A DNA stretch of 64,000 nucleotides, taken from the NCBI RefSeq assembly GCF_024345185.1, contig NZ_BROB01000005.1, positions 1-64,000 of the forward strand, written 5' to 3'. The position numbers were made by a program, and so were the translations under genes. The notes under the pieces are model-generated. The model was not told where the DNA came from, searched no databases, and was given only the letters and a program-made list of their open reading frames with translations. Positions within the stretch are counted from its first letter, which is position 1, and every line of letters begins with the position of its first letter. Below, piece after piece: positions 1 through 64,000 of this stretch. This stretch comes from Levilactobacillus humaensis (lineage in GTDB: Bacteria; Bacillota; Bacilli; Lactobacillales; Lactobacillaceae).

Positions 1-83
1 TTGGCGTACACCATTAGAGGTCTTCTGGGAACAGATGAGGTTCTAATAAGTGTTCGGATAATTCTTGCAATCTCCCTTTTGAA

Positions 84-1271
84 ATGAATTATATGGCTGC
101 CAGTAATTTTCAGAATAAGATTTGGACGGAACTTCAGGCAAAAGAGATGTTTTCCTCAGTGTTTACAGACGGCTGGGATCCCAATTTAAATGATTGGGAA
201 TTACAGGGTCAGGTGTTCGATGTAGATCAATTCGAACAAGACATGAAGAAGACGATTGATACCACAACATCACCGGTTGAGGTAAATTATGTCCTTCCCC
301 TCAAGGCGGCAGATGTTTCAATGAAGATCACGTACAAGATGCCGGCAGGAGTTTCAATTCCCGAAGAACTCGTCGCAAATGCCGACAGTTCAACCACAGA
401 TACGGCAATTAAGACCGTTAAAGGATTTGATGGGCAGACTTATGTTGATACGCCACATTATCTGATTCCTGAAATCAAGGGTTACACGGCTAGCGCCAAC
501 CAAATTAAATTTGATCAGAAAGCGGTTGGTAGTGATGGCACGCAAGATGTGACGGTTACTTATACCAAGAACTCTACCAAAAATTCTGTCGCAACGCCGA
601 GCGAACAGAAGCCGGTCAAGACGCTCTTTAAGGTGTATGGCAAGCAGGGTCTCTATCGTTACCAACACGTTGATTTCAAGAAGGCCGAACGTTTACATCA
701 CTATGTCAAAAAGAATCGGATGTACGCGCCAGTCTTTGATGTTGTAGGGACGGCGACTTCCAAGGCCGGGAACCCACGTTACTTATTACGGGATGGCAGT
801 TATATCACAGCTAAGAAAGCCTTTGTGAATAAGCTCTACTGGCAAGGAAAACAATCAACACTCTATGTCACGAGTCCTAAGGGAACGAACTTGTATCAGG
901 GGATGCCACTAACCGATAAGGTCCGACACTTGAAGCAAGGCAGTTCTGTTCAAGTCGTCAAGATGGTGAAGAAAGGTTACCTGACCCGCTACCAGTTGGC
1001 GGATGGGACTTATATTACCGGGAATAAGCAGTTGGTTTCGCCGACTAAGCCTAAAGTAGTTACTAAGATCAAAGCTAAAGCCAACATCAACTTGTACCGC
1101 GATGTGGACTTACAGCATCGGATCAAGCGGATTGCCAAGGGTCAGACCGTTACCGTTAAAGGCTGGGATTATTCCTTTGGTGGGATTACGGGGATGACCG
1201 GCAGTAAACGTTACAAGGTGGCTGGGGGCTACATTACCGCCAATAAAGCCCTCGTTAAAATTTTGAAATAA
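84..1271 (+). CDS. DUF5776-type surface protein, 5' end missing or frameshifted
   Basis: The C-terminal half carries lysine/tyrosine-rich repeats ending in units such as DGTYITGNKQLV and AGGYITANKALVKIL, which I recognise as the DUF5776 type of lactobacillar surface proteins. Unlike the two paralogues that follow, it has no signal peptide, and the ATG at 84 has no ribosome site. Similarity to the second paralogue continues upstream of this ATG in the same frame (PFEMNYMAASN against GFQIDDLWRAESAASN), but a TGA at 36-38 interrupts it. The ORF is therefore probably the 3' part of a longer gene broken by a frameshift. Cell-envelope binding is inferred from the family; the function is unknown. 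Confidence 0.7.
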   Translation: MNYMAASNFQNKIWTELQAKEMFSSVFTDGWDPNLNDWELQGQVFDVDQFEQDMKKTIDTTTSPVEVNYVLPLKAADVSMKITYKMPAGVSIPEELVANADSSTTDTAIKTVKGFDGQTYVDTPHYLIPEIKGYTASANQIKFDQKAVGSDGTQDVTVTYTKNSTKNSVATPSEQKPVKTLFKVYGKQGLYRYQHVDFKKAERLHHYVKKNRMYAPVFDVVGTATSKAGNPRYLLRDGSYITAKKAFVNKLYWQGKQSTLYVTSPKGTNLYQGMPLTDKVRHLKQGSSVQVVKMVKKGYLTRYQLADGTYITGNKQLVSPTKPKVVTKIKAKANINLYRDVDLQHRIKRIAKGQTVTVKGWDYSFGGITGMTGSKRYKVAGGYITANKALVKILK

Positions 1272-1278
1272 GTCAGTT

Positions 1279-1313
1279 GGCATCTAAGGATAAAAATTCT
1301 TGGGTGCCTTTTT
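1279..1313 (+). terminator. Rho-independent terminator
   Basis: An 11-bp stem with G-U pairs (GGCATCTAAGG with TCTTGGGTGCC) is followed by TTTTT, just after the stop codon of the first surface protein. Confidence 0.7.
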
Positions 1314-1365
1314 AATAGGGATAATTGAGGATCTTTAAGACTGGTCATGCGAATTAAGTTGAGTT

Positions 1366-1379
1366 TGTAAACGCTTTCA
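1366..1379 (+). promoter_or_regulatory. cre site (CcpA operator)
   Basis: TGTAAACGCTTTCA matches the catabolite-responsive consensus TGWAARCGYTWNCW at every position. It lies about 55 bp before the ribosome site of the second surface protein, so carbon catabolite control of that gene is likely. CcpA itself is not in the window. Confidence 0.7.
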
Positions 1380-1431
1380 CATATACTGAACCTAACAGCA
1401 TATCACAAACATCGCGGACTTGGAGGAACTT

Positions 1432-2859
1432 ATGATGAAAAGGCTACGAACGGTAATCATGGTAGGTTTGGCATTAGTGGTTGGACTCGTTGGGATAAGT
1501 TATGGTGGTCAGCAAGCACTAGCTGCTGGGACCGAGACAACAGCACCGGCAACGGTGCACGTCAGTGGATTTGGTTACGAGCTGGGGTCTTTGCAAACTA
1601 TGGCATTGACAGGTGGTTATGACCTTACTGAAGATACGACTTTTGGCGATATGTTTGCTAAATATGCAATTGGAAGTGGCTTTCAAATTGATGACCTATG
1701 GCGTGCAGAGAGCGCGGCTAGTAATCATCTCTGGACGCCAGAACAGTTTTTTAATCACTTTGGAATAACGCCTGATGATGGGATTGATATCGATATGTAT
1801 ATCGGTGGCCTATCTGGTTATGCGTTTAATCGAGATATATTCAAAACGCTAGCGGCAGAGAAGACTGGGGTGCCGGGCAACGGGACTGTGAACATTCTGT
1901 TTCCTGATGATATGGTACCCTTTACAGTTGCAAATCTCAGCTTAAACCTGACTTATAAGATGGCGGATGGAAGCGCGGTTCCGGAGGCGGCCTTCTCCGA
2001 GTATCAGAATCCACGGACGATCACTGGGTATCCAGGTCAGGTCTATACGGACACGGAGCATTTCTTGATTCCGCAGATTGCGGGGTACACGGCGAATACC
2101 GATAAGGTCGAATTCGTTCAGGACGAGGGAAATGAGACCCAAGCAGAACCGGTAACCATCACGTATACCAAGAATCCGGTGGCTCAACCAGAGGTGAAGG
2201 TGCCAACGTTACTGAAGGTTTACGGCAAACAGAATTTCTACACCTACAAGAATGTTGATTTCAAAAAGAGTGAACGGATTCACCACTATTTAAAGAAACC
2301 ACGGACTTACGCGCCGGTATTGGATGTGGTTGGTCGAGCTGAATCTCAAAATGGTAATCCACGATATAAGTTGCGTGATGGGAGCTACATTACCGCTAAG
2401 AAGGCTTACGTGGGCAATCTGTATTGGCAGGGTGACCAGCAACGTCTCTATGTAACCGCACCTAAGGGAACGAACTTGTATCAGGGGATGCCACTAACCA
2501 ATAAGGTCCGACACTTGAAGCAAGGCAGTTCTGTTCAAGTCGTCAAGATGGTGAAGAAAGGTTACCTGACCCGCTACCAGTTGGTTGATGGGACTTACAT
2601 TACTGGGAATAAACAGTTGGCTTCGCCAACTAAGCCTAAAATGACTACTGAAGTTAAAGCAAAGACGCGCATCAATCTGTATCGTGATGTGAATCTACAA
2701 CATCGAATCAAGCAAATTTCAAAGGGTCAAACTGTTGTTGTTAAAGGCTGGGACTATTCCTTTGGTGGGATTACGGGGATGACTAGTCATAAGCGATATA
2801 AGGTTGCTGGTGGCTATATCACGGCAAATACGAAACTAGTTAAGATTATCAAACACTAA
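1432..2859 (+). CDS. Secreted DUF5776 surface protein
   Basis: About 476 residues. An N-terminal signal peptide (KRLRT, hydrophobic core, then QQALAAG) is followed by a unique region, a MucBP-like segment (GQVYTDTEHFLIPQIAGYTA) and DUF5776-type repeats from about residue 265. The ATGs at 1432 or 1435 fit the GGAGG at 1422-1426; the TTG at 1420 sits on the ribosome site itself. It is the middle gene of a tandem trio and has a cre site upstream. A 124-bp stretch (2461-2584) is nearly identical to the first paralogue although the flanks are diverged. No catalytic motif is visible; a role at the cell surface is inferred. Confidence 0.85.
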   Translation: MMKRLRTVIMVGLALVVGLVGISYGGQQALAAGTETTAPATVHVSGFGYELGSLQTMALTGGYDLTEDTTFGDMFAKYAIGSGFQIDDLWRAESAASNHLWTPEQFFNHFGITPDDGIDIDMYIGGLSGYAFNRDIFKTLAAEKTGVPGNGTVNILFPDDMVPFTVANLSLNLTYKMADGSAVPEAAFSEYQNPRTITGYPGQVYTDTEHFLIPQIAGYTANTDKVEFVQDEGNETQAEPVTITYTKNPVAQPEVKVPTLLKVYGKQNFYTYKNVDFKKSERIHHYLKKPRTYAPVLDVVGRAESQNGNPRYKLRDGSYITAKKAYVGNLYWQGDQQRLYVTAPKGTNLYQGMPLTNKVRHLKQGSSVQVVKMVKKGYLTRYQLVDGTYITGNKQLASPTKPKMTTEVKAKTRINLYRDVNLQHRIKQISKGQTVVVKGWDYSFGGITGMTSHKRYKVAGGYITANTKLVKIIKH

Positions 2860-2878
2860 TAGTATTGCTAAACAAACG

Positions 2879-2908
2879 AGAGCTGCCTGCTATGAGGTGG
2901 CTCTTTTT
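2879..2908 (+). terminator. Rho-independent terminator
   Basis: A 10-bp stem (AGAGCTGCCT with AGGTGGCTCT) is followed by TTTT, 20 bp after the stop codon. Confidence 0.8.
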
Positions 2909-3044
2909 AATTACTGATGGATTACCAACTTAGTGGAAGGTAGCATTGGTAGAGACCTAAGTTGTATAATTATATTTGACATGTGAAACTAATCAATAGA
3001 GAAATGAATTAGTGTAACTTAACTAGGGTTAGAGGAGAAATAAA

Positions 3045-4535
3045 ATGAAATTGAGGACAAAGATTGGGATTGGGTTGTTACTGGTGATTGGTCTTATAGT
3101 TGGCAATTTTAATAGACCTGTGGTTGCTAAAGCAGAGAGTTCAGGTGGAACAGTTAATGTGTATCTGGAGTTCACGCAACCAACTACATCAGACCCAGAT
3201 TACGGGTTAATATTAGTGGATGCGGAAAAAATCCCACAAAATGAGATTACGAAGACGACAAGATATAAGGATATCTGGACCGTAGATTCTACCTATAAAC
3301 GAACTATGGAAGATGATAAGGAACTTTTGCAGGCTCAGGTAAATTATACTAATGGCATTTGGCGAAAGAAAGCGATTAATCTAGTATCTAAGTTTGCGTT
3401 TGGAACGGAAGAGCCAGACAAAGATCAATATACGCAACTTATGGCGTTTTTTAATGACGCAAAGGGGCGGGTTGAGGGGTATAGCTTCAATCCAGATAAT
3501 TTCGATACACTGATGGATCAACCACTTCCACAGCTCCCTATTGATGGAAGTGATCCGATTAGCTTGGAACCTTACCCAGGATATAATACGCCTGATGCAG
3601 ATCCGACAGCCACAACTGGTTTATTTACCCAAAATAGCGCCAGCCCGGTTCATGTGACTTATAAGAGTTCAGATGGGAAAGCGGACCTTCCAGACGATCA
3701 TGATCTAAATGGCATGATTGGCACTACGATCACTGATAGTGATGTTTTCCCTGACATTCCAGGATATACGTCACGCCAAAAATCGATTACACTCACGGAT
3801 AAGCCACAGAATCTGACAGTGTTCTATCAGAAGAATCCAAGTGTTCCGTCTAATTCAGAGACTGATAATGGCATAGGTAATTCGTCTTTCAAGGTCTACG
3901 GTAAACAGAAGTTCTATCGTTACAAGAACGTCGATTTCAAAAAGAGTGAACGGGTTCAAAAATACGTCAAAAAACCACGGATCTATGCGCCAGTCTTCAC
4001 AGTTGTCGGCACTGCCACTTCCAAGGCGGGCAATCCTCGTTACAAGCTAAGCGACGGCACTTACATCACGGCGAAGTCAGACTACGTGGCTAAGTTATAC
4101 TGGCAAAAAATGACGACTCAGACTATGTATGTCACGAATCCCAAAGGAATCAAGACGCACGCCACGACAATTTTCAACGACCAGATCAGCCGTCTGAAAC
4201 AAGGCACGGCAGTTCCCGTAACCAAGCTGGTGAAGGTCGGCAATGTGACCCGTTATGAGTTACCAGATGGCACCTACATCACGGGTAGCAAGTGTTACGT
4301 GACGCCCAACAAGCCTAAGACCGTTATCAAGGTTCAAGGCCGAGACGGTCGAAACCGTTACAGTGATGTCAACCTGAATGAACGTCTCCAGCATTACAAG
4401 AAGGGCCACGTCTTCAAGGTCACTGGCTGGGATTACTCTCACGGTTGGAATACGGCGGTTCATGGCACCAAGCGTTACAAGGTGGCCGGGGGCTATATTA
4501 CCGGGAATCCTAAACTAGTTAAAATTGTCAAATAA
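3045..4535 (+). CDS. Secreted DUF5776 surface protein
   Basis: 496 residues with a clear signal peptide (hydrophobic GIGLLLVIGLIVG, then VAKAESS). The middle part is unique, followed by a MucBP-like segment (PDIPGYTSRQKSITL) and three to four DUF5776-type repeats from about residue 285 to the end (DGTYITAK, DGTYITGS, AGGYITGN). AGGAG sits 8-9 bp before the ATG. It is the third tandem paralogue and the most diverged of the three. Upstream and downstream terminators suggest it is transcribed alone. No LPXTG sorting signal is present, so wall attachment would have to be non-covalent. Confidence 0.85.
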   Translation: MKLRTKIGIGLLLVIGLIVGNFNRPVVAKAESSGGTVNVYLEFTQPTTSDPDYGLILVDAEKIPQNEITKTTRYKDIWTVDSTYKRTMEDDKELLQAQVNYTNGIWRKKAINLVSKFAFGTEEPDKDQYTQLMAFFNDAKGRVEGYSFNPDNFDTLMDQPLPQLPIDGSDPISLEPYPGYNTPDADPTATTGLFTQNSASPVHVTYKSSDGKADLPDDHDLNGMIGTTITDSDVFPDIPGYTSRQKSITLTDKPQNLTVFYQKNPSVPSNSETDNGIGNSSFKVYGKQKFYRYKNVDFKKSERVQKYVKKPRIYAPVFTVVGTATSKAGNPRYKLSDGTYITAKSDYVAKLYWQKMTTQTMYVTNPKGIKTHATTIFNDQISRLKQGTAVPVTKLVKVGNVTRYELPDGTYITGSKCYVTPNKPKTVIKVQGRDGRNRYSDVNLNERLQHYKKGHVFKVTGWDYSHGWNTAVHGTKRYKVAGGYITGNPKLVKIVK

Positions 4536-4545
4536 ACCTCAACCG

Positions 4546-4579
4546 ACGGGCTTCTCAACTCTATGAGAAACCCGTTTTG
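4546..4579 (+). terminator. Rho-independent terminator
   Basis: The stem ACGGGCTTCTCA with TGAGAAACCCGT is followed by TTTTGT, directly after the third surface-protein gene. Confidence 0.85.
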
Positions 4580-4638
4580 TGTGATCGCTTTGCCCCCGTA
4601 AAACGGGTAAACTAAGAGGAAAAGGAGTCGAAGAAGTT

Positions 4639-5244
4639 ATGTCAGATTATCCCGTCATTGCCGATCAAACCTTGGCGTTTGATGATATCGAAATGGAACA
4701 TACCTATCAGAACTGTACCTTCACGCCGGCCAATGCGGCCATCCGCCTGATGGATGTTGAGCTGGACCACTGCACGTTTCAACAGACCAATTTTGACGAA
4801 GGTGAATTTGTTCGCGTGACCTGGCGTCACAGTCAGCTGGTCAATACTTCCTGGAAAGAGACTCGCTGGTATGACTGCGATTTACGCAATCTTCAGCTAT
4901 CCGGGGCGGAACTGACCGGTAGTTTCTGGCAACGTTCCAGTATTCGAGCGTCGAAGCTGGCCTATGCCAACTTTAGCGAGGCCCAGCTGAATCAGATGAA
5001 CTTTTTGGATTGTGATCTCTTGGAGAGTGCTTTTCAGGCGGTTCAGAGTAAGAAGGACGTGGACTTCGCTGGTTCACGACTGACCGGGGCCAGCTTTATC
5101 GAAACTCGGTTAGCCGGCTTCGACTGGCACGCTGCCGACTTTGCTGGCGTCAGTCTTAACGCCGATCTGGCAAAAGGCTTAAAGATTAACCAATTTCAGG
5201 CGGCCCAACTCATTGGCCTGTTAGGGATTGAGGTCGCGGAGTAG
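4639..5244 (+). CDS. Pentapeptide repeat protein
   Basis: 201 residues built from degenerate A(D/N)LXX-type pentapeptides (CDLRNLQLSGAEL, SKLAYANFSEAQLNQMNF, ADFAGVSLNADL), which predict a right-handed quadrilateral beta-helix. There is no signal peptide or membrane segment. AAAAGGAG lies upstream with a slightly long spacer. The size is near that of Qnr-type proteins, which protect gyrase, but nothing in the sequence proves that role, and many pentapeptide proteins of this size have unknown partners. It is followed closely by the YdcF-like gene on the same strand. Confidence 0.85.
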   Translation: MSDYPVIADQTLAFDDIEMEHTYQNCTFTPANAAIRLMDVELDHCTFQQTNFDEGEFVRVTWRHSQLVNTSWKETRWYDCDLRNLQLSGAELTGSFWQRSSIRASKLAYANFSEAQLNQMNFLDCDLLESAFQAVQSKKDVDFAGSRLTGASFIETRLAGFDWHAADFAGVSLNADLAKGLKINQFQAAQLIGLLGIEVAE

Positions 5245-5310
5245 AGCGATCGCGGCTCGCTATGCTATCCTAGAGTGAGTCTTGAAATTATTGCGGAGGA
5301 GTCTCGTGTC

Positions 5311-6378
5311 ATGCAAAATGAATTATTCGCTATTCCCGCCGTCGTTTACCTGGGGTGGTTGATTCCCTTGGGATTTGGCCTGATATTTGGGGTCAGCTAC
5401 GGCATTGAGAAACGCCGCTTGGGAAACGGTATCTGGTTTTCGCTATTTTTTTACTCGTTTTTAACGATGTTAGCCATCTCGATTCTGGGAACCAACAATA
5501 AGTGGCTAATTGTCATCAGTATCGTGTTATTCGTGATTCTCCTGATGGTCATTGGGATTGTCTTTGCCCTTCAAGCTTTTCTCCTGTTGTGGAATGCGTG
5601 GATCGTCTGGAAACGGGAGAGTCATACGATTGCCAACATGTTGACGCTCTTTCTGGGCATTGCGATTCTCCTGGCGCCATTCGTGGTCCGGTTGACGTCG
5701 CTCTACCTGCCAGTCCCAGTGGCGACGGCGATCAACCTGTTTCCGTCGATGGTGATCTTCTACGTCCTGTTCTGGTTTTACAACTACCTGACGATGCTGG
5801 TCATCTACCAGTTCAATCATCCCCGCTACAAGCAGGATTACCTGATTGTTCTGGGGGCGGGTCTGTTAAATGGGGATGAGGTTTCCCCCTTACTAGGCCA
5901 ACGAATTGACCGAGCGCTCACCTTTTATCAGAAGCAACTGGCCAAGACCGGTCGGGCACCCGTGATCATTTTTTCTGGGGGTCAAGGTGGCGATGAGACT
6001 GTGCCGGAGGGTGTCGCTATGCGACAATATGCGCTACGACGCGGCCTGCCAGCCGATCACGCCATTGCGGAAGATCAGTCGAAGACAACCCACGAAAATA
6101 TGGTATTTTCTAAGGCGATCATCGATCAACAGGGACCGACAAATCCCCGCGTGACCTTCGTGACCAATGGTTATCACACCTTCAGAGCGGGGATGATTGC
6201 CAAGAAGGCCGGGCTCAAGGCCAACGGGATTGGGGCGCACACCGCTAAGTTTTTCCTGCCCAATGCCATCCTGCGCGAATACATTGCGATTTTCGTTGGC
6301 AACAAGCGTTGGCATGCGGTGGCCATTGGTCTTATGCTGATCCTGACGATCGCGTTGACCTGGGCTGAATATCAATAG
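5311..6378 (+). CDS. YdcF-like membrane protein (DUF218)
   Basis: About 355 residues. Four to five hydrophobic segments in the first half are followed by a DUF218/YdcF-type domain (YLIVLGAGL, IIFSGGQGGDE, EDQSKTTHENM, VTNGYHTFRA) and a final hydrophobic segment. The family is linked to envelope metabolism (ElyC/SanA/YdcF), but the reaction is not settled. The ATG at 5311 has GGAGGA ten bases upstream; the in-frame GTG at 5275 lacks a ribosome site. It lies 66 bp after the pentapeptide gene with no terminator between, so the two may be co-transcribed. Confidence 0.85.
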   Translation: MQNELFAIPAVVYLGWLIPLGFGLIFGVSYGIEKRRLGNGIWFSLFFYSFLTMLAISILGTNNKWLIVISIVLFVILLMVIGIVFALQAFLLLWNAWIVWKRESHTIANMLTLFLGIAILLAPFVVRLTSLYLPVPVATAINLFPSMVIFYVLFWFYNYLTMLVIYQFNHPRYKQDYLIVLGAGLLNGDEVSPLLGQRIDRALTFYQKQLAKTGRAPVIIFSGGQGGDETVPEGVAMRQYALRRGLPADHAIAEDQSKTTHENMVFSKAIIDQQGPTNPRVTFVTNGYHTFRAGMIAKKAGLKANGIGAHTAKFFLPNAILREYIAIFVGNKRWHAVAIGLMLILTIALTWAEYQ

Positions 6379-6383
6379 ATGAA

Positions 6384-6415
6384 AAAACCGTTGACCAAGT
6401 GGCCAACGGTTTTTA
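6384..6415. terminator. Bidirectional terminator
   Basis: The stem AACCGTTG with CCAACGGTT has an A-run on the left and a T-run on the right, between the YdcF-like gene and the convergent small ORF. Confidence 0.85.
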
Positions 6416-6426
6416 TTTTGAAAGGC

Positions 6427-6534
6427 TTAGTCATCGTCGCGATGGGTCTGATAGCTGGCAAAGGCGGCATAGCCGACTGCCACAACTAACAAGGTTCCCA
6501 CGCCATAAAACAAGATGTTCCCCAGTGCCATCAT
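6427..6534 (-). CDS. 35-residue single-span membrane peptide
   Basis: A short ORF (MMALGNILFYGV to SYQTHRDDD) has one hydrophobic stretch of about 20 residues and a charged C-terminus. GGGGG lies nine bases before the first ATG, and the gene ends at a bidirectional terminator. The ribosome site, spacing and membrane-anchor composition support a real gene. I do not recognise the family. It has its own short transcription unit convergent with the YdcF-like gene. Confidence 0.6.
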   Translation of the reverse strand: MMALGNILFYGVGTLLVVAVGYAAFASYQTHRDDD

Positions 6535-6656
6535 GATCGGATTCCCCCTGAATGGATTACTACTTTTATCATAGCAAATTCTGTATTCAGGATAAATAGT
6601 TTGCAGGTAGTTTGTTGATTTGTAATATTTACTAGCCCGCTAAAGGTCTACTCCGA

Positions 6657-7508
6657 TTATTTGACCAGGTAAACGTGGTCCTTGATCAGGTCGATCGGGG
6701 TGTAGTGCCGGTTCAGGTCACGGGTGTCCTTATTTTCTAGGAGTTCAGCGTGATCCCAGAACTGATTGGATCCGGTGGCCCCATGGGGTTCACCCAGGAC
6801 GACGAAGTCCACGTCGTTATCGGACTGTCGGATGGCCTGGAGAAGTTCCCAATCCAACGGCAAACCGTCGGGAGACCAGGACATGACGACGACGCCCACC
6901 TGGTCGTGATAGGTGTTCCAGGCGTCTAGCGCGGAGAGTGGTTCGATCGGCGTCAGGGGATGCCGGCCGGTCTCGTTTTCCTTGGTCCAGGTCTGACTGT
7001 CGGTGGCGTAGACCGTCTTATGTGCGGCCCGCAAGCCCTTAGAGATGTAGCCGTTACCGGCCATGACTTCGAGTACGGCTCGGTCGCCGACAAATTTTGC
7101 CAGGTCACTCACGAACGGCGCCGACGTGTAGGCCCACATGCCATAGTGGTTCTCGAGGTAGTCTCTAAATGAACGCAGGTCGTGGTCCAACTCTGGCAAC
7201 GCATCGGTCAGGCTGTTCCACAGCTTGTCACCTTGCGCATCCCCAGAAGGGTATTGTTGAGCCAGCTTACGATAAATCTGGTCCTGAATATCGTCGGGAA
7301 GTTGGAGTAACGGTAACTGTTGTGGGAGGTCTCCGGCGGCCAACATCCGGTCCGCCAGAAGGATATTACTGATGAGGATCTTGACGGCGGGATAATCCCC
7401 GAATTGGTGGTAATAGTCCGTCATCCGGTCGATGTAGGCTGTCTTGCGTTGGCTCAGGGGTTGATGCCGAATCTTCTTTTTTAGTTTTTGCAGTTTTTTC
7501 GGGTTCAC
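6657..7508 (-). CDS. SAM-dependent methyltransferase-like protein
   Basis: 283 residues. The central VLEVMAGNGYISKGL fits motif I of class I SAM methyltransferases, followed by an acidic strand end (TVYATDS) and VVVMSWSPDG near the motif IV position. The N-terminus is very basic and helical. The GTG at 7508 is the best start, with AAAGGA eight bases upstream. The substrate cannot be told from the sequence. A promoter region containing repeat element A separates it from the next minus-strand gene, so it is probably monocistronic. Confidence 0.7.
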   Translation of the reverse strand: MNPKKLQKLKKKIRHQPLSQRKTAYIDRMTDYYHQFGDYPAVKILISNILLADRMLAAGDLPQQLPLLQLPDDIQDQIYRKLAQQYPSGDAQGDKLWNSLTDALPELDHDLRSFRDYLENHYGMWAYTSAPFVSDLAKFVGDRAVLEVMAGNGYISKGLRAAHKTVYATDSQTWTKENETGRHPLTPIEPLSALDAWNTYHDQVGVVVMSWSPDGLPLDWELLQAIRQSDNDVDFVVLGEPHGATGSNQFWDHAELLENKDTRDLNRHYTPIDLIKDHVYLVK

Positions 7509-7560
7509 TTGGAGGATCCTTTCTAAGATAAATAAAATTTACTGATAACAGCTGATTTGA

Positions 7561-7742
7561 AGCCGGAGGAGGCCGGGACCCACGCAGTGTCGATGTCGTT
7601 TGGTGGCGTTACTTGCCGCCTTCCGACATGGGCCGTCTTGGAAACTCGCGGGTTGGGCGAGGTTTCAAGACGCTCTGAAGACTCAGATTTTTTGAGGCTT
7701 CAGAGGTTGCCCCCACAGCGTGGGTTCCGGTAGCCGCAGGCT
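7561..7742 (+). repeat. Multi-hairpin intergenic element, copy A
   Basis: Ends AGCCGGAGG and CCGCAGGC. The outer stem is CCGGGACCCACGC with GCGTGGGTTCCGG (13 bp, one G-U). Three inner arms follow: one closed by ATGTCG/CGACAT, one by GTCTTG/CAAGAC, one by CTCTGAAG/CTTCAGAG. Six other copies in the window share this layout. Confidence 0.75.
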
Positions 7743-7764
7743 GGCCAATTTGAACCAATGCCAA

Positions 7765-7813
7765 ACAAAAGAGCCGATCGATTAGCCTCAACGGCTGATC
7801 GGCCGGCTCCTAA
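7765..7813 (-). terminator. Terminator of the XRE regulator gene
   Basis: On the minus strand an imperfect GAGCC...GATC / GATCGGCTC hairpin is followed by TTTTG just past the stop codon of the XRE gene. Confidence 0.5.
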
Positions 7814-7817
7814 ATGG

Positions 7818-8240
7818 TTAGTGGTCGTCGAGATGGAGATCCAACTCTTCTTGTTGGTTGGTTTCCGGTGCGGTGAAGCGGTTTTCCTTACCATGCAAGT
7901 AGCCATCGATAAGTTGGTAGATTTCGTAACGGTCCCGTCCGCTCAGTAATTCCCGGTTGAAGCTCAGTTGCTTTCCGGAAAGGAAGAGCCGGCCGAGGTC
8001 GTATTCGTCGCGTTCCGCTTTACCCGTCAGGTAATCCATGGTGACATCGAAGTATTCCGCGAGCTTGCGGACCTCTACGTAGGATGGGGTACGAATACCG
8101 CGTTCCCAGTTACCAATTTGTGACGCAGTGTTTGAATGATCATCCGTTTCCACGGACTGTTGTTCGTTCAGGGCTGTGGCCAATTGTTCCAAAGTAATGT
8201 GTTGGCCGCGTCGTAAGGCCCGAAGTCGTTCAGAAAACAT
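7818..8240 (-). CDS. XRE-family transcriptional regulator
   Basis: About 140 residues. An N-terminal helix-turn-helix of the Cro/CI type (LRALRRGQHITLEQLATAL, then ASQIGNWERGIRTPS) is followed by YFDVTMDYLTGKAE, the usual end of such domains. The acidic C-terminal part is of unknown role. Start codons are GTG 8249 or ATG 8240; both have weak purine-rich sites and I prefer the ATG. It is probably monocistronic. Targets are unknown. Confidence 0.85.
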   Translation of the reverse strand: MFSERLRALRRGQHITLEQLATALNEQQSVETDDHSNTASQIGNWERGIRTPSYVEVRKLAEYFDVTMDYLTGKAERDEYDLGRLFLSGKQLSFNRELLSGRDRYEIYQLIDGYLHGKENRFTAPETNQQEELDLHLDDH

Positions 8241-8313
8241 GTTAGTCACCCGTTTCTTCCATTAGTCTATACGACCATTATACCACTTAGCGTTACTTTT
8301 AACCTAAACTTGA

Positions 8314-10122
8314 CTATTTCACCAGTGAATCGGTTAGCCGCATAAATTCTGCGACATCGCGCTTGATGAGTTGGACGCCGGCTAGCCAGAAATCAGGCTT
8401 GGTTAGGTCGACTCCCAGGTGCTTTTGGGCTAACTCTTCGGTCGACATGTTAGCCGTGTCACGTAACAGCGCGATGTATTGATCTTCGAAGTTACCTTCT
8501 TGTTGGGCCTTGGCGTAGATGCCCAGGCTGAAGAGGTAACCGAAGACATAGGGGAAGTTGTAGAAGGATGGATCGGCGATGTAGAAATGCAACTTGCTGG
8601 CCCAAAGGTGCGGGGAGTAAGTCGACAGGTCATGTCCGAAGGCTTCCTTTTGGGCATTTAACATCAGCTCGTTTAATTCAGCTGGTGTGACCAACTTCTG
8701 TTGCCGCAGTTGATAGAAACGGGATTCGAAGAGGAACCGGGCCCGGATGTTGAGGAACATCGCCAGGGGGTTATCCATTTTAGCATTGATTAAGGAGATC
8801 TTTTCGGCATCGCTAGTGGCGGCCTTGACGTTGGCGTCGGCCACGATTAGTTCGCCAAAGGTCGAGGCCGTTTCCGCCACGTTCATGGCGTATCCTTGCC
8901 GGAAATAAGGCAGGTCGTTCATGACACTCGAGTGAAAGGCGTGACCAAGTTCATGGGCCAGCGTGGAGACGTCATTCGGCGATCCCGTAAAGGTCATGAA
9001 GATCCGAGATTCATTGGTTTCGGGGGCACTTTCCATCCAACCACCGGGCGCCTTGCCCGCACGGTCTTCCGCCTCGATCCAGTTGTGTTCGAAGGCGTGT
9101 TGCGCTAAGGCGGCCATCTTCGGTGAGAATTCACCGTAATGCTTGATGATAAAAGCTGCGGCCTCGTCGTAGGTGAAGTGATGGAGTTGGGCACCTGGTA
9201 AGTTCAATGGGGCCTCAACGTCCTGCCAACCGGCGTGCTTCTTGCCTAACAGGGCAGCTTTTCTGTCGAGGTAATCGAGCAGGAATTGCTTGTTGTCGTC
9301 GACGACCTGCCAGATGGTATTCAGCGTTTCGGCACTCAGACGGTTGTCTTTAAGCGGTTCTTTCAGGAAGTCTGTGGTTCCGTGGGCGGCGTATTCCGTC
9401 AAACGGAAGCCGGCTAGGTGATTCAGGGTGTCGGCAAAGAGTTGTTCCTTATCCGTCCAGGCTTGTTCCCAAGCTGGCAGGAGGTCGGCTCTGTATTGTG
9501 GGTCGGCGTTCCCGAGAAGGTTGTTGTCGGCTTGCCCGGCAGACAGAGTGACGGGGTTGCCATCGGCGTCGTGGAAAGGCACGTTCACGGTGGCGACTAA
9601 GGAGTCGTAGTGCGCACTCCAAGCGGAACGGCCGTCCAGGTTCAGGCGGCTGATCAGGGCTTCAGTCTTATCGTCCAGGAGTTCCTTACCAGCATCACGC
9701 ATTTCCTTTAAATTAAAGGCCAGTGGTTGTAGTTCAGGTACCGCTAGAATCGCGTTGAAATGGGCATCGGGAACCTGAACCAGAACCTTTTTCAGCTTGC
9801 CACTGACGTTCTCAACTTCATTTTCGAGGCCGTCGAGTTTGGCCACCATGGGCGCTACTTCGGGATTGTTGACGTCGGCAGAACCAATGGCCGTCATGAA
9901 GAGTCCAGCCTGGCCAATGCCCGCCTCAACCTTTTGGAGATGGGTGATCAGCTTGATAAATTGTTGGTACTCGGGGGCATCGCTCGCCGCGTCCCACCGG
10001 TCCAGCAGGTCACCTAGAGTCGCAATGGCCGTTTTAATCTGTGTTAATTTTGTTGCCAGCTGGGCAGAATTAATTCCACCGGGAAACAGAGAATCCAGAT
10101 CCCAATTCATCGAATACTTCAT
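8314..10122 (-). CDS. pepF: M3-family oligoendopeptidase (PepF-like)
   Basis: 603 residues, the usual length of cytoplasmic M3B oligoendopeptidases. The zinc motif HELGHAFH is near residue 389, with a glutamate-containing VAETASTFGE downstream as the third ligand region. These metallopeptidases cut short peptides from the proteolytic system. There is no signal peptide. The ATG at 10122 is chosen because AGGAGG lies eight bases upstream; the TTG at 10128 is too close. Which PepF paralogue this is cannot be told. Confidence 0.9.
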   Translation of the reverse strand: MKYSMNWDLDSLFPGGINSAQLATKLTQIKTAIATLGDLLDRWDAASDAPEYQQFIKLITHLQKVEAGIGQAGLFMTAIGSADVNNPEVAPMVAKLDGLENEVENVSGKLKKVLVQVPDAHFNAILAVPELQPLAFNLKEMRDAGKELLDDKTEALISRLNLDGRSAWSAHYDSLVATVNVPFHDADGNPVTLSAGQADNNLLGNADPQYRADLLPAWEQAWTDKEQLFADTLNHLAGFRLTEYAAHGTTDFLKEPLKDNRLSAETLNTIWQVVDDNKQFLLDYLDRKAALLGKKHAGWQDVEAPLNLPGAQLHHFTYDEAAAFIIKHYGEFSPKMAALAQHAFEHNWIEAEDRAGKAPGGWMESAPETNESRIFMTFTGSPNDVSTLAHELGHAFHSSVMNDLPYFRQGYAMNVAETASTFGELIVADANVKAATSDAEKISLINAKMDNPLAMFLNIRARFLFESRFYQLRQQKLVTPAELNELMLNAQKEAFGHDLSTYSPHLWASKLHFYIADPSFYNFPYVFGYLFSLGIYAKAQQEGNFEDQYIALLRDTANMSTEELAQKHLGVDLTKPDFWLAGVQLIKRDVAEFMRLTDSLVK

Positions 10123-10155
10123 CGGCAAGTCCTCCTAAATGATTGATCACGCATG

Positions 10156-10330
10156 GCCTACGGCCAGCAGACGCCACCCCTATGAGGCAGACCTGAAGCC
10201 TGAGAAGCGGTCTTCAGGGCAACCTTGAACCTCGGAAAACCCGAGTTTCAAAGTTGGCCGTGCTCTAAGCCGAGAAAAAACCTCGGCTAAGACCACCGAC
10301 ACAGGGGTTCTGTCTGATGCCCTCCGGCTG
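10156..10330 (-). repeat. Multi-hairpin intergenic element, copy B
   Basis: Read on the minus strand it runs from AGCCGGAGG to CCGTAGGC. It is close in sequence to copy E. Inner arms include AGCCGAG/CTCGGCT, TTGAAACTCGG/CCGAGGTTCAA and CCTGAAG/CTTCAGG. The outer stem (GCATCAGAC with GTCTGCTGGC) has one mismatch and one bulge. Confidence 0.75.
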
Positions 10331-10382
10331 GTGGCAATCATCGTGTCCTAACCTTCTGTGGGTTATCACAATTGATGATTTT

Positions 10383-10561
10383 AGCCGGAGGTGGGTAGGG
10401 TTTGCACCCTGTGTCGGTGGTGTTGGGCCGGTGTCTTTCCGGCCTTACAGCACGGGCCGTTTCTAAGACCCACGTTTTTGGTGGGGCTTAGAAGCGAGTC
10501 CGAAGACCGTTCTTTGGCTTCGGGCGGGCCCCATAGGGTGCGAACCCTACCCGCCGTAGGC
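10383..10561 (+). repeat. Multi-hairpin intergenic element, copy C
   Basis: The outer stem is 20 bp with one G-U: 10391-10410 pairs with 10534-10553. Inner arms are GGCCGG/CCGGCC, TTCTAAG/CTTAGAA and CCGAAG/CTTCGG. It contains the shared GTGTCGGTGGT. It lies 52 bp from copy B in divergent orientation. Confidence 0.8.
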
Positions 10562-10623
10562 GGTTAAACCAGAAGTGCAGAACCACACGTAAGTTGTGCT
10601 TATTATAGCAAACATCATAACGA

Positions 10624-10652
10624 TTGCGCTGATCAAAAGAACTTCGTATACT
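10624..10652 (+). promoter_or_regulatory. Promoter of the alpha/beta hydrolase gene
   Basis: A weak -35 TTGCGC, a 17-bp spacer and -10 TATACT lie about 40 bp before the hydrolase start. Confidence 0.5.
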
Positions 10653-10691
10653 TACTGAAGAAGAGAAATGAGACATTGGGAGGAAACGAAA

Positions 10692-11636
10692 ATGAGTAAG
10701 CGAAAAAAATGGGGACTGATTAGCCTCGGTGCGGTTGTGGTGCTGGTAGCCGGGGGACTGCTAGGTGCCAGTCTGTATTTCTATAACATGACGGTGGCGA
10801 GTGGCAAGAAGAGCTTCGTGGGTACCGAGAAGCCACTACGCAAGTCGGATCGCCTGTACGCCCAGAAGAAGTGGTATCGCGACGTTAAGAAAGAACGGTG
10901 GACGGAGAATGCGGCCGGTACCCATTTGAAACAGGTCGCCGACTACATTCCCGCGGCCAAGACGACGAAGCGAACGGTCGTGTTGGTTCACGGCTTCGGA
11001 TCGAATAAGGAAGCCATGGGGGGCTACGTGGCCCTCTTTCACCAACTCGGGTACAACACTTTGATTCCAGATACTAGAGGTCAGGGTGAGAGCCAAGGAA
11101 AAGTGATCAGCTACGGTTACTACGAGAGCCGGGATTATTTGAAGTGGGTCAAGCAGGTCATTGCCAAGCAGGGACCCCAGTCACAAATCGTGTTGTTTGG
11201 GGTTTCCATGGGGGGCGCCACGACCATGATGACCAGTGGCTTGAAGACGCCGACGCAGCTGAAGGCCTACATTGAGGATTGTGGTTACACGGACGCACAA
11301 TCCGAGATTAGCTATCAGGCCAAGCAGATGTACAACCTGCCATACTGGCCACTAGTCCCATTGACCAGTGCTGTGGCGAAGGCCAAGGCTGGCTTTCATT
11401 TCAAGGACGCCAATGCATTGGCTGCGGTCAAGAAAAATCACAAGCCAATGTTATTCATTCACGGTGGGGCGGATACCTTCGTGCCAACACGGATGGTCTA
11501 TCAGGTCTACCGTGCGGACGCCGGTCCCAAGGAACTCTTGGTGGTCAAAGGCGCCCACCATGCGGCAGCCTTGTCCCACAATCCGGAACTCTATGAAAAA
11601 ACTGTTACAGCCTTTTTAGCCAAATACATGAAGTGA
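10692..11636 (+). CDS. Membrane-anchored alpha/beta hydrolase
   Basis: 314 residues. An N-terminal hydrophobic segment (about residues 7-27) acts as anchor or signal. The hydrolase fold shows the oxyanion region VLVHGFGSN, the nucleophile elbow GVSMGG (Ser172), an acid in GGADTF (Asp261) and a histidine in KGAHHAAA (His289 or His290). It resembles the YqkD/FrsA-like hydrolases of Firmicutes; the substrate is unknown. The ATG at 10692 has GGGAGG eight bases upstream, better than the upstream ATG at 10668. The DUF1275 gene follows after 20 bp, so the two are probably an operon. Confidence 0.85.
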   Translation: MSKRKKWGLISLGAVVVLVAGGLLGASLYFYNMTVASGKKSFVGTEKPLRKSDRLYAQKKWYRDVKKERWTENAAGTHLKQVADYIPAAKTTKRTVVLVHGFGSNKEAMGGYVALFHQLGYNTLIPDTRGQGESQGKVISYGYYESRDYLKWVKQVIAKQGPQSQIVLFGVSMGGATTMMTSGLKTPTQLKAYIEDCGYTDAQSEISYQAKQMYNLPYWPLVPLTSAVAKAKAGFHFKDANALAAVKKNHKPMLFIHGGADTFVPTRMVYQVYRADAGPKELLVVKGAHHAAALSHNPELYEKTVTAFLAKYMK

Positions 11637-11656
11637 GTTAGAGGAGTCTAATTATT

Positions 11657-12340
11657 TTGGATGATGTCACACGACAATTTCGACCGGTAACCGATACGAT
11701 CCTGACACTGGGCGTCACACTCGTCATGGGGGTCATCGATGCCGACACCTTCCTTAAACACGGTGAGGTCTTCGTGAGTGCGCAGACGGGTAACCTGATA
11801 ATGGGGGTCATTAAACTCATGGCACACGGCTGGCAAGCCGCCTGGACCAATGGGTTTGTTTGGATCGGTTACTTTCTGGGCTGCTTCATCGCCCAGGGCC
11901 TGAGTGAACGCGTCAGTGCCCGCAATCCCCGGCGACAGATGCGTTGGCTCTTGTTGATTGACGTGTTGGCCTACGCGCTACTCGCCAGTCTGCAAACGAC
12001 CTTGCCGGACAGTTGGCTCATCTTTTTCCTCGGAACAGTGGCCGGTTACGAACTCACGATCTTTCGGCAGGTCGGGGGTATCGCCATTAATAACGGCATC
12101 ATGACGGGGAACACCAAGGCCTTTGCCACGAGTTTCTATCGGGCGGTGGTCAATCGCGATCAACAGGCGGCCCAACGGGTATTACGGGTCGGCGCCGTCC
12201 TGGTGACCTTCCTGCTAGGGTGTGCGATCGGGGTTCGTTTAGCCGATCTGGCGGCTCTGGATGTCCTGTGGGTGGCGAGTGGCTTCAAATTAATTCTGCT
12301 CGGCTGGTTATTTTTACCGGTAGCTATGGAAAACCCTTAA
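11657..12340 (+). CDS. YoaK/DUF1275 family membrane protein
   Basis: 227 residues with about six hydrophobic segments. Family features are VMGVIDADTFL near the N-terminus and VSAQTGNLIMG, followed by the second-half GGIAINNGIMTGNTK. The TTG start at 11657 is served by GAGGAG. The gene follows the hydrolase by 20 bp. The family is widespread and its transport or other role is not established. Confidence 0.85.
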   Translation: MDDVTRQFRPVTDTILTLGVTLVMGVIDADTFLKHGEVFVSAQTGNLIMGVIKLMAHGWQAAWTNGFVWIGYFLGCFIAQGLSERVSARNPRRQMRWLLLIDVLAYALLASLQTTLPDSWLIFFLGTVAGYELTIFRQVGGIAINNGIMTGNTKAFATSFYRAVVNRDQQAAQRVLRVGAVLVTFLLGCAIGVRLADLAALDVLWVASGFKLILLGWLFLPVAMENP

Positions 12341-12349
12341 CTTGAACAG

Positions 12350-12378
12350 TTGGGTTGTGGGCATAAATAGCGTATAAT
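12350..12378 (+). promoter_or_regulatory. Promoter of the RNase Y-like gene
   Basis: -35 TTGGGT, a 17-bp spacer and -10 TATAAT. A small GC-rich hairpin (CCCGGG...CCCGGG, about 12400-12414) follows in the leader. Confidence 0.55.
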
Positions 12379-12440
12379 TAACGGGAAAAGTGACAATCCC
12401 CCCGGGACACCCGGGACTGAAAATTAAGGAGCACATTATA

Positions 12441-14048
12441 TTGTTAATAACAGGACTGACTATCGGTCTGTTGTTGATTGGGATTGTGATCGGTTACCTG
12501 GTTCGGCAGCGACAGCATCGCGCGGAACTATTGGCGGTTCAGGCCAAGGCTAGAACCATCATTGCTCAGGAGACCGAGAAGACGAAACAGCGTGTCGACC
12601 AGCTTACCAAGAAGAGTCGGCAAGCCACACTCGCCTATCAGCAATCCGTCAAGGACGAATTGACCGAACAACAAAGTGATATTCGCGTTAGAGAACAACG
12701 ACGGCAACAACGAGAACGTTTAATGGGACAGGCCACGGTCCGTCTCGACGATCAAACAGAAATGTTAGACGAACGGAGCCAAGCCAACCGCGACCAGCGG
12801 CAAGCCATTCATTTACTCCGCGACCAGGCCGAAGAATTGACGACGACTCGCAACCAGACCTTAGCACAACGCGCGGGGATGGATGAAGACGTCGCCAAGC
12901 AAACGGTGCTGGATCACGCCGAATTAGACTTGAAGCGCGACCGGGACATTGAAATCAAGGCACTCAACGACAATGCCGTGGCTAACGCTGAGAAGTGGGC
13001 CAAGGATGTTGTTTTGTCCGCCACCGAGAGTGGCCCTCAAGATTTGCCGAAGGAACACATGGAACACACCGTGACCGTGCCGAATGGCGATATTCGTAGC
13101 AAGATTATCGGTCGTGACGGACAGCACATTCGCTTGTTAGAGACCCTCACAGGGACGGACCTGATCTTCGTACCGGATGATAACACCACGTTGTTTATCA
13201 GCACGCATGACCCGATTCGCCGTGAGATTGCCCGGGTGGCCTTGACCAACTTGGTCGCCAGCCGCCGCATCTCGGCTAACCAGATTGAGACGCAGGTGGA
13301 GAATGCCCAGCGTGACGTTAACCACAGCCTCTGGGAGACCGGAGAGCAGACGGTTAGCCTGCTACACGTGGGCTGGATGCATCCGGACCTGATGAAGCTG
13401 ATCGGCCGTCTCAAGTACCGGACCAGTTACGGTCAAAATGTGTTACTGCACTCGATTGAAGTGGCTCAACTGACTGGCGCCATGGCCGCCCGATTGGGTT
13501 ACAATACCCGATTAGCACGCCGAGCCGGTCTCCTGCATGACTTGGGGAAGGCCATCGACCACGAAGTCGAAGGGACCCACGTGGAAATCGGAACGGAATT
13601 TGCCCAGAAATATGGGGAAGATCCCATCGTGATCAACGCCATCGCGGCGCACCATGGGGACATCGAGAAGACGTCACCACTGTCCGACTTAGTTGCGGCA
13701 GCCGATGCCATTTCTGGTGCCCGTCCTGGTGCCCGAAGCGAATCGGTTGAAGATTACATCAACCGGCTGCGAGCCCTCGAACAGATTGCCAATGAACAGA
13801 AGGGTGTCTCGGAAAGCTACGCCATTCAAGCTGGGCGAGAGTTGCGGATTATGGTCAAGCCCCATGAGCTGGACGATAAGGCTGCGGCTAGCCTGACGCA
13901 AGAAGTGGCTAAGCAGATCGAAGACAAACTCACGTATCCTGGTAAGATTAAGGTTACGACGATTCGTACGCTGACAGCGGTCGAATATGTCGGTGACGAA
14001 AAGAAAAAGAAGAAGCACAAGAAAAAGAAAAAGGTGGCCAACGCTTAA
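12441..14048 (+). CDS. rny: RNase Y-like endoribonuclease (KH + HD)
   Basis: About 535 residues with the full RNase Y layout: an N-terminal membrane segment, a long coiled coil (residues about 25-190), a KH domain (IIGRDGQHIR near residue 224), an HD domain (HDLGKAID near 365), then VKVTTIRTLTAVEYV-like C-terminal sequence. RNase Y starts mRNA turnover at the membrane. The TTG at 12441 has AAGGAG nine bases upstream; the GTG at 12390 has none. The KH loop reads GRDGQHIR where typical RNase Y has GREGRNIR, and the protein ends in a lysine-rich tail (KKKKKHKKKKKVANA). It is not next to recA/cinA, so it may be a second, diverged paralogue. Confidence 0.85.
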   Translation: MLITGLTIGLLLIGIVIGYLVRQRQHRAELLAVQAKARTIIAQETEKTKQRVDQLTKKSRQATLAYQQSVKDELTEQQSDIRVREQRRQQRERLMGQATVRLDDQTEMLDERSQANRDQRQAIHLLRDQAEELTTTRNQTLAQRAGMDEDVAKQTVLDHAELDLKRDRDIEIKALNDNAVANAEKWAKDVVLSATESGPQDLPKEHMEHTVTVPNGDIRSKIIGRDGQHIRLLETLTGTDLIFVPDDNTTLFISTHDPIRREIARVALTNLVASRRISANQIETQVENAQRDVNHSLWETGEQTVSLLHVGWMHPDLMKLIGRLKYRTSYGQNVLLHSIEVAQLTGAMAARLGYNTRLARRAGLLHDLGKAIDHEVEGTHVEIGTEFAQKYGEDPIVINAIAAHHGDIEKTSPLSDLVAAADAISGARPGARSESVEDYINRLRALEQIANEQKGVSESYAIQAGRELRIMVKPHELDDKAAASLTQEVAKQIEDKLTYPGKIKVTTIRTLTAVEYVGDEKKKKKHKKKKKVANA

Positions 14049-14065
14049 AACGCTGGCAACTCAAA

Positions 14066-14106
14066 AAAGTCCCGCGACTTCCAATTGGAAATCGTGGGGC
14101 TTTTTT
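14066..14106 (+). terminator. Rho-independent terminator
   Basis: A 15-bp stem (AGTCCCGCGACTTCC with GGAAATCGTGGGGCT) flanked by A-run and TTTTTT. Confidence 0.9.
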
Positions 14107-14153
14107 ATGTAAGTTAGCGCTCGACGCGCCGTTTGAGTTGGACGTAAACCGAT

Positions 14154-15728
14154 TTATTCTGGATGATTAACGACCGTAAAGTTGTTATTAGCCGTGGCCG
14201 GAATGGTCGGGTGTTCTTGGAGGTAGTCGGCAATGATTTCACTCATCGCCCCCTGACTCTCCGCAATGATCTTGTCAGCGGTGTACATGGCGTAGTGCCC
14301 GCCACCGACTGCCCGGTATTGGTTTAACGCGATCCGGAGTTCCTGATCGTCCGTCACGGGTTTTCCATGATAGGTCAGGTTTTCGATGCGCTGGCCCTCA
14401 GGTTTCGCCACGTTAATCTGGTAGTCCACACCCTCGTACATGTCATAGTTATACTGACGCCGTTTGGGATGGACGAAGGCCGGGTTGACGGCAATCTGGT
14501 CGTCTTTGATCGCAAAATAGCGGGCGGAAATTTCCAACGCACCGCGGAGGTCGGCCCCGGTGATCTTTAAGAGGGACAGACCATTGGGATAGACGTAGTT
14601 GGTCATGATATTTCGCATGGTGATGGGATTTTCAAAGCCGCGAGCCTCGTCACTGAAGAGGGCCGTTGCCGAGATATCGGCGCCCATCGTGGCCATTTGA
14701 ACTTTTTGGATAAATTCGATATAAGGGGTCTCGTGCATCCGTGCCGCAAAGGGATCGTCAAAGGTCATGTCGCCTTGGATGTGACCCAGTGGCTGGTCGA
14801 GCCAGTGGCCGACTTCACTGTTCAATCCGTTAGCGGCGGCGAGAACTTTGGGATCCAATGGGGCATGTTTGGTGGGAACCAGCTCACTCTCATGGCTGAG
14901 AACGGTCACGGTACCATCGGCCTGGCGTTCGAGATCTAGTGTAATCTTTCCGATGGCCTGACCGCGGAAGCCGGGTTGGGTGATCGGGGTATCAAAGACG
15001 TCGGTAGCCAATTGCCGGTGCTGGTGACCAGTGACCAAAGCGTCGATGCCGGGAATGGCCTCTAAGATGTGGTAGGCTTCGTTTTCGCCGACATGAATGT
15101 CATTGGGCTTGCCAGTGGTTAAATCGCGCTCAAAGCCCCCGTGGTAGCATACAACGACCACATCAGCCTGTTCTCTGATGATTGGCACGTATTTCTTGGC
15201 GGCCAGGTAGGCGGACTCAAATTGAAGTCCGCTGATGTTGGTGGCCTTTTCCCACTTGTAGACAGCCTGGGTGGTGAGCCCCAGAATGCCGATCTTAATG
15301 CCGTCTTTTTCAATAATTTGGTATGGTTGCCCGTATTCGGGGTCGCCGTTGTGATCCAAAATATTGGCGCACAGAATGGAACGTTTGGCGTCTTTAATGG
15401 CGGCCTGTAAGTATTCTTGGCCGTAGTTAAATTCATGGTTGCCGAGAATTCCGCAATCATAGTCGATTTGGTTATAGATGGCCATCAAGGGTGCCGGGTC
15501 GCGGTCGGGTTTGACCCGAGCCACGTAGTAGGCCAGAGGCGATCCTTCGAGAAAGTCCCCGTTTTCTACGGTGACCACGGGACCCAGGGCCTTCGCCTGC
15601 GCTTGCTCACGGGCAATGACCGTGGCAGCTCGAGCCAGGCCAAAGCCTTGGTGACTGCCTTTCTTTACATAGTTCGTCGGAAAGACATACCCGTGGGTAT
15701 CGCTTGTCGATAAAATTGTCAGCTTCAT
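14154..15728 (-). CDS. Bifunctional metallophosphatase/5'-nucleotidase
   Basis: 524 residues. An N-terminal calcineurin-like metallophosphatase shows all metal motifs in order: STSDTHG, VENGDF, GNHEFNYG, VVVCYHGG and GHQHR. A 5'-nucleotidase C-terminal substrate domain follows (about residue 310 on; ITGADLRGALE). There is no signal peptide, unlike the periplasmic UshA enzymes, so it is probably cytoplasmic and acts on nucleotides or cyclic phosphodiesters. GGAGGG precedes the ATG. It is convergent with the RNase Y-like gene across a terminator. Confidence 0.88.
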   Translation of the reverse strand: MKLTILSTSDTHGYVFPTNYVKKGSHQGFGLARAATVIAREQAQAKALGPVVTVENGDFLEGSPLAYYVARVKPDRDPAPLMAIYNQIDYDCGILGNHEFNYGQEYLQAAIKDAKRSILCANILDHNGDPEYGQPYQIIEKDGIKIGILGLTTQAVYKWEKATNISGLQFESAYLAAKKYVPIIREQADVVVVCYHGGFERDLTTGKPNDIHVGENEAYHILEAIPGIDALVTGHQHRQLATDVFDTPITQPGFRGQAIGKITLDLERQADGTVTVLSHESELVPTKHAPLDPKVLAAANGLNSEVGHWLDQPLGHIQGDMTFDDPFAARMHETPYIEFIQKVQMATMGADISATALFSDEARGFENPITMRNIMTNYVYPNGLSLLKITGADLRGALEISARYFAIKDDQIAVNPAFVHPKRRQYNYDMYEGVDYQINVAKPEGQRIENLTYHGKPVTDDQELRIALNQYRAVGGGHYAMYTADKIIAESQGAMSEIIADYLQEHPTIPATANNNFTVVNHPE

Positions 15729-15926
15729 GAATTCTCACCCTCCATTACGTCTAACAGACCCTGAGCACAACGCCGAATCTATAACGTGTTAAAGAAATTA
15801 TAAGCTAGTTTGCTAACGGTGTAAATTTATGAGAGCGCATTCGTCCAGATTATGAGTAAATTTCTAACAAAAGCGCGGGGGATTGACTATTATCGGCTGT
15901 AATTTTTAGTTGTCTTAGTCTTTGAT

Positions 15927-16106
15927 GCCTCCGTTGGGACGGGGTCACCCCCTGTGGGGAACGCTTGAGGCCAAAGAGCGGTCTTCAAGCTCGTTTTCAA
16001 GCCTCACCAGACCCGTGAGTCTTGGAAACGTCCCGTGCTGTAAGGCCGGGAATTTGCCGACCTAACACCACCGACACAGGGGGCGATCCCGTCCCACCTC
16101 CGGCTA
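15927..16106 (-). repeat. Multi-hairpin intergenic element, copy D
   Basis: Read on the minus strand it starts AGCCGGAGG. The outer stem is TGGGACGGGATCGCCCCC with GGGGGTGACCCCGTCCCA (one mismatch, one G-U). It contains GTGTCGGTGGT and the AAGACCGCTCTTTGGC segment. Confidence 0.75.
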
Positions 16107-16229
16107 ACAGACACCTAGGGTAGCGACACAGATGACAGGTAATGTGGGATGGCTAAACAGGTCAAATTGACGTCGATTAATAGTCATATTGGAAATTTCG
16201 ATGCGGATTTCTAATTTTTCACTAGCCCC

Positions 16230-16402
16230 AGCCGGAGGCCACCAGACAGAACCCCGTGTCGGTGGTCTTAGCCGAGGTTCTTTCTCGGCTTAGAGCACGG
16301 GCCAACTTTGAAACTCGTGATCTTCGAGGTTCAAGGTTGCCCTGAAGACCGCTTCTCAGGCTTCAGGTCTGCCTCACAGGGTGGCGTCTGGTGGCCGTAG
16401 GC
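16230..16402 (+). repeat. Multi-hairpin intergenic element, copy E
   Basis: The outer stem GGCCACCAGAC/GTCTGGTGGCC is perfect. Arms: AGCCGAG/CTCGGCT, TTGAAACTCG/CGAGGTTCAA and CCTGAAG/CTTCAGG. Divergent from copy D, 123 bp away. Most of the 920-bp gap between the nucleotidase and antiporter genes is copies D and E; the 120 bp between them shows nothing recognisable. Confidence 0.8.
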
Positions 16403-16442
16403 GACATTCTTGATTCTTGATTTAAGAAAAAACGACATAAAA

Positions 16443-16484
16443 AAAACAGCGATCGGACCGTAATTGTCCGCATCGCTGCTAAAT
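16443..16484 (-). terminator. Terminator downstream of the antiporter gene
   Basis: On the minus strand AGCGATGCGGAC pairs with GTCCGATCGCT and is followed by eight Ts, about 165 bp past the antiporter stop codon. Confidence 0.8.
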
Positions 16485-16648
16485 AAAAACACATGTTACG
16501 TTTGGAGTGGGTCGGTATCGCCGTAGCGGTCCGCCCGTTTTTTACTTTTGGAGGAGTAAAATTGGTAACTTATTCGTTGTTTAATTCGTAAGTTATGCGA
16601 CTACTATAGCATTCAATTGTGAAGAAAATGTGACGCTGAGTCGTCAAT

Positions 16649-18676
16649 CTATTCTTCTCCAGAAATTTCTTGGGTATAGAGCATCTGATCAGTCGAGACC
16701 TGTTGGTAGAGTTCATCGGCCAGCGCTGTCGGAATTTCCTTGGCAGATCGGCGTTGGCGGATGTAGGTGTACTCGTACTGGAAGGCCTGAATGAAGAGCT
16801 CACTTTGTTCGTCAGCGGCTTGGGTCGATTCAAAGCGCCGGTGGCGCGCGTTGTAGTAGTAACGAACCGCGTTGACCTCGGCTTGATTGTCGACGGTACT
16901 GACATTGGTCAGGAAGGTCATGACTTGCGCGTAAATATCCCGTTCAACCGTCATGAAGTTTTCGCGACGTTCCCGTTCGGCCGCGGAAACGTGACCTGGC
17001 CGAGAGCGGTCGTCACCACGATGGCTGTGGCGTTGGCCGGCTTGAAGTCGTTCGCGGCGTTTGCGCCGGTCACCGTGATGGGTGATGAGGTGCCAGAGTC
17101 GGTGTCCCACGAAGCGGAACCAGATGCTGGTGTTGACGAGTGGATTACGACTACTCATTTGAGATTTCATCAAGAGTAAACGCACGTAGCGGTTGGCAAA
17201 GGGGACGGGGATGGTGCCATCGTCGGCAAGTCCTTGGACCGCTTCGACTTCAATCTGAGTGGCTTGATTGAGGAGTAGCCGCGTGGCCTTTTTATCCGGC
17301 CGTGTGTTGCTCGTTTGGCTGTTTAAGATTTGAATCACTGCCTGGGCACTAGCGGGGGTGTCCGGATTCTCTTGAGCCAACCGGTCACTCGCGTAGGCCA
17401 CGAGGGCCTTGCGCTCCTGTTCAAGCTGGTCGGGATCGACCGTGGCCGTCTTCTTGGGGAGAACGAATGGCAAGACGATGGTTGGCACCAGCAGACTCAG
17501 AATAATCACGACGGCCGCCACGAAGATCATGGTATTCCGGTAAGGGAAGGCTGCCCCGTTAAATGTCAGGGGTAGTGAGAAGGCCATGGCTAAGGTAATC
17601 GTTCCGTGAACGCCAGACAAGGCGCCAACCAGGGCGTTTGAGCGGCGTTCTTTAGGCTTGGAGTGGATCAGGGCCCAGTCGAAACGAATCCAGAGATAAC
17701 GCAACGCGGTCATGACCACGTAGAGCACCACAGCCAGGATGAGGAAGGTTGTCAGGTCCTTGGTGTGATCCTGTTGAATATTTACCCAGACTGTCGGCAG
17801 TGTCGCCCCTAAGAGTACGAACACGAACCCATTTAAAATACTGGTGATGATGCTCCATGAAGAGCGTGAGACCAACTGGAGCTGCGTACTGGAGAGACGG
17901 AGTTGATTCGAAGAAAAGCTGTACATCAGCCCGGCCGCGACGACCGCGAGAATTCCCGAGAGTTCGAGGTGTTCGGCGGCGAGGTAGATCAGGAAGGGCA
18001 CGATGATGTCGTAAGGGATGATGACGCTGGAAGAATCCATCCCACTTTGAACCAACAGGACGCGGGTCCAAACGGCTAAGCCGCCCAGGATAACCCCAAT
18101 TAACAGACCACCAAAGAAAACAATGAGGAAGTGTTTAACCCCCATGCCCACGGAGAACTTACCGGTTGTGAAGGCCGCCAACGCAAGGTTGAAGGCCACT
18201 AATCCGGAAGCGTCGTTGAATAGGGATTCACGTTCCAGCATACCCATCACGCGTTCCGGCACTGCCATATTCGTGGTAATGGAGGAGACGGCGACGGCAT
18301 CGGTTGGCGTCACAATGGCCGCTAGCGCGAAGGCCAGGGCCAATGGGATGCCCGCCACCATGCTGTGGGCCAGATAGCCCATGGCGACCACGGTCAAGAC
18401 GGCGAGGACGATCGCCATGGACGCAATCGAACCGACGTTGCGCCGAAGATCTTTAGCGCTGGCGTTCTTCCCATCAAAGAACATGAGAGGTCCAATGATC
18501 AGGAGCATAAAGACTTCAGGTTCCAACGCAAAATGGTGGAACATGGGAATCAATGACAACAGCGCCCCAGCAAAGATCTGGTAGAATGCCTGAGGAATAA
18601 CGGAGAAATAGGGATAGATGGTGTTGGCAACGATGGTCGCCAAGACGAGTAATAAGACGGAATAAAAGACTTCCAA
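16649..18676 (-). CDS. CPA1-type Na+/H+ antiporter (NhaP-like)
   Basis: 675 residues. About twelve membrane helices occupy the first 410 residues, including AAIVTPTDAVAVSSI and ERESLFNDASGLVAFN, the ion-binding ND region of CPA1 antiporters. A long hydrophilic C-terminal domain (about residues 415-675) is probably regulatory. It exchanges Na+ or K+ for H+ at the cytoplasmic membrane (family knowledge). The TTG start at 18676 is served by GGGAGG. It appears monocistronic. Confidence 0.88.
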   Translation of the reverse strand: MEVFYSVLLLVLATIVANTIYPYFSVIPQAFYQIFAGALLSLIPMFHHFALEPEVFMLLIIGPLMFFDGKNASAKDLRRNVGSIASMAIVLAVLTVVAMGYLAHSMVAGIPLALAFALAAIVTPTDAVAVSSITTNMAVPERVMGMLERESLFNDASGLVAFNLALAAFTTGKFSVGMGVKHFLIVFFGGLLIGVILGGLAVWTRVLLVQSGMDSSSVIIPYDIIVPFLIYLAAEHLELSGILAVVAAGLMYSFSSNQLRLSSTQLQLVSRSSWSIITSILNGFVFVLLGATLPTVWVNIQQDHTKDLTTFLILAVVLYVVMTALRYLWIRFDWALIHSKPKERRSNALVGALSGVHGTITLAMAFSLPLTFNGAAFPYRNTMIFVAAVVIILSLLVPTIVLPFVLPKKTATVDPDQLEQERKALVAYASDRLAQENPDTPASAQAVIQILNSQTSNTRPDKKATRLLLNQATQIEVEAVQGLADDGTIPVPFANRYVRLLLMKSQMSSRNPLVNTSIWFRFVGHRLWHLITHHGDRRKRRERLQAGQRHSHRGDDRSRPGHVSAAERERRENFMTVERDIYAQVMTFLTNVSTVDNQAEVNAVRYYYNARHRRFESTQAADEQSELFIQAFQYEYTYIRQRRSAKEIPTALADELYQQVSTDQMLYTQEISGEE

Positions 18677-19107
18677 GACAAGTTCCTCCCGAAAATAATT
18701 GATGCCACCATTTTACGCCATTCTTAGGGGGAACGGGTCGGCGATCGCTTGAAAAGGCAAAAATAACCATTTTAATAAAGCTGTGGGAGTAAATTTAACG
18801 GCTAAGTCATACTTAAAATGGATAATTTTACATAAAAAATGAATATCCATACATTTTGATGAAAAAGACACGCGTGGCGGGTTCAACCTTAACGGAACCT
18901 AAAAGCGCAAAGGATAATTGATTGAGCTTAAGAACTTTGTGGCGGAATAATGGACGAGTTAGGGGGCTTTCGTTGAATTTATCACAAGTAAAACGGTGCA
19001 CGTCACCTTAGTTGTGAGGGCCAACCAACACGTTAAAAAATGATGAGGGTTATTTAGAAAGTTTCCAAAAAGGGTTGATTATTCATTCAATTGTGGTAAC
19101 ATATAAG

Positions 19108-19151
19108 TTGGTTCTACTAGATAGTTCAGTGAAACATTTCGGGGGAACCAA
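19108..19151 (+). other. Inverted repeat in the spx-like leader
   Basis: TTGGTTC and GGAACCAA flank 29 bp about 55 bp before the Spx-like start. The 527-bp region upstream of the gene otherwise shows no ORF with a ribosome site. The repeat could be a leader hairpin or an operator. Confidence 0.35.
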
Positions 19152-19203
19152 GTTGTCTGTGTTTCTATCGTTACTCAATCCAACGATAAGGAAGTGCTGA
19201 GAT

Positions 19204-19602
19204 ATGATTAATTTGTACATTGCGCCAAGTAGCGCATCCAGTCGGAAAGCACGCGCATGGCTTAAGGAACATGAGATTGCGTTCAAGGAACGTAACATCA
19301 AGTCTAAGCCACTGAATGCTACCGAGGTTAAACAGATTCTTCGGCTCACAGAAAATGGGAGCGAGGATATCATTTCTACCCGATCCAACATCTTCAAGCA
19401 ATTGAATGTTGATTTGGATAGTTTGTCGGTCAGCCAATTAGTTGACTTAGTTGTTAAGTATCCAGACTTAATCAAGCGCCCAATCATCTTTGATGATAAA
19501 CGACTTGAAGTGGGGTACAACGAAGAGGAAATCCGTCGTTTCTTACCACGTGAGGTACGGACCGCCGAATTACACCACTTAGAATCACAATTAAGCTCAT
19601 AG
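19204..19602 (+). CDS. Spx-family regulator lacking the CxxC switch
   Basis: 132 residues, full length for Spx/ArsC-like proteins. Family motifs are present (RKARAWLKEHEI, QILRLTENG, DIISTRS, RPIIFDDKRLEVGYNEEEIRRFLPR). Spx binds the RNA polymerase alpha subunit and redirects transcription under thiol stress. Here the usual Cys10-x-x-Cys13 redox pair is replaced by Ser10 and Ser13, so the disulfide switch cannot form. It is more likely a redox-insensitive paralogue than the main Spx. GGAAG precedes the ATG by about ten bases. It has its own terminator. Confidence 0.88.
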   Translation: MINLYIAPSSASSRKARAWLKEHEIAFKERNIKSKPLNATEVKQILRLTENGSEDIISTRSNIFKQLNVDLDSLSVSQLVDLVVKYPDLIKRPIIFDDKRLEVGYNEEEIRRFLPREVRTAELHHLESQLSS

Positions 19603-19608
19603 ACCTAG

Positions 19609-19646
19609 TCGATCAGTTCTCGGGGGAGTGCTGGTCGATTTTTTAT
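19609..19646 (+). terminator. Terminator of the spx-like gene
   Basis: Stem TCGATCAG with CTGGTCGA, followed by TTTTTT. Confidence 0.7.
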
Positions 19647-19669
19647 TGACATTTTTATGATTAAACGAC

Positions 19670-19707
19670 AAAAGTCCAGAACACGTTGAAGTGTCCTGGA
19701 CTTTTTT
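19670..19707. terminator. Bidirectional terminator
   Basis: AAAAGTCCAGAACAC pairs with GTGTCCTGGACTTTT (one mismatch) with runs on both sides; it probably serves the minus-strand ATP-cone gene. Confidence 0.8.
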
Positions 19708-19766
19708 GATCGATTAGATTTTCGGATTAGCGATGATAACCGCTAATGATTACCAACCACGACTAA

Positions 19767-20054
19767 CTAAGCGTGTTGCCGGCGGCGGTAATTCTGAGCC
19801 ATATTCCCATAACCTAGTTGTTGCAAGGTCTCCACAATCGTGGCTTCAATGGTTCCCGTGGCAACCACGTCAAACCCTGCCAATTGGGCAACAATGAGAC
19901 TTTCGACGCGGTGAACTACCGTAGGGTCGTTGGTCAGTGCTGTGAGTGACCGGTGAATCTTTCGCGAATTAAACGGAATGTGCTTTCCTGCTAAGTTTTC
20001 CACGGTGAGACCACCCGGGTACATCGTTGCCTGTGATCGTCTTAAAACATCCAT
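19767..20054 (-). CDS. Stand-alone ATP-cone domain protein
   Basis: 95 residues. Nearly the whole protein reads as one ATP-cone: AGKHIPFNSRKIHRSL, then TIEATIVETLQQLGYGNMAQ and the final YRRRQ. Such domains bind ATP/dATP in NrdR and at the N-terminus of ribonucleotide reductases. No zinc ribbon (NrdR) or reductase domain is attached. AGGAGG precedes the ATG. It may be a free nucleotide sensor. The family is called by motif pattern, so confidence is moderate. Confidence 0.6.
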   Translation of the reverse strand: MDVLRRSQATMYPGGLTVENLAGKHIPFNSRKIHRSLTALTNDPTVVHRVESLIVAQLAGFDVVATGTIEATIVETLQQLGYGNMAQNYRRRQHA

Positions 20055-20237
20055 CGTCTCTAGCCCTCCTAGGGTTTGCCGAACCCGTTAGTGTGTCTTT
20101 TTAACGCCCGGTCAAAAATTAGTATAGGTCTATGTTACGATGAATCAGCAGAAATTACAACTAGATATAGGGCGAATGTGTGAGACTTTGCCACATATAG
20201 TATGAAAGTGACAGAACGTGGTGCTTACTTTTCAGCG

Positions 20238-21170
20238 TTACTTGATGCCACGGAGAGACTCTTGACTGTGAATTAACTGAGTCAGTAAGGCATTAGTTGG
20301 TGCCGGAACGCCGAGTTTCTTTCCAAGCTGGGCAACGTAACCATTTAAGAAGTCAATTTCAGTCGGCCGCTTCTTTGCCATATCTTGGTGCATTGATGGG
20401 TAATGTCCCCCATTCTTATCGGGATCGAATTGCGCGGCGATGAGGGCCGTGTCGGCAACTGCGTCGAATTGAATATGAGCGGCCTTAGCCACGGCGTCGA
20501 ATTCCATTAAGACGGCATCGTTCAGCGTCCGCCAATTTGGCAGGGCCCCGAATTCCCCAATATTACAGTCAAAGAGAGTGCAGTAGGTGTTCAGCACGCT
20601 GTTTAAGGCGGCCTTCTTCCAGATAGCGGCCAGGACATTCTCAGCGGGACTGGCGTTGAGGTGCGCAGCATTCAAGGCCGCAATCAAGGCTGGCAGTTCA
20701 TCGAACTTCTCGGGCACGATGGCTTGTAGGGAGATACTCCCGGTCCCGGTAACCGTGATGTGACCCGGACCCGTCAGGCTAGAAGACCAAACCGTGGTTC
20801 CGGCCACGACGCGGTCCTTAGGAACGTGGCGTTCAATGGTTTCCACATTGCCAATCCCGTTGGCCAGGGTCAAAACGATGGGCTGGTTATCCAAGATGCC
20901 ACTGAGTTGTTGGAGCATCTGGTCCATTTGCATGGCCTTGGTGAAGAGAATCACCAGGTCGAAACGTTCCGTGACATCAGCGGGACGCTTGGCGGTCATT
21001 GGCGTCACGTGGTCTTGGCCGTCGTCGGTGGTGACGGTTAAGCCGTGTTCCTGAATGGCCGTGACGTGATCCTGCCAATTATCGATCAGGGTGACTTGGT
21101 GTCTGGCGTCTTGAAGTTTGACCCCGAAACGGCACCCCATGGCACCCGCACCAGCAATTGCAATTTTCAT
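20238..21170 (-). CDS. panE: 2-dehydropantoate 2-reductase
   Basis: 310 residues, the usual length of the PanE/ApbA family. N-terminal Rossmann motif GAGAMG (residues 7-12), then LVILFTKAMQM with the conserved lysine and LTLANGIGNVE. The C-terminal half has WKKAALNSVLNTYCTLFDCNIGEF-type helices (cited only as landmarks). It reduces ketopantoate to pantoate with NADPH for pantothenate/CoA synthesis, although some family members act on other 2-ketoacids. Monocistronic. Confidence 0.85.
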   Translation of the reverse strand: MKIAIAGAGAMGCRFGVKLQDARHQVTLIDNWQDHVTAIQEHGLTVTTDDGQDHVTPMTAKRPADVTERFDLVILFTKAMQMDQMLQQLSGILDNQPIVLTLANGIGNVETIERHVPKDRVVAGTTVWSSSLTGPGHITVTGTGSISLQAIVPEKFDELPALIAALNAAHLNASPAENVLAAIWKKAALNSVLNTYCTLFDCNIGEFGALPNWRTLNDAVLMEFDAVAKAAHIQFDAVADTALIAAQFDPDKNGGHYPSMHQDMAKKRPTEIDFLNGYVAQLGKKLGVPAPTNALLTQLIHSQESLRGIK

Positions 21171-21380
21171 ACTTGCTCACTCCTTATCACATTAGTTACT
21201 TTCAGTGTAGCGGTTTTCCGTCGCGGGCGCACGTGAAGGATTTATTAAAAACTAAGCAGCAAACTTACGATTTTAATCGCGGGATGAATGCAGGAATTTA
21301 GCATATTTTCCGAAACGTACGTTCCCCACTTGAGAGACTAAACATGGTATACTTAATCCAATCTACAGGGGAGGTATCCA

Positions 21381-22601
21381 TTGCTTAAGTTAGGACGAAC
21401 AATCAAGCTGAGACTCTATCCGGACACTGATCAAGCAGAACAATTTCTCGCGATGACCCAGGAATATCAACGATTAGCTAACATTGTCAGTCAATGGATC
21501 TTTGACCATGAGTTTCAGTTGAGCTGGTTAAAAATCGATCACCAGCTGTACAAACGATTCAGACAAGAATCAGAACTCAATAGCCAGATGATTCAGTCTG
21601 TCTTTCGAACGGTCTCAGCACGCTACAAGACTGTCCGAGAACAAATGAAACAACATCCTTATGGCTACAAGAACGAAGACAATAAATGGATTCAAGTTTC
21701 GAGAGACCTGACCTGGTTGACGAAGCCTATCCAATTTTGTCGGCCACAGGCAGACTTAGTTCGCCAGAGTAATTACTCCTTTGTAGACAAGATACAACAA
21801 ATCTCAATAACCACTCTGGGTAAACGAACAAAGTTGAACTTCACTATTAAGGGATTCGAAAAATACTTTACCGATGATTGGAAGCTAGGGACTGCTAAGT
21901 TGGTTCATAACCAGGGAAAATGGCTTCTGCACATTGGTGTCACGAAAGAAGTCAGTGATTTCGATACTAAGAACAATCCGCGAATCGTAGGAATTGACCG
22001 TGGCTTGCGTTTCCTAGCAACAATTTTTGATAGTGAAGGAAAGACGCTATTCTTTGACGGGCAAAAGATCTTACATAAGCGGAAGAAGTTTCTTGAAATC
22101 CGGCGACAACTACAAAGTAAAGGTAGCAAGTCTGCCAAGAAGAAACTGAAGCGACTGGCCCAACGAGAGAACCGCTGGATGACCGATGTGAATCATCGGC
22201 TAGCTAAGACACTCGTTACGACATATGGTACGCATACGCTCTTCGTTGTGGAAGACCTGACCAATGTAACCTTCAATACTAATGACCTGCCTAAGTCCTT
22301 ACGAAACAGCCATCGTTCCTGGTCTTTCTTTCAACTGGAGTCTTTCTTAACGTACAAGGCTCAGGCTATTCAAAGTGCTGTCGTGAAAGTGAATCCAGCA
22401 TTTACCTCACAGCGATGTCCCAAGTGTGGCCGAGTTGAGAAGACTAACCGGCATCACGATACGCATGAATATTGGTGCAAACAGTGTCACTATCGTTGTA
22501 ATGACGATCGTTTAGGAGCAATGAATATTGAGATGCTTGGGCAAGAATGGTTGAATGGTGTCAAATACCCCAAGATTAAGAAGCTAACAACTGCCGGGTA
22601 A
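21381..22601 (+). CDS. tnpB: TnpB-type RNA-guided nuclease (IS200/IS605)
   Basis: 406 residues, full length. The RuvC-like acidic triad is intact: Asp206 in VGIDRGLR, Glu291 in VVEDL and Asp376 in NDDRLGAMNI. The zinc finger CPKCG...CKQC lies before the last aspartate. The N-terminus has the OrfB helix-turn-helix region. TnpB cuts DNA guided by an omega-RNA from its 3' end and helps keep the element after excision. The TTG at 21381 has GGGGAGG seven bases upstream. No tnpA is nearby, so the element cannot move by itself. Confidence 0.92.
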   Translation: MLKLGRTIKLRLYPDTDQAEQFLAMTQEYQRLANIVSQWIFDHEFQLSWLKIDHQLYKRFRQESELNSQMIQSVFRTVSARYKTVREQMKQHPYGYKNEDNKWIQVSRDLTWLTKPIQFCRPQADLVRQSNYSFVDKIQQISITTLGKRTKLNFTIKGFEKYFTDDWKLGTAKLVHNQGKWLLHIGVTKEVSDFDTKNNPRIVGIDRGLRFLATIFDSEGKTLFFDGQKILHKRKKFLEIRRQLQSKGSKSAKKKLKRLAQRENRWMTDVNHRLAKTLVTTYGTHTLFVVEDLTNVTFNTNDLPKSLRNSHRSWSFFQLESFLTYKAQAIQSAVVKVNPAFTSQRCPKCGRVEKTNRHHDTHEYWCKQCHYRCNDDRLGAMNIEMLGQEWLNGVKYPKIKKLTTAG

Positions 22602-22742
22602 ACCTGGCAGTTAAACGGGTAGCCGTCAATTACCCGATGATGTTGCCACTACGAGTAGGAGTGCCTTAACGGGTATGTTGGACTACTGTGTCGTCAGACA
22701 CGTGAGCGACAAGCCTCTGAATTCATTCAGGGGCAATTGACT
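22602..22742 (+). ncRNA. Probable omega-RNA and right end of the TnpB element
   Basis: Directly after tnpB lie several hairpins: CTGCCGGGT/ACCTGGCAG overlapping the stop codon, CGGGTA/TACCCG, and the terminal GCCTCTGAAT/ATTCAGGGGC at 22714-22735. This is where TnpB guide RNAs are encoded; the guide would start just beyond the terminal hairpin, near AATTGAC. The exact boundary is not determined. Confidence 0.5.
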
Positions 22743-22828
22743 TGGGTTTGACAGGGGCCGAACTAGGAGCGTAAGATAAAACGCAACCGTTTAATGAGAA
22801 AATAATGAGAATGTCAAGGAGTGGTGAG

Positions 22829-24793
22829 ATGACCCAGAGCGTGCAAGCACAGGATTTATTTAATCTAAAATCAATCACACAACCGGTTGTGACCGGCGAT
22901 CAAATCTTTTTCGTGGAAAATAGCGTCGATCAGGCCAGTAACGGTTATCGTGCGGTGGTTCACGGCGTAAGTGGCGGCGAGACCTGGACGGCAGGTAGCG
23001 TGGGTGAACAGAATACCCGACCAGCAGTAGCCGGTCAGCGACTTTACTTTGCCGCGAAGGTGGGGCAGGCCAAACCACAACTCTTTACCACGTCACTCAA
23101 TGGTGGCGAAGCGCTAGCGGTGACGACCTTAATGCCGGAACAAGCTGTCAGCACGGTGCTCGCGAGTGGGGACCAACAGACCATTCTTTTCAAAACTACT
23201 GAGACTGCGGAGCAACCGAAATTCTTGCATGCCGAGGACTTTCCGCAAACGCGTCACGTTTCTCGCCTGATTAATAAGGCCGATGGGCATGGCTGGTTGC
23301 CCCAGCACGTGACCTATCGGATCTGGCGTTATCGCCCAGAGACCGATCAGCTGCGGGAGGTTCTGAGTCAGGGAACAGACTTTGACTTGACCAGTACCAA
23401 TGCCGATGGCCGCTGGCTTACGGTGATTAAGGATGTCCAGCCAGACGACGACCGTGATTTCACGCGTCACGCCTATTGCTTAGACACCGCGACTCATGAG
23501 TGGATGGATCTGACCGGTGATCTCAAGGGTCAGGTGGCAGATGCCACGATTTCCGCGGATGGTCGTCGAGTCCTTGTCGTGGGTAATGATGGCTCGCATG
23601 GCTTACATACCGTGGCTAATGTTTATATTGCCAATCGTGAGACCGGCGAGTTAGTCAATCAGACGGCGTCGTTGGACGCGGATCCCGTGCCGGAATTTGC
23701 GGCTGACTTTACCCAGAACCCGAGTGGCAAATTGGCGCAGTGGTTGGATGGCCAGCACTTTGTCTTCACCGCCGCCTCTCACGGTCATAGCCAACTCTAC
23801 GTGGGGGATGGTGGATTGGTTCGCCTGTTGGATGATCGGCCACGAGAGATCGTTGACTTTACAGTTCTCGATGACGATTCAGTGGTTCTCGCCGTGTCCG
23901 CTCAGGATCGGCCTAGCTTGCTCGTGCGGCATACGCTGAGCGATGGTAACGAACGAATCCTAGTGAATCCAAACGCAGCCTATGAAGACACCCACGAGTA
24001 CGCACATCCGCAACACTTTACGTTTGAGGCCACTGATGGCCAAGAGTTGGAAGGTTGGTACTTGCCAGCCCAAACGACCGCTAAGAAGACGCCAGTCCTG
24101 CTCTACGTCCACGGGGGGCCGCATGCCAACTATGGGGACACCTTTTTCTATGAATTTCAGGTGCACGCCAGTCGCGGGTATGGGGTAGTCTTCTTCAATC
24201 CACGGGGCTCAACCAGCTATGGTCAAGCCTATCAGGACGCGGTGATCGGTCATTACGGTGAACACGACTATCGCGACGTGATGAGTGGTTTAGACGTGGC
24301 TCTTGCGAAATTCCCCGAATTAGATGCCGACCGCCAGTACATTGCCGGCGGATCTTACGGGGGCTTCATGACCACTTGGGCCGTGGGTCACACGGAACGC
24401 TTCGCGGCAGCCGTTGCCCAACGGTCCGTGACTAACTGGATTAGTTTGTTTGGAACCAGTGATATTGGGTTCTACTTCAATCCGGATGAATTGGCTGGGG
24501 ATCTCTTCGATGAGGGTGGTGTGAGTGAGTATTGGCAACGTTCGCCACTGGCGTATGCCCAGAATGTCACGACGCCGATCCGCTTGTTACACGGTGAGTG
24601 GGACATGCGTTGTCCGATCAGTCAGTCTGAGGAATTCTTCACCGCGGTTAAACGTCACGGTGTCGATGCCGATATGATTCGTTACCCCCAGAGTTTTCAT
24701 GGCGTGTCGCGTAATGGGCTACCGAGTCTCCGCGTGCAACGGTTAGATGATATGACCACGTGGTTCGATGCACATCCATCAGTTAAAAAATAG
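22829..24793 (+). CDS. S9 family serine peptidase (acylaminoacyl-peptidase-like)
   Basis: 655 residues. An N-terminal beta-propeller-like region (about residues 1-400) precedes an alpha/beta hydrolase domain with the triad Ser509 (GGSYGGF), Asp592 (GEWDMRC) and His624 (QSFHGVS), plus YVHGGPH. Cytoplasmic enzymes of this kind remove dipeptides or acylated residues from short peptides. The ATG at 22829 has AAGGAG six to seven bases upstream; two earlier in-frame ATGs do not. Monocistronic. Confidence 0.9.
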   Translation: MTQSVQAQDLFNLKSITQPVVTGDQIFFVENSVDQASNGYRAVVHGVSGGETWTAGSVGEQNTRPAVAGQRLYFAAKVGQAKPQLFTTSLNGGEALAVTTLMPEQAVSTVLASGDQQTILFKTTETAEQPKFLHAEDFPQTRHVSRLINKADGHGWLPQHVTYRIWRYRPETDQLREVLSQGTDFDLTSTNADGRWLTVIKDVQPDDDRDFTRHAYCLDTATHEWMDLTGDLKGQVADATISADGRRVLVVGNDGSHGLHTVANVYIANRETGELVNQTASLDADPVPEFAADFTQNPSGKLAQWLDGQHFVFTAASHGHSQLYVGDGGLVRLLDDRPREIVDFTVLDDDSVVLAVSAQDRPSLLVRHTLSDGNERILVNPNAAYEDTHEYAHPQHFTFEATDGQELEGWYLPAQTTAKKTPVLLYVHGGPHANYGDTFFYEFQVHASRGYGVVFFNPRGSTSYGQAYQDAVIGHYGEHDYRDVMSGLDVALAKFPELDADRQYIAGGSYGGFMTTWAVGHTERFAAAVAQRSVTNWISLFGTSDIGFYFNPDELAGDLFDEGGVSEYWQRSPLAYAQNVTTPIRLLHGEWDMRCPISQSEEFFTAVKRHGVDADMIRYPQSFHGVSRNGLPSLRVQRLDDMTTWFDAHPSVKK

Positions 24794-24847
24794 GAGAGTG
24801 CCTTCTTCCGCACGGTTCGGCAATATGAGTATAGCGATCAAAAACAG

Positions 24848-24881
24848 GGCGTTAGTTCCGTTGTTAACGGAAACTAACGCC
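24848..24881 (+). terminator. Perfect inverted repeat, possible terminator
   Basis: GGCGTTAGTTCCGTT and AACGGAAACTAACGCC form a near-perfect hairpin 55 bp after the S9 peptidase, but the following TTATTG is a poor U-tract. Confidence 0.5.
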
Positions 24882-25068
24882 TTATTGCTTATCATGATTG
24901 ATAACGAGAATAATTGGGGAAAACGCCGCTATCATGGGATTCGCAACCCGTTCTGCCCGTGAGACGGGCGCAACTAGCCCGGGCAAAGTGCGGAATGTTC
25001 GTCTTTGTTTGCTAGTCGCCCCCGGTAGTTCCGCCTATAATGTGTGTTGATTAAAGGGGATGAAGGAC

Positions 25069-25413
25069 ATGGAAAATGAATTTAGTCAGCAGTTAGTGAA
25101 GATCCGCCGCCGACAGAATCTGTCGCAGGAACAGTTGGCGAGTCAGCTGTTTGTCTCACGTCAATCAATTTCAAAGTGGGAGCAAGGGGAAACGTCGCCG
25201 GATATTGGGACGCTGGTGAAGCTGGCCAATTTGTTACAAGTCGACTTGAACGAATTGGTTAGCGGTGATTCAACAGGAGAGCGTGTTCGTGACCCTGAGG
25301 TCCTGCGGCAAAAAACGTCGACCGAGAATTTCTGGGAGTTCTTGTCGAATAACTGGTGGACGGTCATTCCGATCCTGGGGATTGTGTGGTTGATGTTAAG
25401 CAGTTTTAACTGA
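25069..25413 (+). CDS. XRE regulator with C-terminal membrane anchor
   Basis: 114 residues. An N-terminal Cro/CI helix-turn-helix (LSQEQLASQLFVSRQSISKW, then GETSPDIGTLVKLANLL) and a C-terminal hydrophobic segment (TVIPILGIVWLMLSSF) that would fix it to the membrane. ATG 25069 has AAAGGGG at normal spacing; ATG 25060 overlaps it. A TATAAT -10 lies at 25036-25041. Such membrane-bound XRE proteins are common in Firmicutes; the signal and targets are unknown. Confidence 0.85.
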   Translation: MENEFSQQLVKIRRRQNLSQEQLASQLFVSRQSISKWEQGETSPDIGTLVKLANLLQVDLNELVSGDSTGERVRDPEVLRQKTSTENFWEFLSNNWWTVIPILGIVWLMLSSFN

Positions 25414-25429
25414 AATTAGGGGATTAAGG

Positions 25430-25470
25430 GAGTCTTGTTGGCTGAAATCTGGCTGACAAGGCTTCTTTTT
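25430..25470 (+). terminator. Rho-independent terminator
   Basis: Stem GAGTCTTGT with ACAAGGCTTC, followed by TTTTTG. Confidence 0.75.
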
Positions 25471-25599
25471 GTTGTTGGGTGAAGGGCTTATGAAGGAGTG
25501 GGAAGCGGCGTAACTGGCGTTGTTGCGGATTGCTGTAGACCCTTAATAAAAGAGGATCGGCTCTCGCCGCTCTTTAGTGGTGCTGGCGGCTTTTGAAAC

Positions 25600-25710
25600 G
25601 TGTTCCCCGAGCCAGGTTCCTGCGCTTAACCCCATAACCGCAATGTCCCAGACCCGGGGACATCACGGTTATGACGTTAATGCTCAGAACCTAAGCGGCT
25701 CGGGGAACAC
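25600..25710. repeat. 111-bp long hairpin element
   Basis: The ends GTGTTCCCCGAGCC and GGCTCGGGGAACAC pair perfectly. Inside, AGGTTC/GAACCT, TTAAC/GTTAA, ATAACCG/CGGTTAT and TGTCCC/GGGACA pair in nested order, giving one long rod with small bulges. It lies between an XRE gene and a convergent NlpC/P60 gene. No coding function is supported. Confidence 0.7.
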
Positions 25711-25716
25711 TCTTAT

Positions 25717-25751
25717 AAAAAAATCCCCCATCGCGACGTACGATGGGGGAC
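25717..25751 (-). terminator. Terminator of the NlpC/P60 gene
   Basis: On the minus strand TCCCCCATCG pairs with CGATGGGGGA and is followed by seven Ts. Confidence 0.9.
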
Positions 25752-25790
25752 ACAGTCCATTTACTTATGAAGGTTAGTTAAAATTGAAAT

Positions 25791-26264
25791 TTACTTAACG
25801 TTTGCTACGCGAGCGTAACCAACAGCGTGCCACCATGGGGCGTGAACCTTTTCAGTCACAACACCACGGTTTTGAGAATCAATCATCTTACCGCCACCAA
25901 CGTAAAGGCCGACGTGAGAGATGGAGTGCTTTGAACCACCGAAGAAGACCAAATCACCCTTCTTGATGTTCTTGTAGCTAACGTGCTTGTAGTGGTTGTA
26001 TTGGGCTTGGGCAGTCCGTGGAATAGACTTGCTACCACCCTTTTTGTAAACGTACTTGGTAAAGCCAGAGCAATCAAAGCGGGAAGGACCAACTGAGCCC
26101 CAACCGTAAGGCTTACCTAATTGCTTCTTGGCAACCTTATGTAATTTGCTGTAGGAAATCGTCTTTGCGGATGCACTGACCGGTTGGGTCAAGGCAAAGC
26201 CAGCCAGCACGAATGCGGCCATGGCGATCAGGGATAATGCGATTTTAGCTAACGTCTTCTTCAT
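25791..26264 (-). CDS. Secreted NlpC/P60 peptidoglycan hydrolase
   Basis: 157 residues. Signal peptide (MKKTLAKIALSL, cleavage near VSASAKT) and a single NlpC/P60 domain: catalytic Cys in RFDCSGFTKYVY, His in SHVGLYVGGG, and a later His region (WWHAVGYARV). Enzymes of this family cut D-Glu-to-diamino-acid bonds in peptidoglycan stems. No LysM or SH3 domain is present. ATG 26264 is chosen; an in-frame TTG at 26276 would touch the GAGGAG ribosome site. Monocistronic with a strong terminator. Confidence 0.9.
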   Translation of the reverse strand: MKKTLAKIALSLIAMAAFVLAGFALTQPVSASAKTISYSKLHKVAKKQLGKPYGWGSVGPSRFDCSGFTKYVYKKGGSKSIPRTAQAQYNHYKHVSYKNIKKGDLVFFGGSKHSISHVGLYVGGGKMIDSQNRGVVTEKVHAPWWHAVGYARVANVK

Positions 26265-26424
26265 AAATGTAAACAAACTCCTCTTTTTTAATTAGTATTT
26301 TTAGTTTTGAAAACTTGTTCCGTTCGATTCAACAGAACTAATACTATCAGGGAGTTGTTACAGTTATGTCTCAAACCAATATCAATCACGTTAAAGGTAA
26401 TATTAAGCTTTGCAACATTCCTAC

Positions 26425-27381
26425 TTATTCGGCCGGATAGGCATGGGGGAAGTGCCGGTGTGACGCCATTTCAGGAGTCAAAACAATTTGTTGCAAACGT
26501 CGTGATCGGCGGGATTGAAAAGTGAGCATTTTTGCTTCTAAATTGAAAATTGATCGGTAATGGGTGTAATTATGGTTGGGTTGACCCTGCCTTTTCGGGT
26601 CAAATGGGAGGCTAACCTCTGCTAACCATTGGAAAATTTCACGGGTGCTGGCCTCATCATTTTCAGCGATCGGGGTCCCCCAGCGCCGAATGGCCATGTG
26701 AATGAAACGATCGGTGGGGATGGTTTTGGCTGGCAATTTCTGACCTGAAGCAATGACAATCTTCGCGGCTTGAATCGTTTCCGAGGTAAAATTATCGCCA
26801 GCGACCCCTAGATAACGGTTGAGGTTTTTCAAGTGGGTGGCCAGGATCGGAGTATTGGTAAGAATGCCAGCCGGGTTGACCTGCGCTTGAAGAGGGCCAC
26901 CCGTCGGTTCAATCACGATCGTTTGCCCGGTCGGGTCGCTTAGGATCCAGTGAAAGGGATACACAGCCGTGGCTTGGCCCCAGCGGCGGTTGAGGAGCGT
27001 TACCCGTGGCAGATCAGCGATAACTTCGGCCAAGGTGGTATGTTCACCTAAGACCCAGGTGATGAAGTCTTGAGGTCCCAGATTGACTTGTCCGACGGCC
27101 GGCTGGTCGGCATAGGTCGCCGCCCCCGGCAGATACAGTTCGGCACAACTCAAGCCGGCCTCGTTGACGCCATCTCCGAGGAGGTAGGCGTGCCAATCAC
27201 TGGCCCGGCGACCACCGCCTAGAATAGCGTACTGACTAGTCCGAATGGGCCCAACGGCGGGCTGCCAGTGATGTTGTCTTGGTAGAAAAACTGGACGCCA
27301 CGGGGTGGTCGTTGGAAAATCCATGGTCCGGGCAAAAAAATGGTGGGCAGACGCGGTGGTATAGGTTAGACTAGTACACAC
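26425..27381 (-). CDS. Choloylglycine hydrolase-family enzyme (BSH/PVA-like)
   Basis: 318 residues, an Ntn hydrolase of the linear amide C-N hydrolase family. After Met removal Cys2 (MCTSLTY) is the nucleophile; ARTMDF gives the conserved Arg and Asp, DGVNEAGL the Asn, and LTNTP the second Asn. Family members hydrolyse conjugated bile salts or penicillin V; the sequence does not decide which. There is no signal peptide. Monocistronic. Confidence 0.85.
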   Translation of the reverse strand: MCTSLTYTTASAHHFFARTMDFPTTTPWRPVFLPRQHHWQPAVGPIRTSQYAILGGGRRASDWHAYLLGDGVNEAGLSCAELYLPGAATYADQPAVGQVNLGPQDFITWVLGEHTTLAEVIADLPRVTLLNRRWGQATAVYPFHWILSDPTGQTIVIEPTGGPLQAQVNPAGILTNTPILATHLKNLNRYLGVAGDNFTSETIQAAKIVIASGQKLPAKTIPTDRFIHMAIRRWGTPIAENDEASTREIFQWLAEVSLPFDPKRQGQPNHNYTHYRSIFNLEAKMLTFQSRRSRRLQQIVLTPEMASHRHFPHAYPAE

Positions 27382-27533
27382 GGGGAACGCCTCTTTTCTA
27401 AGATGAGAACTACCCTCAGTATAACTTAATTTTCGCCGCTGTGGCTTGTATTCCCGGCGTGAATCTCGTAAGCTAATAGAGAACAGAAATACCCATATAG
27501 AGGGGTTTATTTTTGGAAGGGAATTGGGAAACT

Positions 27534-28160
27534 ATGAAATCAACTTGGAACTTAGTGGGGATGACCTTGTGGGTCCTAGTCCTGGTCGCGTTGGTCTGGA
27601 TGGTCCACGACATGCGGGTTCGCCGCATTCACCTCATCGTGACGGAACATCACAGCTTTTCGTGGCGTAATTTCACCATTTCAACCGTTGAGTTAGTGGT
27701 GTGGCTGTTGTTCTTTGGTGGGATGAGTTACACGACGTTCTTCCAAAATGTGAACCAGCTTGGCAACCGGGTCAGCGAAACGACGCGGTATGAACCCCTG
27801 GTAATCACCACGGGAACCAGTAGTGGTTCTGCCTATTATGTTGTGGTCCACAACAGTGATGGTAAGAAACCGGTCCAACAATACACGTATCTGACCGAGG
27901 GTGAAAAATACCAGGTTAACAGTACGGATGCGACGGTCGCAGCGGGTAAGAAGGCTATTAATTTGCCAGCCTCGGCCTACCAATGGGATGAAAAGAAAGT
28001 CAAAAAGTATGATCAACGACACCAGAAGGCTTGGGTCGGGGTCATCGAGACGAACTACAAGAAGTCCTTTGTCAACGGGATCGGGCTACATGCCGGCCGA
28101 TTGGCCAATCGCTTCACATTGATTCGGATTCCGGATCATTCGTTTATGTTAAAGGAATAG
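27534..28160 (+). CDS. Conserved two-span membrane protein, function unknown
   Basis: 208 residues. Two hydrophobic segments lie near the N-terminus (about residues 5-22 and 43-68), followed by a soluble, probably extracellular, domain of about 130 residues with no known motif. ATG 27534 is preceded by a GGGAA run; TTG 27513 with AGGGG eight bases upstream is an equally possible start (adds seven residues). I do not recognise a described function. It is followed by its own terminator. Confidence 0.65.
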   Translation: MKSTWNLVGMTLWVLVLVALVWMVHDMRVRRIHLIVTEHHSFSWRNFTISTVELVVWLLFFGGMSYTTFFQNVNQLGNRVSETTRYEPLVITTGTSSGSAYYVVVHNSDGKKPVQQYTYLTEGEKYQVNSTDATVAAGKKAINLPASAYQWDEKKVKKYDQRHQKAWVGVIETNYKKSFVNGIGLHAGRLANRFTLIRIPDHSFMLKE

Positions 28161-28167
28161 TGAGTTG

Positions 28168-28198
28168 TAGCCGAGACGTTCTGTCTTGGCTATTTTTA
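28168..28198 (+). terminator. Rho-independent terminator
   Basis: Stem TAGCCGAGA with TCTTGGCTA, followed by TTTTTA. Confidence 0.75.
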
Positions 28199-28255
28199 TG
28201 TCTTGCTGGCATTGCTATCTATAATGTGGTTTAAAAACCGAATAGCAAGATGCAG

Positions 28256-28435
28256 CGCCTCCGGGCTGGTGAAAATGAGACCGGAACGCTGTGGGTGCAC
28301 GCGCGGAGCCAAAGAGCGGTCTCCACGCTTAGGTTCGAGCCTCTGCGAGTCTCAAACCTAGCAATTCCCTAAGCGATACAGCCCATCGCTAAGGGAATTC
28401 CCACGGCTGGGCTCATTTTCACCAGCCCTGCGGCT
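28256..28435 (-). repeat. Multi-hairpin intergenic element, copy F
   Basis: On the minus strand the outer stem GGGCTGGTGAAAATGAG/CTCATTTTCACCAGCCC is 17 bp and perfect. Arms: AATTCCCTTAGCGAT/ATCGCTTAGGGAATT (15 bp perfect), AGGTTTGAG/CTCGAACCT and GGAG/CTCC. It keeps the AGACCGCTCTTTGGC segment of copy D, while stem sequences are all different. Confidence 0.8.
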
Positions 28436-28512
28436 GATATTGGTTTGGGTCATCCGGTAGTGTGAGTCTGATTTATTCAGGTATCCAGCCAGTCAGCTAA
28501 AATAGAAAACTA

Positions 28513-28562
28513 AAACAGGTGTCGAACGCTTATCCTCAAGATAACTGTTCGGCACCTGTTTA
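28513..28562. terminator. Hairpin between copies F and G
   Basis: AAACAGGTGTCGAAC pairs with GTTCGGCACCTGTTT (one G-U). No gene ends nearby, so it may terminate transcripts crossing the element pair. The rest of the gap between F and G shows nothing recognisable. Confidence 0.5.
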
Positions 28563-28723
28563 TAGCAAGTTATATAGATTTTTGGCGACAAACTTCGAAA
28601 TTCAGGGTGGTTCACGTTCTGTCATGCTTAGGGATGATACGAGTGAATTGAATACTACCCGCTTGATGGATCACGGACGACACTTGGAATTAAGCCAACC
28701 GCGTTGCTTCCAAAGACAAGTCT

Positions 28724-28905
28724 AGCCGGAGGAGGCCAGGGATGGAGCCGGCCGTGGTGGTACTGTTAGATCGAGTGATTTTCTCGACCTTACAGTACGG
28801 GCGACTTTGAAGACCCGCGCCCCTGGCGGGGCTTCAAATCGAGCGAGAAGCCCACAGGGCTGAAGCGTCCCCACAGCAGGCGTAATCCCTGGCAGTCGCA
28901 GGCGG
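28724..28905 (+). repeat. Multi-hairpin intergenic element, copy G
   Basis: Starts AGCCGGAGG and ends CGCAGGC. Outer stem GCCAGGGAT/ATCCCTGGC. Arms: GATCGAG/CTCGACC, TTGAAG/CTTCAA and GAAGCCC/GGGCTGAAGC. It is the most diverged copy and lacks GTGTCGGTGGT. Confidence 0.65.
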
Positions 28906-28910
28906 GCCAT

Positions 28911-29483
28911 TTACTCTTTGGAAACAATCTGGTAGTCATTAGGATTTGCTGCTAACGGACTGTATTCGTCCATCTGGCTATCGCGGTAGTCCCACCACTC
29001 GTTGCTGTAGCCCACGAAGCCCGCCGCAGTCATGGCATCATTCAGGATACGGTAATGCTGTTCCTGAATCGCCGTGCGGGGCGCGTCACGATGGGCCGCT
29101 GCCGTGAAATCATCGAACGGGGTTTGCATCTCGAGTTCATTGCCGTCCAAGTCACAGAGCGTGAGGTCAAAGGTGACCCCCTTCTGGTGTGAGAAATTGG
29201 GATTGGGTTTTGCGACGAAGGCTGGGTCCGGGTAGACCTCAAAGAGGCGTTCCTGGGCCGTTACGGGACGATAGGCATCCCAGACCTTGAGCCGATAGCC
29301 CTGTTTACGCAGTTGCGTACTGGCGGCCGCAAGCTTCTTGGCCGTACCAGTCCGGGCGATGGCGGTGGTGAAGTCATAGACAATTTGGTTGGTAAAGTTG
29401 TTTGTGGTGGCGTAGCGCAGGTCGACCAGGATGCTGGGATCTAGCGCTTGAATATTGCTAAAACCAGTTTCGAGTTGAGACAT
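28911..29483 (-). CDS. D-Ala-D-Ala dipeptidase-like protein (VanX/M15D)
   Basis: 190 residues. VanX-type motifs: AYRP (Arg72), SHQKGVTFDL with zinc ligands His99 and Asp106, and NEWWDY with the catalytic Glu162. Classical VanX has EWWH, the third zinc histidine; here it is Asp165. Asp can bind zinc, so this is a variant rather than a dead enzyme. It may recycle D-Ala-D-Ala; intrinsic vancomycin resistance in lactobacilli is linked to D-Lac precursors plus such enzymes (established knowledge). No signal peptide. Confidence 0.82.
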   Translation of the reverse strand: MSQLETGFSNIQALDPSILVDLRYATTNNFTNQIVYDFTTAIARTGTAKKLAAASTQLRKQGYRLKVWDAYRPVTAQERLFEVYPDPAFVAKPNPNFSHQKGVTFDLTLCDLDGNELEMQTPFDDFTAAAHRDAPRTAIQEQHYRILNDAMTAAGFVGYSNEWWDYRDSQMDEYSPLAANPNDYQIVSKE

Positions 29484-29564
29484 GGGGCACCTCCAATAAG
29501 AATTACGCCCAGTATACCGGGTTCATTAGCGAAAAGCTTGTGAAAGGGCTTACCGTTTGATCGC

Positions 29565-29595
29565 AAAAAAAGAAGCCCGATTGTTATCGGACTTC
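29565..29595 (-). terminator. Terminator of the MarR-nnrE operon
   Basis: GAAGTCCGAT pairs with ATCGGGCTTC on the minus strand and is followed by TTTTTTT. It lies 110 bp past the epimerase stop codon. Confidence 0.75.
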
Positions 29596-29706
29596 CCCGT
29601 CAAGAAACACGAAAGTCACTCAGCTTTCGCACAGACTAGTTTAGCGTACTTTTAAGACTCACCTAGAGTGATTAGGCGAGGTTAGGGTCGTTGCATTACC
29701 AAGTGA

Positions 29707-30357
29707 TTACCGGGCGTGTTCGAGGCGATCCTGAGCGTAAATTCCAATATCAGCGACGTGGACGGTCCCACAGTGGCGTTTTCCAGTAGCGGTCAACAGG
29801 CCAATCTTGTTGTAGGCCATGGTGACCGTGCTGTCGGCAACGACCGCGACGCCCATGACCTCACCAGTGTCGGCGTTGATCCCTGAAGGCACATCGATGG
29901 CAACAGTCTTGGCATCAGCGGCGTTAATGGCGTTGATGGCATCGGCGAACTTGCCGTGAATTTCACGGGAAAGGCCGACCCCGAAGATGGCGTCGATGAT
30001 GACGGTGGCATTGACCACGTGGTTCAGGTCAGTGGTAAATGGAATGTGGTAGTAGTTGGCAATCTTGAGCTGTTGTTGCGTCTGAGGGGTCGCCTTGTCA
30101 CGGTCACCCAGCAGGTAAACCTCGACGTCGATGCCGCGGATGTGTAAGAGGCGGGCGACCGCGATGCCGTCACCACCATTGTTACCAACGGCGGCGACGA
30201 CAACGACACGGCTCAGATCGAAATCATCATTTAAAATGTTATTGAACGTTGCCAAAGCGGCGCGCTCCATGAGAACCAACGCGGGAATACCGATCTCGTT
30301 CGTGGTGTGCGCGTCGTAGCGTTGGGCTTCGGCAATGGTAATGGCTTTACTCATCAT
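29707..30357 (-). CDS. nnrE: NAD(P)H-hydrate epimerase
   Basis: 216 residues, a single YjeF N-terminal domain. Motifs: AITIAEAQRYD, IPALVLMERAA, VGNNGGDGIAVARLL, DAIFGVGLSREI and AIDVPSGINADTG. It interconverts R and S forms of damaged NAD(P)H hydrate so the dehydratase can repair them. The kinase-like dehydratase domain is absent and must be elsewhere. AAGGAGG precedes the first ATG. It follows the MarR gene by 29 bp and is probably co-transcribed with it. Confidence 0.9.
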   Translation of the reverse strand: MMSKAITIAEAQRYDAHTTNEIGIPALVLMERAALATFNNILNDDFDLSRVVVVAAVGNNGGDGIAVARLLHIRGIDVEVYLLGDRDKATPQTQQQLKIANYYHIPFTTDLNHVVNATVIIDAIFGVGLSREIHGKFADAINAINAADAKTVAIDVPSGINADTGEVMGVAVVADSTVTMAYNKIGLLTATGKRHCGTVHVADIGIYAQDRLEHAR

Positions 30358-30386
30358 TGATCCCCTCCTTAGGTGGGTATGAGAAC

Positions 30387-30842
30387 TTATGAGTGTTGTT
30401 CCGTGACCGGACCGGATTGTAGAACCCGACTCGACAAATACTGGAGTTGGGTGGTGATACTGGCGTAGTCAAAGTCAGCATCTGGGGTCACCTGTTGCCA
30501 CCAATCATGTAAAACGGCAATGGCCTGCGTAACCAGATCCTGACCGGCTATCGTGAGGGTTAGGCGGCGGTTACGTCGGTCCTTAGGGTCAGTTTCCTTT
30601 TCAATCAAGGCTAGTTTGACCAGGTGTTGAACCATTCGGGCCATTAGGCCTTCATCGACCGCCATGGTCCAGGCCGCCTTGCGTTGATTTAACTGGCTGG
30701 TTTCGGAAACAAGAACTAACAAATAGAATTCAGTGATATTTACCGGCATGGCATCGGCTTCCAGGATCTGGTTCATCGCCCGCTGAAATTGCCGGTGGAG
30801 GATGGCCAAATTCGTGGTAAAGTCTAGTATCGAGTCTTCCAT
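30387..30842 (-). CDS. MarR-family regulator
   Basis: 151 residues with the winged-helix layout of MarR: TEFYLLVLVSETSQLNQRKAA, then MVQHLVKLALIEKE and the wing DPKDRRNRRLTLT. It is the first gene of a two-gene unit with nnrE, which suggests it governs this operon or its own expression. GGAGG precedes the ATG. Ligand unknown. Confidence 0.85.
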   Translation of the reverse strand: MEDSILDFTTNLAILHRQFQRAMNQILEADAMPVNITEFYLLVLVSETSQLNQRKAAWTMAVDEGLMARMVQHLVKLALIEKETDPKDRRNRRLTLTIAGQDLVTQAIAVLHDWWQQVTPDADFDYASITTQLQYLSSRVLQSGPVTEQHS

Positions 30843-30981
30843 GAGCCACCTCCTCAGTCGTCGTTATGGTGCTTACTCTTAGTTTAACACCAGATCGCCA
30901 ATGGGGATGAGGTCGGCCACTTATCTGGGGCAAAGAAGTGCTAGAATAGCAGTAAACCTAATTTATGGGAGGCATTATCAC

Positions 30982-31308
30982 ATGTACATTCAAATTCCAA
31001 CTGATATGGATGAGGTCCAAATGCGTCAGCTGCAACTGGAACAACAAGGGGAGACCTGGAGTGAGGACCAGATCATCCATCAGGCTGTGTTGGATACCTT
31101 CCAGGCTTACCTGGATCAGATTGAAGATGGGCACTACGACACGGCGACCTGGCAGGATGAAGACTTAATCGTGACCGACATCAATGGTGATCAGACCGCT
31201 ACGGTTCAGCCACAGGGTGACACGTTCATTGCAGATTTTCGGAAGGATGCCGATCAGACGTCTAGCGATCTGGAGCAAGCGGCCATCAAAGCTGCCGGTG
31301 CTCGCTAG
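30982..31308 (+). CDS. Small acidic protein, function unknown
   Basis: 108 residues, strongly acidic (MYIQIPTDMDEVQ...), no membrane segment and no motif I recognise. The ATG at 30982 has GGGAGG nine bases upstream and a TAGAAT -10 candidate lies at 30942-30947. The longer frame from 30901 has no ribosome site. Monocistronic, followed 45 bp later by tRNA-Arg. Confidence 0.7.
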   Translation: MYIQIPTDMDEVQMRQLQLEQQGETWSEDQIIHQAVLDTFQAYLDQIEDGHYDTATWQDEDLIVTDINGDQTATVQPQGDTFIADFRKDADQTSSDLEQAAIKAAGAR

Positions 31309-31353
31309 GAAAGTGGCCATTTTATAAATTTTGTACTAGAATAAAGGTGTTGT

Positions 31354-31425
31354 GCGCCCTTAGTGTAATGGATAGCACATGAGATTTCGGTCCTCATGAT
31401 CCGAGTTCGACTCTCGGGGGGCGCA
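31354..31425 (+). tRNA. tRNA-Arg (anticodon TCG)
   Basis: 72 nt. Acceptor stem GCGCCCT/GGGGCGC, D arm GTGT/GCAC, anticodon stem TGAGA/CCTCA (last pair mismatched), loop TTTCGGT giving TCG, T arm CCGAG/CTCGG with TTCGACT, discriminator A. CCA is not encoded. G37 fits a CGN-reading arginine tRNA. Confidence 0.9.
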
Positions 31426-31462
31426 ATAATTTTTTCGGAAAAGTGAATAGAATCGTTGAGTT

Positions 31463-31494
31463 GACGCCATTTCTATGTGGCGTCTTTTCTTTTG
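31463..31494 (+). terminator. Terminator after tRNA-Arg
   Basis: GACGCCA pairs with TGGCGTC, followed by TTTTCTTTT. Confidence 0.75.
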
Positions 31495-31609
31495 GTGCAA
31501 CGCGTGCAGGGATAGGCATAAAGGACCCTCTCTGAATTAATTCCATTCGCAGGTCGGCTGACGTTCTTGGAGAGACACCTGGAATGCCAGCCTTTTTAAA
31601 AAATAATAC

Positions 31610-31640
31610 TTGCTATGAAGTGGACTCCATAGCTTATGAT
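31610..31640 (+). promoter_or_regulatory. MerR-type promoter/operator 1 (autoregulation)
   Basis: -35 TTGCTA, a 19-bp spacer and -10 TATGAT. The dyad CTATGAAGTGGACTCCATAG (31613-31632) fills the spacer. The overlong spacer is the hallmark of MerR-activated promoters. It lies just before the merR gene. Confidence 0.85.
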
Positions 31641-31675
31641 AGGTCCTATTGATAACAAGGATAGGAGATGCGTGG

Positions 31676-32122
31676 ATGAATAGTAAAGAGGCAGCGAAAA
31701 TTATGAATTTACCAGTGGACACGCTCCGTTATTATGAACGTATTGGTGTGATGCCACCAGTTGAGCGTAACGAAAATGGTTATCGTAATTATCGCAACGT
31801 GGATCTAAACTGGGTTTTTATCATCAATAGGTTACGTGAGGCGGGGTTGTCAATTGAAGCCCTGTTAGAATTTGCAAAGCTGACGGAGAGTTCTGGTGAT
31901 ACGACAGCGGCAAAAAAAGATATTTTAGCTGAGCAGTTAGGTGAACTGGATGAGAAGATGGCCGATTTGGAACGAACGCGAAACTTATTGAAGTACAAGC
32001 TGGATACGTTTGATTATCACTTAGGCAAGTTTGGCGTAAATGGAGCTGGGACGGAGTCGACGGATAAACTGTGGGAAGACCCACGGTTTAATCGTCAGGC
32101 AAGTACTGATGAAAATAAATAA
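31676..32122 (+). CDS. MerR-family regulator (AdhR/NmlR-like)
   Basis: 148 residues. N-terminal winged helix (NSKEAAKIMNLPVDTLRYYE, RIGVMPPVERNENGYRNY), then a long dimerisation helix and a short C-terminal tail without the cysteine cluster of metal sensors. The operator resembles those of aldehyde-responsive AdhR/NmlR proteins. ATG 31676 has AGGAG eight bases upstream. Four promoters within 10 kb carry the same 19-bp-spacer dyad, so this protein very likely controls itself, the DLH hydrolase and two NmrA-like genes. Confidence 0.88.
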   Translation: MNSKEAAKIMNLPVDTLRYYERIGVMPPVERNENGYRNYRNVDLNWVFIINRLREAGLSIEALLEFAKLTESSGDTTAAKKDILAEQLGELDEKMADLERTRNLLKYKLDTFDYHLGKFGVNGAGTESTDKLWEDPRFNRQASTDENK

Positions 32123-32136
32123 TTTGCCAATAACAC

Positions 32137-32167
32137 TTGCTGTGAAGTGCACTCTATAGTTTAGACT
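32137..32167 (+). promoter_or_regulatory. MerR-type promoter/operator 2
   Basis: -35 TTGCTG, 19-bp spacer, -10 TAGACT, with dyad CTGTGAAGTGCACTCTATAG. It drives the DLH-family hydrolase gene. Confidence 0.85.
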
Positions 32168-32271
32168 AGCCTTATTCAGTGAAATAGAGAGCGCAACGAA
32201 TTCATTGTTCGGCACTCAAGACGAGATATGTAGAATAACAATCAAAACTCATTTTAAAGGAGAGACTCAAT

Positions 32272-33267
32272 ATGTCAGAAAATAAATTTGGATTAGTTTA
32301 TGCTGGTGCTCTTGAAGAAAACGTTCCTGGTGGCGTTGAATTACGGCCAATCTCATTTAACAACTTTGATGGCGTTAAGATTGCGGCTAACTTATACTTG
32401 CCAAGCAATTTTGATGCTAGTCAATCATTACCAGCCATTGTTGTTGCTCATCCCAATGGTGGGGTCAAAGAACAAGTTTCCGGGTTATTTGCCCAACGTT
32501 TAGCTGAAAAGGGGTTTGTGACCTTGGCATTTGACGCTGCTTATCAAGGTGCCAGTGCCGGTGAACCTCGCCAAACGGACAGACCATCTAACCGTGTCGA
32601 AGATATTCGCGCTAGCATTGACTACTTAGAAACCTTTAAGGGTGTTGATACCAATCGTATTGGTGCTTTAGGAATCTGTGGTGGTGGGGGTTACACCATC
32701 CAAGTATCCAAGACGGATAAGCGAATCAAAGCTGTTGGGACAATCAGCATGTTCAACAGCGGTCGGGTTCGGCGGAATGGTTTTGGCGATAGTCAATTAG
32801 CTACGATTCCAGACCGAATGGCCCAAGCTGCGGCTGCTCGTGAAAAGTATGCCAAGACGGGTGAGGTTGATTACATCGGGGACCTGTTGACTCACCGGAC
32901 AGAATTTACGAAGGAACAATTGGAACAAATTCCGGCCGGCCTATACCGTGATGGGGTTGAATACTATGGCGATACGCACTTCCATCCAAACTCTCAAAGT
33001 CGCTACACGGCAATGAGCTTGATGGACTTGATGGCTTTCGACGCTGAAAACAACGTTGACTTGATTGACCAGCCTTTACTGATGATGGTCGGGGATGTTT
33101 CGGATACCCGTTACATGACGGAAGCTGTTTTCAATAAAGCAACTGGGACCGATGATAAGAAACTGATTTTGATTAAGGGTGCTAGTCACATTGAAACTTA
33201 TTGGGTACCAGAATACGTGGACCAAGAAGTGACGGCAATGAATGATTTCTTTAGCGCTAAGCTCTAA
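32272..33267 (+). CDS. Dienelactone hydrolase-like alpha/beta hydrolase
   Basis: 331 residues. The nucleophile elbow reads GICGGGGY, so the nucleophile is Cys136 rather than Ser, as in dienelactone hydrolase and YcjY-like proteins. Acid and base are in VGDVSDT and GASHIE. No signal peptide. A consensus AGGAG site precedes the ATG. Driven by MerR operator 2, which suggests a role in disposal of reactive carbonyl or ester compounds; the real substrate is unknown. A terminator-like hairpin follows. Confidence 0.85.
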   Translation: MSENKFGLVYAGALEENVPGGVELRPISFNNFDGVKIAANLYLPSNFDASQSLPAIVVAHPNGGVKEQVSGLFAQRLAEKGFVTLAFDAAYQGASAGEPRQTDRPSNRVEDIRASIDYLETFKGVDTNRIGALGICGGGGYTIQVSKTDKRIKAVGTISMFNSGRVRRNGFGDSQLATIPDRMAQAAAAREKYAKTGEVDYIGDLLTHRTEFTKEQLEQIPAGLYRDGVEYYGDTHFHPNSQSRYTAMSLMDLMAFDAENNVDLIDQPLLMMVGDVSDTRYMTEAVFNKATGTDDKKLILIKGASHIETYWVPEYVDQEVTAMNDFFSAKL

Positions 33268-33281
33268 AATAGTTTAGGTTG

Positions 33282-33315
33282 AGTGTCTAACTGATTGGGG
33301 TTAGGCACTTTTCTT
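33282..33315 (+). terminator. Terminator of the DLH-like gene
   Basis: AGTGTCTAA pairs with TTAGGCACT (one G-U), followed by TTTTCTT. Confidence 0.6.
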
Positions 33316-33348
33316 ATAGCAACGAAAGTTAAACGAGGAGGATATCTT

Positions 33349-33858
33349 ATGGATCATTCTGACAAAGGAAAAAATATGACCAATAACACGACGAATCAGG
33401 CACTGATTCTTTACTACTCAAATTCAGGTAATACCAAACGAGCGGCGGAAACGCTTCAGGCACAAACTGGGGCGGATATGCAGGCGTTGACCTTCTCGCC
33501 GGCTTACCCGAAGACCTATCTGCGATTGGGGATGGTGACCCAACGCCAGTTGAAGAAAAATAGTCGACCAAAGATTACTAATGATTTAGACTTGAAGCCG
33601 TATCAGATAATCTATCTGGGGTTCCCAACTTGGTTCCATCGGCCACCGATGTTTGTGAATACTTTCTTTGAGACGGCCGACATTCAGGGGAAAGTCATTG
33701 TGCCATTTACAACGAGTGCTAGCAGTCAGATTTCAGAGAGCACGCCGTTTCTGAATGAAATGGCCAAGACGACTGGGGCGGATGTCCAGACTGGTTTTGC
33801 GGCTAACGATTTACGCGAAATTACTAACTACTTGAAAACACATCAGCTTATAGACTAG
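33349..33858 (+). CDS. Flavodoxin-like protein
   Basis: 169 residues. Flavodoxin fold with FMN phosphate loop YYSNSGNTKRAAE, then YLGFPTWFHRPPMFVNTF and VPFTTSASSQISES. Proteins of this class (flavodoxin_4-like) carry electrons or act as quinone/flavin reductases. ATG 33349 follows GAGGAGG by seven bases; a second possible start is the ATG ten codons later. It follows the DLH gene after a terminator-like hairpin and has a paralogue at 39977. Confidence 0.85.
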   Translation: MDHSDKGKNMTNNTTNQALILYYSNSGNTKRAAETLQAQTGADMQALTFSPAYPKTYLRLGMVTQRQLKKNSRPKITNDLDLKPYQIIYLGFPTWFHRPPMFVNTFFETADIQGKVIVPFTTSASSQISESTPFLNEMAKTTGADVQTGFAANDLREITNYLKTHQLID

Positions 33859-34000
33859 TTTAAGGTGCTCATCCCCTGATGTTGAGGGGCTGGGAACCTT
33901 TCAGCAATGGATAAGTTCGATACCCAATTGGTGAAGTCAATAATATTATGTAGTATAGTAAAAAGTAAGTACGAATGTAGACTAAACGATAAAGTGAGTG

Positions 34001-34591
34001 ATGAGCTTGAATAAAGAGCGACTGGCAGCCTTTACAGACGCCGTGTTGGCAATTATTATGACGATTTTAGTATTGGAATTGGAGAAACCGAAAGTTGTTA
34101 GTGTGCAGGGGTTATGGGACCTACGGGAGAACTTTATGGCGTATACCATCTCTTTCTTTTGGATCGGTCTGATGTGGGCGACCCAGCACAGTCACTGGCA
34201 ACGAGTCACTAAGATTAGTGAAAATACGGTTTATGCTTCTCTTCTGATGTTATTTCTGTCATCATTCTTTCCTTACACGACGAGCTTAGTTGCCCAGAAC
34301 TTTAATAATTCGACAGCTCAGGCACTCTATGGAATTGTTATTTTAGGGGTCTCGTTCAGTAATATCTTGATTTCGGGAACACTGAAGAAGGTCAATCCTA
34401 AAACGCATTTTGGGTGGTTATACAACTTGGACAATCGGTCAGTTTTCATAGACCTCTTGGTTAAAGTTGTCGGGTTAGTGTTGTCAATTACAGTATTTCC
34501 ACCGGCAATGGTTTGGGCAATTTTCCTGGGGATGTTGGTCGTAGGTGTTGATGGTGTTAGAGAAACATGGAAAAAGCGAATTCATGAATAA
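34001..34591 (+). CDS. TMEM175-like (DUF1211) membrane protein
   Basis: 197 residues with five to six hydrophobic helices. The first helix has RLAAFTDAVLAIIMTILVLE, matching the RxxxFSD signature of TMEM175 potassium channels (T replaces S). Bacterial TMEM175 proteins are K+ channels at the membrane. GTG 33998 directly precedes ATG 34001; neither has a strong ribosome site. It is convergent with the LysR gene. Confidence 0.8.
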   Translation: MSLNKERLAAFTDAVLAIIMTILVLELEKPKVVSVQGLWDLRENFMAYTISFFWIGLMWATQHSHWQRVTKISENTVYASLLMLFLSSFFPYTTSLVAQNFNNSTAQALYGIVILGVSFSNILISGTLKKVNPKTHFGWLYNLDNRSVFIDLLVKVVGLVLSITVFPPAMVWAIFLGMLVVGVDGVRETWKKRIHE

Positions 34592-34624
34592 ATGAAGTCA
34601 GTGTACTTTATGTAACGGATAACG

Positions 34625-34669
34625 AAATAGTCCAGTCAGTGGTTGTTTACCATTGACTGGACTATTTTT
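34625..34669. terminator. Bidirectional terminator
   Basis: AATAGTCCAGTCA pairs with TGACTGGACTATT between convergent genes, with a T-run on the plus side. Confidence 0.85.
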
Positions 34670-34675
34670 GTGAGA

Positions 34676-35572
34676 TTAATTGGGCTTATTTTGAAGTGCG
34701 GTCGGCCATTGTTGCCGAATATCACTGATTAAAGGAGATAGTCTCTCTTTCTGGGAAAGCAAATAACTCGCATAGATGGGCATTTGAGCACTGTCATTAC
34801 TAATTGGCACGGTCACGCGATCCGCATCAGCTTTCACACGTTCCTTAAAGAAGGGGTCGCTTTGCGAGAGATTAGTGGTGAAGAATGGGAATCGGGAATA
34901 CTTAGTGATCTCGGCAAAGGAGTCCCGGTCGTCTTGGGACATGAACTTTGCGTTTGCAATTTCATCTTGGATGATAGTTCCCCAGGGACCGATTGCCCGC
35001 ATCACAATAAAGCTTAAGCCTTTCAGCTCATCGAAGGTAACCGTCGATTGGTTAGCTAGGTACATGAATTGGTCCAGGCAGACTTGTAAACGTTCTTCGC
35101 CAACGTATAGGGATTCGATGTTATCTGCAAAAATTTCTTGGTTAGAAAATATGAGTGCATATTGATTGTTATTAAGCGCGTTCGCAATTTTTTCTGTGGG
35201 CACAAAAGTATCTGCGACTTGAATGTTTTCTTTTAAGGTTCCCTGTAGCTGGTTTAATAAAATTAGTGGGCCAGGAACGGTAGCTGCGAGAGGGGTTACA
35301 TGCCGACTGTGATCATAGTTCTGAACTTTGGTAACCATTGCTGCACTTGCTTCTAAGACGCGTGCGGCCTCTTTGGCGGCCAGCTCACCAGTCGGGGTAA
35401 GTCTAATTCGGTTTGACTGTCGCTCAAACAATTTAACGCCAAAGTCATCTTCCAGCTTTTGCATGCCGCGGGTGACTGATGGTTGGGTCACGTTCAATTG
35501 CGCCGCGGTTTGTGTCAATGTGCCAGTCTTCGCGAAGACGGTGAGTTCCTCTAGTAAGTAACTTTCAATCAT
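34676..35572 (-). CDS. LysR-family regulator
   Basis: 298 residues, standard LTTR length. N-terminal winged helix (LTVFAKTGTLTQTAAQLNVTQ, PSVTRGMQKLEDDFGVKLFE), then a substrate-binding-like effector domain. It is divergent from the aldo-keto reductase at 35690, the usual arrangement for an LTTR and its target. The same promoter block recurs before an SDR and an MFS gene, so it probably controls all three. The effector is unknown. Confidence 0.88.
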   Translation of the reverse strand: MIESYLLEELTVFAKTGTLTQTAAQLNVTQPSVTRGMQKLEDDFGVKLFERQSNRIRLTPTGELAAKEAARVLEASAAMVTKVQNYDHSRHVTPLAATVPGPLILLNQLQGTLKENIQVADTFVPTEKIANALNNNQYALIFSNQEIFADNIESLYVGEERLQVCLDQFMYLANQSTVTFDELKGLSFIVMRAIGPWGTIIQDEIANAKFMSQDDRDSFAEITKYSRFPFFTTNLSQSDPFFKERVKADADRVTVPISNDSAQMPIYASYLLSQKERLSPLISDIRQQWPTALQNKPN

Positions 35573-35616
35573 ATCCTCAGCTCCTATGCATGCGTTAAAC
35601 GTATGGTAGCATGCTT

Positions 35617-35654
35617 ATCTAGTAATTTTCAAACAATCAGTCTCGCTCTATGAT
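35617..35654 (+). promoter_or_regulatory. LysR-regulon promoter 1
   Basis: ATCTAGTAATTTTCAAA (35617-35633), with -35 TTTTCA, 17-bp spacer and -10 TATGAT (35649-35654). The 17-mer is identical at three promoters. Confidence 0.85.
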
Positions 35655-35689
35655 GTAATCATTCAATTAGAGGGCGGTGACGCGAGGTA

Positions 35690-36562
35690 ATGGTCGAGCA
35701 ATCTATAAAGTTAAATAATGGGGTTGAGATGCCCAAGATTGGGTTTGGCGTTTTTCAAATCATTGATGATAAAGAATGTGAAACTGCGGTAACACAGGCC
35801 TTACAGGCAGGATATCGCACAATTGATACCGCTACGGCGTATCAAAACGAGGTCGGAGTTGGTCGAGCCATTCAGAAGAGCGGCATTGAACGTGAGGAGC
35901 TGTTTGTGACGTCTAAGCTATGGGTCGCAGATGCTACCTATGAGCGAGCCAAGGCGGGGATCGATGCGTCCTTGAATCGTCTGGGCTTAGATTATCTGGA
36001 TTTGTATCTATTACATCAACCGTACGGGGATGTTGTTGGCGCTTGGCGGGCAATGGAAGAAGCCTATCAAGCTGGCAAGATTCGGGCAATCGGCGTTTCT
36101 AATTTTTATGCCGATCAATTGAAAAATTTAGAATTAACGACAACTGTCAAACCAGTCATTAACCAAATTGAAATCAATCCTTGGTATCAGCGAAATGAAG
36201 ACGTGGAATTTTCGCAAGCAGAAGGGATTCAAGTAGAAGCGTGGGCGCCATTCGCTGAAGGCAAGCAATCAATCTTTAATAATCCCACACTAATTAAAAT
36301 TGGTGAACGATATGGCAAGTCAGCCAGTCAGGTGATCCTACGCTGGTTATTGCAACGGCAAATTGTGGTCATTCCCAAGACGATTCATCCGGACCGGATG
36401 GCAATGAATTTGGCCATCTATGATTTTGAACTAGACAAGCAAGACATGCAGCAAATAGCCGCGCTTGATCAACATCATAGTCAATTCTTTGATCACCGTG
36501 ATCCGATAACCATTGACCAAATTTTCGGGACTAGTATTAAAAAGAATCGAATGGCTGGGTGA
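35690..36562 (+). CDS. Aldo-keto reductase (AKR5-like)
   Basis: 290 residues. The catalytic tetrad is intact: Asp46, Tyr51, Lys76 (TSKLW) and His109 (LLHQPYGD). The NADPH-binding end has IPKTIHPDRM. It is of the 2,5-diketogluconate reductase type, which reduces aldehydes and dicarbonyls. Ribosome site weak (GAGG close to the ATG). First target of the LysR-type regulator, divergent from it. A close paralogue lies at 42257. Confidence 0.9.
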   Translation: MVEQSIKLNNGVEMPKIGFGVFQIIDDKECETAVTQALQAGYRTIDTATAYQNEVGVGRAIQKSGIEREELFVTSKLWVADATYERAKAGIDASLNRLGLDYLDLYLLHQPYGDVVGAWRAMEEAYQAGKIRAIGVSNFYADQLKNLELTTTVKPVINQIEINPWYQRNEDVEFSQAEGIQVEAWAPFAEGKQSIFNNPTLIKIGERYGKSASQVILRWLLQRQIVVIPKTIHPDRMAMNLAIYDFELDKQDMQQIAALDQHHSQFFDHRDPITIDQIFGTSIKKNRMAG

Positions 36563-36674
36563 AACTAAGCACGGGCTGATGTGACATGAAAGAACTGCTT
36601 AGGAGTTGTTAGGCTAACATTGCAGTAAAACAGTGCGTGCAATTAAAAAATTAAAGGAATGAGGGAATCAAATC

Positions 36675-37529
36675 ATGAATATTATTTGGATGTTGTTACC
36701 CGCAATTGCGTGGGGTGTACTGCCATTACTTGTAAGCCAATTGGGTGGTCGGCCCATCAATCAAATTTTTGGAACGGCTATCGGAACCCTGATTGCGAGT
36801 ATCGTAGTGCAACTTGTTTTACGACCGGCGATTGATGTGACGGCCTTCGTAATGGCCGCTGTGGCGGGAGCCTTCTGGATTGTTGGGCAATTGGGTCAAT
36901 ACACAGGTTATGCCAATGTTGGTGTTTCCAAGACGATGCCTATTTCGACTGGCTTGCAATTAGTCGGTACCGCGTTGGTCGGCGTTTTCCTATTTGGTGA
37001 ATGGCACACGACAGCTGCTAAACTGATTGGTGCCCTCGGGGTTGTTCTGTTAGTTATTGGTGTCATCCTGACCTCTATTCAGGAGAAGCAGGATGCCGGT
37101 AGCGAGAACCAAACGCGTACCATTATTATGCTAGTGTTGACGACTATTGGATTCATCGTCTTTAATGCGATTCCTAAAGCTTTATCTGCATCGGGAATTG
37201 CTATCTTCTTACCGGAATCGATGGGGATGGCTGTCGCAGTGTTCGTTTATATGATAGCTCGTGGTCAGATAAAGATTGTTCGAGAACGCGCTAGTTGGTT
37301 GAACGTTCTTGGCGGTTTAGTCTTCTCAATTGCTTCATTGACGTATATTGTTTCCGTTAGTCAAAATGGTGTCAATACAGCGTTTGTGGTTTCTCAGTTA
37401 TCCGTTGTGATTTCAACGTTGGGTGGGATGTTGTTTCTGCATGAACGTAAGTCACGATGCGAACTGGTGCTGACGTTAGGCGGGTTAGTGTTGATTGTCA
37501 TCGGTGCGATTGTGACCACGCTAATTTAA
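36675..37529 (+). CDS. GRP-family sugar uptake protein (GlcU/RbsU-like)
   Basis: 284 residues with ten hydrophobic helices in two halves. Typical GRP features: LLPAIAWGVLPLLVSQLGG at the N-terminus, GQYTGYANVGVSKTMPIS and FLFGEWHT. Such proteins import glucose or ribose by proton symport. A glucose-dehydrogenase-like SDR lies 1.6 kb downstream, so glucose or a similar sugar is a fair guess. Ribosome site is AAAGGAATGAGGG. Confidence 0.85.
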   Translation: MNIIWMLLPAIAWGVLPLLVSQLGGRPINQIFGTAIGTLIASIVVQLVLRPAIDVTAFVMAAVAGAFWIVGQLGQYTGYANVGVSKTMPISTGLQLVGTALVGVFLFGEWHTTAAKLIGALGVVLLVIGVILTSIQEKQDAGSENQTRTIIMLVLTTIGFIVFNAIPKALSASGIAIFLPESMGMAVAVFVYMIARGQIKIVRERASWLNVLGGLVFSIASLTYIVSVSQNGVNTAFVVSQLSVVISTLGGMLFLHERKSRCELVLTLGGLVLIVIGAIVTTLI

Positions 37530-37610
37530 GCGCCATTAAGTCAGTGTTGATGGTTAGACACGACAACCCTAGCCTGATTGAACGAGTTATTTTTAAGTAA
37601 GGGGCTTGTA

Positions 37611-38987
37611 ATGGATAAGAGTAGAGAGAAATTTGGAATTGTATTACCAATTATTTTATTAAGTTATTTCATGATTCTATTAGATAATTCAATTATTTTT
37701 ACGAGTACGGTAAAAATTGCCGCGGATCTTCAATTGAATTCGCAAACACTAGCATGGGTCAGCAGTGCTTACACCTTAACCTTTGGTGGCTTTCAATTAT
37801 TTGGCGGTCGAATGGGGGATGTTTATGGGCGTAAACGGGTGTTCTTGATTGGTTTATTGTTATTTTCGTTCTGTTCACTAATGGTGGGCTTATCCACAAA
37901 TGCCGTGATGATTATTTCGATGAGGGCCTTTCAAGGAATTGGTTCAGCCATCTTAGCGCCAACCACGCTAGCACTCCTCCTAGACAACTATCAAGGAACC
38001 ATGCGTACCCGAGCAATTGCGGCTTATGGGGCAACTGCTGGAATTGGCGCTAGTTTTGGGCTAGTTCTAGGTGGTGTCATTGCCAGTGTATTTTCTTGGC
38101 GGTACGGTTTCTTCTTGAACGTACCAGTTGGCTTACTCATGTTTTTCCTAACCCTACATTTCATTGAGGATAACGAAGGTAAAAGTCTCATTGAGGATAA
38201 CGAAGGTAAAAGTCGTAATCATCTTGATATTGCCGGGACACTATTGTCGGTGTTAGGGCTCTCCGCATTGGTGTATAGCATTGATGGGACGTCTCACCAG
38301 GTCTTAGCTCTGATTATTGCGGTGATTGCACTGAGCTTGTTCGTGTATGTCGAACGGGTTGTGTCGAGTCCAATCATGCCGTTGCGACTATTTACTGATT
38401 GGCAGCGAAGTAGTGCGTATATTGCGCGATTCTTCTTTATTGGTGCGGCATTTGCTTATTTCTTCGTGACACCGCAGGCCTTGCAACATATCTATGGCTT
38501 CACGCCGTTACTAGCCGGTTTGGCGTTTTTACCAGCGACCATTCCGCAATTTATTAGTGCGTTGCAGGTTTCTAGATTATCAATCAAATTTGGCAATGCG
38601 CGGTTAATTATTGCGGCCATTGTGTTCGTCATTGTGGGGGTCTTGATGACTGTATTCTTAGGGATGAATCAGGGCTATTGGATTGCTGTTGCTATCCCGA
38701 TGGTTGTCTTTGGGATTGGCCAAGGATTGGCCCTTAGTCCTTTAACGGTCGAGGGAGTTGCTAACACAGATCCAGAAATTGCTGGGGCTGCTTCCGGGGT
38801 GGTCAATACTGTCCATCAGTTTGGCCAATCCGTTGGGATGTCAGTGGTCATTGCACTGACTAGTGGCGTGCACAACTGGTCAACGAGCTATCGTGAACAA
38901 TTACTGATTATTGCAGTCATTGCCGGGATGAGCTTGATTGCGGCTTTAGTTTTGCAAGGCAGTCAGAGTCGGCAGCAAAGCAGATAG
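37611..38987 (+). CDS. MFS drug exporter (DHA2-like)
   Basis: 458 residues, predicted 13-14 membrane helices. Motif A-like GGRMGDVYGRKRVFLIG and motif C-like GATAGIGASFGLVLGG support a proton-driven exporter. ATG 37611 follows AAGGGG. A 27-bp in-frame tandem duplication sits in the loop after helix 6. It is a close paralogue of the gene at 43443. It lies 81 bp after the GRP gene, so the two may be co-transcribed. Confidence 0.88.
   Translation: MDKSREKFGIVLPIILLSYFMILLDNSIIFTSTVKIAADLQLNSQTLAWVSSAYTLTFGGFQLFGGRMGDVYGRKRVFLIGLLLFSFCSLMVGLSTNAVMIISMRAFQGIGSAILAPTTLALLLDNYQGTMRTRAIAAYGATAGIGASFGLVLGGVIASVFSWRYGFFLNVPVGLLMFFLTLHFIEDNEGKSLIEDNEGKSRNHLDIAGTLLSVLGLSALVYSIDGTSHQVLALIIAVIALSLFVYVERVVSSPIMPLRLFTDWQRSSAYIARFFFIGAAFAYFFVTPQALQHIYGFTPLLAGLAFLPATIPQFISALQVSRLSIKFGNARLIIAAIVFVIVGVLMTVFLGMNQGYWIAVAIPMVVFGIGQGLALSPLTVEGVANTDPEIAGAASGVVNTVHQFGQSVGMSVVIALTSGVHNWSTSYREQLLIIAVIAGMSLIAALVLQGSQSRQQSR
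38162..38215 (+). repeat. 27-bp tandem duplication inside the MFS gene
   Basis: Two copies of a 27-bp unit (38162-38188 and 38189-38215) differ only in the last base. They encode IEDNEGKS twice in a cytoplasmic loop. The paralogue at 43443 has a single, unrelated short loop there. Confidence 0.9.
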
Positions 38988-39073
38988 GATAAACAAGAGT
39001 GGATAGTCGTTAGGTAGGGGGCAGATGAACCCTACAAAAAAGTGCTATACGCGTAACGCATGGTACCATGTTT

Positions 39074-39111
39074 ATCTAGTAATTTTCAAAGACTGAATTG
39101 AGGCTTAAGAT
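39074..39111 (+). promoter_or_regulatory. LysR-regulon promoter 2
   Basis: The same ATCTAGTAATTTTCAAA block, -35 TTTTCA, 17-bp spacer and -10 TAAGAT, upstream of the SDR gene. Confidence 0.85.
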
Positions 39112-39183
39112 ATAGTCATTCAATCGGAACGGCGTGCAACTCTAATGGTGCGATGTTGTTAGCTAACAAAGGAGTGAATAATA

Positions 39184-39969
39184 ATGTACGAGGATTTAAA
39201 CGGTAAAGTCGCTGTCATTACAGGTGGCTCCAAAGGAATTGGTTCAGCAATCTCAAAGCGTTTTGGCAAGGAAAAGATGAACGTTGTTATTAACTATAAT
39301 AGCGACCCAGTTGGCGCGCAAAAGACTGCTGATGAGGTTAAAATCGCTGGTGGACAGGCTGTGATTGTTCAGGCGAATATCGCGACTGAGAATGGCGTTA
39401 AGGCGTTGCTGAAGGCAGCACTTGATAACTTTGGTGATTTGGACGTCTGGGTCAACAATGCGGGAATGGAAATCAAGTCCCCGACTCATGAAGTTACGTT
39501 GGATGACTGGAACAAGGTAACGGCTATTGATCAGACTGGCGTGTTCCTAGGCTCACGGACGGCATTGGCGTATTTCAAGGAACACAATAAACCAGGTAAC
39601 ATTATCAATATGTCTTCGGTGCATGAACAAATCCCATGGCCAACGTTTGCCAGTTATGCGGCTGCCAAGGGAAGCGTTAAGTTATTTACCCAAACGATTG
39701 CTATGGAGTACGCACCAGATAATATCCGAGTCAACGCGATTGGCCCGGGCGCAATTAATACACCAATCAACGCTAAGAAATTTGCAGATCCTGAACAATA
39801 TGCCCAAACAGCTAACATGGTGCCTATGAATCGGATTGGAACACCGGAAGAAGTGGCTGCGGGTGCCGCTTGGTTAGCTTCTGACGAATCTAGTTATGTC
39901 ACTGGAATTACGTTATTTATTGATGGTGGAATGACCCTGTACCCGGCCTTCAAGGATGGTCAAGGCTAA
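39184..39969 (+). CDS. Short-chain dehydrogenase (glucose 1-dehydrogenase-like)
   Basis: 261 residues, a classical SDR. Cofactor motif TGGSKGIG (13-20), NNAG (91-94), catalytic Ser145, Tyr158 and Lys162, ending in FIDGGMTLYPAF as in Bacillus glucose 1-dehydrogenases. It oxidises or reduces sugars or other carbonyls with NAD(P). AAAGGAG precedes the ATG. The promoter belongs to the LysR regulon. The next gene starts at or just before its stop codon. Confidence 0.88.
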   Translation: MYEDLNGKVAVITGGSKGIGSAISKRFGKEKMNVVINYNSDPVGAQKTADEVKIAGGQAVIVQANIATENGVKALLKAALDNFGDLDVWVNNAGMEIKSPTHEVTLDDWNKVTAIDQTGVFLGSRTALAYFKEHNKPGNIINMSSVHEQIPWPTFASYAAAKGSVKLFTQTIAMEYAPDNIRVNAIGPGAINTPINAKKFADPEQYAQTANMVPMNRIGTPEEVAAGAAWLASDESSYVTGITLFIDGGMTLYPAFKDGQG

Positions 39970-39976
39970 TACCCTT

Positions 39977-40726
39977 ATGAAGGGGCGGAAGCGAATCGTT
40001 TTGGGAATCTTAGGACTATTTCTAATTGGAGGGATGTTCATTATGGTTTTAAACAAGCAACGAGTAGAGTCACAAGATGGTCAAATTGCTGGCCAGCCAA
40101 TTACGGCCTATCAATTAGGAAAAACGGACGGTGCTTGGCAACACGGTTATGGAACGAAATCAGATGACCGAGATACCAATAGCAGAAACCAGCCGACACG
40201 CCGACTGACGAAGGAGGCTAGTAGCATTATTATTTATTTCTCACGGTCTGGTAGTACGGAATTGGTAGCTAGCAAAATTGCTGAGCAGACTAACGCTGAC
40301 CTGTTAGAAATTGTCGTTAAAAATCCTTATTCAGGAAACTATCAGCGGACGTTGTCTCGTGCCAATACAGAACGTGAGAGAGAAGACTTTCCGGAACTGG
40401 ACATGCGGGTGCCTGATTTAAGTCAGTACGATACCATTTATTTAGGTTATCCGATCTGGGCTATGACCCTTTCTCATCCAATGACGGCATTCTTAACGGC
40501 AAATGGGAGCCAACTAACGCATAAAAAGATTGCACCATTTATGTCTGAAGGTGGCTACGGACAAGGCGATAGTGTTGACCGTATCAAAGATATTTTAAGA
40601 GTCAGTGGCGCTCAGAAAAATCAATTTACCGCAGCATTGGTTGTTGATGGGAATAAGGTTGATCGTGCAGACAAGCGCATTGCTAGCTGGGTGACCCGGG
40701 TTCAGCAAGGCTACGAGTTGAAATGA
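39977..40726 (+). CDS. Membrane-anchored flavodoxin-like protein
   Basis: 249 residues. An N-terminal hydrophobic segment (IVLGILGLFLIGGMFIMVL) and a linker of about 60 residues precede a flavodoxin domain: FMN loop YFSRSGSTELVASK, YLGYPIWAMTLSHPM and MSEGGYGQGDS. It would be an anchored or secreted electron carrier or quinone reductase. Start is ATG 39977, or ATG 39956 which overlaps the SDR gene; ribosome sites are weak, which suggests coupling to the SDR. Confidence 0.8.
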   Translation: MKGRKRIVLGILGLFLIGGMFIMVLNKQRVESQDGQIAGQPITAYQLGKTDGAWQHGYGTKSDDRDTNSRNQPTRRLTKEASSIIIYFSRSGSTELVASKIAEQTNADLLEIVVKNPYSGNYQRTLSRANTEREREDFPELDMRVPDLSQYDTIYLGYPIWAMTLSHPMTAFLTANGSQLTHKKIAPFMSEGGYGQGDSVDRIKDILRVSGAQKNQFTAALVVDGNKVDRADKRIASWVTRVQQGYELK

Positions 40727-40750
40727 TTGTCCATTTGTAAGGACAAATGC

Positions 40751-40781
40751 TTGCGGTGAAGTCCACTTCATAGCGTAAAAT
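40751..40781 (+). promoter_or_regulatory. MerR-type promoter/operator 3
   Basis: -35 TTGCGG, 19-bp spacer, -10 TAAAAT, dyad CGGTGAAGTCCACTTCATAG. It drives the first NmrA-like gene. Confidence 0.82.
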
Positions 40782-40833
40782 GAAGGTGTTCATTCGGAAG
40801 GTTAACGAACAGGAAAAGTTGGGAGCAATCGTA

Positions 40834-41475
40834 ATGAAAGTGATAATTTTAGGAGCCACGGGACAGATTTCTCAGTTCTTAACGTCACAGTTGCTAAAGG
40901 AAACCAAGGTGGACTTGACGCTATTCGGTCACAATGTCACGCAACGTTTGGCAATTGATGATTCACGTGTTCAGTTCATTGACGGTGATTTAGCAGACGA
41001 AGAAAAATTAGTGACAGCTTTAAGTGGTCAAGATCTGGTCTTTCTTAATGTCCCACTGACTGACGCCATGAATACAACGCATCAAGCGATGAAAATCGCA
41101 GGTGTTAAGCGACTAGTAATCTCAGGAACCATCGGTCTTTACGACGAAGTCGGTGGTAAGTTCGGTGAATGGGGTCAATCAATGATGGGGTCTTTTGCCG
41201 GACGCGATGATGAACGGGCCGCAATCAAGTCGTTAGAAGACGATCCGCAAATCGATGAAACTTATATTCGGATGACCATGCTCTATAACAATGCGGAAAA
41301 GACGGATTATACGTTGATTCCATTTGGTGAAACGGTCACTGGTGCCCAGGTTTCTCGGCAAGCCGTTGCAAATTTTGTCACGGCCATTGTTAAACAACCA
41401 GACCTTGAGGTTCATCAGAATGTGGCCATTATTGAAAAGGGTTCTGAGAACATGGCTAAGCCGTCGTTCTATTAA
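40834..41475 (+). CDS. NmrA-like NAD(P)-binding protein
   Basis: 213 residues, an atypical SDR. Rossmann motif GATGQISQF at the N-terminus, VISGTIGLYDEV in the middle and EKGSENMAKPSFY at the end. It lacks the classical YxxxK pair at the usual place. Such proteins act as NADPH-dependent reductases or redox sensors. ATG 40834 follows GGGAG by eight bases; the earlier in-frame ATG at 40780 overlaps the promoter. A paralogue follows at 41592. Confidence 0.85.
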   Translation: MKVIILGATGQISQFLTSQLLKETKVDLTLFGHNVTQRLAIDDSRVQFIDGDLADEEKLVTALSGQDLVFLNVPLTDAMNTTHQAMKIAGVKRLVISGTIGLYDEVGGKFGEWGQSMMGSFAGRDDERAAIKSLEDDPQIDETYIRMTMLYNNAEKTDYTLIPFGETVTGAQVSRQAVANFVTAIVKQPDLEVHQNVAIIEKGSENMAKPSFY

Positions 41476-41528
41476 CGCGTATGGCATGGATTCTTAATAA
41501 CTCAGGTTAAAAAATATTGAAAAGGGAC

Positions 41529-41559
41529 TTGCTATGAAGTTAGCTCCATAGTTTATAGT
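41529..41559 (+). promoter_or_regulatory. MerR-type promoter/operator 4
   Basis: -35 TTGCTA, 19-bp spacer, -10 TATAGT, dyad CTATGAAGTTAGCTCCATAG. It drives the second NmrA-like gene and the aldo-keto reductase after it. Confidence 0.85.
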
Positions 41560-41591
41560 GAGTCCATGAAGTCAAACGAGGAGGAAACATT

Positions 41592-42230
41592 ATGAAAGTA
41601 ATGATTTTAGGTGCAGCAGGTCAAATCGGTCGTATGGTGACACAGAATTTATTAGATCAGACAGATGATGAATTGGTCTTATATGGTCGGAACGTGACGT
41701 CACGGTTAAGCGATGTCAAGAGTTCCCGGGTGACGTTGGTCGATGGCACTTTCCAAGATGTTACAACAATTAAGGCAAACTTAACGGATGTTGATGCCGT
41801 TTACCTGAGCTTTGTGGCCAATGACGATATTGTTGGACCACTAGTTAAGACATTGGAAGAAACAGGCGTTAAGCGGTTCATCGCTGCCAACGTTCCCGAC
41901 CTTTACCAAGAAGTCAGTGGTAAGTTCCAGTCATGGTACCGTGAACACACTGGAATTGTTTGGGAAACACCTTACAAGAAATCTGCTGATATCATTGAAA
42001 ATAGTCAATTAGATTACATCATTTTGCGGATTACTTGGTTGTACAATCAAGACGGTAATACGGCCGTTCACGTCACGAAGAAGGGCGAACCTTTTACGGA
42101 AGCACAAGTGACGCGGCAGGCAGTTTCACAATTTGTAACGGATCTATTGTCAGGTAAAGCGGACTACCATCGCGAAAGTTTGGGCTTGGGCGAACCAGGC
42201 GCAGACTTTGCTAAGCCAAGCTTTTACTAA
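41592..42230 (+). CDS. NmrA-like NAD(P)-binding protein
   Basis: 212 residues, paralogue of the gene before it (MKVMILGAAGQIGRMVTQNL; same GADFAKPSFY-type end). The cofactor loop is GAAGQIG. It contains FIAANVPDLYQEVSGKFQSW where its paralogue has the corresponding LYDEVGGKFGEW. GAGGAGG precedes the ATG. It forms an operon with the aldo-keto reductase 26 bp downstream, under MerR operator 4. Confidence 0.85.
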   Translation: MKVMILGAAGQIGRMVTQNLLDQTDDELVLYGRNVTSRLSDVKSSRVTLVDGTFQDVTTIKANLTDVDAVYLSFVANDDIVGPLVKTLEETGVKRFIAANVPDLYQEVSGKFQSWYREHTGIVWETPYKKSADIIENSQLDYIILRITWLYNQDGNTAVHVTKKGEPFTEAQVTRQAVSQFVTDLLSGKADYHRESLGLGEPGADFAKPSFY

Positions 42231-42235
42231 AGTGA

Positions 42236-43108
<873 letters not shown>

Positions 43109-43127
43109 CTGAACAATTTCAAATGTG

Positions 43128-43168
43128 ACAGGTAAGGATTTGTGTTTAAAATCCTTGCCTGTTTTTTG
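43128..43168 (+). terminator. Rho-independent terminator
   Basis: ACAGGTAAGGATT pairs with AATCCTTGCCTGT, followed by TTTTTT. Confidence 0.9.
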
Positions 43169-43275
43169 ATGCCACTGGCTCTATTCTCGGGACCATAATT
43201 TTGCTACCGTGTTCTAAAGACTAAATAGTGAATTCAAAATTGTATAGTATACGATCTATGTATACTAGCTTGCTA

Positions 43276-43313
43276 ATCTAGTAATTTTCAAAAAATCCAA
43301 GTCGTCTTATGAT
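43276..43313 (+). promoter_or_regulatory. LysR-regulon promoter 3
   Basis: ATCTAGTAATTTTCAAA, -35 TTTTCA, 17-bp spacer, -10 TATGAT, upstream of the second MFS gene. The rest of the 334-bp gap is leader sequence without a gene. Confidence 0.85.
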
Positions 43314-43442
43314 TGATTCATTCACTTCGAAGATAAGTTGTGACTCAGGTTGAGTTATCGGATTAACGCAGTTCTAACAAGCCTTCAATCCAGCGCTTGA
43401 CTTGATCACATTAAGAAAATTACGTTGAGATAGGAGTTTGTC

Positions 43443-44804
43443 ATGACTAAGAATAAAGAAAAATTTGGCATTGTGTTACCGATTATCCTGTTGAGTTACT
43501 TCATGATTCTTTTGGATAATTCGATTGTCTTTACCAGCACGGTGAAAATAGCCGCGGATTTGCACATGGATGCTCAGACTCTGGCATGGGTTAGCAGTGC
43601 CTATACCTTAACCTTTGGGGGCTTCCAATTATTCGGCGGCCGGGTTGGGGATGTCTATGGCCGTAAGCGGGTCTTCTTGATCGGATTACTGTTGTTCTCC
43701 TTTGGATCTTTGATGGTGGGGCTATCACCCAATGCCCCCATGATTATTGCCATGCGGGCTCTTCAAGGCGTGGGGTCGGCTATCTTGGCACCAACCACGC
43801 TCGCCTTGCTACTGGATAACTACCAAGGGAAGATGCGGTCACGGGCAATTGCGGCCTATGGCACCACGGCCGGGATTGGCGCTAGCTTTGGGATGGTATT
43901 TGGCGGGATCATCACCAGTCTGTTTTCTTGGCGTTATGGTTTCTTCTTAAACGTTCCGGTTGGCCTACTGATGTTTCTCATGGCAATTCGTTTTGTGACG
44001 GATGATGGACGTAAGCATTCGGGGCAGCTTGATATCATGGGAACCATCCTGTCAGTGATTGGTCTATCAGCGTTAGTCTATAGCATTGATGGGACAGTTT
44101 ATCAGGTGCCCGCGCTCTTTCTTTCAGTGCTGACACTGGGATTGTTTGTCTATGTTGAACGTGTCGTGAACAGTCCAATTATGCCGTTACGACTCTTTAA
44201 AGATCGCCAGCGTAACAGTGCCTACATTTCACGCTTCTTCTTTATTGGCGGGGCCTTCGCTTACTACTTTGTGACCACCCAAGCTCTGCAGCACACGTAT
44301 GGCTTTACGCCGCTATTGACCGGTCTAGCCTTTTTGCCCGTGACCATTCCCCAATTTATCGGGGCTCTACAAGTTTCAAGATTGTCGGATAAGATCGGCA
44401 ATGCTCGCCTGATTGTGATTGCGGATGTGCTCGTTACCCTGAGTTTCTTGGTGACCGTCGTTCTGGGCTTAGAGCGGGGCTACTGGGTAGCGGTGGTTAT
44501 CCCAATGATTATCTTTGGATTCGGTCAGGGATTGGTGCTCAGTCCATTGACTATGGAAGGGGTAGCCAATACCGACCCTGAAATTGCCGGGGCCGCTTCT
44601 GGCGTGGTCAATACGGTCCATCAATTTGGGCAATCGGTTGGGGTTTCAATTGTGATCGCCTTAACCAGTGGGGTTCACAGCTTTTCAACGAGTTATCATG
44701 ACCAGTTGCTGATTATCTCAGTTATTTCAGGGTTAAGTCTGATTGCGGCGCTGTTTTTAAAGGGAAACCAGCAGCGAGAACCCGTTCAGCAATCTCAAAT
44801 TTAA
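43443..44804 (+). CDS. MFS drug exporter (DHA2-like)
   Basis: 453 residues, 13-14 membrane helices. Closely related to the exporter at 37611 along its whole length (for example KFGIVLPIILLSYFMILLD and GGRVGDVYGRKRVFLIG). TAGGAG precedes the ATG. Its promoter is the third LysR-regulon site, so it probably expels the compound sensed by that regulator. The codon use is more GC-rich than in its paralogue. Confidence 0.9.
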   Translation: MTKNKEKFGIVLPIILLSYFMILLDNSIVFTSTVKIAADLHMDAQTLAWVSSAYTLTFGGFQLFGGRVGDVYGRKRVFLIGLLLFSFGSLMVGLSPNAPMIIAMRALQGVGSAILAPTTLALLLDNYQGKMRSRAIAAYGTTAGIGASFGMVFGGIITSLFSWRYGFFLNVPVGLLMFLMAIRFVTDDGRKHSGQLDIMGTILSVIGLSALVYSIDGTVYQVPALFLSVLTLGLFVYVERVVNSPIMPLRLFKDRQRNSAYISRFFFIGGAFAYYFVTTQALQHTYGFTPLLTGLAFLPVTIPQFIGALQVSRLSDKIGNARLIVIADVLVTLSFLVTVVLGLERGYWVAVVIPMIIFGFGQGLVLSPLTMEGVANTDPEIAGAASGVVNTVHQFGQSVGVSIVIALTSGVHSFSTSYHDQLLIISVISGLSLIAALFLKGNQQREPVQQSQI

Positions 44805-44807
44805 ATG

Positions 44808-44846
44808 AAGGGGTCTGCCACGTCAGCTTGGCAGACCCCTTTTTAA
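44808..44846 (+). terminator. Rho-independent terminator
   Basis: GGGGTCTGCCA pairs with TGGCAGACCCC, followed by TTTTT. Confidence 0.95.
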
Positions 44847-44941
44847 TTGTTTCTAACACGATGGATTTCAGTCGTCCGGGTTGGTTCTGGTGCCAGTATT
44901 GTGATTTTTATAAGCAATTGTTGGTGATAGCACATTAAACG

Positions 44942-44991
44942 TTGACAACCAGTCGAAAAGACCTATACTTAATAAGTCGTTACGACCTATT
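44942..44991 (+). promoter_or_regulatory. padR promoter with operator palindrome
   Basis: -35 TTGACA (44942-44947), 16-bp spacer and -10 TATACT (44964-44969). Right after it lies a palindrome with arms AATAAGTCGT and ACGACCTATT around a single T (44971-44991). Placed over the start of transcription, it is the likely PadR autorepression site. Confidence 0.8.
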
Positions 44992-45007
44992 AGTTGGGAG
45001 GCAGAGA

Positions 45008-45583
45008 ATGTACGAACTATTGATACTAGGCACGCTAATGTCACAGGATATGTCGGGATACAAGCTCGGGCAGGTTCTGGAAAGTGTATTGGTTCCGCGT
45101 CGCAAGATTTCTAACGGCGTGATGTATCCAATCTTAAATAAGTTGGCGGAGGCCGGGGATATTATCTTTGTACCGGCGAAGGCGGACTCGCGGGGGAAGC
45201 GATTGGCACAGATTACCACACAGGGACGGCAGCATCTCCATGAAATGCTGGTGTCACCTGTTGCGATTGATGCCAAGCGCGAATCTCTCTATCGTTTTAA
45301 ATTTAAAGGCATGGCTGGTGAGCCTTTGGCCGTCCAGCTACAGATTCTTAATGAATACAAAGCAGCCATTTTAACAGACTTAGAAGTTTATCAGCGCGTC
45401 TACCTGCATCTGAAAGAGAAGTTAGAGCACGCGTCACCAGATCGGGTTAGTGGTCTGGCGTGGGGCATTCGCACCCTTGAATTGCAAATTGCGGAGAGCG
45501 AAACCAAGGTCAAATGGACGAATCAACAGTTGTCGAGTTTAGGAACTGCCGAAGCGAATGGAGGAAATCAGCACAATGAGTAA
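45008..45583 (+). CDS. PadR-family repressor
   Basis: 191 residues. N-terminal PadR winged helix (YELLILGTLMSQDMSGYKLG, RRKISNGVMYPILNKLAEAG), then a C-terminal dimerisation domain of the AphA/Vir type with long helices. ATG 45008 follows GGGAGG; the frame extends upstream over the promoter, which is not coding. It overlaps the next MFS gene by eight bases, the classical PadR-exporter pair. Confidence 0.9.
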   Translation: MYELLILGTLMSQDMSGYKLGQVLESVLVPRRKISNGVMYPILNKLAEAGDIIFVPAKADSRGKRLAQITTQGRQHLHEMLVSPVAIDAKRESLYRFKFKGMAGEPLAVQLQILNEYKAAILTDLEVYQRVYLHLKEKLEHASPDRVSGLAWGIRTLELQIAESETKVKWTNQQLSSLGTAEANGGNQHNE

Positions 45584-47132
45584 GTCAACACGAAGTTGGA
45601 TTGGGTTAGTTGCCCTCTCCCTAGGGGTCTTCATGGCCTTACTAGATGTCACGATTGTTAACGTGGCTTTGCCAACCATGGTCCGTGATTTCAATGAATC
45701 ATTTAACAATGTGCAGTGGGTCCTAAATGCCTACTCATTGGTTCTGGGGGTTACCCTGCTAATCGTGTCTAAGATCGGTGATATGTATGGGCTAAAGCGA
45801 GTCTTTGTGATTTCCTTGGCGATCTTTGTCCTGGCCTCGGCAATCAATGGGATGGCGCCTAACCTGTTAGTCCTAGACATTGGTCGTGGTGCCCAAGCCT
45901 TAGGTGGTGCCGGGATGAACGCCTTGGCCATGGCGTTGGTCGCAGTTAGTTTCAAGGGAAGCAAACGGGGCGTGGCCCTCGGAATTCTGGGGTCCATTAT
46001 TGGCTTGTCTTCCGCTTCGGGTCCGTTAGTTGGGGGTTACTTGGTGGCCCAATTTGGCTGGCGGTCAATCTTCTACGTGAACATTCCGATTGGAATTGTG
46101 GCGATTATCTTAACGATTATCTATGTTGATGAGGTGCCGGATCTGAGTCATAATCATCAGATTGATTTTGCCGGGATGGCCCTGTCCGCGGGGAGTTTAT
46201 TTGCGCTTATTTATGGCTTGATTTTAAAGGAAAACCATCCGAACTGGACCTGGACGAGTCCACAAATGCTGGGCTGGTTTGGCGCGGCAATCGGGCTCTT
46301 CATCGTCTTTATCTGGGTTGAAAGTCGGCTGAAACAGCCAATGGTCAACCTGGAAATGTTTAAGAATCCACATTTTGTGGGCACGGTTATCGTAGCCCTG
46401 GCACTGGGTGCGGGGATCTATTCGTATAACACCTACCTGACGGCGCTGATGCAGAATTACATGGGCTACTCGGCCTTACAAGCTGGGGTCCGGCAATTAA
46501 CGATTAGTATCTGGTCCCTAATTTTAGGCCCACTGACTGGGTATCTCGGCAATCGTTATTCTAAAAAGTGGATGATCAGTGGCAGTCTTTTCTTAGGTGG
46601 CATTGGTTTTCTCATGTTGGCCAATGTTATGACGGTCAACGTTTCCTTCGCCGAACTTTGGCCGGGGATGGTGCTCATGGGGATTACCAATGGGATGGTT
46701 AACCCACTCCTGAACAGTAGCGGTATGGAAGGTGTTCCAGTACGTGAGATGGGAATGGCTTCCGGCTTGATTAACGTTTTCCGGAAAATCGGGGTGACCT
46801 TGGGCATTGTTAGCCTCGGCTTGATTCAAAACAATGTCTATGAAAATTACTTAACAACTCACTTCGGTCAGATCAACATGCCCAAAGCAGCTGCGACGGG
46901 CATTCACCAGGCCTTGGTCAGTGCGGGACCATTCTCGGGTCACGGCATTGCCTTCAGTGCCCGGCTAGCAAAGATGCCATTTGCCCATGCCATTCAACAG
47001 ACGGTTTGGCAGGCTTATGCCAACGGAACGCGTGCGGTGACGTTAACGTCGGCCATCATTGTTGTCATTGGGGGAATCTGTGCCGCTGCCTTTATGCGGA
47101 ATCATAAGACCAATCCATCTGAATTGGATTAA
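45576..47132 (+). CDS. EmrB/QacA-type MFS exporter
   Basis: 518 residues with 14 predicted helices. Motifs: FMALLDVTIVNVALPTM in helix 1, KIGDMYGLKRVF (motif A) and GLSSASGPLVGGYL (motif C). It is a DHA2 proton-driven multidrug exporter. GGAGG at 45560-45564 and overlap with padR show translational coupling. Expression is probably released when the PadR protein binds its ligand. Confidence 0.9.
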   Translation: MSKSTRSWIGLVALSLGVFMALLDVTIVNVALPTMVRDFNESFNNVQWVLNAYSLVLGVTLLIVSKIGDMYGLKRVFVISLAIFVLASAINGMAPNLLVLDIGRGAQALGGAGMNALAMALVAVSFKGSKRGVALGILGSIIGLSSASGPLVGGYLVAQFGWRSIFYVNIPIGIVAIILTIIYVDEVPDLSHNHQIDFAGMALSAGSLFALIYGLILKENHPNWTWTSPQMLGWFGAAIGLFIVFIWVESRLKQPMVNLEMFKNPHFVGTVIVALALGAGIYSYNTYLTALMQNYMGYSALQAGVRQLTISIWSLILGPLTGYLGNRYSKKWMISGSLFLGGIGFLMLANVMTVNVSFAELWPGMVLMGITNGMVNPLLNSSGMEGVPVREMGMASGLINVFRKIGVTLGIVSLGLIQNNVYENYLTTHFGQINMPKAAATGIHQALVSAGPFSGHGIAFSARLAKMPFAHAIQQTVWQAYANGTRAVTLTSAIIVVIGGICAAAFMRNHKTNPSELD

Positions 47133-47173
47133 TAGAAGCGAGTTTATCAAGAATAAAAGTTTTATAGAACGTC

Positions 47174-47207
47174 AAAAAATCCCACAGAATTTTCTGTGGG
47201 ATTTTTG
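47174..47207. terminator. Bidirectional terminator
   Basis: AAAAAATCCCACAGAA pairs with TTCTGTGGGATTTTT between convergent genes. Confidence 0.95.
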
Positions 47208-47221
47208 TGAATGAAATTAAA

Positions 47222-49045
47222 TTATTTGATGCCGCGAACATACCGTGAGTTACCAGTCACATATCCCCCGCTAACCTTGTAGCGCAGGGTGTCACGCTTG
47301 CTGAAGTTGTTCGCATTGGAATAAGTCCAACCCGTTACCTTGAGCACGGTGTTCTGGCGATAATGGCGGTTGCGCTTGGTCAGGTTAGCCGTGCGATACC
47401 GATTGACAGCCGTTTTGGTGACGATCTTCTTAGGCATCGTCTTCTTTCCGGCAATGACCAACTTTTTATTGGCCGTCACGTAGCGACCGTTTGTTAAGAC
47501 GAAACGAGTGGTCAGGTTGTGGTGGACAATCTTCTTAACCTTGAGGACCTGCCCTTGGCGGTAGTGCGCCTTCTTCTTGGTCAGGTTCTTCTTGGCGTAG
47601 GCATTGATGCCGGAAGGGTTGGTGACGGTAATCTTGTTGGTCTTCTTCGTGTAGTAGACGGGGGCCACGACAGACTTCTTCGCTGTAATGTATCCCGTCT
47701 TTCCGGCAGTCTTACTGTGATGATTGACGTCGCGAACTTTGTAGCGCTTGGCGCCACTAGCCGATTTGGTATAGCCGGTCACAACAAACATCGGCCGGTT
47801 CTGCCGTGATTTCTTAGCGTAGACGGTGATTCGGTTCTTCTTGGTAAAGCTGGTCTTCTTATACAGAGCGAGCTTCTTGAGACCATAAACGGCACTGCCT
47901 TCTGGCGCCACCGTAGCGCCGGAACCACCTGTCTGAATTTCGGGATCATAGACATAGGTGACTGTTTGAGCCTGGCTGGTAAAGGTGCCCTTGGCGTTGG
48001 CCGGGGACTTGGAAAGCTTGTAGTTCTTAATCGTGAGGGCATTGGTAGCATAGGCACTTCCCAGGCTTCCCGTCAGCGTCTTGTCTGGGGCAACTTGCTT
48101 GCCCTTGGCATCAACGTAGTGGACGGTGACCGGTTGACTCGTTGCGGGATTAGGATCTGGATCCGGATCGGGTGTGACGACATCTACGAACCAGGAACTA
48201 AGCGCTTGAAATTCACTGAGAACGAGTCCATCGAGTTCATACGTTCCGTCAGCTTGAAGGTGCAGGTAATTGGTCATCGGTGCTGTTAGCATTGCACGCA
48301 TTTGCCGTACGCTATCATCGGTTTTAATGGTGGCCAGTTGTTCGTCGGATTCGGTACCCAGATGAGTTCCGAGTAACATGCCACCCATCATACTGGAGAT
48401 GAGTGACTTAAAGGTGTCATCGTCTTCAGTGGCAAAGATCTGATCGTATGACTTGATGAGGCCTTCCGTGCCATCGATTTTTTCCATTTTTGGTCTAAAT
48501 TCATTTTCATAGTTCGCCTGAAAATCGTCTCGTGTGAGCTGTCCCGTTTTAAAGCGGGCAGAATTTCCGATAATCCACGAAGACATATAGGTGGACGTGG
48601 TCATGCTGTCAATGAAGTCAGCCCCGCTGCCTGCCTCGCCTCCGGCTGAACGAACCAGATAGTCAATGGTCGTTTCACCGGGTAAGAGGGAGATGGGCAC
48701 TATCATACTGGCAAGCGTACCTGTGAAGTTAGAAATATCTGGTATTTCTGGATACAAGTCATTAAGTCCTTGAATGAATACGGGATCATTGGCTTGTGTA
48801 GCAGTCACACTGTCTGGCCACTTGCCATACCAGTAAACTTTGTGGATACCAGTCTTGTCACTCACCAGGGTATAGGGCAGGCCGATTGATTGGACATTGT
48901 AGGTCTGCTCGGTCGTTTTCGCAGTGGTGACAGAACTATTGTTGGTTGTGGACGAGTCGGCAAAAGCAATACTTGGGCTAACCACACCGCCTAGTAACAG
49001 CAGGGTCAGTCCGGAGATGGTGATCTTATGGATTAGTCGATTCAT
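47222..49045 (-). CDS. Secreted MucBP/DUF5776 surface protein
   Basis: 607 residues. Signal peptide (IHKITISGLTLLLLGG, cleavage near IAFADS); a unique region of about 270 residues; a MucBP domain (VTVHYVDAKGKQVAPDKTL to QTVTYVYD, about residues 300-365); then very basic DUF5776-type repeats (SGGYVTGNSRYVRGIK at the end). MucBP domains bind mucin or other host glycans. ATG 49045 follows AAGGGG; GTG 49054 adjoins the site. No LPXTG motif. Fourth member of this surface family in the window. Confidence 0.85.
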   Translation of the reverse strand: MNRLIHKITISGLTLLLLGGVVSPSIAFADSSTTNNSSVTTAKTTEQTYNVQSIGLPYTLVSDKTGIHKVYWYGKWPDSVTATQANDPVFIQGLNDLYPEIPDISNFTGTLASMIVPISLLPGETTIDYLVRSAGGEAGSGADFIDSMTTSTYMSSWIIGNSARFKTGQLTRDDFQANYENEFRPKMEKIDGTEGLIKSYDQIFATEDDDTFKSLISSMMGGMLLGTHLGTESDEQLATIKTDDSVRQMRAMLTAPMTNYLHLQADGTYELDGLVLSEFQALSSWFVDVVTPDPDPDPNPATSQPVTVHYVDAKGKQVAPDKTLTGSLGSAYATNALTIKNYKLSKSPANAKGTFTSQAQTVTYVYDPEIQTGGSGATVAPEGSAVYGLKKLALYKKTSFTKKNRITVYAKKSRQNRPMFVVTGYTKSASGAKRYKVRDVNHHSKTAGKTGYITAKKSVVAPVYYTKKTNKITVTNPSGINAYAKKNLTKKKAHYRQGQVLKVKKIVHHNLTTRFVLTNGRYVTANKKLVIAGKKTMPKKIVTKTAVNRYRTANLTKRNRHYRQNTVLKVTGWTYSNANNFSKRDTLRYKVSGGYVTGNSRYVRGIK

Positions 49046-49241
49046 TTCATACACCCCTTATACGTTTAGCGCCGTTATTATGATTGTAGTATATCATATA
49101 AACAAACTAATTAGGAGGGGAGAATGTTGGTATAACGGTAAACTTAACTCTTAAAATTGTTGAGTCAGTCAGGTGAATTAACCAAGCCGATGAATCACAC
49201 GGATTTAAAGATGTGACCCCACTGAGTCTAGGCATAGGGGC

Positions 49242-50318
49242 CTATTTCGGGACGCTCAGGCGGTGAATAAAGGTGACGATGGCCGTGGTCGAGGTCTGCT
49301 GGGAGTCGTGTCCCCAGAGACTGATGAGGGTGCCACGGGTCGTCACACTGGGTTCAAGTGTCCGGTTGTGGTTGGCGTTGGTCCGATCGATTTCGTTAAA
49401 CATGTCCGGGGTGTAATCGTCGCGAAGGTAATTCAAGAAGTAAGTATCGTAAGCAGCATTGCCAATGTATTGCAGCTGATAGTAGGTGGCATAGCTGTTG
49501 CAGTTAATAATTTGGCGGTTGCGGTTAACCAGATTGGGAACCGACACGCGTTTGGCACGCCGGTTGACGAGTTCGGCTCGTTCGGCGTGGTTGCCAGACT
49601 GGGACCAGTAGGTAACCACGATGTTGGCATCTAATTTCGGCAGTTGTTTCTTTAGAATGGAATCATTCCACACGACGGTGGTAAAGCCGCGCTTGTTCTG
49701 ATCGCGGTTAAGTTGATTGACGAACTTGGTTAGGTAGCGGTAGTCGCCATCCGTTCCTGGAACCTCATCGGCACCGATAATGAGATCACGATATGGTTGG
49801 TTTTTAAAGCTACCATCCAGTTCGCGATAGATCTTTTTGGCGACGGTGACCGCCTTAGGACTGGTGTAGTCAAGCGTTTCTTTGTCAAGTTTGACGGCAC
49901 GGTAGGTCTTGCCGTGTTTACGTTTGAGTTGTTTGAGAATCGCGCCCGCATGCGAGGGCAGATCGACGTCCGGAACCAGTTGAAGTTGGCGTTGGTTGGC
50001 AAAGGTAACCAGCCGTTTGAGGGCCTTGGGTGACAAGACCGTCTTCGAGGCCCGATTTCCCAAATAGGTTGACTGAAAGCTGAGATGTTCGTTGTCGCTG
50101 AGGTGCAGGACCACGTAGGTGAAATGCTGATCGGCCGCGGCCGAGATGACGCGCTTAAGGGAACTTTCGGAGAGGGGATGGCGGCCGAGATCGATGAGGA
50201 GTCCCTGCTTAGTATCCAGCTGAGAACGTCGCGCCGCCTGAGCGGTAGTTGCGATTGGTGAAATGAGAGCCAAACAGAAACTGATTAGAATAAGCATAAT
50301 GAATGAACGACGCTTCAA
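49242..50318 (-). CDS. Secreted GH20 beta-N-acetylhexosaminidase-like enzyme
   Basis: 358 residues. Signal peptide (SFIMLILISFCLALISPI, then TTAQAA). One GH20 catalytic barrel with the catalytic pair Asp184-Glu185 in IIGADEV, plus VPDVDLPSHAGA and VVTYWSQSG. It would release terminal GlcNAc or GalNAc from glycans outside the cell. No cell-wall binding domain is present. Ribosome site GGAGGAACG before the ATG. It follows a surface-protein gene on the same strand, which may hint at a shared host-glycan niche. Confidence 0.85.
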   Translation of the reverse strand: MKRRSFIMLILISFCLALISPIATTAQAARRSQLDTKQGLLIDLGRHPLSESSLKRVISAAADQHFTYVVLHLSDNEHLSFQSTYLGNRASKTVLSPKALKRLVTFANQRQLQLVPDVDLPSHAGAILKQLKRKHGKTYRAVKLDKETLDYTSPKAVTVAKKIYRELDGSFKNQPYRDLIIGADEVPGTDGDYRYLTKFVNQLNRDQNKRGFTTVVWNDSILKKQLPKLDANIVVTYWSQSGNHAERAELVNRRAKRVSVPNLVNRNRQIINCNSYATYYQLQYIGNAAYDTYFLNYLRDDYTPDMFNEIDRTNANHNRTLEPSVTTRGTLISLWGHDSQQTSTTAIVTFIHRLSVPK

Positions 50319-50539
50319 TGGCGTTCCTCCTCTGGTGAGTCACTGATAATACAGTCGCCCCTAGCATACTGTTTATGACTTGGCAGGGTCAATGAAAGAA
50401 TGGTTTCCGAGTCAGATTTGGTCGAGAATCCGTGAAAATATGTTGGGGTGGGATGATTGTGAGGATAGAGAGTCATTTTTGCTAAATTCGAGACATCGTT
50501 AGTTGATTTTTCTGGGAATGGTGATGAAATTTCGTAATT

Positions 50540-50586
50540 ACTGACATGATATGTCAGTCTGCTTTGCTAGAATGAGGTTATCAACT
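50540..50586 (+). promoter_or_regulatory. Module operator/promoter 1
   Basis: A perfect palindrome ACTGACATGATATGTCAGT (50540-50558), a -10 TAGAAT (50569-50574) and TTATCAACT (50578-50586) at the start of the transcript. No good -35 is present; the palindrome sits there. The same set recurs at 51953 and 56389. Confidence 0.8.
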
Positions 50587-50617
50587 GATTTCACTAGCAC
50601 TCCTGACTAGTGAAATC
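50587..50617 (+). other. Leader hairpin of the first paralogue gene
   Basis: GATTTCACTAG and CTAGTGAAATC form an 11-bp perfect stem in the 5' leader. No T-run follows. The other bases of the 317-bp upstream gap show nothing else. Confidence 0.5.
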
Positions 50618-50641
50618 TAAAAAACTGAAGGGGCGATGTCG

Positions 50642-51874
50642 ATGCTGAAAAAGAATATTGATTTGAACCAATACCTAGCCGACCAACAGATTTACGCGAA
50701 CCTCTTAATCTATGATTACAGTCAAGCTGATGCGGTAGTGCCAGAGAATCGGGTGACCCTGTTGTCTCCGGAGCGGCGACGGCTAACCCAACGCGGCGGG
50801 CGTTACCAACTTTACAATAATTCTGGTGACTTCTACGTCAATGGTCTGACGTTAGCCGATCTCAATCGTCGATTGCCAGAGATGATGGCTAGTGACCAGC
50901 CACAAGTCTTATCGACTGAAGAACCGCACTTAGATATTGTGGCTGATTTGATTCGTCAGGTCGCGGCGATGGGGTTGGTGGTGACCGGCAGTCGCTATGT
51001 TTGTGAACGAACTTGGACAGCGACTGACGATCGTCGATTGATGGCAACCTTGCTGTCACATCGGGGCTGTACAGTCCAAGCTGGCGAAACGCCAGGTTCA
51101 ACCATCATGGTGGACGAGGATCAGCAGCCTGTCATGCGAGAAGAACATGATGGACACGACGCAGAACTGGTCGACGATGTTCGATTCACTGTGCAGGACC
51201 GGGCGGGTCATCCGCTGATTCGTTTGATTCCCTTGGACTTATTGGGCACCGTTCTTTACGGCTTACGTTGCGGTTTTTCAGCACACCAATTGCAGGAGTG
51301 GCTTCTGTGGCCGAGACTGGATCAATCTTTGATTGGTTCGGCGCGATTAGCCTTAGTTGAGAGTCGCCAGACGCCAGCAAAGCCAATAACCTCACTCGCT
51401 GATTTACGGAAATTGAATACCGTCTCCGTGCCCACTGACCGGCCAATTACCGCGCGTTGGTTTCAATTTACGAATGCCGCCGACACGCGTGACTTGGGTG
51501 GCGCGATGGCTCCCGAAGAGGCGAGTGACGTGTTGGAAGCCGCGTTCCATGGTGACCCGCGTCCCAGTGATCGCGAATTCTCCGATTGGTTGGTCCGCCT
51601 TGCTGCGTGCTTTAACTTGCAGATTCAGCGGCGGCAACGGCGGCGATTAGCCGTTTGTGATGTCGACCAATTTAAGGTTGAAAATGGTGAAATCGAAGAT
51701 CTGGAGGCGACTAGCCGGGCCAACACGGGTGGTTTTCCGGAAACGGTCTATGAAATCTTCGATCGTGAAGCTGGACTTTCGGTGTGCTACGACCTGTCAT
51801 TTCGGGAACTGGTGCCAACCTTGTTGGCGTTGGTCGCGCAACATAAAATAATCCTTTCAAGGAAGGATAGTTAG
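50642..51874 (+). CDS. Unknown family, paralogue 1 of the WYL-linked module
   Basis: 410 residues, soluble, no signal peptide or membrane segment. I do not recognise the family. It is homologous along its length to the next gene (SPERRRLT, GSRYVC, EWLLWPRL, LQIQRRQRR, PETVYEI) and distantly to the minus-strand gene at 55148. A pattern of beta-rich segments (VRFTVQDRAGHPLIRLIP) and a final YDL...L helix recurs in all three. ATG 50642 has AAGGGG eight bases upstream; ATG 50636 is too close. The promoter carries the shared TGACAT palindrome. Confidence 0.75.
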   Translation: MLKKNIDLNQYLADQQIYANLLIYDYSQADAVVPENRVTLLSPERRRLTQRGGRYQLYNNSGDFYVNGLTLADLNRRLPEMMASDQPQVLSTEEPHLDIVADLIRQVAAMGLVVTGSRYVCERTWTATDDRRLMATLLSHRGCTVQAGETPGSTIMVDEDQQPVMREEHDGHDAELVDDVRFTVQDRAGHPLIRLIPLDLLGTVLYGLRCGFSAHQLQEWLLWPRLDQSLIGSARLALVESRQTPAKPITSLADLRKLNTVSVPTDRPITARWFQFTNAADTRDLGGAMAPEEASDVLEAAFHGDPRPSDREFSDWLVRLAACFNLQIQRRQRRRLAVCDVDQFKVENGEIEDLEATSRANTGGFPETVYEIFDREAGLSVCYDLSFRELVPTLLALVAQHKIILSRKDS

Positions 51875-51952
51875 ACTGAACCGATTAAGTCTGGGGGGCC
51901 GATTGTGGCTTCCCAGACTTTAAGATTAAATTGTTGCAACCAAAAGTGTCAA

Positions 51953-51999
51953 ACTGACATGATATGTCCATTTGACTGGGTATAATTGAGTGTATCAGG
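51953..51999 (+). promoter_or_regulatory. Module operator/promoter 2
   Basis: ACTGACATGATATGTCCAT (51953-51971), -10 TATAAT (51981-51986) and TATCAGGT near the transcript start. The distance from CTGACA to the -10 is 21 bp, as in the other two copies. Confidence 0.8.
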
Positions 52000-52040
52000 T
52001 GATTTCATGTGAGTATTAGTGAGCTGATGACTAAGGAGCG

Positions 52041-53243
52041 ATGATTCTATTGAAAAAAGCAATGGATTATAACCAATATCTAGTTGAACACCAAATGGCC
52101 GCCACAATGTTAATTTACCGTTATAGTGAAGCCGATATCGTATCTCCAGGAAGCGACGTGACCGTCCTGTCGCCAGAACGTCGGCGATTGACCTTGAACG
52201 ATGCGCGGTATCAGCTCTATAACGATACGGGTGTTTATGCCAATGGGGTGACGCTGGACGATCTTAAGTCGACATTGGCGACCTTAAGAGCCAGTGATCA
52301 CGACCAAGGCTTGTCAGCGAACGTACAGGAATCCAGTACCATCATTAGCTTGATTCAGGACCTCGCGAAAATGGGGTTGACGGTGATGGGTAGCCGCTAT
52401 GTCTGTGATCGCGCATGGGATGTTGATGATGATCGGCGGCTGGTGGCGGCGTTATTGCATCCGCAGTTGCGTAACGATCAACCGCAAAATGAAGCTCAAG
52501 AGGCTTCAATGTTGAATTACGATTGGGAACGGACTGTGCGACGGGATCGTCAGCCCAATGGGGTCAATAAGGTCGATGAAGTCCGCTTCACCATTCAGGA
52601 TCAAACCGGGAAAACATTGCTACGACTCGTCCCACGGGAACGCTTAGGAACAGTCCTTTATGCGCTACGGTGTGGGGCTAGCCCGCAACAGATCCGCGAG
52701 TGGCTTCTGTGGCCGCGGCTAGAACAACTTTCTCTGGATTATGCGCAGCTATCCCTGCTGACCTGCTGGCAAAGCGAGTCGCGAAGGATTGTGACGCTGA
52801 AAGACTTGCTCACCCTGGACGACTTGGCGGTGTCCGACCAAGATTTAGGCGATTCGTGTTGGTATCAGTTCACGGATCAAAGTGAGAAACGCCGCTTTGG
52901 TGGGGCGATTCCCTTTACCGAAGCTGGCGACGCACTGTCTAAAATTTTTCACGGCCGTCAGTACGCCGGTGACCGCGAGTTTTCCGATGGGTTGGCGCAA
53001 CTTGCTCAGCATGTCAATCTGCAAATTCAGCGGCGGCAGCGGCGATTGTTCGACATTGCTGATATTGACAGATTCCAAGAGTCTGAGGGTGAAATCGTTG
53101 ATATGTCGGCTACGGGCCGAGATGGTCATGAGGGCCTGCCGGAAACGGTCTACGAAATTATCGATCTGGGCTCAGGTCGAACCCTACGCTATGATCTCTC
53201 AATTAATGACTTAGTGATGGCGGTACTCGCGTTTGCCAGCTAG
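52041..53243 (+). CDS. Unknown family, paralogue 2 of the WYL-linked module
   Basis: About 400 residues, soluble. Close to paralogue 1 in most of its length but with a different segment at about residues 140-170 (QPQNEAQEASMLNYDWE). Shared blocks: SPERRRLT, MGSRYVCDRAW, LGTVLYALRCG, EWLLWPRLEQ, LQIQRRQRR and LPETVYEIIDLGSG. Start is ATG 52041, only two bases after AAGGAG, or TTG 52050, which matches the paralogue start better. Function unknown; no catalytic motif is visible. Confidence 0.75.
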   Translation: MILLKKAMDYNQYLVEHQMAATMLIYRYSEADIVSPGSDVTVLSPERRRLTLNDARYQLYNDTGVYANGVTLDDLKSTLATLRASDHDQGLSANVQESSTIISLIQDLAKMGLTVMGSRYVCDRAWDVDDDRRLVAALLHPQLRNDQPQNEAQEASMLNYDWERTVRRDRQPNGVNKVDEVRFTIQDQTGKTLLRLVPRERLGTVLYALRCGASPQQIREWLLWPRLEQLSLDYAQLSLLTCWQSESRRIVTLKDLLTLDDLAVSDQDLGDSCWYQFTDQSEKRRFGGAIPFTEAGDALSKIFHGRQYAGDREFSDGLAQLAQHVNLQIQRRQRRLFDIADIDRFQESEGEIVDMSATGRDGHEGLPETVYEIIDLGSGRTLRYDLSINDLVMAVLAFAS

Positions 53244-53286
53244 TCTAGCTTCTCTAACGAAGAAACGGTAAACGTAAGAAAGTAAG

Positions 53287-53339
53287 GGTTATCAAAACAT
53301 GGATTTAACTCAATCTGAGTGATTGCGATGATGATAACC
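53287..53339 (+). promoter_or_regulatory. GGTTATCA inverted repeat before the WYL gene
   Basis: GGTTATCA (53287-53294) and TGATAACC (53332-53339) flank 37 bp upstream of the WYL gene. TTATCA also occurs at the transcript start of all three paralogues, so this may be a regulator site. No TGACAT palindrome is present here. Confidence 0.4.
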
Positions 53340-53370
53340 AGCTTGAAGTTATCGAAATGGAGGTAGTCAA

Positions 53371-54450
53371 ATGGCAAGCAATGCAAATAAAAAAGGCAAT
53401 GAACAGAAACGCGTCGCTGAGATGTTAATCACCCTGTGGCAGGGTGGTCGGATCGTGGTCAAGGACCTGGAGGAAAAGTATGGGGTCGATGAGCGAACAG
53501 TTCGGCGCGACATCAAGGCGATTAAAGCCGCTGTGTTGGAACAGCGTGATTGGAGTTGGAACCATGATCTGGTTCAACGAGGGACGAGTAAGGTCTATGC
53601 CTACTACCTGACGACTCAAGATGAGTTGACCTATGCTGAAGTCTTGGCCTTATTGAAAATGGTGATTGGCGTACGAGCACTGAGCAAGCCCGAAATGTTA
53701 ACGCTTCGCGAACATCTTTTGGGTTTGTTGTCGCCCAGCCATCGTGAGAATGCCCGTCGGTTAACAACCGTGACCACGGGGACGTATCGGCCCGTGGGCT
53801 ATAATGCCAAGGTTTGGCCGGCCGAAGAGACGCAACCACATATCGGGGCCAGCACGATGGAAAAATTGCCGCTGTTGGATGATATTGCCACCTATATCCA
53901 GGCTGACAAGTGGATTAGATTCAAGTATCAAAACAGCACGGGGGCCGTTAGCACCATCGTGGGAAAGCCAACCAGTGTTACTTTTTCGGCGCATTACTTT
54001 TACGTGTGGATCTACACGCAACAACAAGGTAGCGAGCAAGTCTATCGGTTGGACCGTATGCAACCAGACAGCCTACGCGCGGCGCACCGGGCGGAACAGC
54101 CCATGAATACCAATGAGGGTGAACGCGTGAATCAGACGTATCTCTTGGGTAATGAATTGACCTCGGAGCCGTATGAAATCCAGTACTGGGGCTGGCCACA
54201 GACCGCCCTGGATAGTTTGCCAGGTGTGAAACAGGTCCGCCGAGCCACGGCGGATGAGGAACGCCATCATCCAACCGGAACCGAGATTCTAAAGACCAAT
54301 CCAACGAGTGTCATTATTTCTGGAACTGGTCAGATGCAAGGCTTGGTGCTCTGGATTATGGGTCAGGGGGCATTGGTGCGTGTGCTGAAAAGTCCAAAAT
54401 TACGGGCAGCCGTTTTGACGGAAATTGATCGGATACGGGCACTGTATTAG
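53371..54450 (+). CDS. WYL-domain transcriptional regulator
   Basis: 359 residues. N-terminal DeoR-type winged helix (GGRIVVKDLEEKYGVDERTV, then RRDIKAIKAA), a middle helical region, a WYL-like domain (KWIRFKYQNSTG...YFYVWIYTQQ...YRLDRMQ) and a WCX-like C-terminal extension. WYL regulators control many defence systems, including BREX through BrxR (established knowledge). GGAGG precedes the ATG. Its position between the paralogues and its divergent organisation suggest that it acts on their shared operators. Confidence 0.85.
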   Translation: MASNANKKGNEQKRVAEMLITLWQGGRIVVKDLEEKYGVDERTVRRDIKAIKAAVLEQRDWSWNHDLVQRGTSKVYAYYLTTQDELTYAEVLALLKMVIGVRALSKPEMLTLREHLLGLLSPSHRENARRLTTVTTGTYRPVGYNAKVWPAEETQPHIGASTMEKLPLLDDIATYIQADKWIRFKYQNSTGAVSTIVGKPTSVTFSAHYFYVWIYTQQQGSEQVYRLDRMQPDSLRAAHRAEQPMNTNEGERVNQTYLLGNELTSEPYEIQYWGWPQTALDSLPGVKQVRRATADEERHHPTGTEILKTNPTSVIISGTGQMQGLVLWIMGQGALVRVLKSPKLRAAVLTEIDRIRALY

Positions 54451-54488
54451 TCACAAGTCGTGTTAAAAAATCAAAGCGTTCCAATAAA

Positions 54489-54529
54489 AATAAGAGTCGA
54501 AACCAGTTTATGGTTTCGACTCTTATTTG
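54489..54529. terminator. Bidirectional terminator
   Basis: ATAAGAGTCGAAACCA pairs perfectly with TGGTTTCGACTCTTAT between the WYL gene and the convergent UDG-like gene. Confidence 0.9.
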
Positions 54530-54545
54530 TCAGACCAGTAAGTAT

Positions 54546-55148
54546 TTAGTCGACGGCTTCTTCAGTGATGTCGAGGACTTGTTGACGAACTGTAGCGGCT
54601 TGCCAACGCGTGTTGACTGGAGAGTAGTGGTACATCGTCTTAACTGGGCGGCTAGCAAATTTAGTCAGGGCAGTGTTGACGGTACTTCCTAAGGCAATCA
54701 GCGTGGCGTCCTTTGAGATACCCAGGGCATCAAGGTGCTTTTCGAAGTCACGGACATCGGCTTCAACTGGCTTGGCTTCTTGACTGTTACTGTTGATGGT
54801 CTTGGAGACATCACTCATGAAGGTTCCCCAAAGCTTTGTACCATAAATGGCAGCAGCGAGGCGGTAATCACAACTTCTGGCAGGGCCATGGAAGTTGTTG
54901 AAGAGGCCTTGTTCGCTAGCCTTAGCAGCGGCGTTGCCGGGATTTTGACCGACCAGGACGTATTCAACTTTGCTGAGGCGGTCAGTGAGATCGCTAGGAA
55001 GTTGGTCTTTAGGGGATGTCCCGTGGGCACCATAGGCGGCCTTGAAGAGTTGTTCACGTTCAGCGTCGGTGGCGTTAGCGGGTAAATCAGCGGGAACATT
55101 CCAGAGCGCCCAGCTGTCAACGGTTGAAAAATCAGAAGTTTTAATCAT
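54546..55148 (-). CDS. Uracil-DNA-glycosylase-fold-like protein
   Basis: 200 residues. VEYVLVGQNPGNAAAK resembles motif 1 of the uracil-DNA glycosylase superfamily, and LIALGSTVNTAL with MYHYSPVN resembles the distal strands, but the canonical catalytic Asp and HPS are not clear. DNA repair activity is therefore uncertain. Its ATG overlaps the stop codon of the upstream gene (TAATG), so translation is coupled to paralogue 3, and it should be seen as part of the module. Confidence 0.6.
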   Translation of the reverse strand: MIKTSDFSTVDSWALWNVPADLPANATDAEREQLFKAAYGAHGTSPKDQLPSDLTDRLSKVEYVLVGQNPGNAAAKASEQGLFNNFHGPARSCDYRLAAAIYGTKLWGTFMSDVSKTINSNSQEAKPVEADVRDFEKHLDALGISKDATLIALGSTVNTALTKFASRPVKTMYHYSPVNTRWQAATVRQQVLDITEEAVD

Positions 55149-56344
55149 TATTTATCACCTTTCTTTAGGTCAATGTGACGTAACAGTTTTTCAATCAGGT
55201 TACGAAGCAAGATGTCGTAGGCCACGGTCTGACCGGTGGTCTGGTCAATCAAGTCGAAACTTAATTCAGGAATATGGGGACCGTCTTCTCGCCAGAGGGC
55301 GATATCAACATCGGTGAGACGGCCGTCTACGATCGTGAAGTCTTCGGCCGCCCCTCTGTCGACGAGTTGACGCGTCATACGGTTAATGCCGAGATTTTGG
55401 CCGCTAGCCAAGTTAATGAGGTGTTCAGCCAGCTGTCTTGCGTCGTCGGTTTGCGTCGGATCGACGGGGGTCTGGCTAGTTAATTCAGCAATGACGCTGA
55501 GACAGTCGGTAAGACCAAGATCAGGGCATAGGGCGTAATAGGGTTCGGCAGAAGGACTGAAGGACTGACGGATACGGCCGTCTCCAGGAATTTGCGATTT
55601 CGCCATGCGGGCACAGTCGGCACGACTGGTGATGGGGTAGTCAGCGGAGATGCGGTAGGCAGTGACTCTGATGTCAAGGTCACTGTCTGCGGGGACTAAC
55701 TTGCGACTCGGCCAAATGAGGAGTTGCTTGATGGTTTGGGGGTCGGCTTGGAGTAAGAGACAGCCGATGACCGCGCCAAGGAGGAGGGGATGAATGCTTT
55801 CAATAATCGGCTCACCTGATTGATCGTAAATCGTATAGCGACTCTGATTTGGTAGGTATTCGTTGTCGTTATTCAGGGCTGGAATATTAGCGGTGTCGAT
55901 CGGACGCGTTGGCAAGTCGAGCGTGGCCAGATAGTCAGTAGGATTAGCGACAAATTCGTCGAGATCAGAGATAAAACGCGATTCGAGTTCTTGGATATGG
56001 TGACCAGTCACGGTGAAACCTAAATCGTTCAGATTGGCGATGAGTGTTTCAAGATTGGTGACCGCCGTCGGGCCAAATGGCAAATCGGGTAAGTCATCGG
56101 TCGGTGTCGAGAGGACGCGCTCAAGTTCACGCAATTTTAGATAGGACGTGTAGGTGGTGGTGTTTTCGCCACCCACTTGATAACGCTTGACGCGGTGAGG
56201 CAACTCATCAGATGTGATCGAAAAAAGCGAGGTTGCATTTGAAGCAGTGATGCGTTCGGAATCGCTCTGTGCGTAAACTTTGCACAAAACGTTTAGGTCA
56301 ACATAGGAAAGATTTCTGGTGATTTTGGTCTGAGATATGGTCAT
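55148..56344 (-). CDS. Unknown family, paralogue 3 of the WYL-linked module
   Basis: 398 residues, soluble, distant but full-length homologue of the two plus-strand paralogues. Matching blocks: RYQVGGENTT, NDLGFTVTG, SRYTIYDQSGEPII, TIKQLLIWPS, LGINRMTRQLVD and IPELSFDLIDQTTGQTVAYD. AAGGAGG precedes the ATG. First gene of an operon with the UDG-like gene. Its promoter has the same TGACAT operator and TTATCAACT start as the other two. Function unknown. Confidence 0.72.
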   Translation of the reverse strand: MTISQTKITRNLSYVDLNVLCKVYAQSDSERITASNATSLFSITSDELPHRVKRYQVGGENTTTYTSYLKLRELERVLSTPTDDLPDLPFGPTAVTNLETLIANLNDLGFTVTGHHIQELESRFISDLDEFVANPTDYLATLDLPTRPIDTANIPALNNDNEYLPNQSRYTIYDQSGEPIIESIHPLLLGAVIGCLLLQADPQTIKQLLIWPSRKLVPADSDLDIRVTAYRISADYPITSRADCARMAKSQIPGDGRIRQSFSPSAEPYYALCPDLGLTDCLSVIAELTSQTPVDPTQTDDARQLAEHLINLASGQNLGINRMTRQLVDRGAAEDFTIVDGRLTDVDIALWREDGPHIPELSFDLIDQTTGQTVAYDILLRNLIEKLLRHIDLKKGDK

Positions 56345-56388
56345 TGAAACACCTCCTTGTTAGATTAACGCGGAAACAATATGACTTA

Positions 56389-56435
56389 AGTTGATAAAAT
56401 AAGTATAGTGGATAGGTATGTCATAATGTGTCAGT
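56389..56435 (-). promoter_or_regulatory. Module operator/promoter 3
   Basis: On the minus strand ACTGACACATTATGACAT is followed 21 bp after CTGACA by -10 TATACT, then TTATCAACT. It lies between paralogue 3 and the divergent DUF262 gene, so it could affect both. Confidence 0.72.
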
Positions 56436-56573
56436 CTGATAGTGGTTGCAAAAATTAATTGCACGAAATTGCTATTTATTGAGTTGCCTATTGGGGGAAC
56501 TAGCAGGAAAATAGAAATTGAAAACAAATTTTAAAGTCGCTAATGGATGGGTATCAGTGGGAGTAGAGGCATA

Positions 56574-58349
56574 ATGAAAAAGATCGAGAAGAAAAAGTAC
56601 GATGTTCAAAACAGTGCCATCAGTACTATCTTGGGGTGGATCGAGAACGATGAAATCGGCCTACCAGAGCTACAACGGCCGTTTGTCTGGAATACGGTTA
56701 AAGTGCGTGATCTGATTGATTCGCTGTATCACGGGTATCCAATTGGGTACATTATTACATGGGATAATCCTAAGGTTCGCCTGAAAGATGGGAGTATCGG
56801 CCGAGGGAAAAAGATTATCATCGATGGTCAGCAACGAATTACTGCCTTACGGGCAGCCCTAATGGGGGACTCAGTTGTGACCAAAAAGTTTGAAAAGAAG
56901 CGGATTAAAATTGCGTTCAAGCCGGAAACTGGAGAGTTCCAGACGCTGACCAGTCCGATTGAAAAGGATAAACGGTGGATTTCTGACATTTCAGTACTGT
57001 TTGGTGAAGTAAATCTCTTCGAATTTGTCTCACAATTCGCAAAAGACAATGACTATGATGCAATGAAAATTTCGCAGCCAATTCAACGTTTAAGGGACCT
57101 AGCCAATAATGATGTTGGTAATATTATGTTGTCATCTGATTTGGATATCAGCGCCGTTACGGAAATCTTCAATCGTATTAATTCTAAAGGAACTGAGCTC
57201 AGTTCCGCTGACTTTATTATGTCAAAGCTAGCTGCTGATACGGAACATGGTGGTAATGACCTACGTAAAACCGTTGAGTATTTTGCCACGTTGTTAGAGG
57301 ATCCCACGATTCTACAGAACCTGATGGTGAACGACACAGAATTCAGTACAACAGATTACTATGCCAAAATTAAGTGGGCGGCTAAGGAACGAACCAATCT
57401 CTATAATCCAAGATTTGGAGACATTTTCCATGCTATCTTAGGATTTGAGTTTGGGCGAGGTCGACATGCAGATCTGATTAGCTTAATCTCTGGTCGTGAC
57501 TTCAACAAGAAGACATACACGGAGGAAGCTATGCAGGCGGCATATGCTAAGTTGTCAGAAGGTGTTCTGGCCGTCGTTAATCAGTCCAATTTTGAACGTT
57601 ACTTAATGATTTTGAAGAGTCTGGGCATGTTAACACGCGATACCCTAGTGCTAAATGGACTAGGGGTCCTGAATTTCGGGTACTCATTGTATCTCTTACT
57701 GAAACGACAGGATCAATCATCAATGACCAACTCGCAAATTGAGATGATTGTTAAAAAATGGATTATTATGTCGGCTTTGACCCATCGTTATGGGGGATCA
57801 AGTGAATCGCAAAGCTGGCAAGATATTACGCGATTCATTAAAGAAGATCCACTAACGGTATTGAAAGATGTTTTACGACAAAATCTTTCCGAGGACTTCT
57901 GGACAGTAACGTTGCCGCAACAACTCATGACCTCCTCAACCCAATCGAACGCTTGGCGGGTCTTTGAAATGACTCAGGTTAAGAATGGGGATCTAGCTTG
58001 GTTGGAGAAAGACCACACTGTGGAAAGTGTTTTGAATCAGCAAGGCAACGTCCATCATATCTTTCCACGGGCTTATCTCAAGCGTGAAGGCTTGACCCAG
58101 AAACAGTATAATCAGGTGGCAAATTATACGCAGATTACCCAACCACGGAACCTACAGATCAGTGACCAGATTCCCCGTGATTATTTAGCAGATTCCCAAA
58201 TTACTGAGTTTGCGACTTCGGATAATTTTAGAGAAAATGCGATTCCAGAAGAAGTTTGCCAATTTGATGCGTCGAATTATGATAAGTTTTTACAAATGAG
58301 ACGGCAGCTAATGGCACAAAAGATTCGTCACTATTTTGAAAGTTTATAA
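56574..58349 (+). CDS. DUF262/HNH protein (GmrSD or BrxU-like)
   Basis: 591 residues. The N-terminal DUF262 domain has LQRPFVW (residues 33-39) and IIDGQQRITALRA (DGQQR at 84-88), the ParB/Srx-like nucleotide-binding motif. The C-terminal region has VHHIFPRAYL (His494, His495) and PRNLQI, an HNH/DUF1524-type nuclease. Fused GmrSD proteins of this size are type IV enzymes against modified phage DNA; BrxU is the BREX-associated example. ATG 56574 has GGGAG nine bases upstream. It sits next to the BREX operon, which supports a defence role. Confidence 0.85.
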   Translation: MKKIEKKKYDVQNSAISTILGWIENDEIGLPELQRPFVWNTVKVRDLIDSLYHGYPIGYIITWDNPKVRLKDGSIGRGKKIIIDGQQRITALRAALMGDSVVTKKFEKKRIKIAFKPETGEFQTLTSPIEKDKRWISDISVLFGEVNLFEFVSQFAKDNDYDAMKISQPIQRLRDLANNDVGNIMLSSDLDISAVTEIFNRINSKGTELSSADFIMSKLAADTEHGGNDLRKTVEYFATLLEDPTILQNLMVNDTEFSTTDYYAKIKWAAKERTNLYNPRFGDIFHAILGFEFGRGRHADLISLISGRDFNKKTYTEEAMQAAYAKLSEGVLAVVNQSNFERYLMILKSLGMLTRDTLVLNGLGVLNFGYSLYLLLKRQDQSSMTNSQIEMIVKKWIIMSALTHRYGGSSESQSWQDITRFIKEDPLTVLKDVLRQNLSEDFWTVTLPQQLMTSSTQSNAWRVFEMTQVKNGDLAWLEKDHTVESVLNQQGNVHHIFPRAYLKREGLTQKQYNQVANYTQITQPRNLQISDQIPRDYLADSQITEFATSDNFRENAIPEEVCQFDASNYDKFLQMRRQLMAQKIRHYFESL

Positions 58350-58356
58350 TCAGCGT

Positions 58357-58396
58357 AGAGCATATCGGCTATTGAGCCAGTATGCTCTATTTTATT
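58357..58396 (+). terminator. Terminator of the DUF262 gene
   Basis: AGAGCATA pairs with TATGCTCT, followed by ATTTTATT. Confidence 0.65.
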
Positions 58397-58731
58397 GGAC
58401 ATGTCTGTAAATGCTGTCATAAGTGAAGCAATAGGGAATTGTAGCGATTATCAGAATTAATGCGAAAAATTAGTGGAAAATTTCGTTTGTATGAGTAGAG
58501 GGATCTTGGAAAAAGAGATTTCACAAGAATCCTTTTACCCGATTCGATCGGAAAAGCAGTATATTTCGTTGAATCTATCGCGCCCGAGTCTTTAATCTTA
58601 TATAATTAGTGAAGGTTTCACGTTAATTGCGGATTGTTCGGATTGGGTTTCAGATAGATGAGTTAGAGTCAGACAAGAGGGCCGTTAATCGGATGGCTTT
58701 CTTTAAATGATTATGATGGGAGGACTAGTTG
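58397..58731 (+). promoter_or_regulatory. Upstream region of the BREX operon
   Basis: 335 bp without a gene. TATAAT at 58601-58606 is the likely -10; no clear -35 is at 17 bp, so an activator may be needed. GGGAGGA (58718-58724) is the brxA ribosome site. Confidence 0.4.
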
Positions 58732-59325
58732 ATGAAACAATATAGCGCGGCTATGGTGGCACATTCTTTTTGGTTTAATGAATTTTCGCAATATCTGAAT
58801 CTACGCGATCAAGGGAATACGGATGCGGATATTCGGTATTTAGCTTTAGAAGAAAACTACTTTCAGCAGCAAACAACTTCACGCTCGTTAAGAATGGTTC
58901 AGACACTGAAGCGGCGAGTAACTGTTCTTGATGAAGATTACTTTGATCTGTTTCCATCACTAGATCTGACTAATCAGAAGCTGATAAATTTGTCGGCTAT
59001 CCTGCAACTGGATTCATTATTTGATGATTTTTTGTACGAGGTCTACCGAAATGAATTAATTTTGGGGGATGCGAAGCTCTATGGTTATGAGATCGAGGCA
59101 TTCTTTAACCAGAAGCAGGTTGAAAGTCCCAAGGTGGCTTCCTGGACTGAGCAGACTATCAAGCGATTAGCCGGGACATTTAAGACGTTTTTACGTGAGG
59201 CAGGATTACTTGAGGAACAAGATGATTATGATCAAGTGAAGCGACCACTATTGGATACGCGGTTAGAGATTTTATTACATACAAAAGGGCAGACCCGCCA
59301 GTTAGCGGCATTTTTGGGGAGATAG
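58732..59325 (+). CDS. brxA: BREX protein BrxA (DUF1819)
   Basis: 197 residues, matching the usual size of BrxA. All-helical protein with YSAAMVAHSFWFNEFSQYLN at the N-terminus and FKTFLREAGLL...RLEILLHTKGQTR later, as in DUF1819 proteins. BrxA is a small DNA-binding, NusB-like protein of type 1 BREX. ATG 58732 follows GGGAGGA by seven bases. First gene of the operon; brxB starts one base after its stop codon. Confidence 0.85.
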   Translation: MKQYSAAMVAHSFWFNEFSQYLNLRDQGNTDADIRYLALEENYFQQQTTSRSLRMVQTLKRRVTVLDEDYFDLFPSLDLTNQKLINLSAILQLDSLFDDFLYEVYRNELILGDAKLYGYEIEAFFNQKQVESPKVASWTEQTIKRLAGTFKTFLREAGLLEEQDDYDQVKRPLLDTRLEILLHTKGQTRQLAAFLGR

Positions 59326-59326
59326 C

Positions 59327-59905
59327 ATGACAAAAACAGCAGAAAAGCTCAAACATTTACGAGAAAAGGTTGCAGATCCAGCCTTTCAGCAGAGTCGCGG
59401 TTTGTCGAATGAAGTGTCGTATTATATTTTAGCTTTTGACCCACAGGATCAGCCGTTGGTCACTGAAGAGGTTAGCAACATGTGCCAACAATTGAACCGT
59501 GAAACGGTCGGTATGGATATTGTTGAATTTAATCTTTACCAGATCATGTGGGAATTATTGGATAGTATGGGAATTAAAGAAGATGTTCTAGAGATGGAAG
59601 CCAGTGACGGTATCGACTACCTGACGGAGCAACTGAACAATGCCTTGGAAATGACAAGCACCGAGAACCTGCTGGTTCAGTACATGCAAGAGCATTTACC
59701 TGAAGAACCAGTCATCGTCTTTGTCACGGGAATTGGGGATATTTTTCCGCTAATTCGGGCTCATAAAGTTTTGAATACCATGCATCAAGTTGTAACCGGT
59801 ATTCCGGTTGTCTTCTTTTATCCGGGAACCTATGACAGTCTAAGTCTCAGTATGTTTGGCGAATCCAAAGAGGATAACTACTACCGAGCATTTCAAATCA
59901 ATTAG
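59327..59905 (+). CDS. brxB: BREX protein BrxB (DUF1788)
   Basis: 192 residues, typical for BrxB. Conserved DUF1788-type parts: EVSYYILAFDPQDQPLV, then VIVFVTGIGDIFPLIRAHKVLN and IPVVFFYPGTYDS near the C-terminus. Exact biochemical role unknown; it is needed for BREX defence in studied systems. It follows brxA without a gap and precedes brxC by 12 bp, so all three are co-translated in one operon. Confidence 0.88.
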   Translation: MTKTAEKLKHLREKVADPAFQQSRGLSNEVSYYILAFDPQDQPLVTEEVSNMCQQLNRETVGMDIVEFNLYQIMWELLDSMGIKEDVLEMEASDGIDYLTEQLNNALEMTSTENLLVQYMQEHLPEEPVIVFVTGIGDIFPLIRAHKVLNTMHQVVTGIPVVFFYPGTYDSLSLSMFGESKEDNYYRAFQIN

Positions 59906-59917
59906 GGGAGAACCGCT

Positions 59918-62900
59918 ATGAAGATTAAAGACATTTTTGAAAAATCGATTGATCGGAATATCAAGGGCGTTATTACTATTGGTGATGAACAAGATGCCAA
60001 TGTAAAACAGGAGCTTGAAGAATATGTGGTAACCAAAGAACTGGACGGCCATTTTAAGGATTTCTTCTCGGCATACGCTGAAGGTATCCAGCATGATACG
60101 ACGAACATGGGGGTCTGGATTTCTGGATTCTTTGGGTCTGGGAAGTCTCACTTCTTAAAAATTTTGGCTTACCTTTTGGAAAATCGAGAGGTAGCTGGGA
60201 AGTCGGCTCTAGACTATTTTATTGATGACGCCAAGGTCCACGATCAAGAAACGTTGGCAAACATGAAGTTAGCTGCGTCCATTCCCAATGAAGTCATGCT
60301 ATTTAACATTGATTCCAAGGCCAAAAATGGGAATAAATCCCAAAAAGACGCTATCTTAAACGTCTTTCTACAGGTCTTCAACGAGCAGTTAGGCTTGTTC
60401 GGAGCTGACTTTTGGATTGCTGACTTGGAACGTGACCTGATTGCTCAGGGAAAGTACACAGAATTCCAAGAAAAATTCAAGGAATTAGATCGGCAAAATC
60501 GTGACTGGCTGGATGCACGGAACGCTTATGCCTTTTTGAAAGGGACTATCCGAGACGCATTAGTTGCGATTGGATTCATGTCGGAAGCAGATGCCAATGG
60601 GTTCGTTGATCAACTCAAGAAGGAATACCCCATTAGTGTGGAGAGCTTTGCCAAATTGGTCAACCAGCATATCGAGAGCCAAGGTGAAAATTACCACATG
60701 GCGTTCTTGGTGGATGAAGTTGGGCAATATATCGGGTCTAGTCAACAGCGGATGTTGAACCTCCAAAGTATTGTTGAGGATTTGGGAACCTATACACATG
60801 GTAAAGCCTGGGTAATTGTGACCAGTCAACAAGCCATCGACAAGGTGACTAAGAATATCAATGGACAAGACTTTTCTAAGATTCAAGGGCGGTTCAATAC
60901 TCGGATTGCCATGTCTTCTGCCAACGTGGATGAAGTTATTCAGAAGCGGTTACTGGCGAAAACGGCATCTAGTGAGAAGCTGTTGGAGGCTACCTTTGAT
61001 GAGAATCAACATGTCATCAATAATCTGATTAGCTTTGACGGTAAGGAAGAACGGAAACGGTATGACGATGCTAAAATGTTTGCCGATCTTTATCCGTTTG
61101 TGCCCTATCAAGTGGTTCTCTTACAAGATACATTGACGGCCATTCGCGAGAACGGTTCTGATGGCAAGCATTTAGCCAATGGGGAACGTTCAATGTTGGC
61201 GGTCTTCCAGGAATCTGCGCGACGGTTAGAGAATGAAGATACGCGGGCATTGGTACCATTTAGCATCTTCTTCCAGGGGCTCAGCCACTTCCTGGATCAC
61301 ACGCACATGATTGTGATTCAGCGGGCACAGAACAATGAATTGATTAATCCTAGTGGTGAGGACAATCCCTTTGCCGTTCAGGTTCTAGAAACATTATTCA
61401 TGATCAAATATGTTCAGGACTTCGATGGGACTTTGAATAACTTAGTGACGCTTATGATCGATTCAATCGATACTGACCGGATTGAGTTGGAGGCTAAGGT
61501 TAAGCAAGCCTTACAGGTCCTGCAAGAGCAGAACATCGTCGAGAAGACCAGCAAAGGGTATGAGTTCTTAACCGATGCTGAACAGGACATTAGCAAGCAA
61601 ATTCAGCGACAGGGAGTGGACTCTGGAGAGATTTCTCAAGCAATTGGGGATTATCTCTTCAGCGCAGCTGCCATTTCACGGCGGTACACGTACCCTAAGT
61701 TGAATCAACAGTATACCTTTGTCTTTAATCAATGGATTGATAATCGACCAGTGGGTAAAACCAATCAAGACATCAATTTGAAGATCGTTACGGCAGCGAA
61801 TGATGATAACCGGGATGATAGTGAGTTGCGGCGGCAGTCTAACTCACCGGAACAGCCTCAAATCATTATTGATTTACCAGGGGAATCGCAATACATCGAT
61901 GATCAGCAACAGATCTTACGGATACAGAAGTTTATCCTGAATCCGCAGGAACAATCCCAAGATGCTCGTTCGCAGCGGATTGTGAACGTTAAGAAGACGG
62001 AATTGGGTGCGTTGAAGGAACGCGTAGCCAAGGAATTATTAGACGTTCTCCAACAGGCAAATATTTACGTTCAAGGCGATCGACTCGATGCTGGTAAGAA
62101 AGATTTCTTTACCAGTCTAGGGCAGGCGGAAGAACAATTAATCGATGAAATCTATCGGAACTTAAGTTATATCGATGTCGTTAAACAAGAGAATGACGTC
62201 GTGGCGTTGTTCAAAGACAGCAGTGAATTAGTTAAGACGGCTGAAAATGAGCGGGCCCTTCAGGCGGTGTTAGAACGTGTTAGTCGTGACTATTCTGGAC
62301 ACAGTAAGATTTCGTTTAAGTCAGTATTGGAGCGTTTCAGCAAGATTCCGTATGGTTATCGTGAAATTGATACGAGATGGCTCGTCGCCAAACTTTTCGC
62401 TGATGCTAAGCTAAAAGTTTACGTTAACGGCGAAGCTTTGAGTCTACAGGCAAGAGTGCCGGCCAATGAGATGGCGAAGTACTTCTTGAAACGACAATAT
62501 TTGGATGCTGTTCAAATGGAACCGCGGCATGCCGTGAGTGAGAGCAAAAAGAAAGACCTGAGAGATGTTGCCCTAGAGCTGTTTAAGAAGCAAACCTTTA
62601 GCGACAATGAAGATGACACGCTGATGCGTGAGCTGCAAGACAGCTTGAATAATGCGCGCAAGGCTTTAGACATTTATCTGCAAAAACCGAGTTACTATCC
62701 TGGACAGGATGTGTTGGAGACCGGGCGAGACCTAATGAATCTTTTATTGGCACAAACCGACACGGACCGATTCTATGATTTAGTGAGCCAAAAACATGAT
62801 GATTTACTAGATTGGCATGATGATATGGATGAGGGTGGCATCAACGAATTCTATCAGAGTAAGACGCAACAAGAGATCTGGGAATCGGGGCACACGCAAC

Positions 62901-63553
62901 AAGTCGTCTATGATCGCTCCCAAAAGTTTGTCACTGGAACAGCGGTTAAGGACTTAATCGTTAAAATTGATGAGTTGATGAAGAAACGGCCACAAGGGAA
63001 TATTAAGCCGTTGAAAGACTTGGTTGTGGAATTCCGTGAGGCATTCAGTGCTGAGTTTGATGCTGGCCTGAGTCGAGCACAACAAGACATTCAAACTGAA
63101 CAGGTTGCGACAGAAAAATATTGTGCAGATGAACACCTCACAGAGGAGTTCGGTGACCAGATCCGTCGCGAGTTTGCAAGTTTGCTGAATGATGCGCAGA
63201 ACGCGACGACCTTGAATGGGTTGTTTATTATTCCACAACAGGCGGGTTCTGTCCGGATGCGTTTAGTTCATGGCATGGACCGATTGCTGAAAGAACGCAA
63301 TCGCAATAAAAAGGTGATTCATGTAATACCACCAGTCATTGGAAAAGAAAATGATGATGTGGAGGATGATGGTGGTTCCGATCCAGTTGAACCAGTCATC
63401 ACGCAACGAAAGACAGTCAGCGCTAGAGCGTTAGGAATCAATCAGTCGTGGGACTTGAATAACTCGACGGACATTGATGTTCAGATTGAGAGCCTGAGAA
63501 CTGCTCTTAAGCAGCAGCTAGAAGAAAACGGCAAAATTAATTTTGAACTGTAA
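59918..63553 (+). CDS. brxC: BREX ATPase BrxC
   Basis: 1211 residues, standard for BrxC. Walker A GFFGSGKSHFLK at residues 70-81 and a Walker B-like FLVDEVGQYIG (Asp266, Glu267). N-terminal IKDIFEKSIDRNIKGVI is typical of the family (DUF6079-like ATPase). BrxC forms large ATP-driven assemblies with PglX and other BREX parts. GGGGAG precedes the ATG. No frameshift or missing motif is seen, so the system looks intact up to this point. Confidence 0.93.
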   Translation: MKIKDIFEKSIDRNIKGVITIGDEQDANVKQELEEYVVTKELDGHFKDFFSAYAEGIQHDTTNMGVWISGFFGSGKSHFLKILAYLLENREVAGKSALDYFIDDAKVHDQETLANMKLAASIPNEVMLFNIDSKAKNGNKSQKDAILNVFLQVFNEQLGLFGADFWIADLERDLIAQGKYTEFQEKFKELDRQNRDWLDARNAYAFLKGTIRDALVAIGFMSEADANGFVDQLKKEYPISVESFAKLVNQHIESQGENYHMAFLVDEVGQYIGSSQQRMLNLQSIVEDLGTYTHGKAWVIVTSQQAIDKVTKNINGQDFSKIQGRFNTRIAMSSANVDEVIQKRLLAKTASSEKLLEATFDENQHVINNLISFDGKEERKRYDDAKMFADLYPFVPYQVVLLQDTLTAIRENGSDGKHLANGERSMLAVFQESARRLENEDTRALVPFSIFFQGLSHFLDHTHMIVIQRAQNNELINPSGEDNPFAVQVLETLFMIKYVQDFDGTLNNLVTLMIDSIDTDRIELEAKVKQALQVLQEQNIVEKTSKGYEFLTDAEQDISKQIQRQGVDSGEISQAIGDYLFSAAAISRRYTYPKLNQQYTFVFNQWIDNRPVGKTNQDINLKIVTAANDDNRDDSELRRQSNSPEQPQIIIDLPGESQYIDDQQQILRIQKFILNPQEQSQDARSQRIVNVKKTELGALKERVAKELLDVLQQANIYVQGDRLDAGKKDFFTSLGQAEEQLIDEIYRNLSYIDVVKQENDVVALFKDSSELVKTAENERALQAVLERVSRDYSGHSKISFKSVLERFSKIPYGYREIDTRWLVAKLFADAKLKVYVNGEALSLQARVPANEMAKYFLKRQYLDAVQMEPRHAVSESKKKDLRDVALELFKKQTFSDNEDDTLMRELQDSLNNARKALDIYLQKPSYYPGQDVLETGRDLMNLLLAQTDTDRFYDLVSQKHDDLLDWHDDMDEGGINEFYQSKTQQEIWESGHTQQVVYDRSQKFVTGTAVKDLIVKIDELMKKRPQGNIKPLKDLVVEFREAFSAEFDAGLSRAQQDIQTEQVATEKYCADEHLTEEFGDQIRREFASLLNDAQNATTLNGLFIIPQQAGSVRMRLVHGMDRLLKERNRNKKVIHVIPPVIGKENDDVEDDGGSDPVEPVITQRKTVSARALGINQSWDLNNSTDIDVQIESLRTALKQQLEENGKINFEL

Positions 63554-63585
63554 TTAAGTTCCCAGTCAGAGTGAAGGAAGAGATT

Positions 63586-64000
63586 ATGGATAAAACAGCA
63601 ATTAAGAAATTTGCAGTTAACGCGCGCCTCTCACTCATTGAGGGCATTAAACTTAAAGCAGCCTCGTTGGGGATCTCTGAAGCGGGTGTGGCAGATAAGC
63701 TACCGATTTCAACGTCTGAAGTTGAATACTATAAGGATGAACTGGACGGTATTACAGGTCATGACATCGTTAAGCGACAACGCTTTGTTGATGAACTAGA
63801 ACGACGGGCAACGAAAAATGATTTTAAGATGGCTTTTCATGATTTGGTGGAAGAGGTTGCCTATACGTGGTTTAACCGGATTATTGCGATTCGTTTTATG
63901 GAAGTGAACGACTATCTACCGAGTCGGACACGAGTTTTATCCAGTACTGAGAATCGGAATGAGCCAGATATCATGGTTCATGCGCTGGATGTCGAAAGTG
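63586..64000 (+). CDS. pglX: BREX methyltransferase PglX, 5' part
   Basis: The frame from the ATG at 63586 stays open to the window end (138 codons). The N-terminus (MDKTAIKKFAVNARLSLIEG and later FHDLVEEVAYTWFNRIIAIR with FMEVNDYLPSR) is typical of PglX adenine methyltransferases, which mark host DNA for BREX self-recognition. GAAGGAAG precedes the ATG. The catalytic motifs lie outside the window, as would pglZ and brxL. The gene order brxA-brxB-brxC-pglX defines type 1 BREX. Confidence 0.88.
   Translation, partial: MDKTAIKKFAVNARLSLIEGIKLKAASLGISEAGVADKLPISTSEVEYYKDELDGITGHDIVKRQRFVDELERRATKNDFKMAFHDLVEEVAYTWFNRIIAIRFMEVNDYLPSRTRVLSSTENRNEPDIMVHALDVES

Follow-up and report, generated by a model that had tools for sequence, protein, structure and literature searches.

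We propose, with a probability of roughly 60% and from sequence, that a WYL-domain activator resembling PafBC and DriD switches on a set of paralogous proteins of about 400 residues, a UDG-like enzyme and, in relatives, addAB together with apparently secreted proteins, and that the signal of this regulon is probably nucleic-acid stress. The block described here, which would constitute the core of the regulon, lies in a window of 64,000 nucleotides (the whole stretch of DNA that was analysed) from Levilactobacillus humaensis. Its features, and the neighbours that we place outside the regulon, are the following.

50542..50573, forward strand: promoter of paralogue 1 (palindrome TGACA-N5-TGTCA at 50542-50556, N11, -10 TAGAAT at 50568-50573; no mismatch to YGACA-N5-TGTCR-N11-TAnnnT)
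50636..51874, forward strand: paralogue 1 (P0001, 412 aa; AlphaFold2 model with pLDDT 84.9 and pTM 0.84)
51955..51986, forward strand: promoter of paralogue 2 (TGACA-N5-TGTCC-N11-TATAAT; one mismatch)
52041..53243, forward strand: paralogue 2 (P0002, 400 aa; 46% identity with paralogue 1)
53371..54450, forward strand: WYL regulator (P0004, 359 residues; DeoR-type HTH, WYL and weak WCX)
54546..55148, reverse strand: UDG-like protein (P0005, 200 aa; PF03167 at E=5.9e-4, below the gathering cut-off)
55148..56344, reverse strand: paralogue 3 (P0003, 398 aa; first gene of a putative operon with the UDG-like gene)
56402..56433, reverse strand: promoter of the putative paralogue 3/UDG-like operon (TGACA-N5-TGACA-N11-TATACT; no mismatch to the TGWCR form, one to the TGTCR form)
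56547..58349, forward strand: DUF262/GmrSD_N gene, neighbour outside the regulon (PF03235 at 1.6e-30; no operator)
58729..63553, forward strand: brxA, brxB and a brxC-like gene, neighbours outside the regulon (BrxA 1.4e-46, BrxB 9.8e-37)

A first-pass annotation of this DNA had reported three soluble proteins homologous along their whole length, each with an operator, and this block is real: full-length pairwise alignment gave identities of 46% over 401 positions, 24% over 398 and 25% over 394. The start that it gave for paralogue 1, 50642, is an in-frame alternative to the 50636 of the open reading frame call. Its statement that the three match no known family also held, as none had a match in Pfam, NCBIfam or PADLOC at E<=1, and two matches in PHROGs (E 0.32 and 0.062) were noise. 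Structure comparison by Foldseek, conducted on paralogue 1 and against PDB and BFVD, gave no match at E<=0.001, either for the whole model in both libraries or for its C-terminal half in PDB. The best VIA-align score of the whole model was Z 3.5; a likeness to sliding clamps (Z 2.0-2.3) was no higher than other rows and was dropped. The secondary structure predicted in the AlphaFold2 model suggests four alpha-beta units, but segment-against-segment profile probabilities ranged from 0.08 to 4.4%, and four internal repeats are not claimed.

At all three promoters of the window the distance from CTGACA to the -10 hexamer is exactly 21 nt, as had been annotated. The accompanying claim of one palindrome at each promoter stands for its position relative to the -10 and less well for its sequence: the palindrome is perfect at 50540-50558 and has two mismatches in 51953-51971, and the copy at 56402-56433 is weak, its right half reading TGACA instead of TGTCA, and was missed by the strict palindrome pattern with up to three mismatches. 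Similarly, of the proposed TTATCA at the transcript start, TATCA comes after the -10 box at all three promoters of the window but is not conserved across the regulon. The strict pattern occurred twice in the window against 0.26 expected, and because 3 of 100 shuffles also reached two matches, the window alone constitutes modest evidence for the operator and it is the relatives that decide. Elsewhere in the same genome, a perfect operator was found at C17:31507 with no gene behind it.

As judged from these relatives' sequences, the operator YGACA-N5-TGTCR-N11-TAnnnT defines a regulon. Its layout, a palindrome YGACA-N5-TGTCR centred near -31 with the right half-site near -26, followed by N11 and an intact -10 in the absence of a good -35, is found before all three paralogues and the UDG-like gene or its operon, before unlinked genes and, in several genomes, before the WYL gene itself. 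With one mismatch at most, the operator was found upstream of 18 of the 23 family genes tested versus 1 of 222 other genes at the same loci (Fisher 8e-22, the homologues not being independent). That the paralogues are merely co-inherited neighbours whose palindromes are chance or inherited duplicates is therefore very improbable; paralogues 1 and 2 stand in tandem and are 46% identical, so their promoters could be copies, but the operator is also present before the diverged paralogue 3 and before UDG-like, WYL and unrelated genes.

When the spacing between palindrome and -10 was left free from 2 to 30, a single value accounted for 26 of 41 distinct matches, the next commonest for 4. Among 49 dereplicated sites, all matched TTGACA at only 0-2 of 6 positions at the 17-bp spacing, while seven matched it at 3-4 of 6 at the 16-bp spacing; an extended -10 TG was present in 19, and TGTCR-N11-TAnnnT fitted 36 exactly, the sites having been chosen with a related pattern. 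These features bear on an alternative that we regard as unlikely, in which the WYL protein is a repressor that, bound to a palindrome overlapping the -35 region, keeps polymerase off until a ligand releases the DNA. WYL regulators of the BrxR and CapW types are indeed repressors released by ligand, the palindromic form of the operator, its place on the core promoter and the presence of autoregulatory sites at WYL genes would suit such a role, and the extended -10 could sustain transcription free of an activator. Repression, however, has no need of a spacing to the -10 that is constant across unrelated genes in several genera, and at most sites a good -35 that could be occluded is lacking.

The motif co-occurs with the WYL family of the window. 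At E<=0.02, and outside the set of genomes used for the model, it was detected in 21 of 40 genomes with the WYL gene versus 1 of 40 without (p=4e-7), the other 19 WYL-bearing genomes giving no match; in a set of 33 genomes that includes the training genomes, the contrast is weak (25/26 with WYL versus 4/7 without, p=0.02). Exceptions occur in both directions, with motif matches but no WYL of this family in G218 and G250, and the reverse in G279.

A WYL regulator does lie among the paralogues, as first annotated: its Pfam matches to HTH_DeoR (1.9e-6) and WYL (1.7e-6) both exceed the cut-offs, whereas WCX, the C-terminal domain of PafBC-type activators, falls below its own (E=0.035, 14.9 bits versus 23.9). 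HTH and WYL each occur once in its single chain. Searched against PDB sequences, the family profile matched PafBC best (6sj9, E 7.9e-4), some weaker matches being what we take to be DriD chains. There is no operator directly upstream of the WYL gene of the window, which may be transcribed from the promoter of paralogue 2. In 13 loci, corresponding to 12 paralogue-free genomes with a WYL protein of at least 330 bits plus G053, a site directly precedes the WYL gene in 7, compared with 4 of the 133 remaining genes at these loci. Because C17 of the same genome carries a second member of this WYL family, the regulator of the window is one of two candidates for these operators.

The half-site of the regulon and its distance from the -10 equal those of the published mycobacterial RecA-independent promoter controlled by PafBC, given in PMC5656591 as tTGTCRgtg-8 nt-TannnT, that is, TGTCR-N11-TAnnnT. 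Both systems share the order HTH then WYL and the site at -26, with an intact -10 and a poor -35. They differ in that PafBC, a heterodimer whose halves are joined in some species into a double HTH-WYL protein, uses a site that is not palindromic and switches on most of the genes induced by damage, whereas here a single gene and chain accompany a palindrome and the targets are mostly uncharacterised or apparently secreted; with a single chain and a palindromic site, the regulator is not filed as PafBC, only as working like one. DriD of Caulobacter, compared by layout, is described as binding a pseudo-palindromic site that straddles a poor -35 at a constant distance from the -10, its targets being didA, bapE, recJ and dnaG (PMC12340889). 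SiwR of Mycobacterium smegmatis is reported as a single WYL activator that forms a homodimer in vitro, requires the -26 region and acts on adjacent genes induced by genotoxic stress, although these encode DinB/YfiT-like proteins and a conserved GGA triplet occupies -26 (PMC10693628).

By analogy, the WYL protein would bind the palindrome as a homodimer and hold sigma-A RNA polymerase at promoters in which a good -35 is missing, as do PafBC, SiwR and DriD. A nucleic-acid ligand in the WYL domain, most likely single-stranded DNA from damaged or invading DNA, would switch it on, and the output would comprise the ~400-residue proteins and a DNA glycosylase of the UDG superfamily, with addAB in some relatives. 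In Lactobacillaceae there appears to be a near-identical counterpart of the mycobacterial damage promoter, extended to a palindrome and accompanied by a WYL regulator encoded by a single gene. If so, activation by WYL proteins in the absence of a good -35 would become testable in another phylum, and a UDG-like glycosylase and a protein family not characterised so far would belong to a defined regulon. Among the titles listed by a literature search on WYL regulators in Lactobacillus, none dealt with such a regulon, which is no proof of absence from print.

The paralogue family was found in 18 of the 397 genomes searched within the bacterial family, representing 5 of 40 genera, the copy in G250 being a remnant; among 398 genomes of the phylum it occurred only in its own genome. 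Paralogue 2 had no match in plasmids at E<=1e-5 or in phages at E<=0.01, and viral contigs held no relative of the WYL protein. A single-pattern scan of the genome contigs yielded five loci. Of the 16 genomes in which the loci were read, 13 have a WYL gene of the window's family no more than about 1.3 kb from a paralogue, and paralogue and WYL protein of at least 330 bits, a cut-off chosen by eye, co-occur in 14 of 18 genomes versus 12 of 379. This neighbourhood survey, together with the operator common to both, bears out the coordinated WYL-linked system anticipated in the first-pass annotation.

Because the paralogues adjoin the regulator gene more often than the UDG-like gene, we would guess that they act as an intracellular partner that senses the response or limits it, and this is the least certain part of our proposal. 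A bolder version, which we consider improbable, gives the family a new signalling role within a stress switch of the WYL type. In this version the proteins, whose fold would be undescribed and might consist of four repeated alpha-beta units, sense the signal or pass it to the operator-binding regulator, and in one genus they take the place of WYL or bypass it. The two members found in that genus have about 75 additional residues at the N-terminus, and the genome G093 has six motif matches, a paralogue and a UDG-like gene, with no WYL of the window's family at E<=1e-3 and no PF13280 at E<=0.01.

The block adjoins a DUF262 gene and a BREX operon, as annotated, with DUF262/GmrSD_N, BrxA and BrxB at 56547-59905 and one BrxC match in the PADLOC neighbour scan, whose protein set included 59918-63550. 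It might accordingly be read as a phage-defence module in which infection, sensed by WYL, triggers production of a modified-base glycosylase and paralogue effectors beside BREX/DUF262, a reading that we hold to be doubtful. Brig1 is kin of UDG. That DNA glycosylases can be antiviral is illustrated by Brig1 in PMC11078745, and defence genes do accompany several loci: BREX in G000 and G250, brxA in G053, type II restriction-modification in G159 and G234, AbiE in G370, PDC-S25 in G275 and PDC-M46 in G093. Several other loci nevertheless hold no recognised defence gene, and PADLOC was blank for the paralogues and the UDG-like protein. Moreover, in the best 25 of 126 families for 127 neighbour proteins (of 189 ORFs, near-duplicates removed) and the best 25 of 75 for 124 control proteins (of 186 ORFs, trimmed by hand and not dereplicated), PADLOC detected several defence genes in both sets, the 20 control regions, picked by hand and not at random, also holding CRISPR, restriction-modification and DarG genes. 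This motif was absent before both the DUF262 gene and brxA (best match with four mismatches), in contrast with BrxR/CapW-type regulators, which resemble ours in lying near defence genes and of which BrxR has an operator upstream of the BREX operon; BREX was rejected as a regulon member on this ground. G135 carries paralogue 3 and the UDG gene, and the 17 kb examined to one side of them contain no BREX, the contig ending on the other. Of the earlier suggestion of defence or DNA-damage sensing, a damage or nucleic-acid signal fits the promoter layout, while the results do not support a link specific to BREX or to defence.

The coupling of the third paralogue to the UDG-like gene was upheld: the start of the latter overlaps the stop codon of the former by one base, from which we infer an operon. 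PF03167 was matched by 5 of 9 members of the UDG-like family (best 5.8e-6), and the glycosylase motifs GxNPG and HYS-x-x-N are present in 8/9 and 9/9, respectively, which resembles the UDG superfamily; on the other hand, the protein of the window falls below the gathering cut-off and the family profile had no match among PDB sequences at E<=1. In 33 genomes, all 12 UDG-like genes are under the motif, nine by their own promoter and three through the paralogue operon, and addB promoters carry it, with one mismatch, in G053 and G166, which belong to two genera.

These genes weigh against the strongest competitor of a damage-responsive activator, although we consider it tentative: a surface or secretome WYL regulon that recruited the paralogues and the UDG gene, responding to a signal other than DNA damage. 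The largest class of motif-bearing genes elsewhere does encode apparently secreted proteins with no evident role in DNA, and in congeners without a paralogue the motif mostly precedes such genes, some of them beside a lower-scoring WYL gene. The description of SiwR in PMC10693628 was also counted against this reading. The genome of the window itself has one operator-bearing gene for an apparently secreted protein, at C7, and motif-bearing genes of this type beside a lower-scoring WYL gene were observed in G395 and, by coordinates, in G265 and G373.

Three genes of about 400 residues each lie in the window with a WYL regulator gene and a UDG-like gene, and all five are intact open reading frames, the start of the UDG-like gene falling inside the stop of paralogue 3.

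50636-51874, forward strand: paralogue 1
52041-53243, forward strand: paralogue 2
53371-54450, forward strand: WYL gene
54546-55148, reverse strand: UDG-like gene
55148-56344, reverse strand: paralogue 3

The first-pass annotation had described three full-length homologues matching no known family, and this is borne out: paralogues 1 and 2 are 46% identical, paralogue 3 is 24-25% identical to both over nearly its full length, and none gave a significant match in the family libraries searched. As judged from sequence, the family is uncharacterised in these libraries. The genome comprises 2.37 Mb in 67 contigs, and the closest named relatives of paralogue 1 occur in the Levilactobacillus species L. 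paucivorans (92% protein identity) and L. lindianensis (88%).

A 15-member profile detected the paralogue family in 18 of 397 Lactobacillaceae genomes, from 5 of 40 genera and including the remnant in genome G250; among 398 genomes of the phylum, no member was found beyond the window's own genome. WYL genes of the window's family were more widespread (98/397 at E<=1e-40), their scores forming two ranges, one higher than the other. One lay within about 1.3 kb of a paralogue in 13 of the 16 genomes whose loci were read, which leave out G166 and G250, the exceptions being G053, G093 and G295. Of 33 genomes, 12 had a member of the UDG-like family, and 11 of these 12 also had a paralogue. G093 has kept a paralogue, a UDG-like gene and six motif hits, and a search for its WYL gene detected none. 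The paralogues of G093 and G166 (L041:9551-10981 and L220:6694-8118) are extended at the N-terminus by about 75 residues, a stretch without significant match in Pfam and HTH-like by eye.

In four genera, paralogues, WYL genes and UDG-like genes were first seen to have a common upstream element. The operator pattern YGACA-N5-TGTCR-N11-TAnnnT, a palindrome followed by a -10 element, was read from these upstream sequences before it was compared with the published PafBC motif. Searched from -200 to +60, a site within one mismatch preceded 18 of 23 paralogue genes, near-identical orthologues included, versus 1 of 222 other genes at the same loci. Of the five paralogue genes without a site, two belong to G229 and may be transcribed by read-through from a WYL gene upstream with a site of its own, two (L030 and L031) show degenerate sites at the correct spacing, and the last (L036) has a weak profile match (E=0.17), its start probably being mis-set. 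Outside this count, the paralogue genes of G166 (1 mismatch) and G250 (0 mismatches, in the looser TGWCR form) carry sites, and G295 has a single motif hit genome-wide (E=0.53). Sites within one mismatch were likewise found at 2 of 15 WYL genes and 6 of 9 UDG-like genes, those lacking their own site lying mostly downstream of a paralogue gene. Thirteen loci of the WYL family were taken from all 12 genomes that score >=330 bits and lack a paralogue and from G053, where the paralogue and the WYL gene are on different contigs; at 7 of the 13 a site lay directly upstream of the WYL gene, compared with 4 of 133 other genes. Among 80 genomes outside the model, motif hits at E<=0.02 occurred in 21 of 40 with the WYL gene versus 1 of 40 without, a comparison split at WYL E<=1e-40, taken from the list rather than randomised, and uncontrolled for phylogeny and base composition; the lone motif-positive genome on the WYL-negative side, G005, does match WYL weakly (3e-10).

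One spacing predominates in these promoters: when the gap was allowed to vary between 2 and 30, a single value accounted for 28 of 45 matches, or 26 of the 41 distinct ones. If the first T of the -10 element is numbered -12, the palindrome runs from -38 to -24, with the centre of its right half at -26. At 17-bp spacing, the hexamer fits TTGACA in 0-2 of 6 positions across 49 dereplicated sites; at 16 bp, 3-4 positions fit in 7 of the 49. In published reports, the LexA/RecA-independent promoter is quoted as tTGTCRgtg - 8 nt - TannnT, which equals TGTCR-N11-TAnnnT, i.e. the right half and spacing of the present operator (PMC5656591); PafB sits on a -26 motif (PMC11804915), SiwR likewise (PMC10693628), and DriD is reported to have sites that straddle a poor -35 and lie at a constant distance from the -10 (PMC12340889, preprint). 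PafBC is also the best solved relative of the WYL profile by sequence (6sj9, E=7.9e-4, no single stretch being significant); next come weak matches, beginning at E=0.006, that include WYL proteins and Mga-type regulators.

The window's genome holds 21 sites within one mismatch of the TGWCR form versus 10 for a reversed control. Nine of 16 one-mismatch sites fall inside an open reading frame and are likely due to chance. Five sites are perfect: two in the window, one each before an open reading frame on contigs C7 and C27, and one at C17:31507 that has no gene downstream. Further credible members are:

C7:7302: protein of 185 residues, apparently secreted, sharing 31-32% identity with products of genes that lie close to or follow the WYL gene at L038 and L039
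C20:14868: 260-residue protein, weak UDG match (E=0.0036)
C27:3805: 89-residue open reading frame

Another weakly UDG-like protein (E=0.025) is encoded at L030:11140-12177; it and the C20:14868 protein lie under an operator or directly behind a WYL gene. The window also contains a perfect CGACA-N5-TGTCG palindrome (25111-25125) for which neither strand shows a correctly spaced -10.

Profile R1, built from 22 sites and run on 33 genomes, gave hits at E<=1 in 29, including 11 of 15 congeners without a paralogue. Sixty of the listed hits were read, the site falling outside the region read in four. Among the genes behind them, those for apparently secreted proteins, recognised by eye by their signal-peptide-like starts, form the largest class; the others are genes for WYL regulators and UDG-like proteins, and addB. 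Some regions show no clear target gene. One cluster of apparently secreted proteins comprises 34 proteins from 24 regions, and the few scanned gave no family match. In Levilactobacillus without a paralogue, operators precede such genes (L141-L200), whose products are RGTWY-type, matrixin-like or CAP-like by eye. The addB gene lies behind an operator with one mismatch in two genera (G053 and G166; regions L171 and L199), that of G166 being split into two frames.

An AlphaFold2 model of a paralogue with 15 sequences reached pLDDT 84.9 and pTM 0.84, and Foldseek returned no PDB match at E<=0.001. Arginines R48, R49, R56, R332 and R335 are each conserved in 11 to 14 of 15 members. Thirteen of the 15 are acidic (pI 4.5-5.6) but two are basic, and a general DNA-mimic role was therefore rejected.

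The first-pass annotation had read the shared control of diverged paralogues as a coordinated system, perhaps in defence or DNA-damage sensing. Its regulatory part is strengthened; the defence part stays unproven, as several paralogue and WYL loci adjoin defence genes but hand-picked control regions hold them too. In G250 (L219), a 104-residue remnant of paralogue 3 with an intact operator adjoins DUF262, brxA, brxB and brxC-like genes that share 90-98% identity with their counterparts in the window, and the island thus occupies this site in more than one species. In Companilactobacillus, an AbiEi/AbiEii-type pair lies beside paralogue and WYL genes at L040 (assigned by PADLOC match) and L029 (by 24-31% similarity). 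The window further encodes a GH20-like protein at 49242-50318 (PF00728, 1.7e-18); of 17 loci compared, 6 contain relatives of it (cluster c3).
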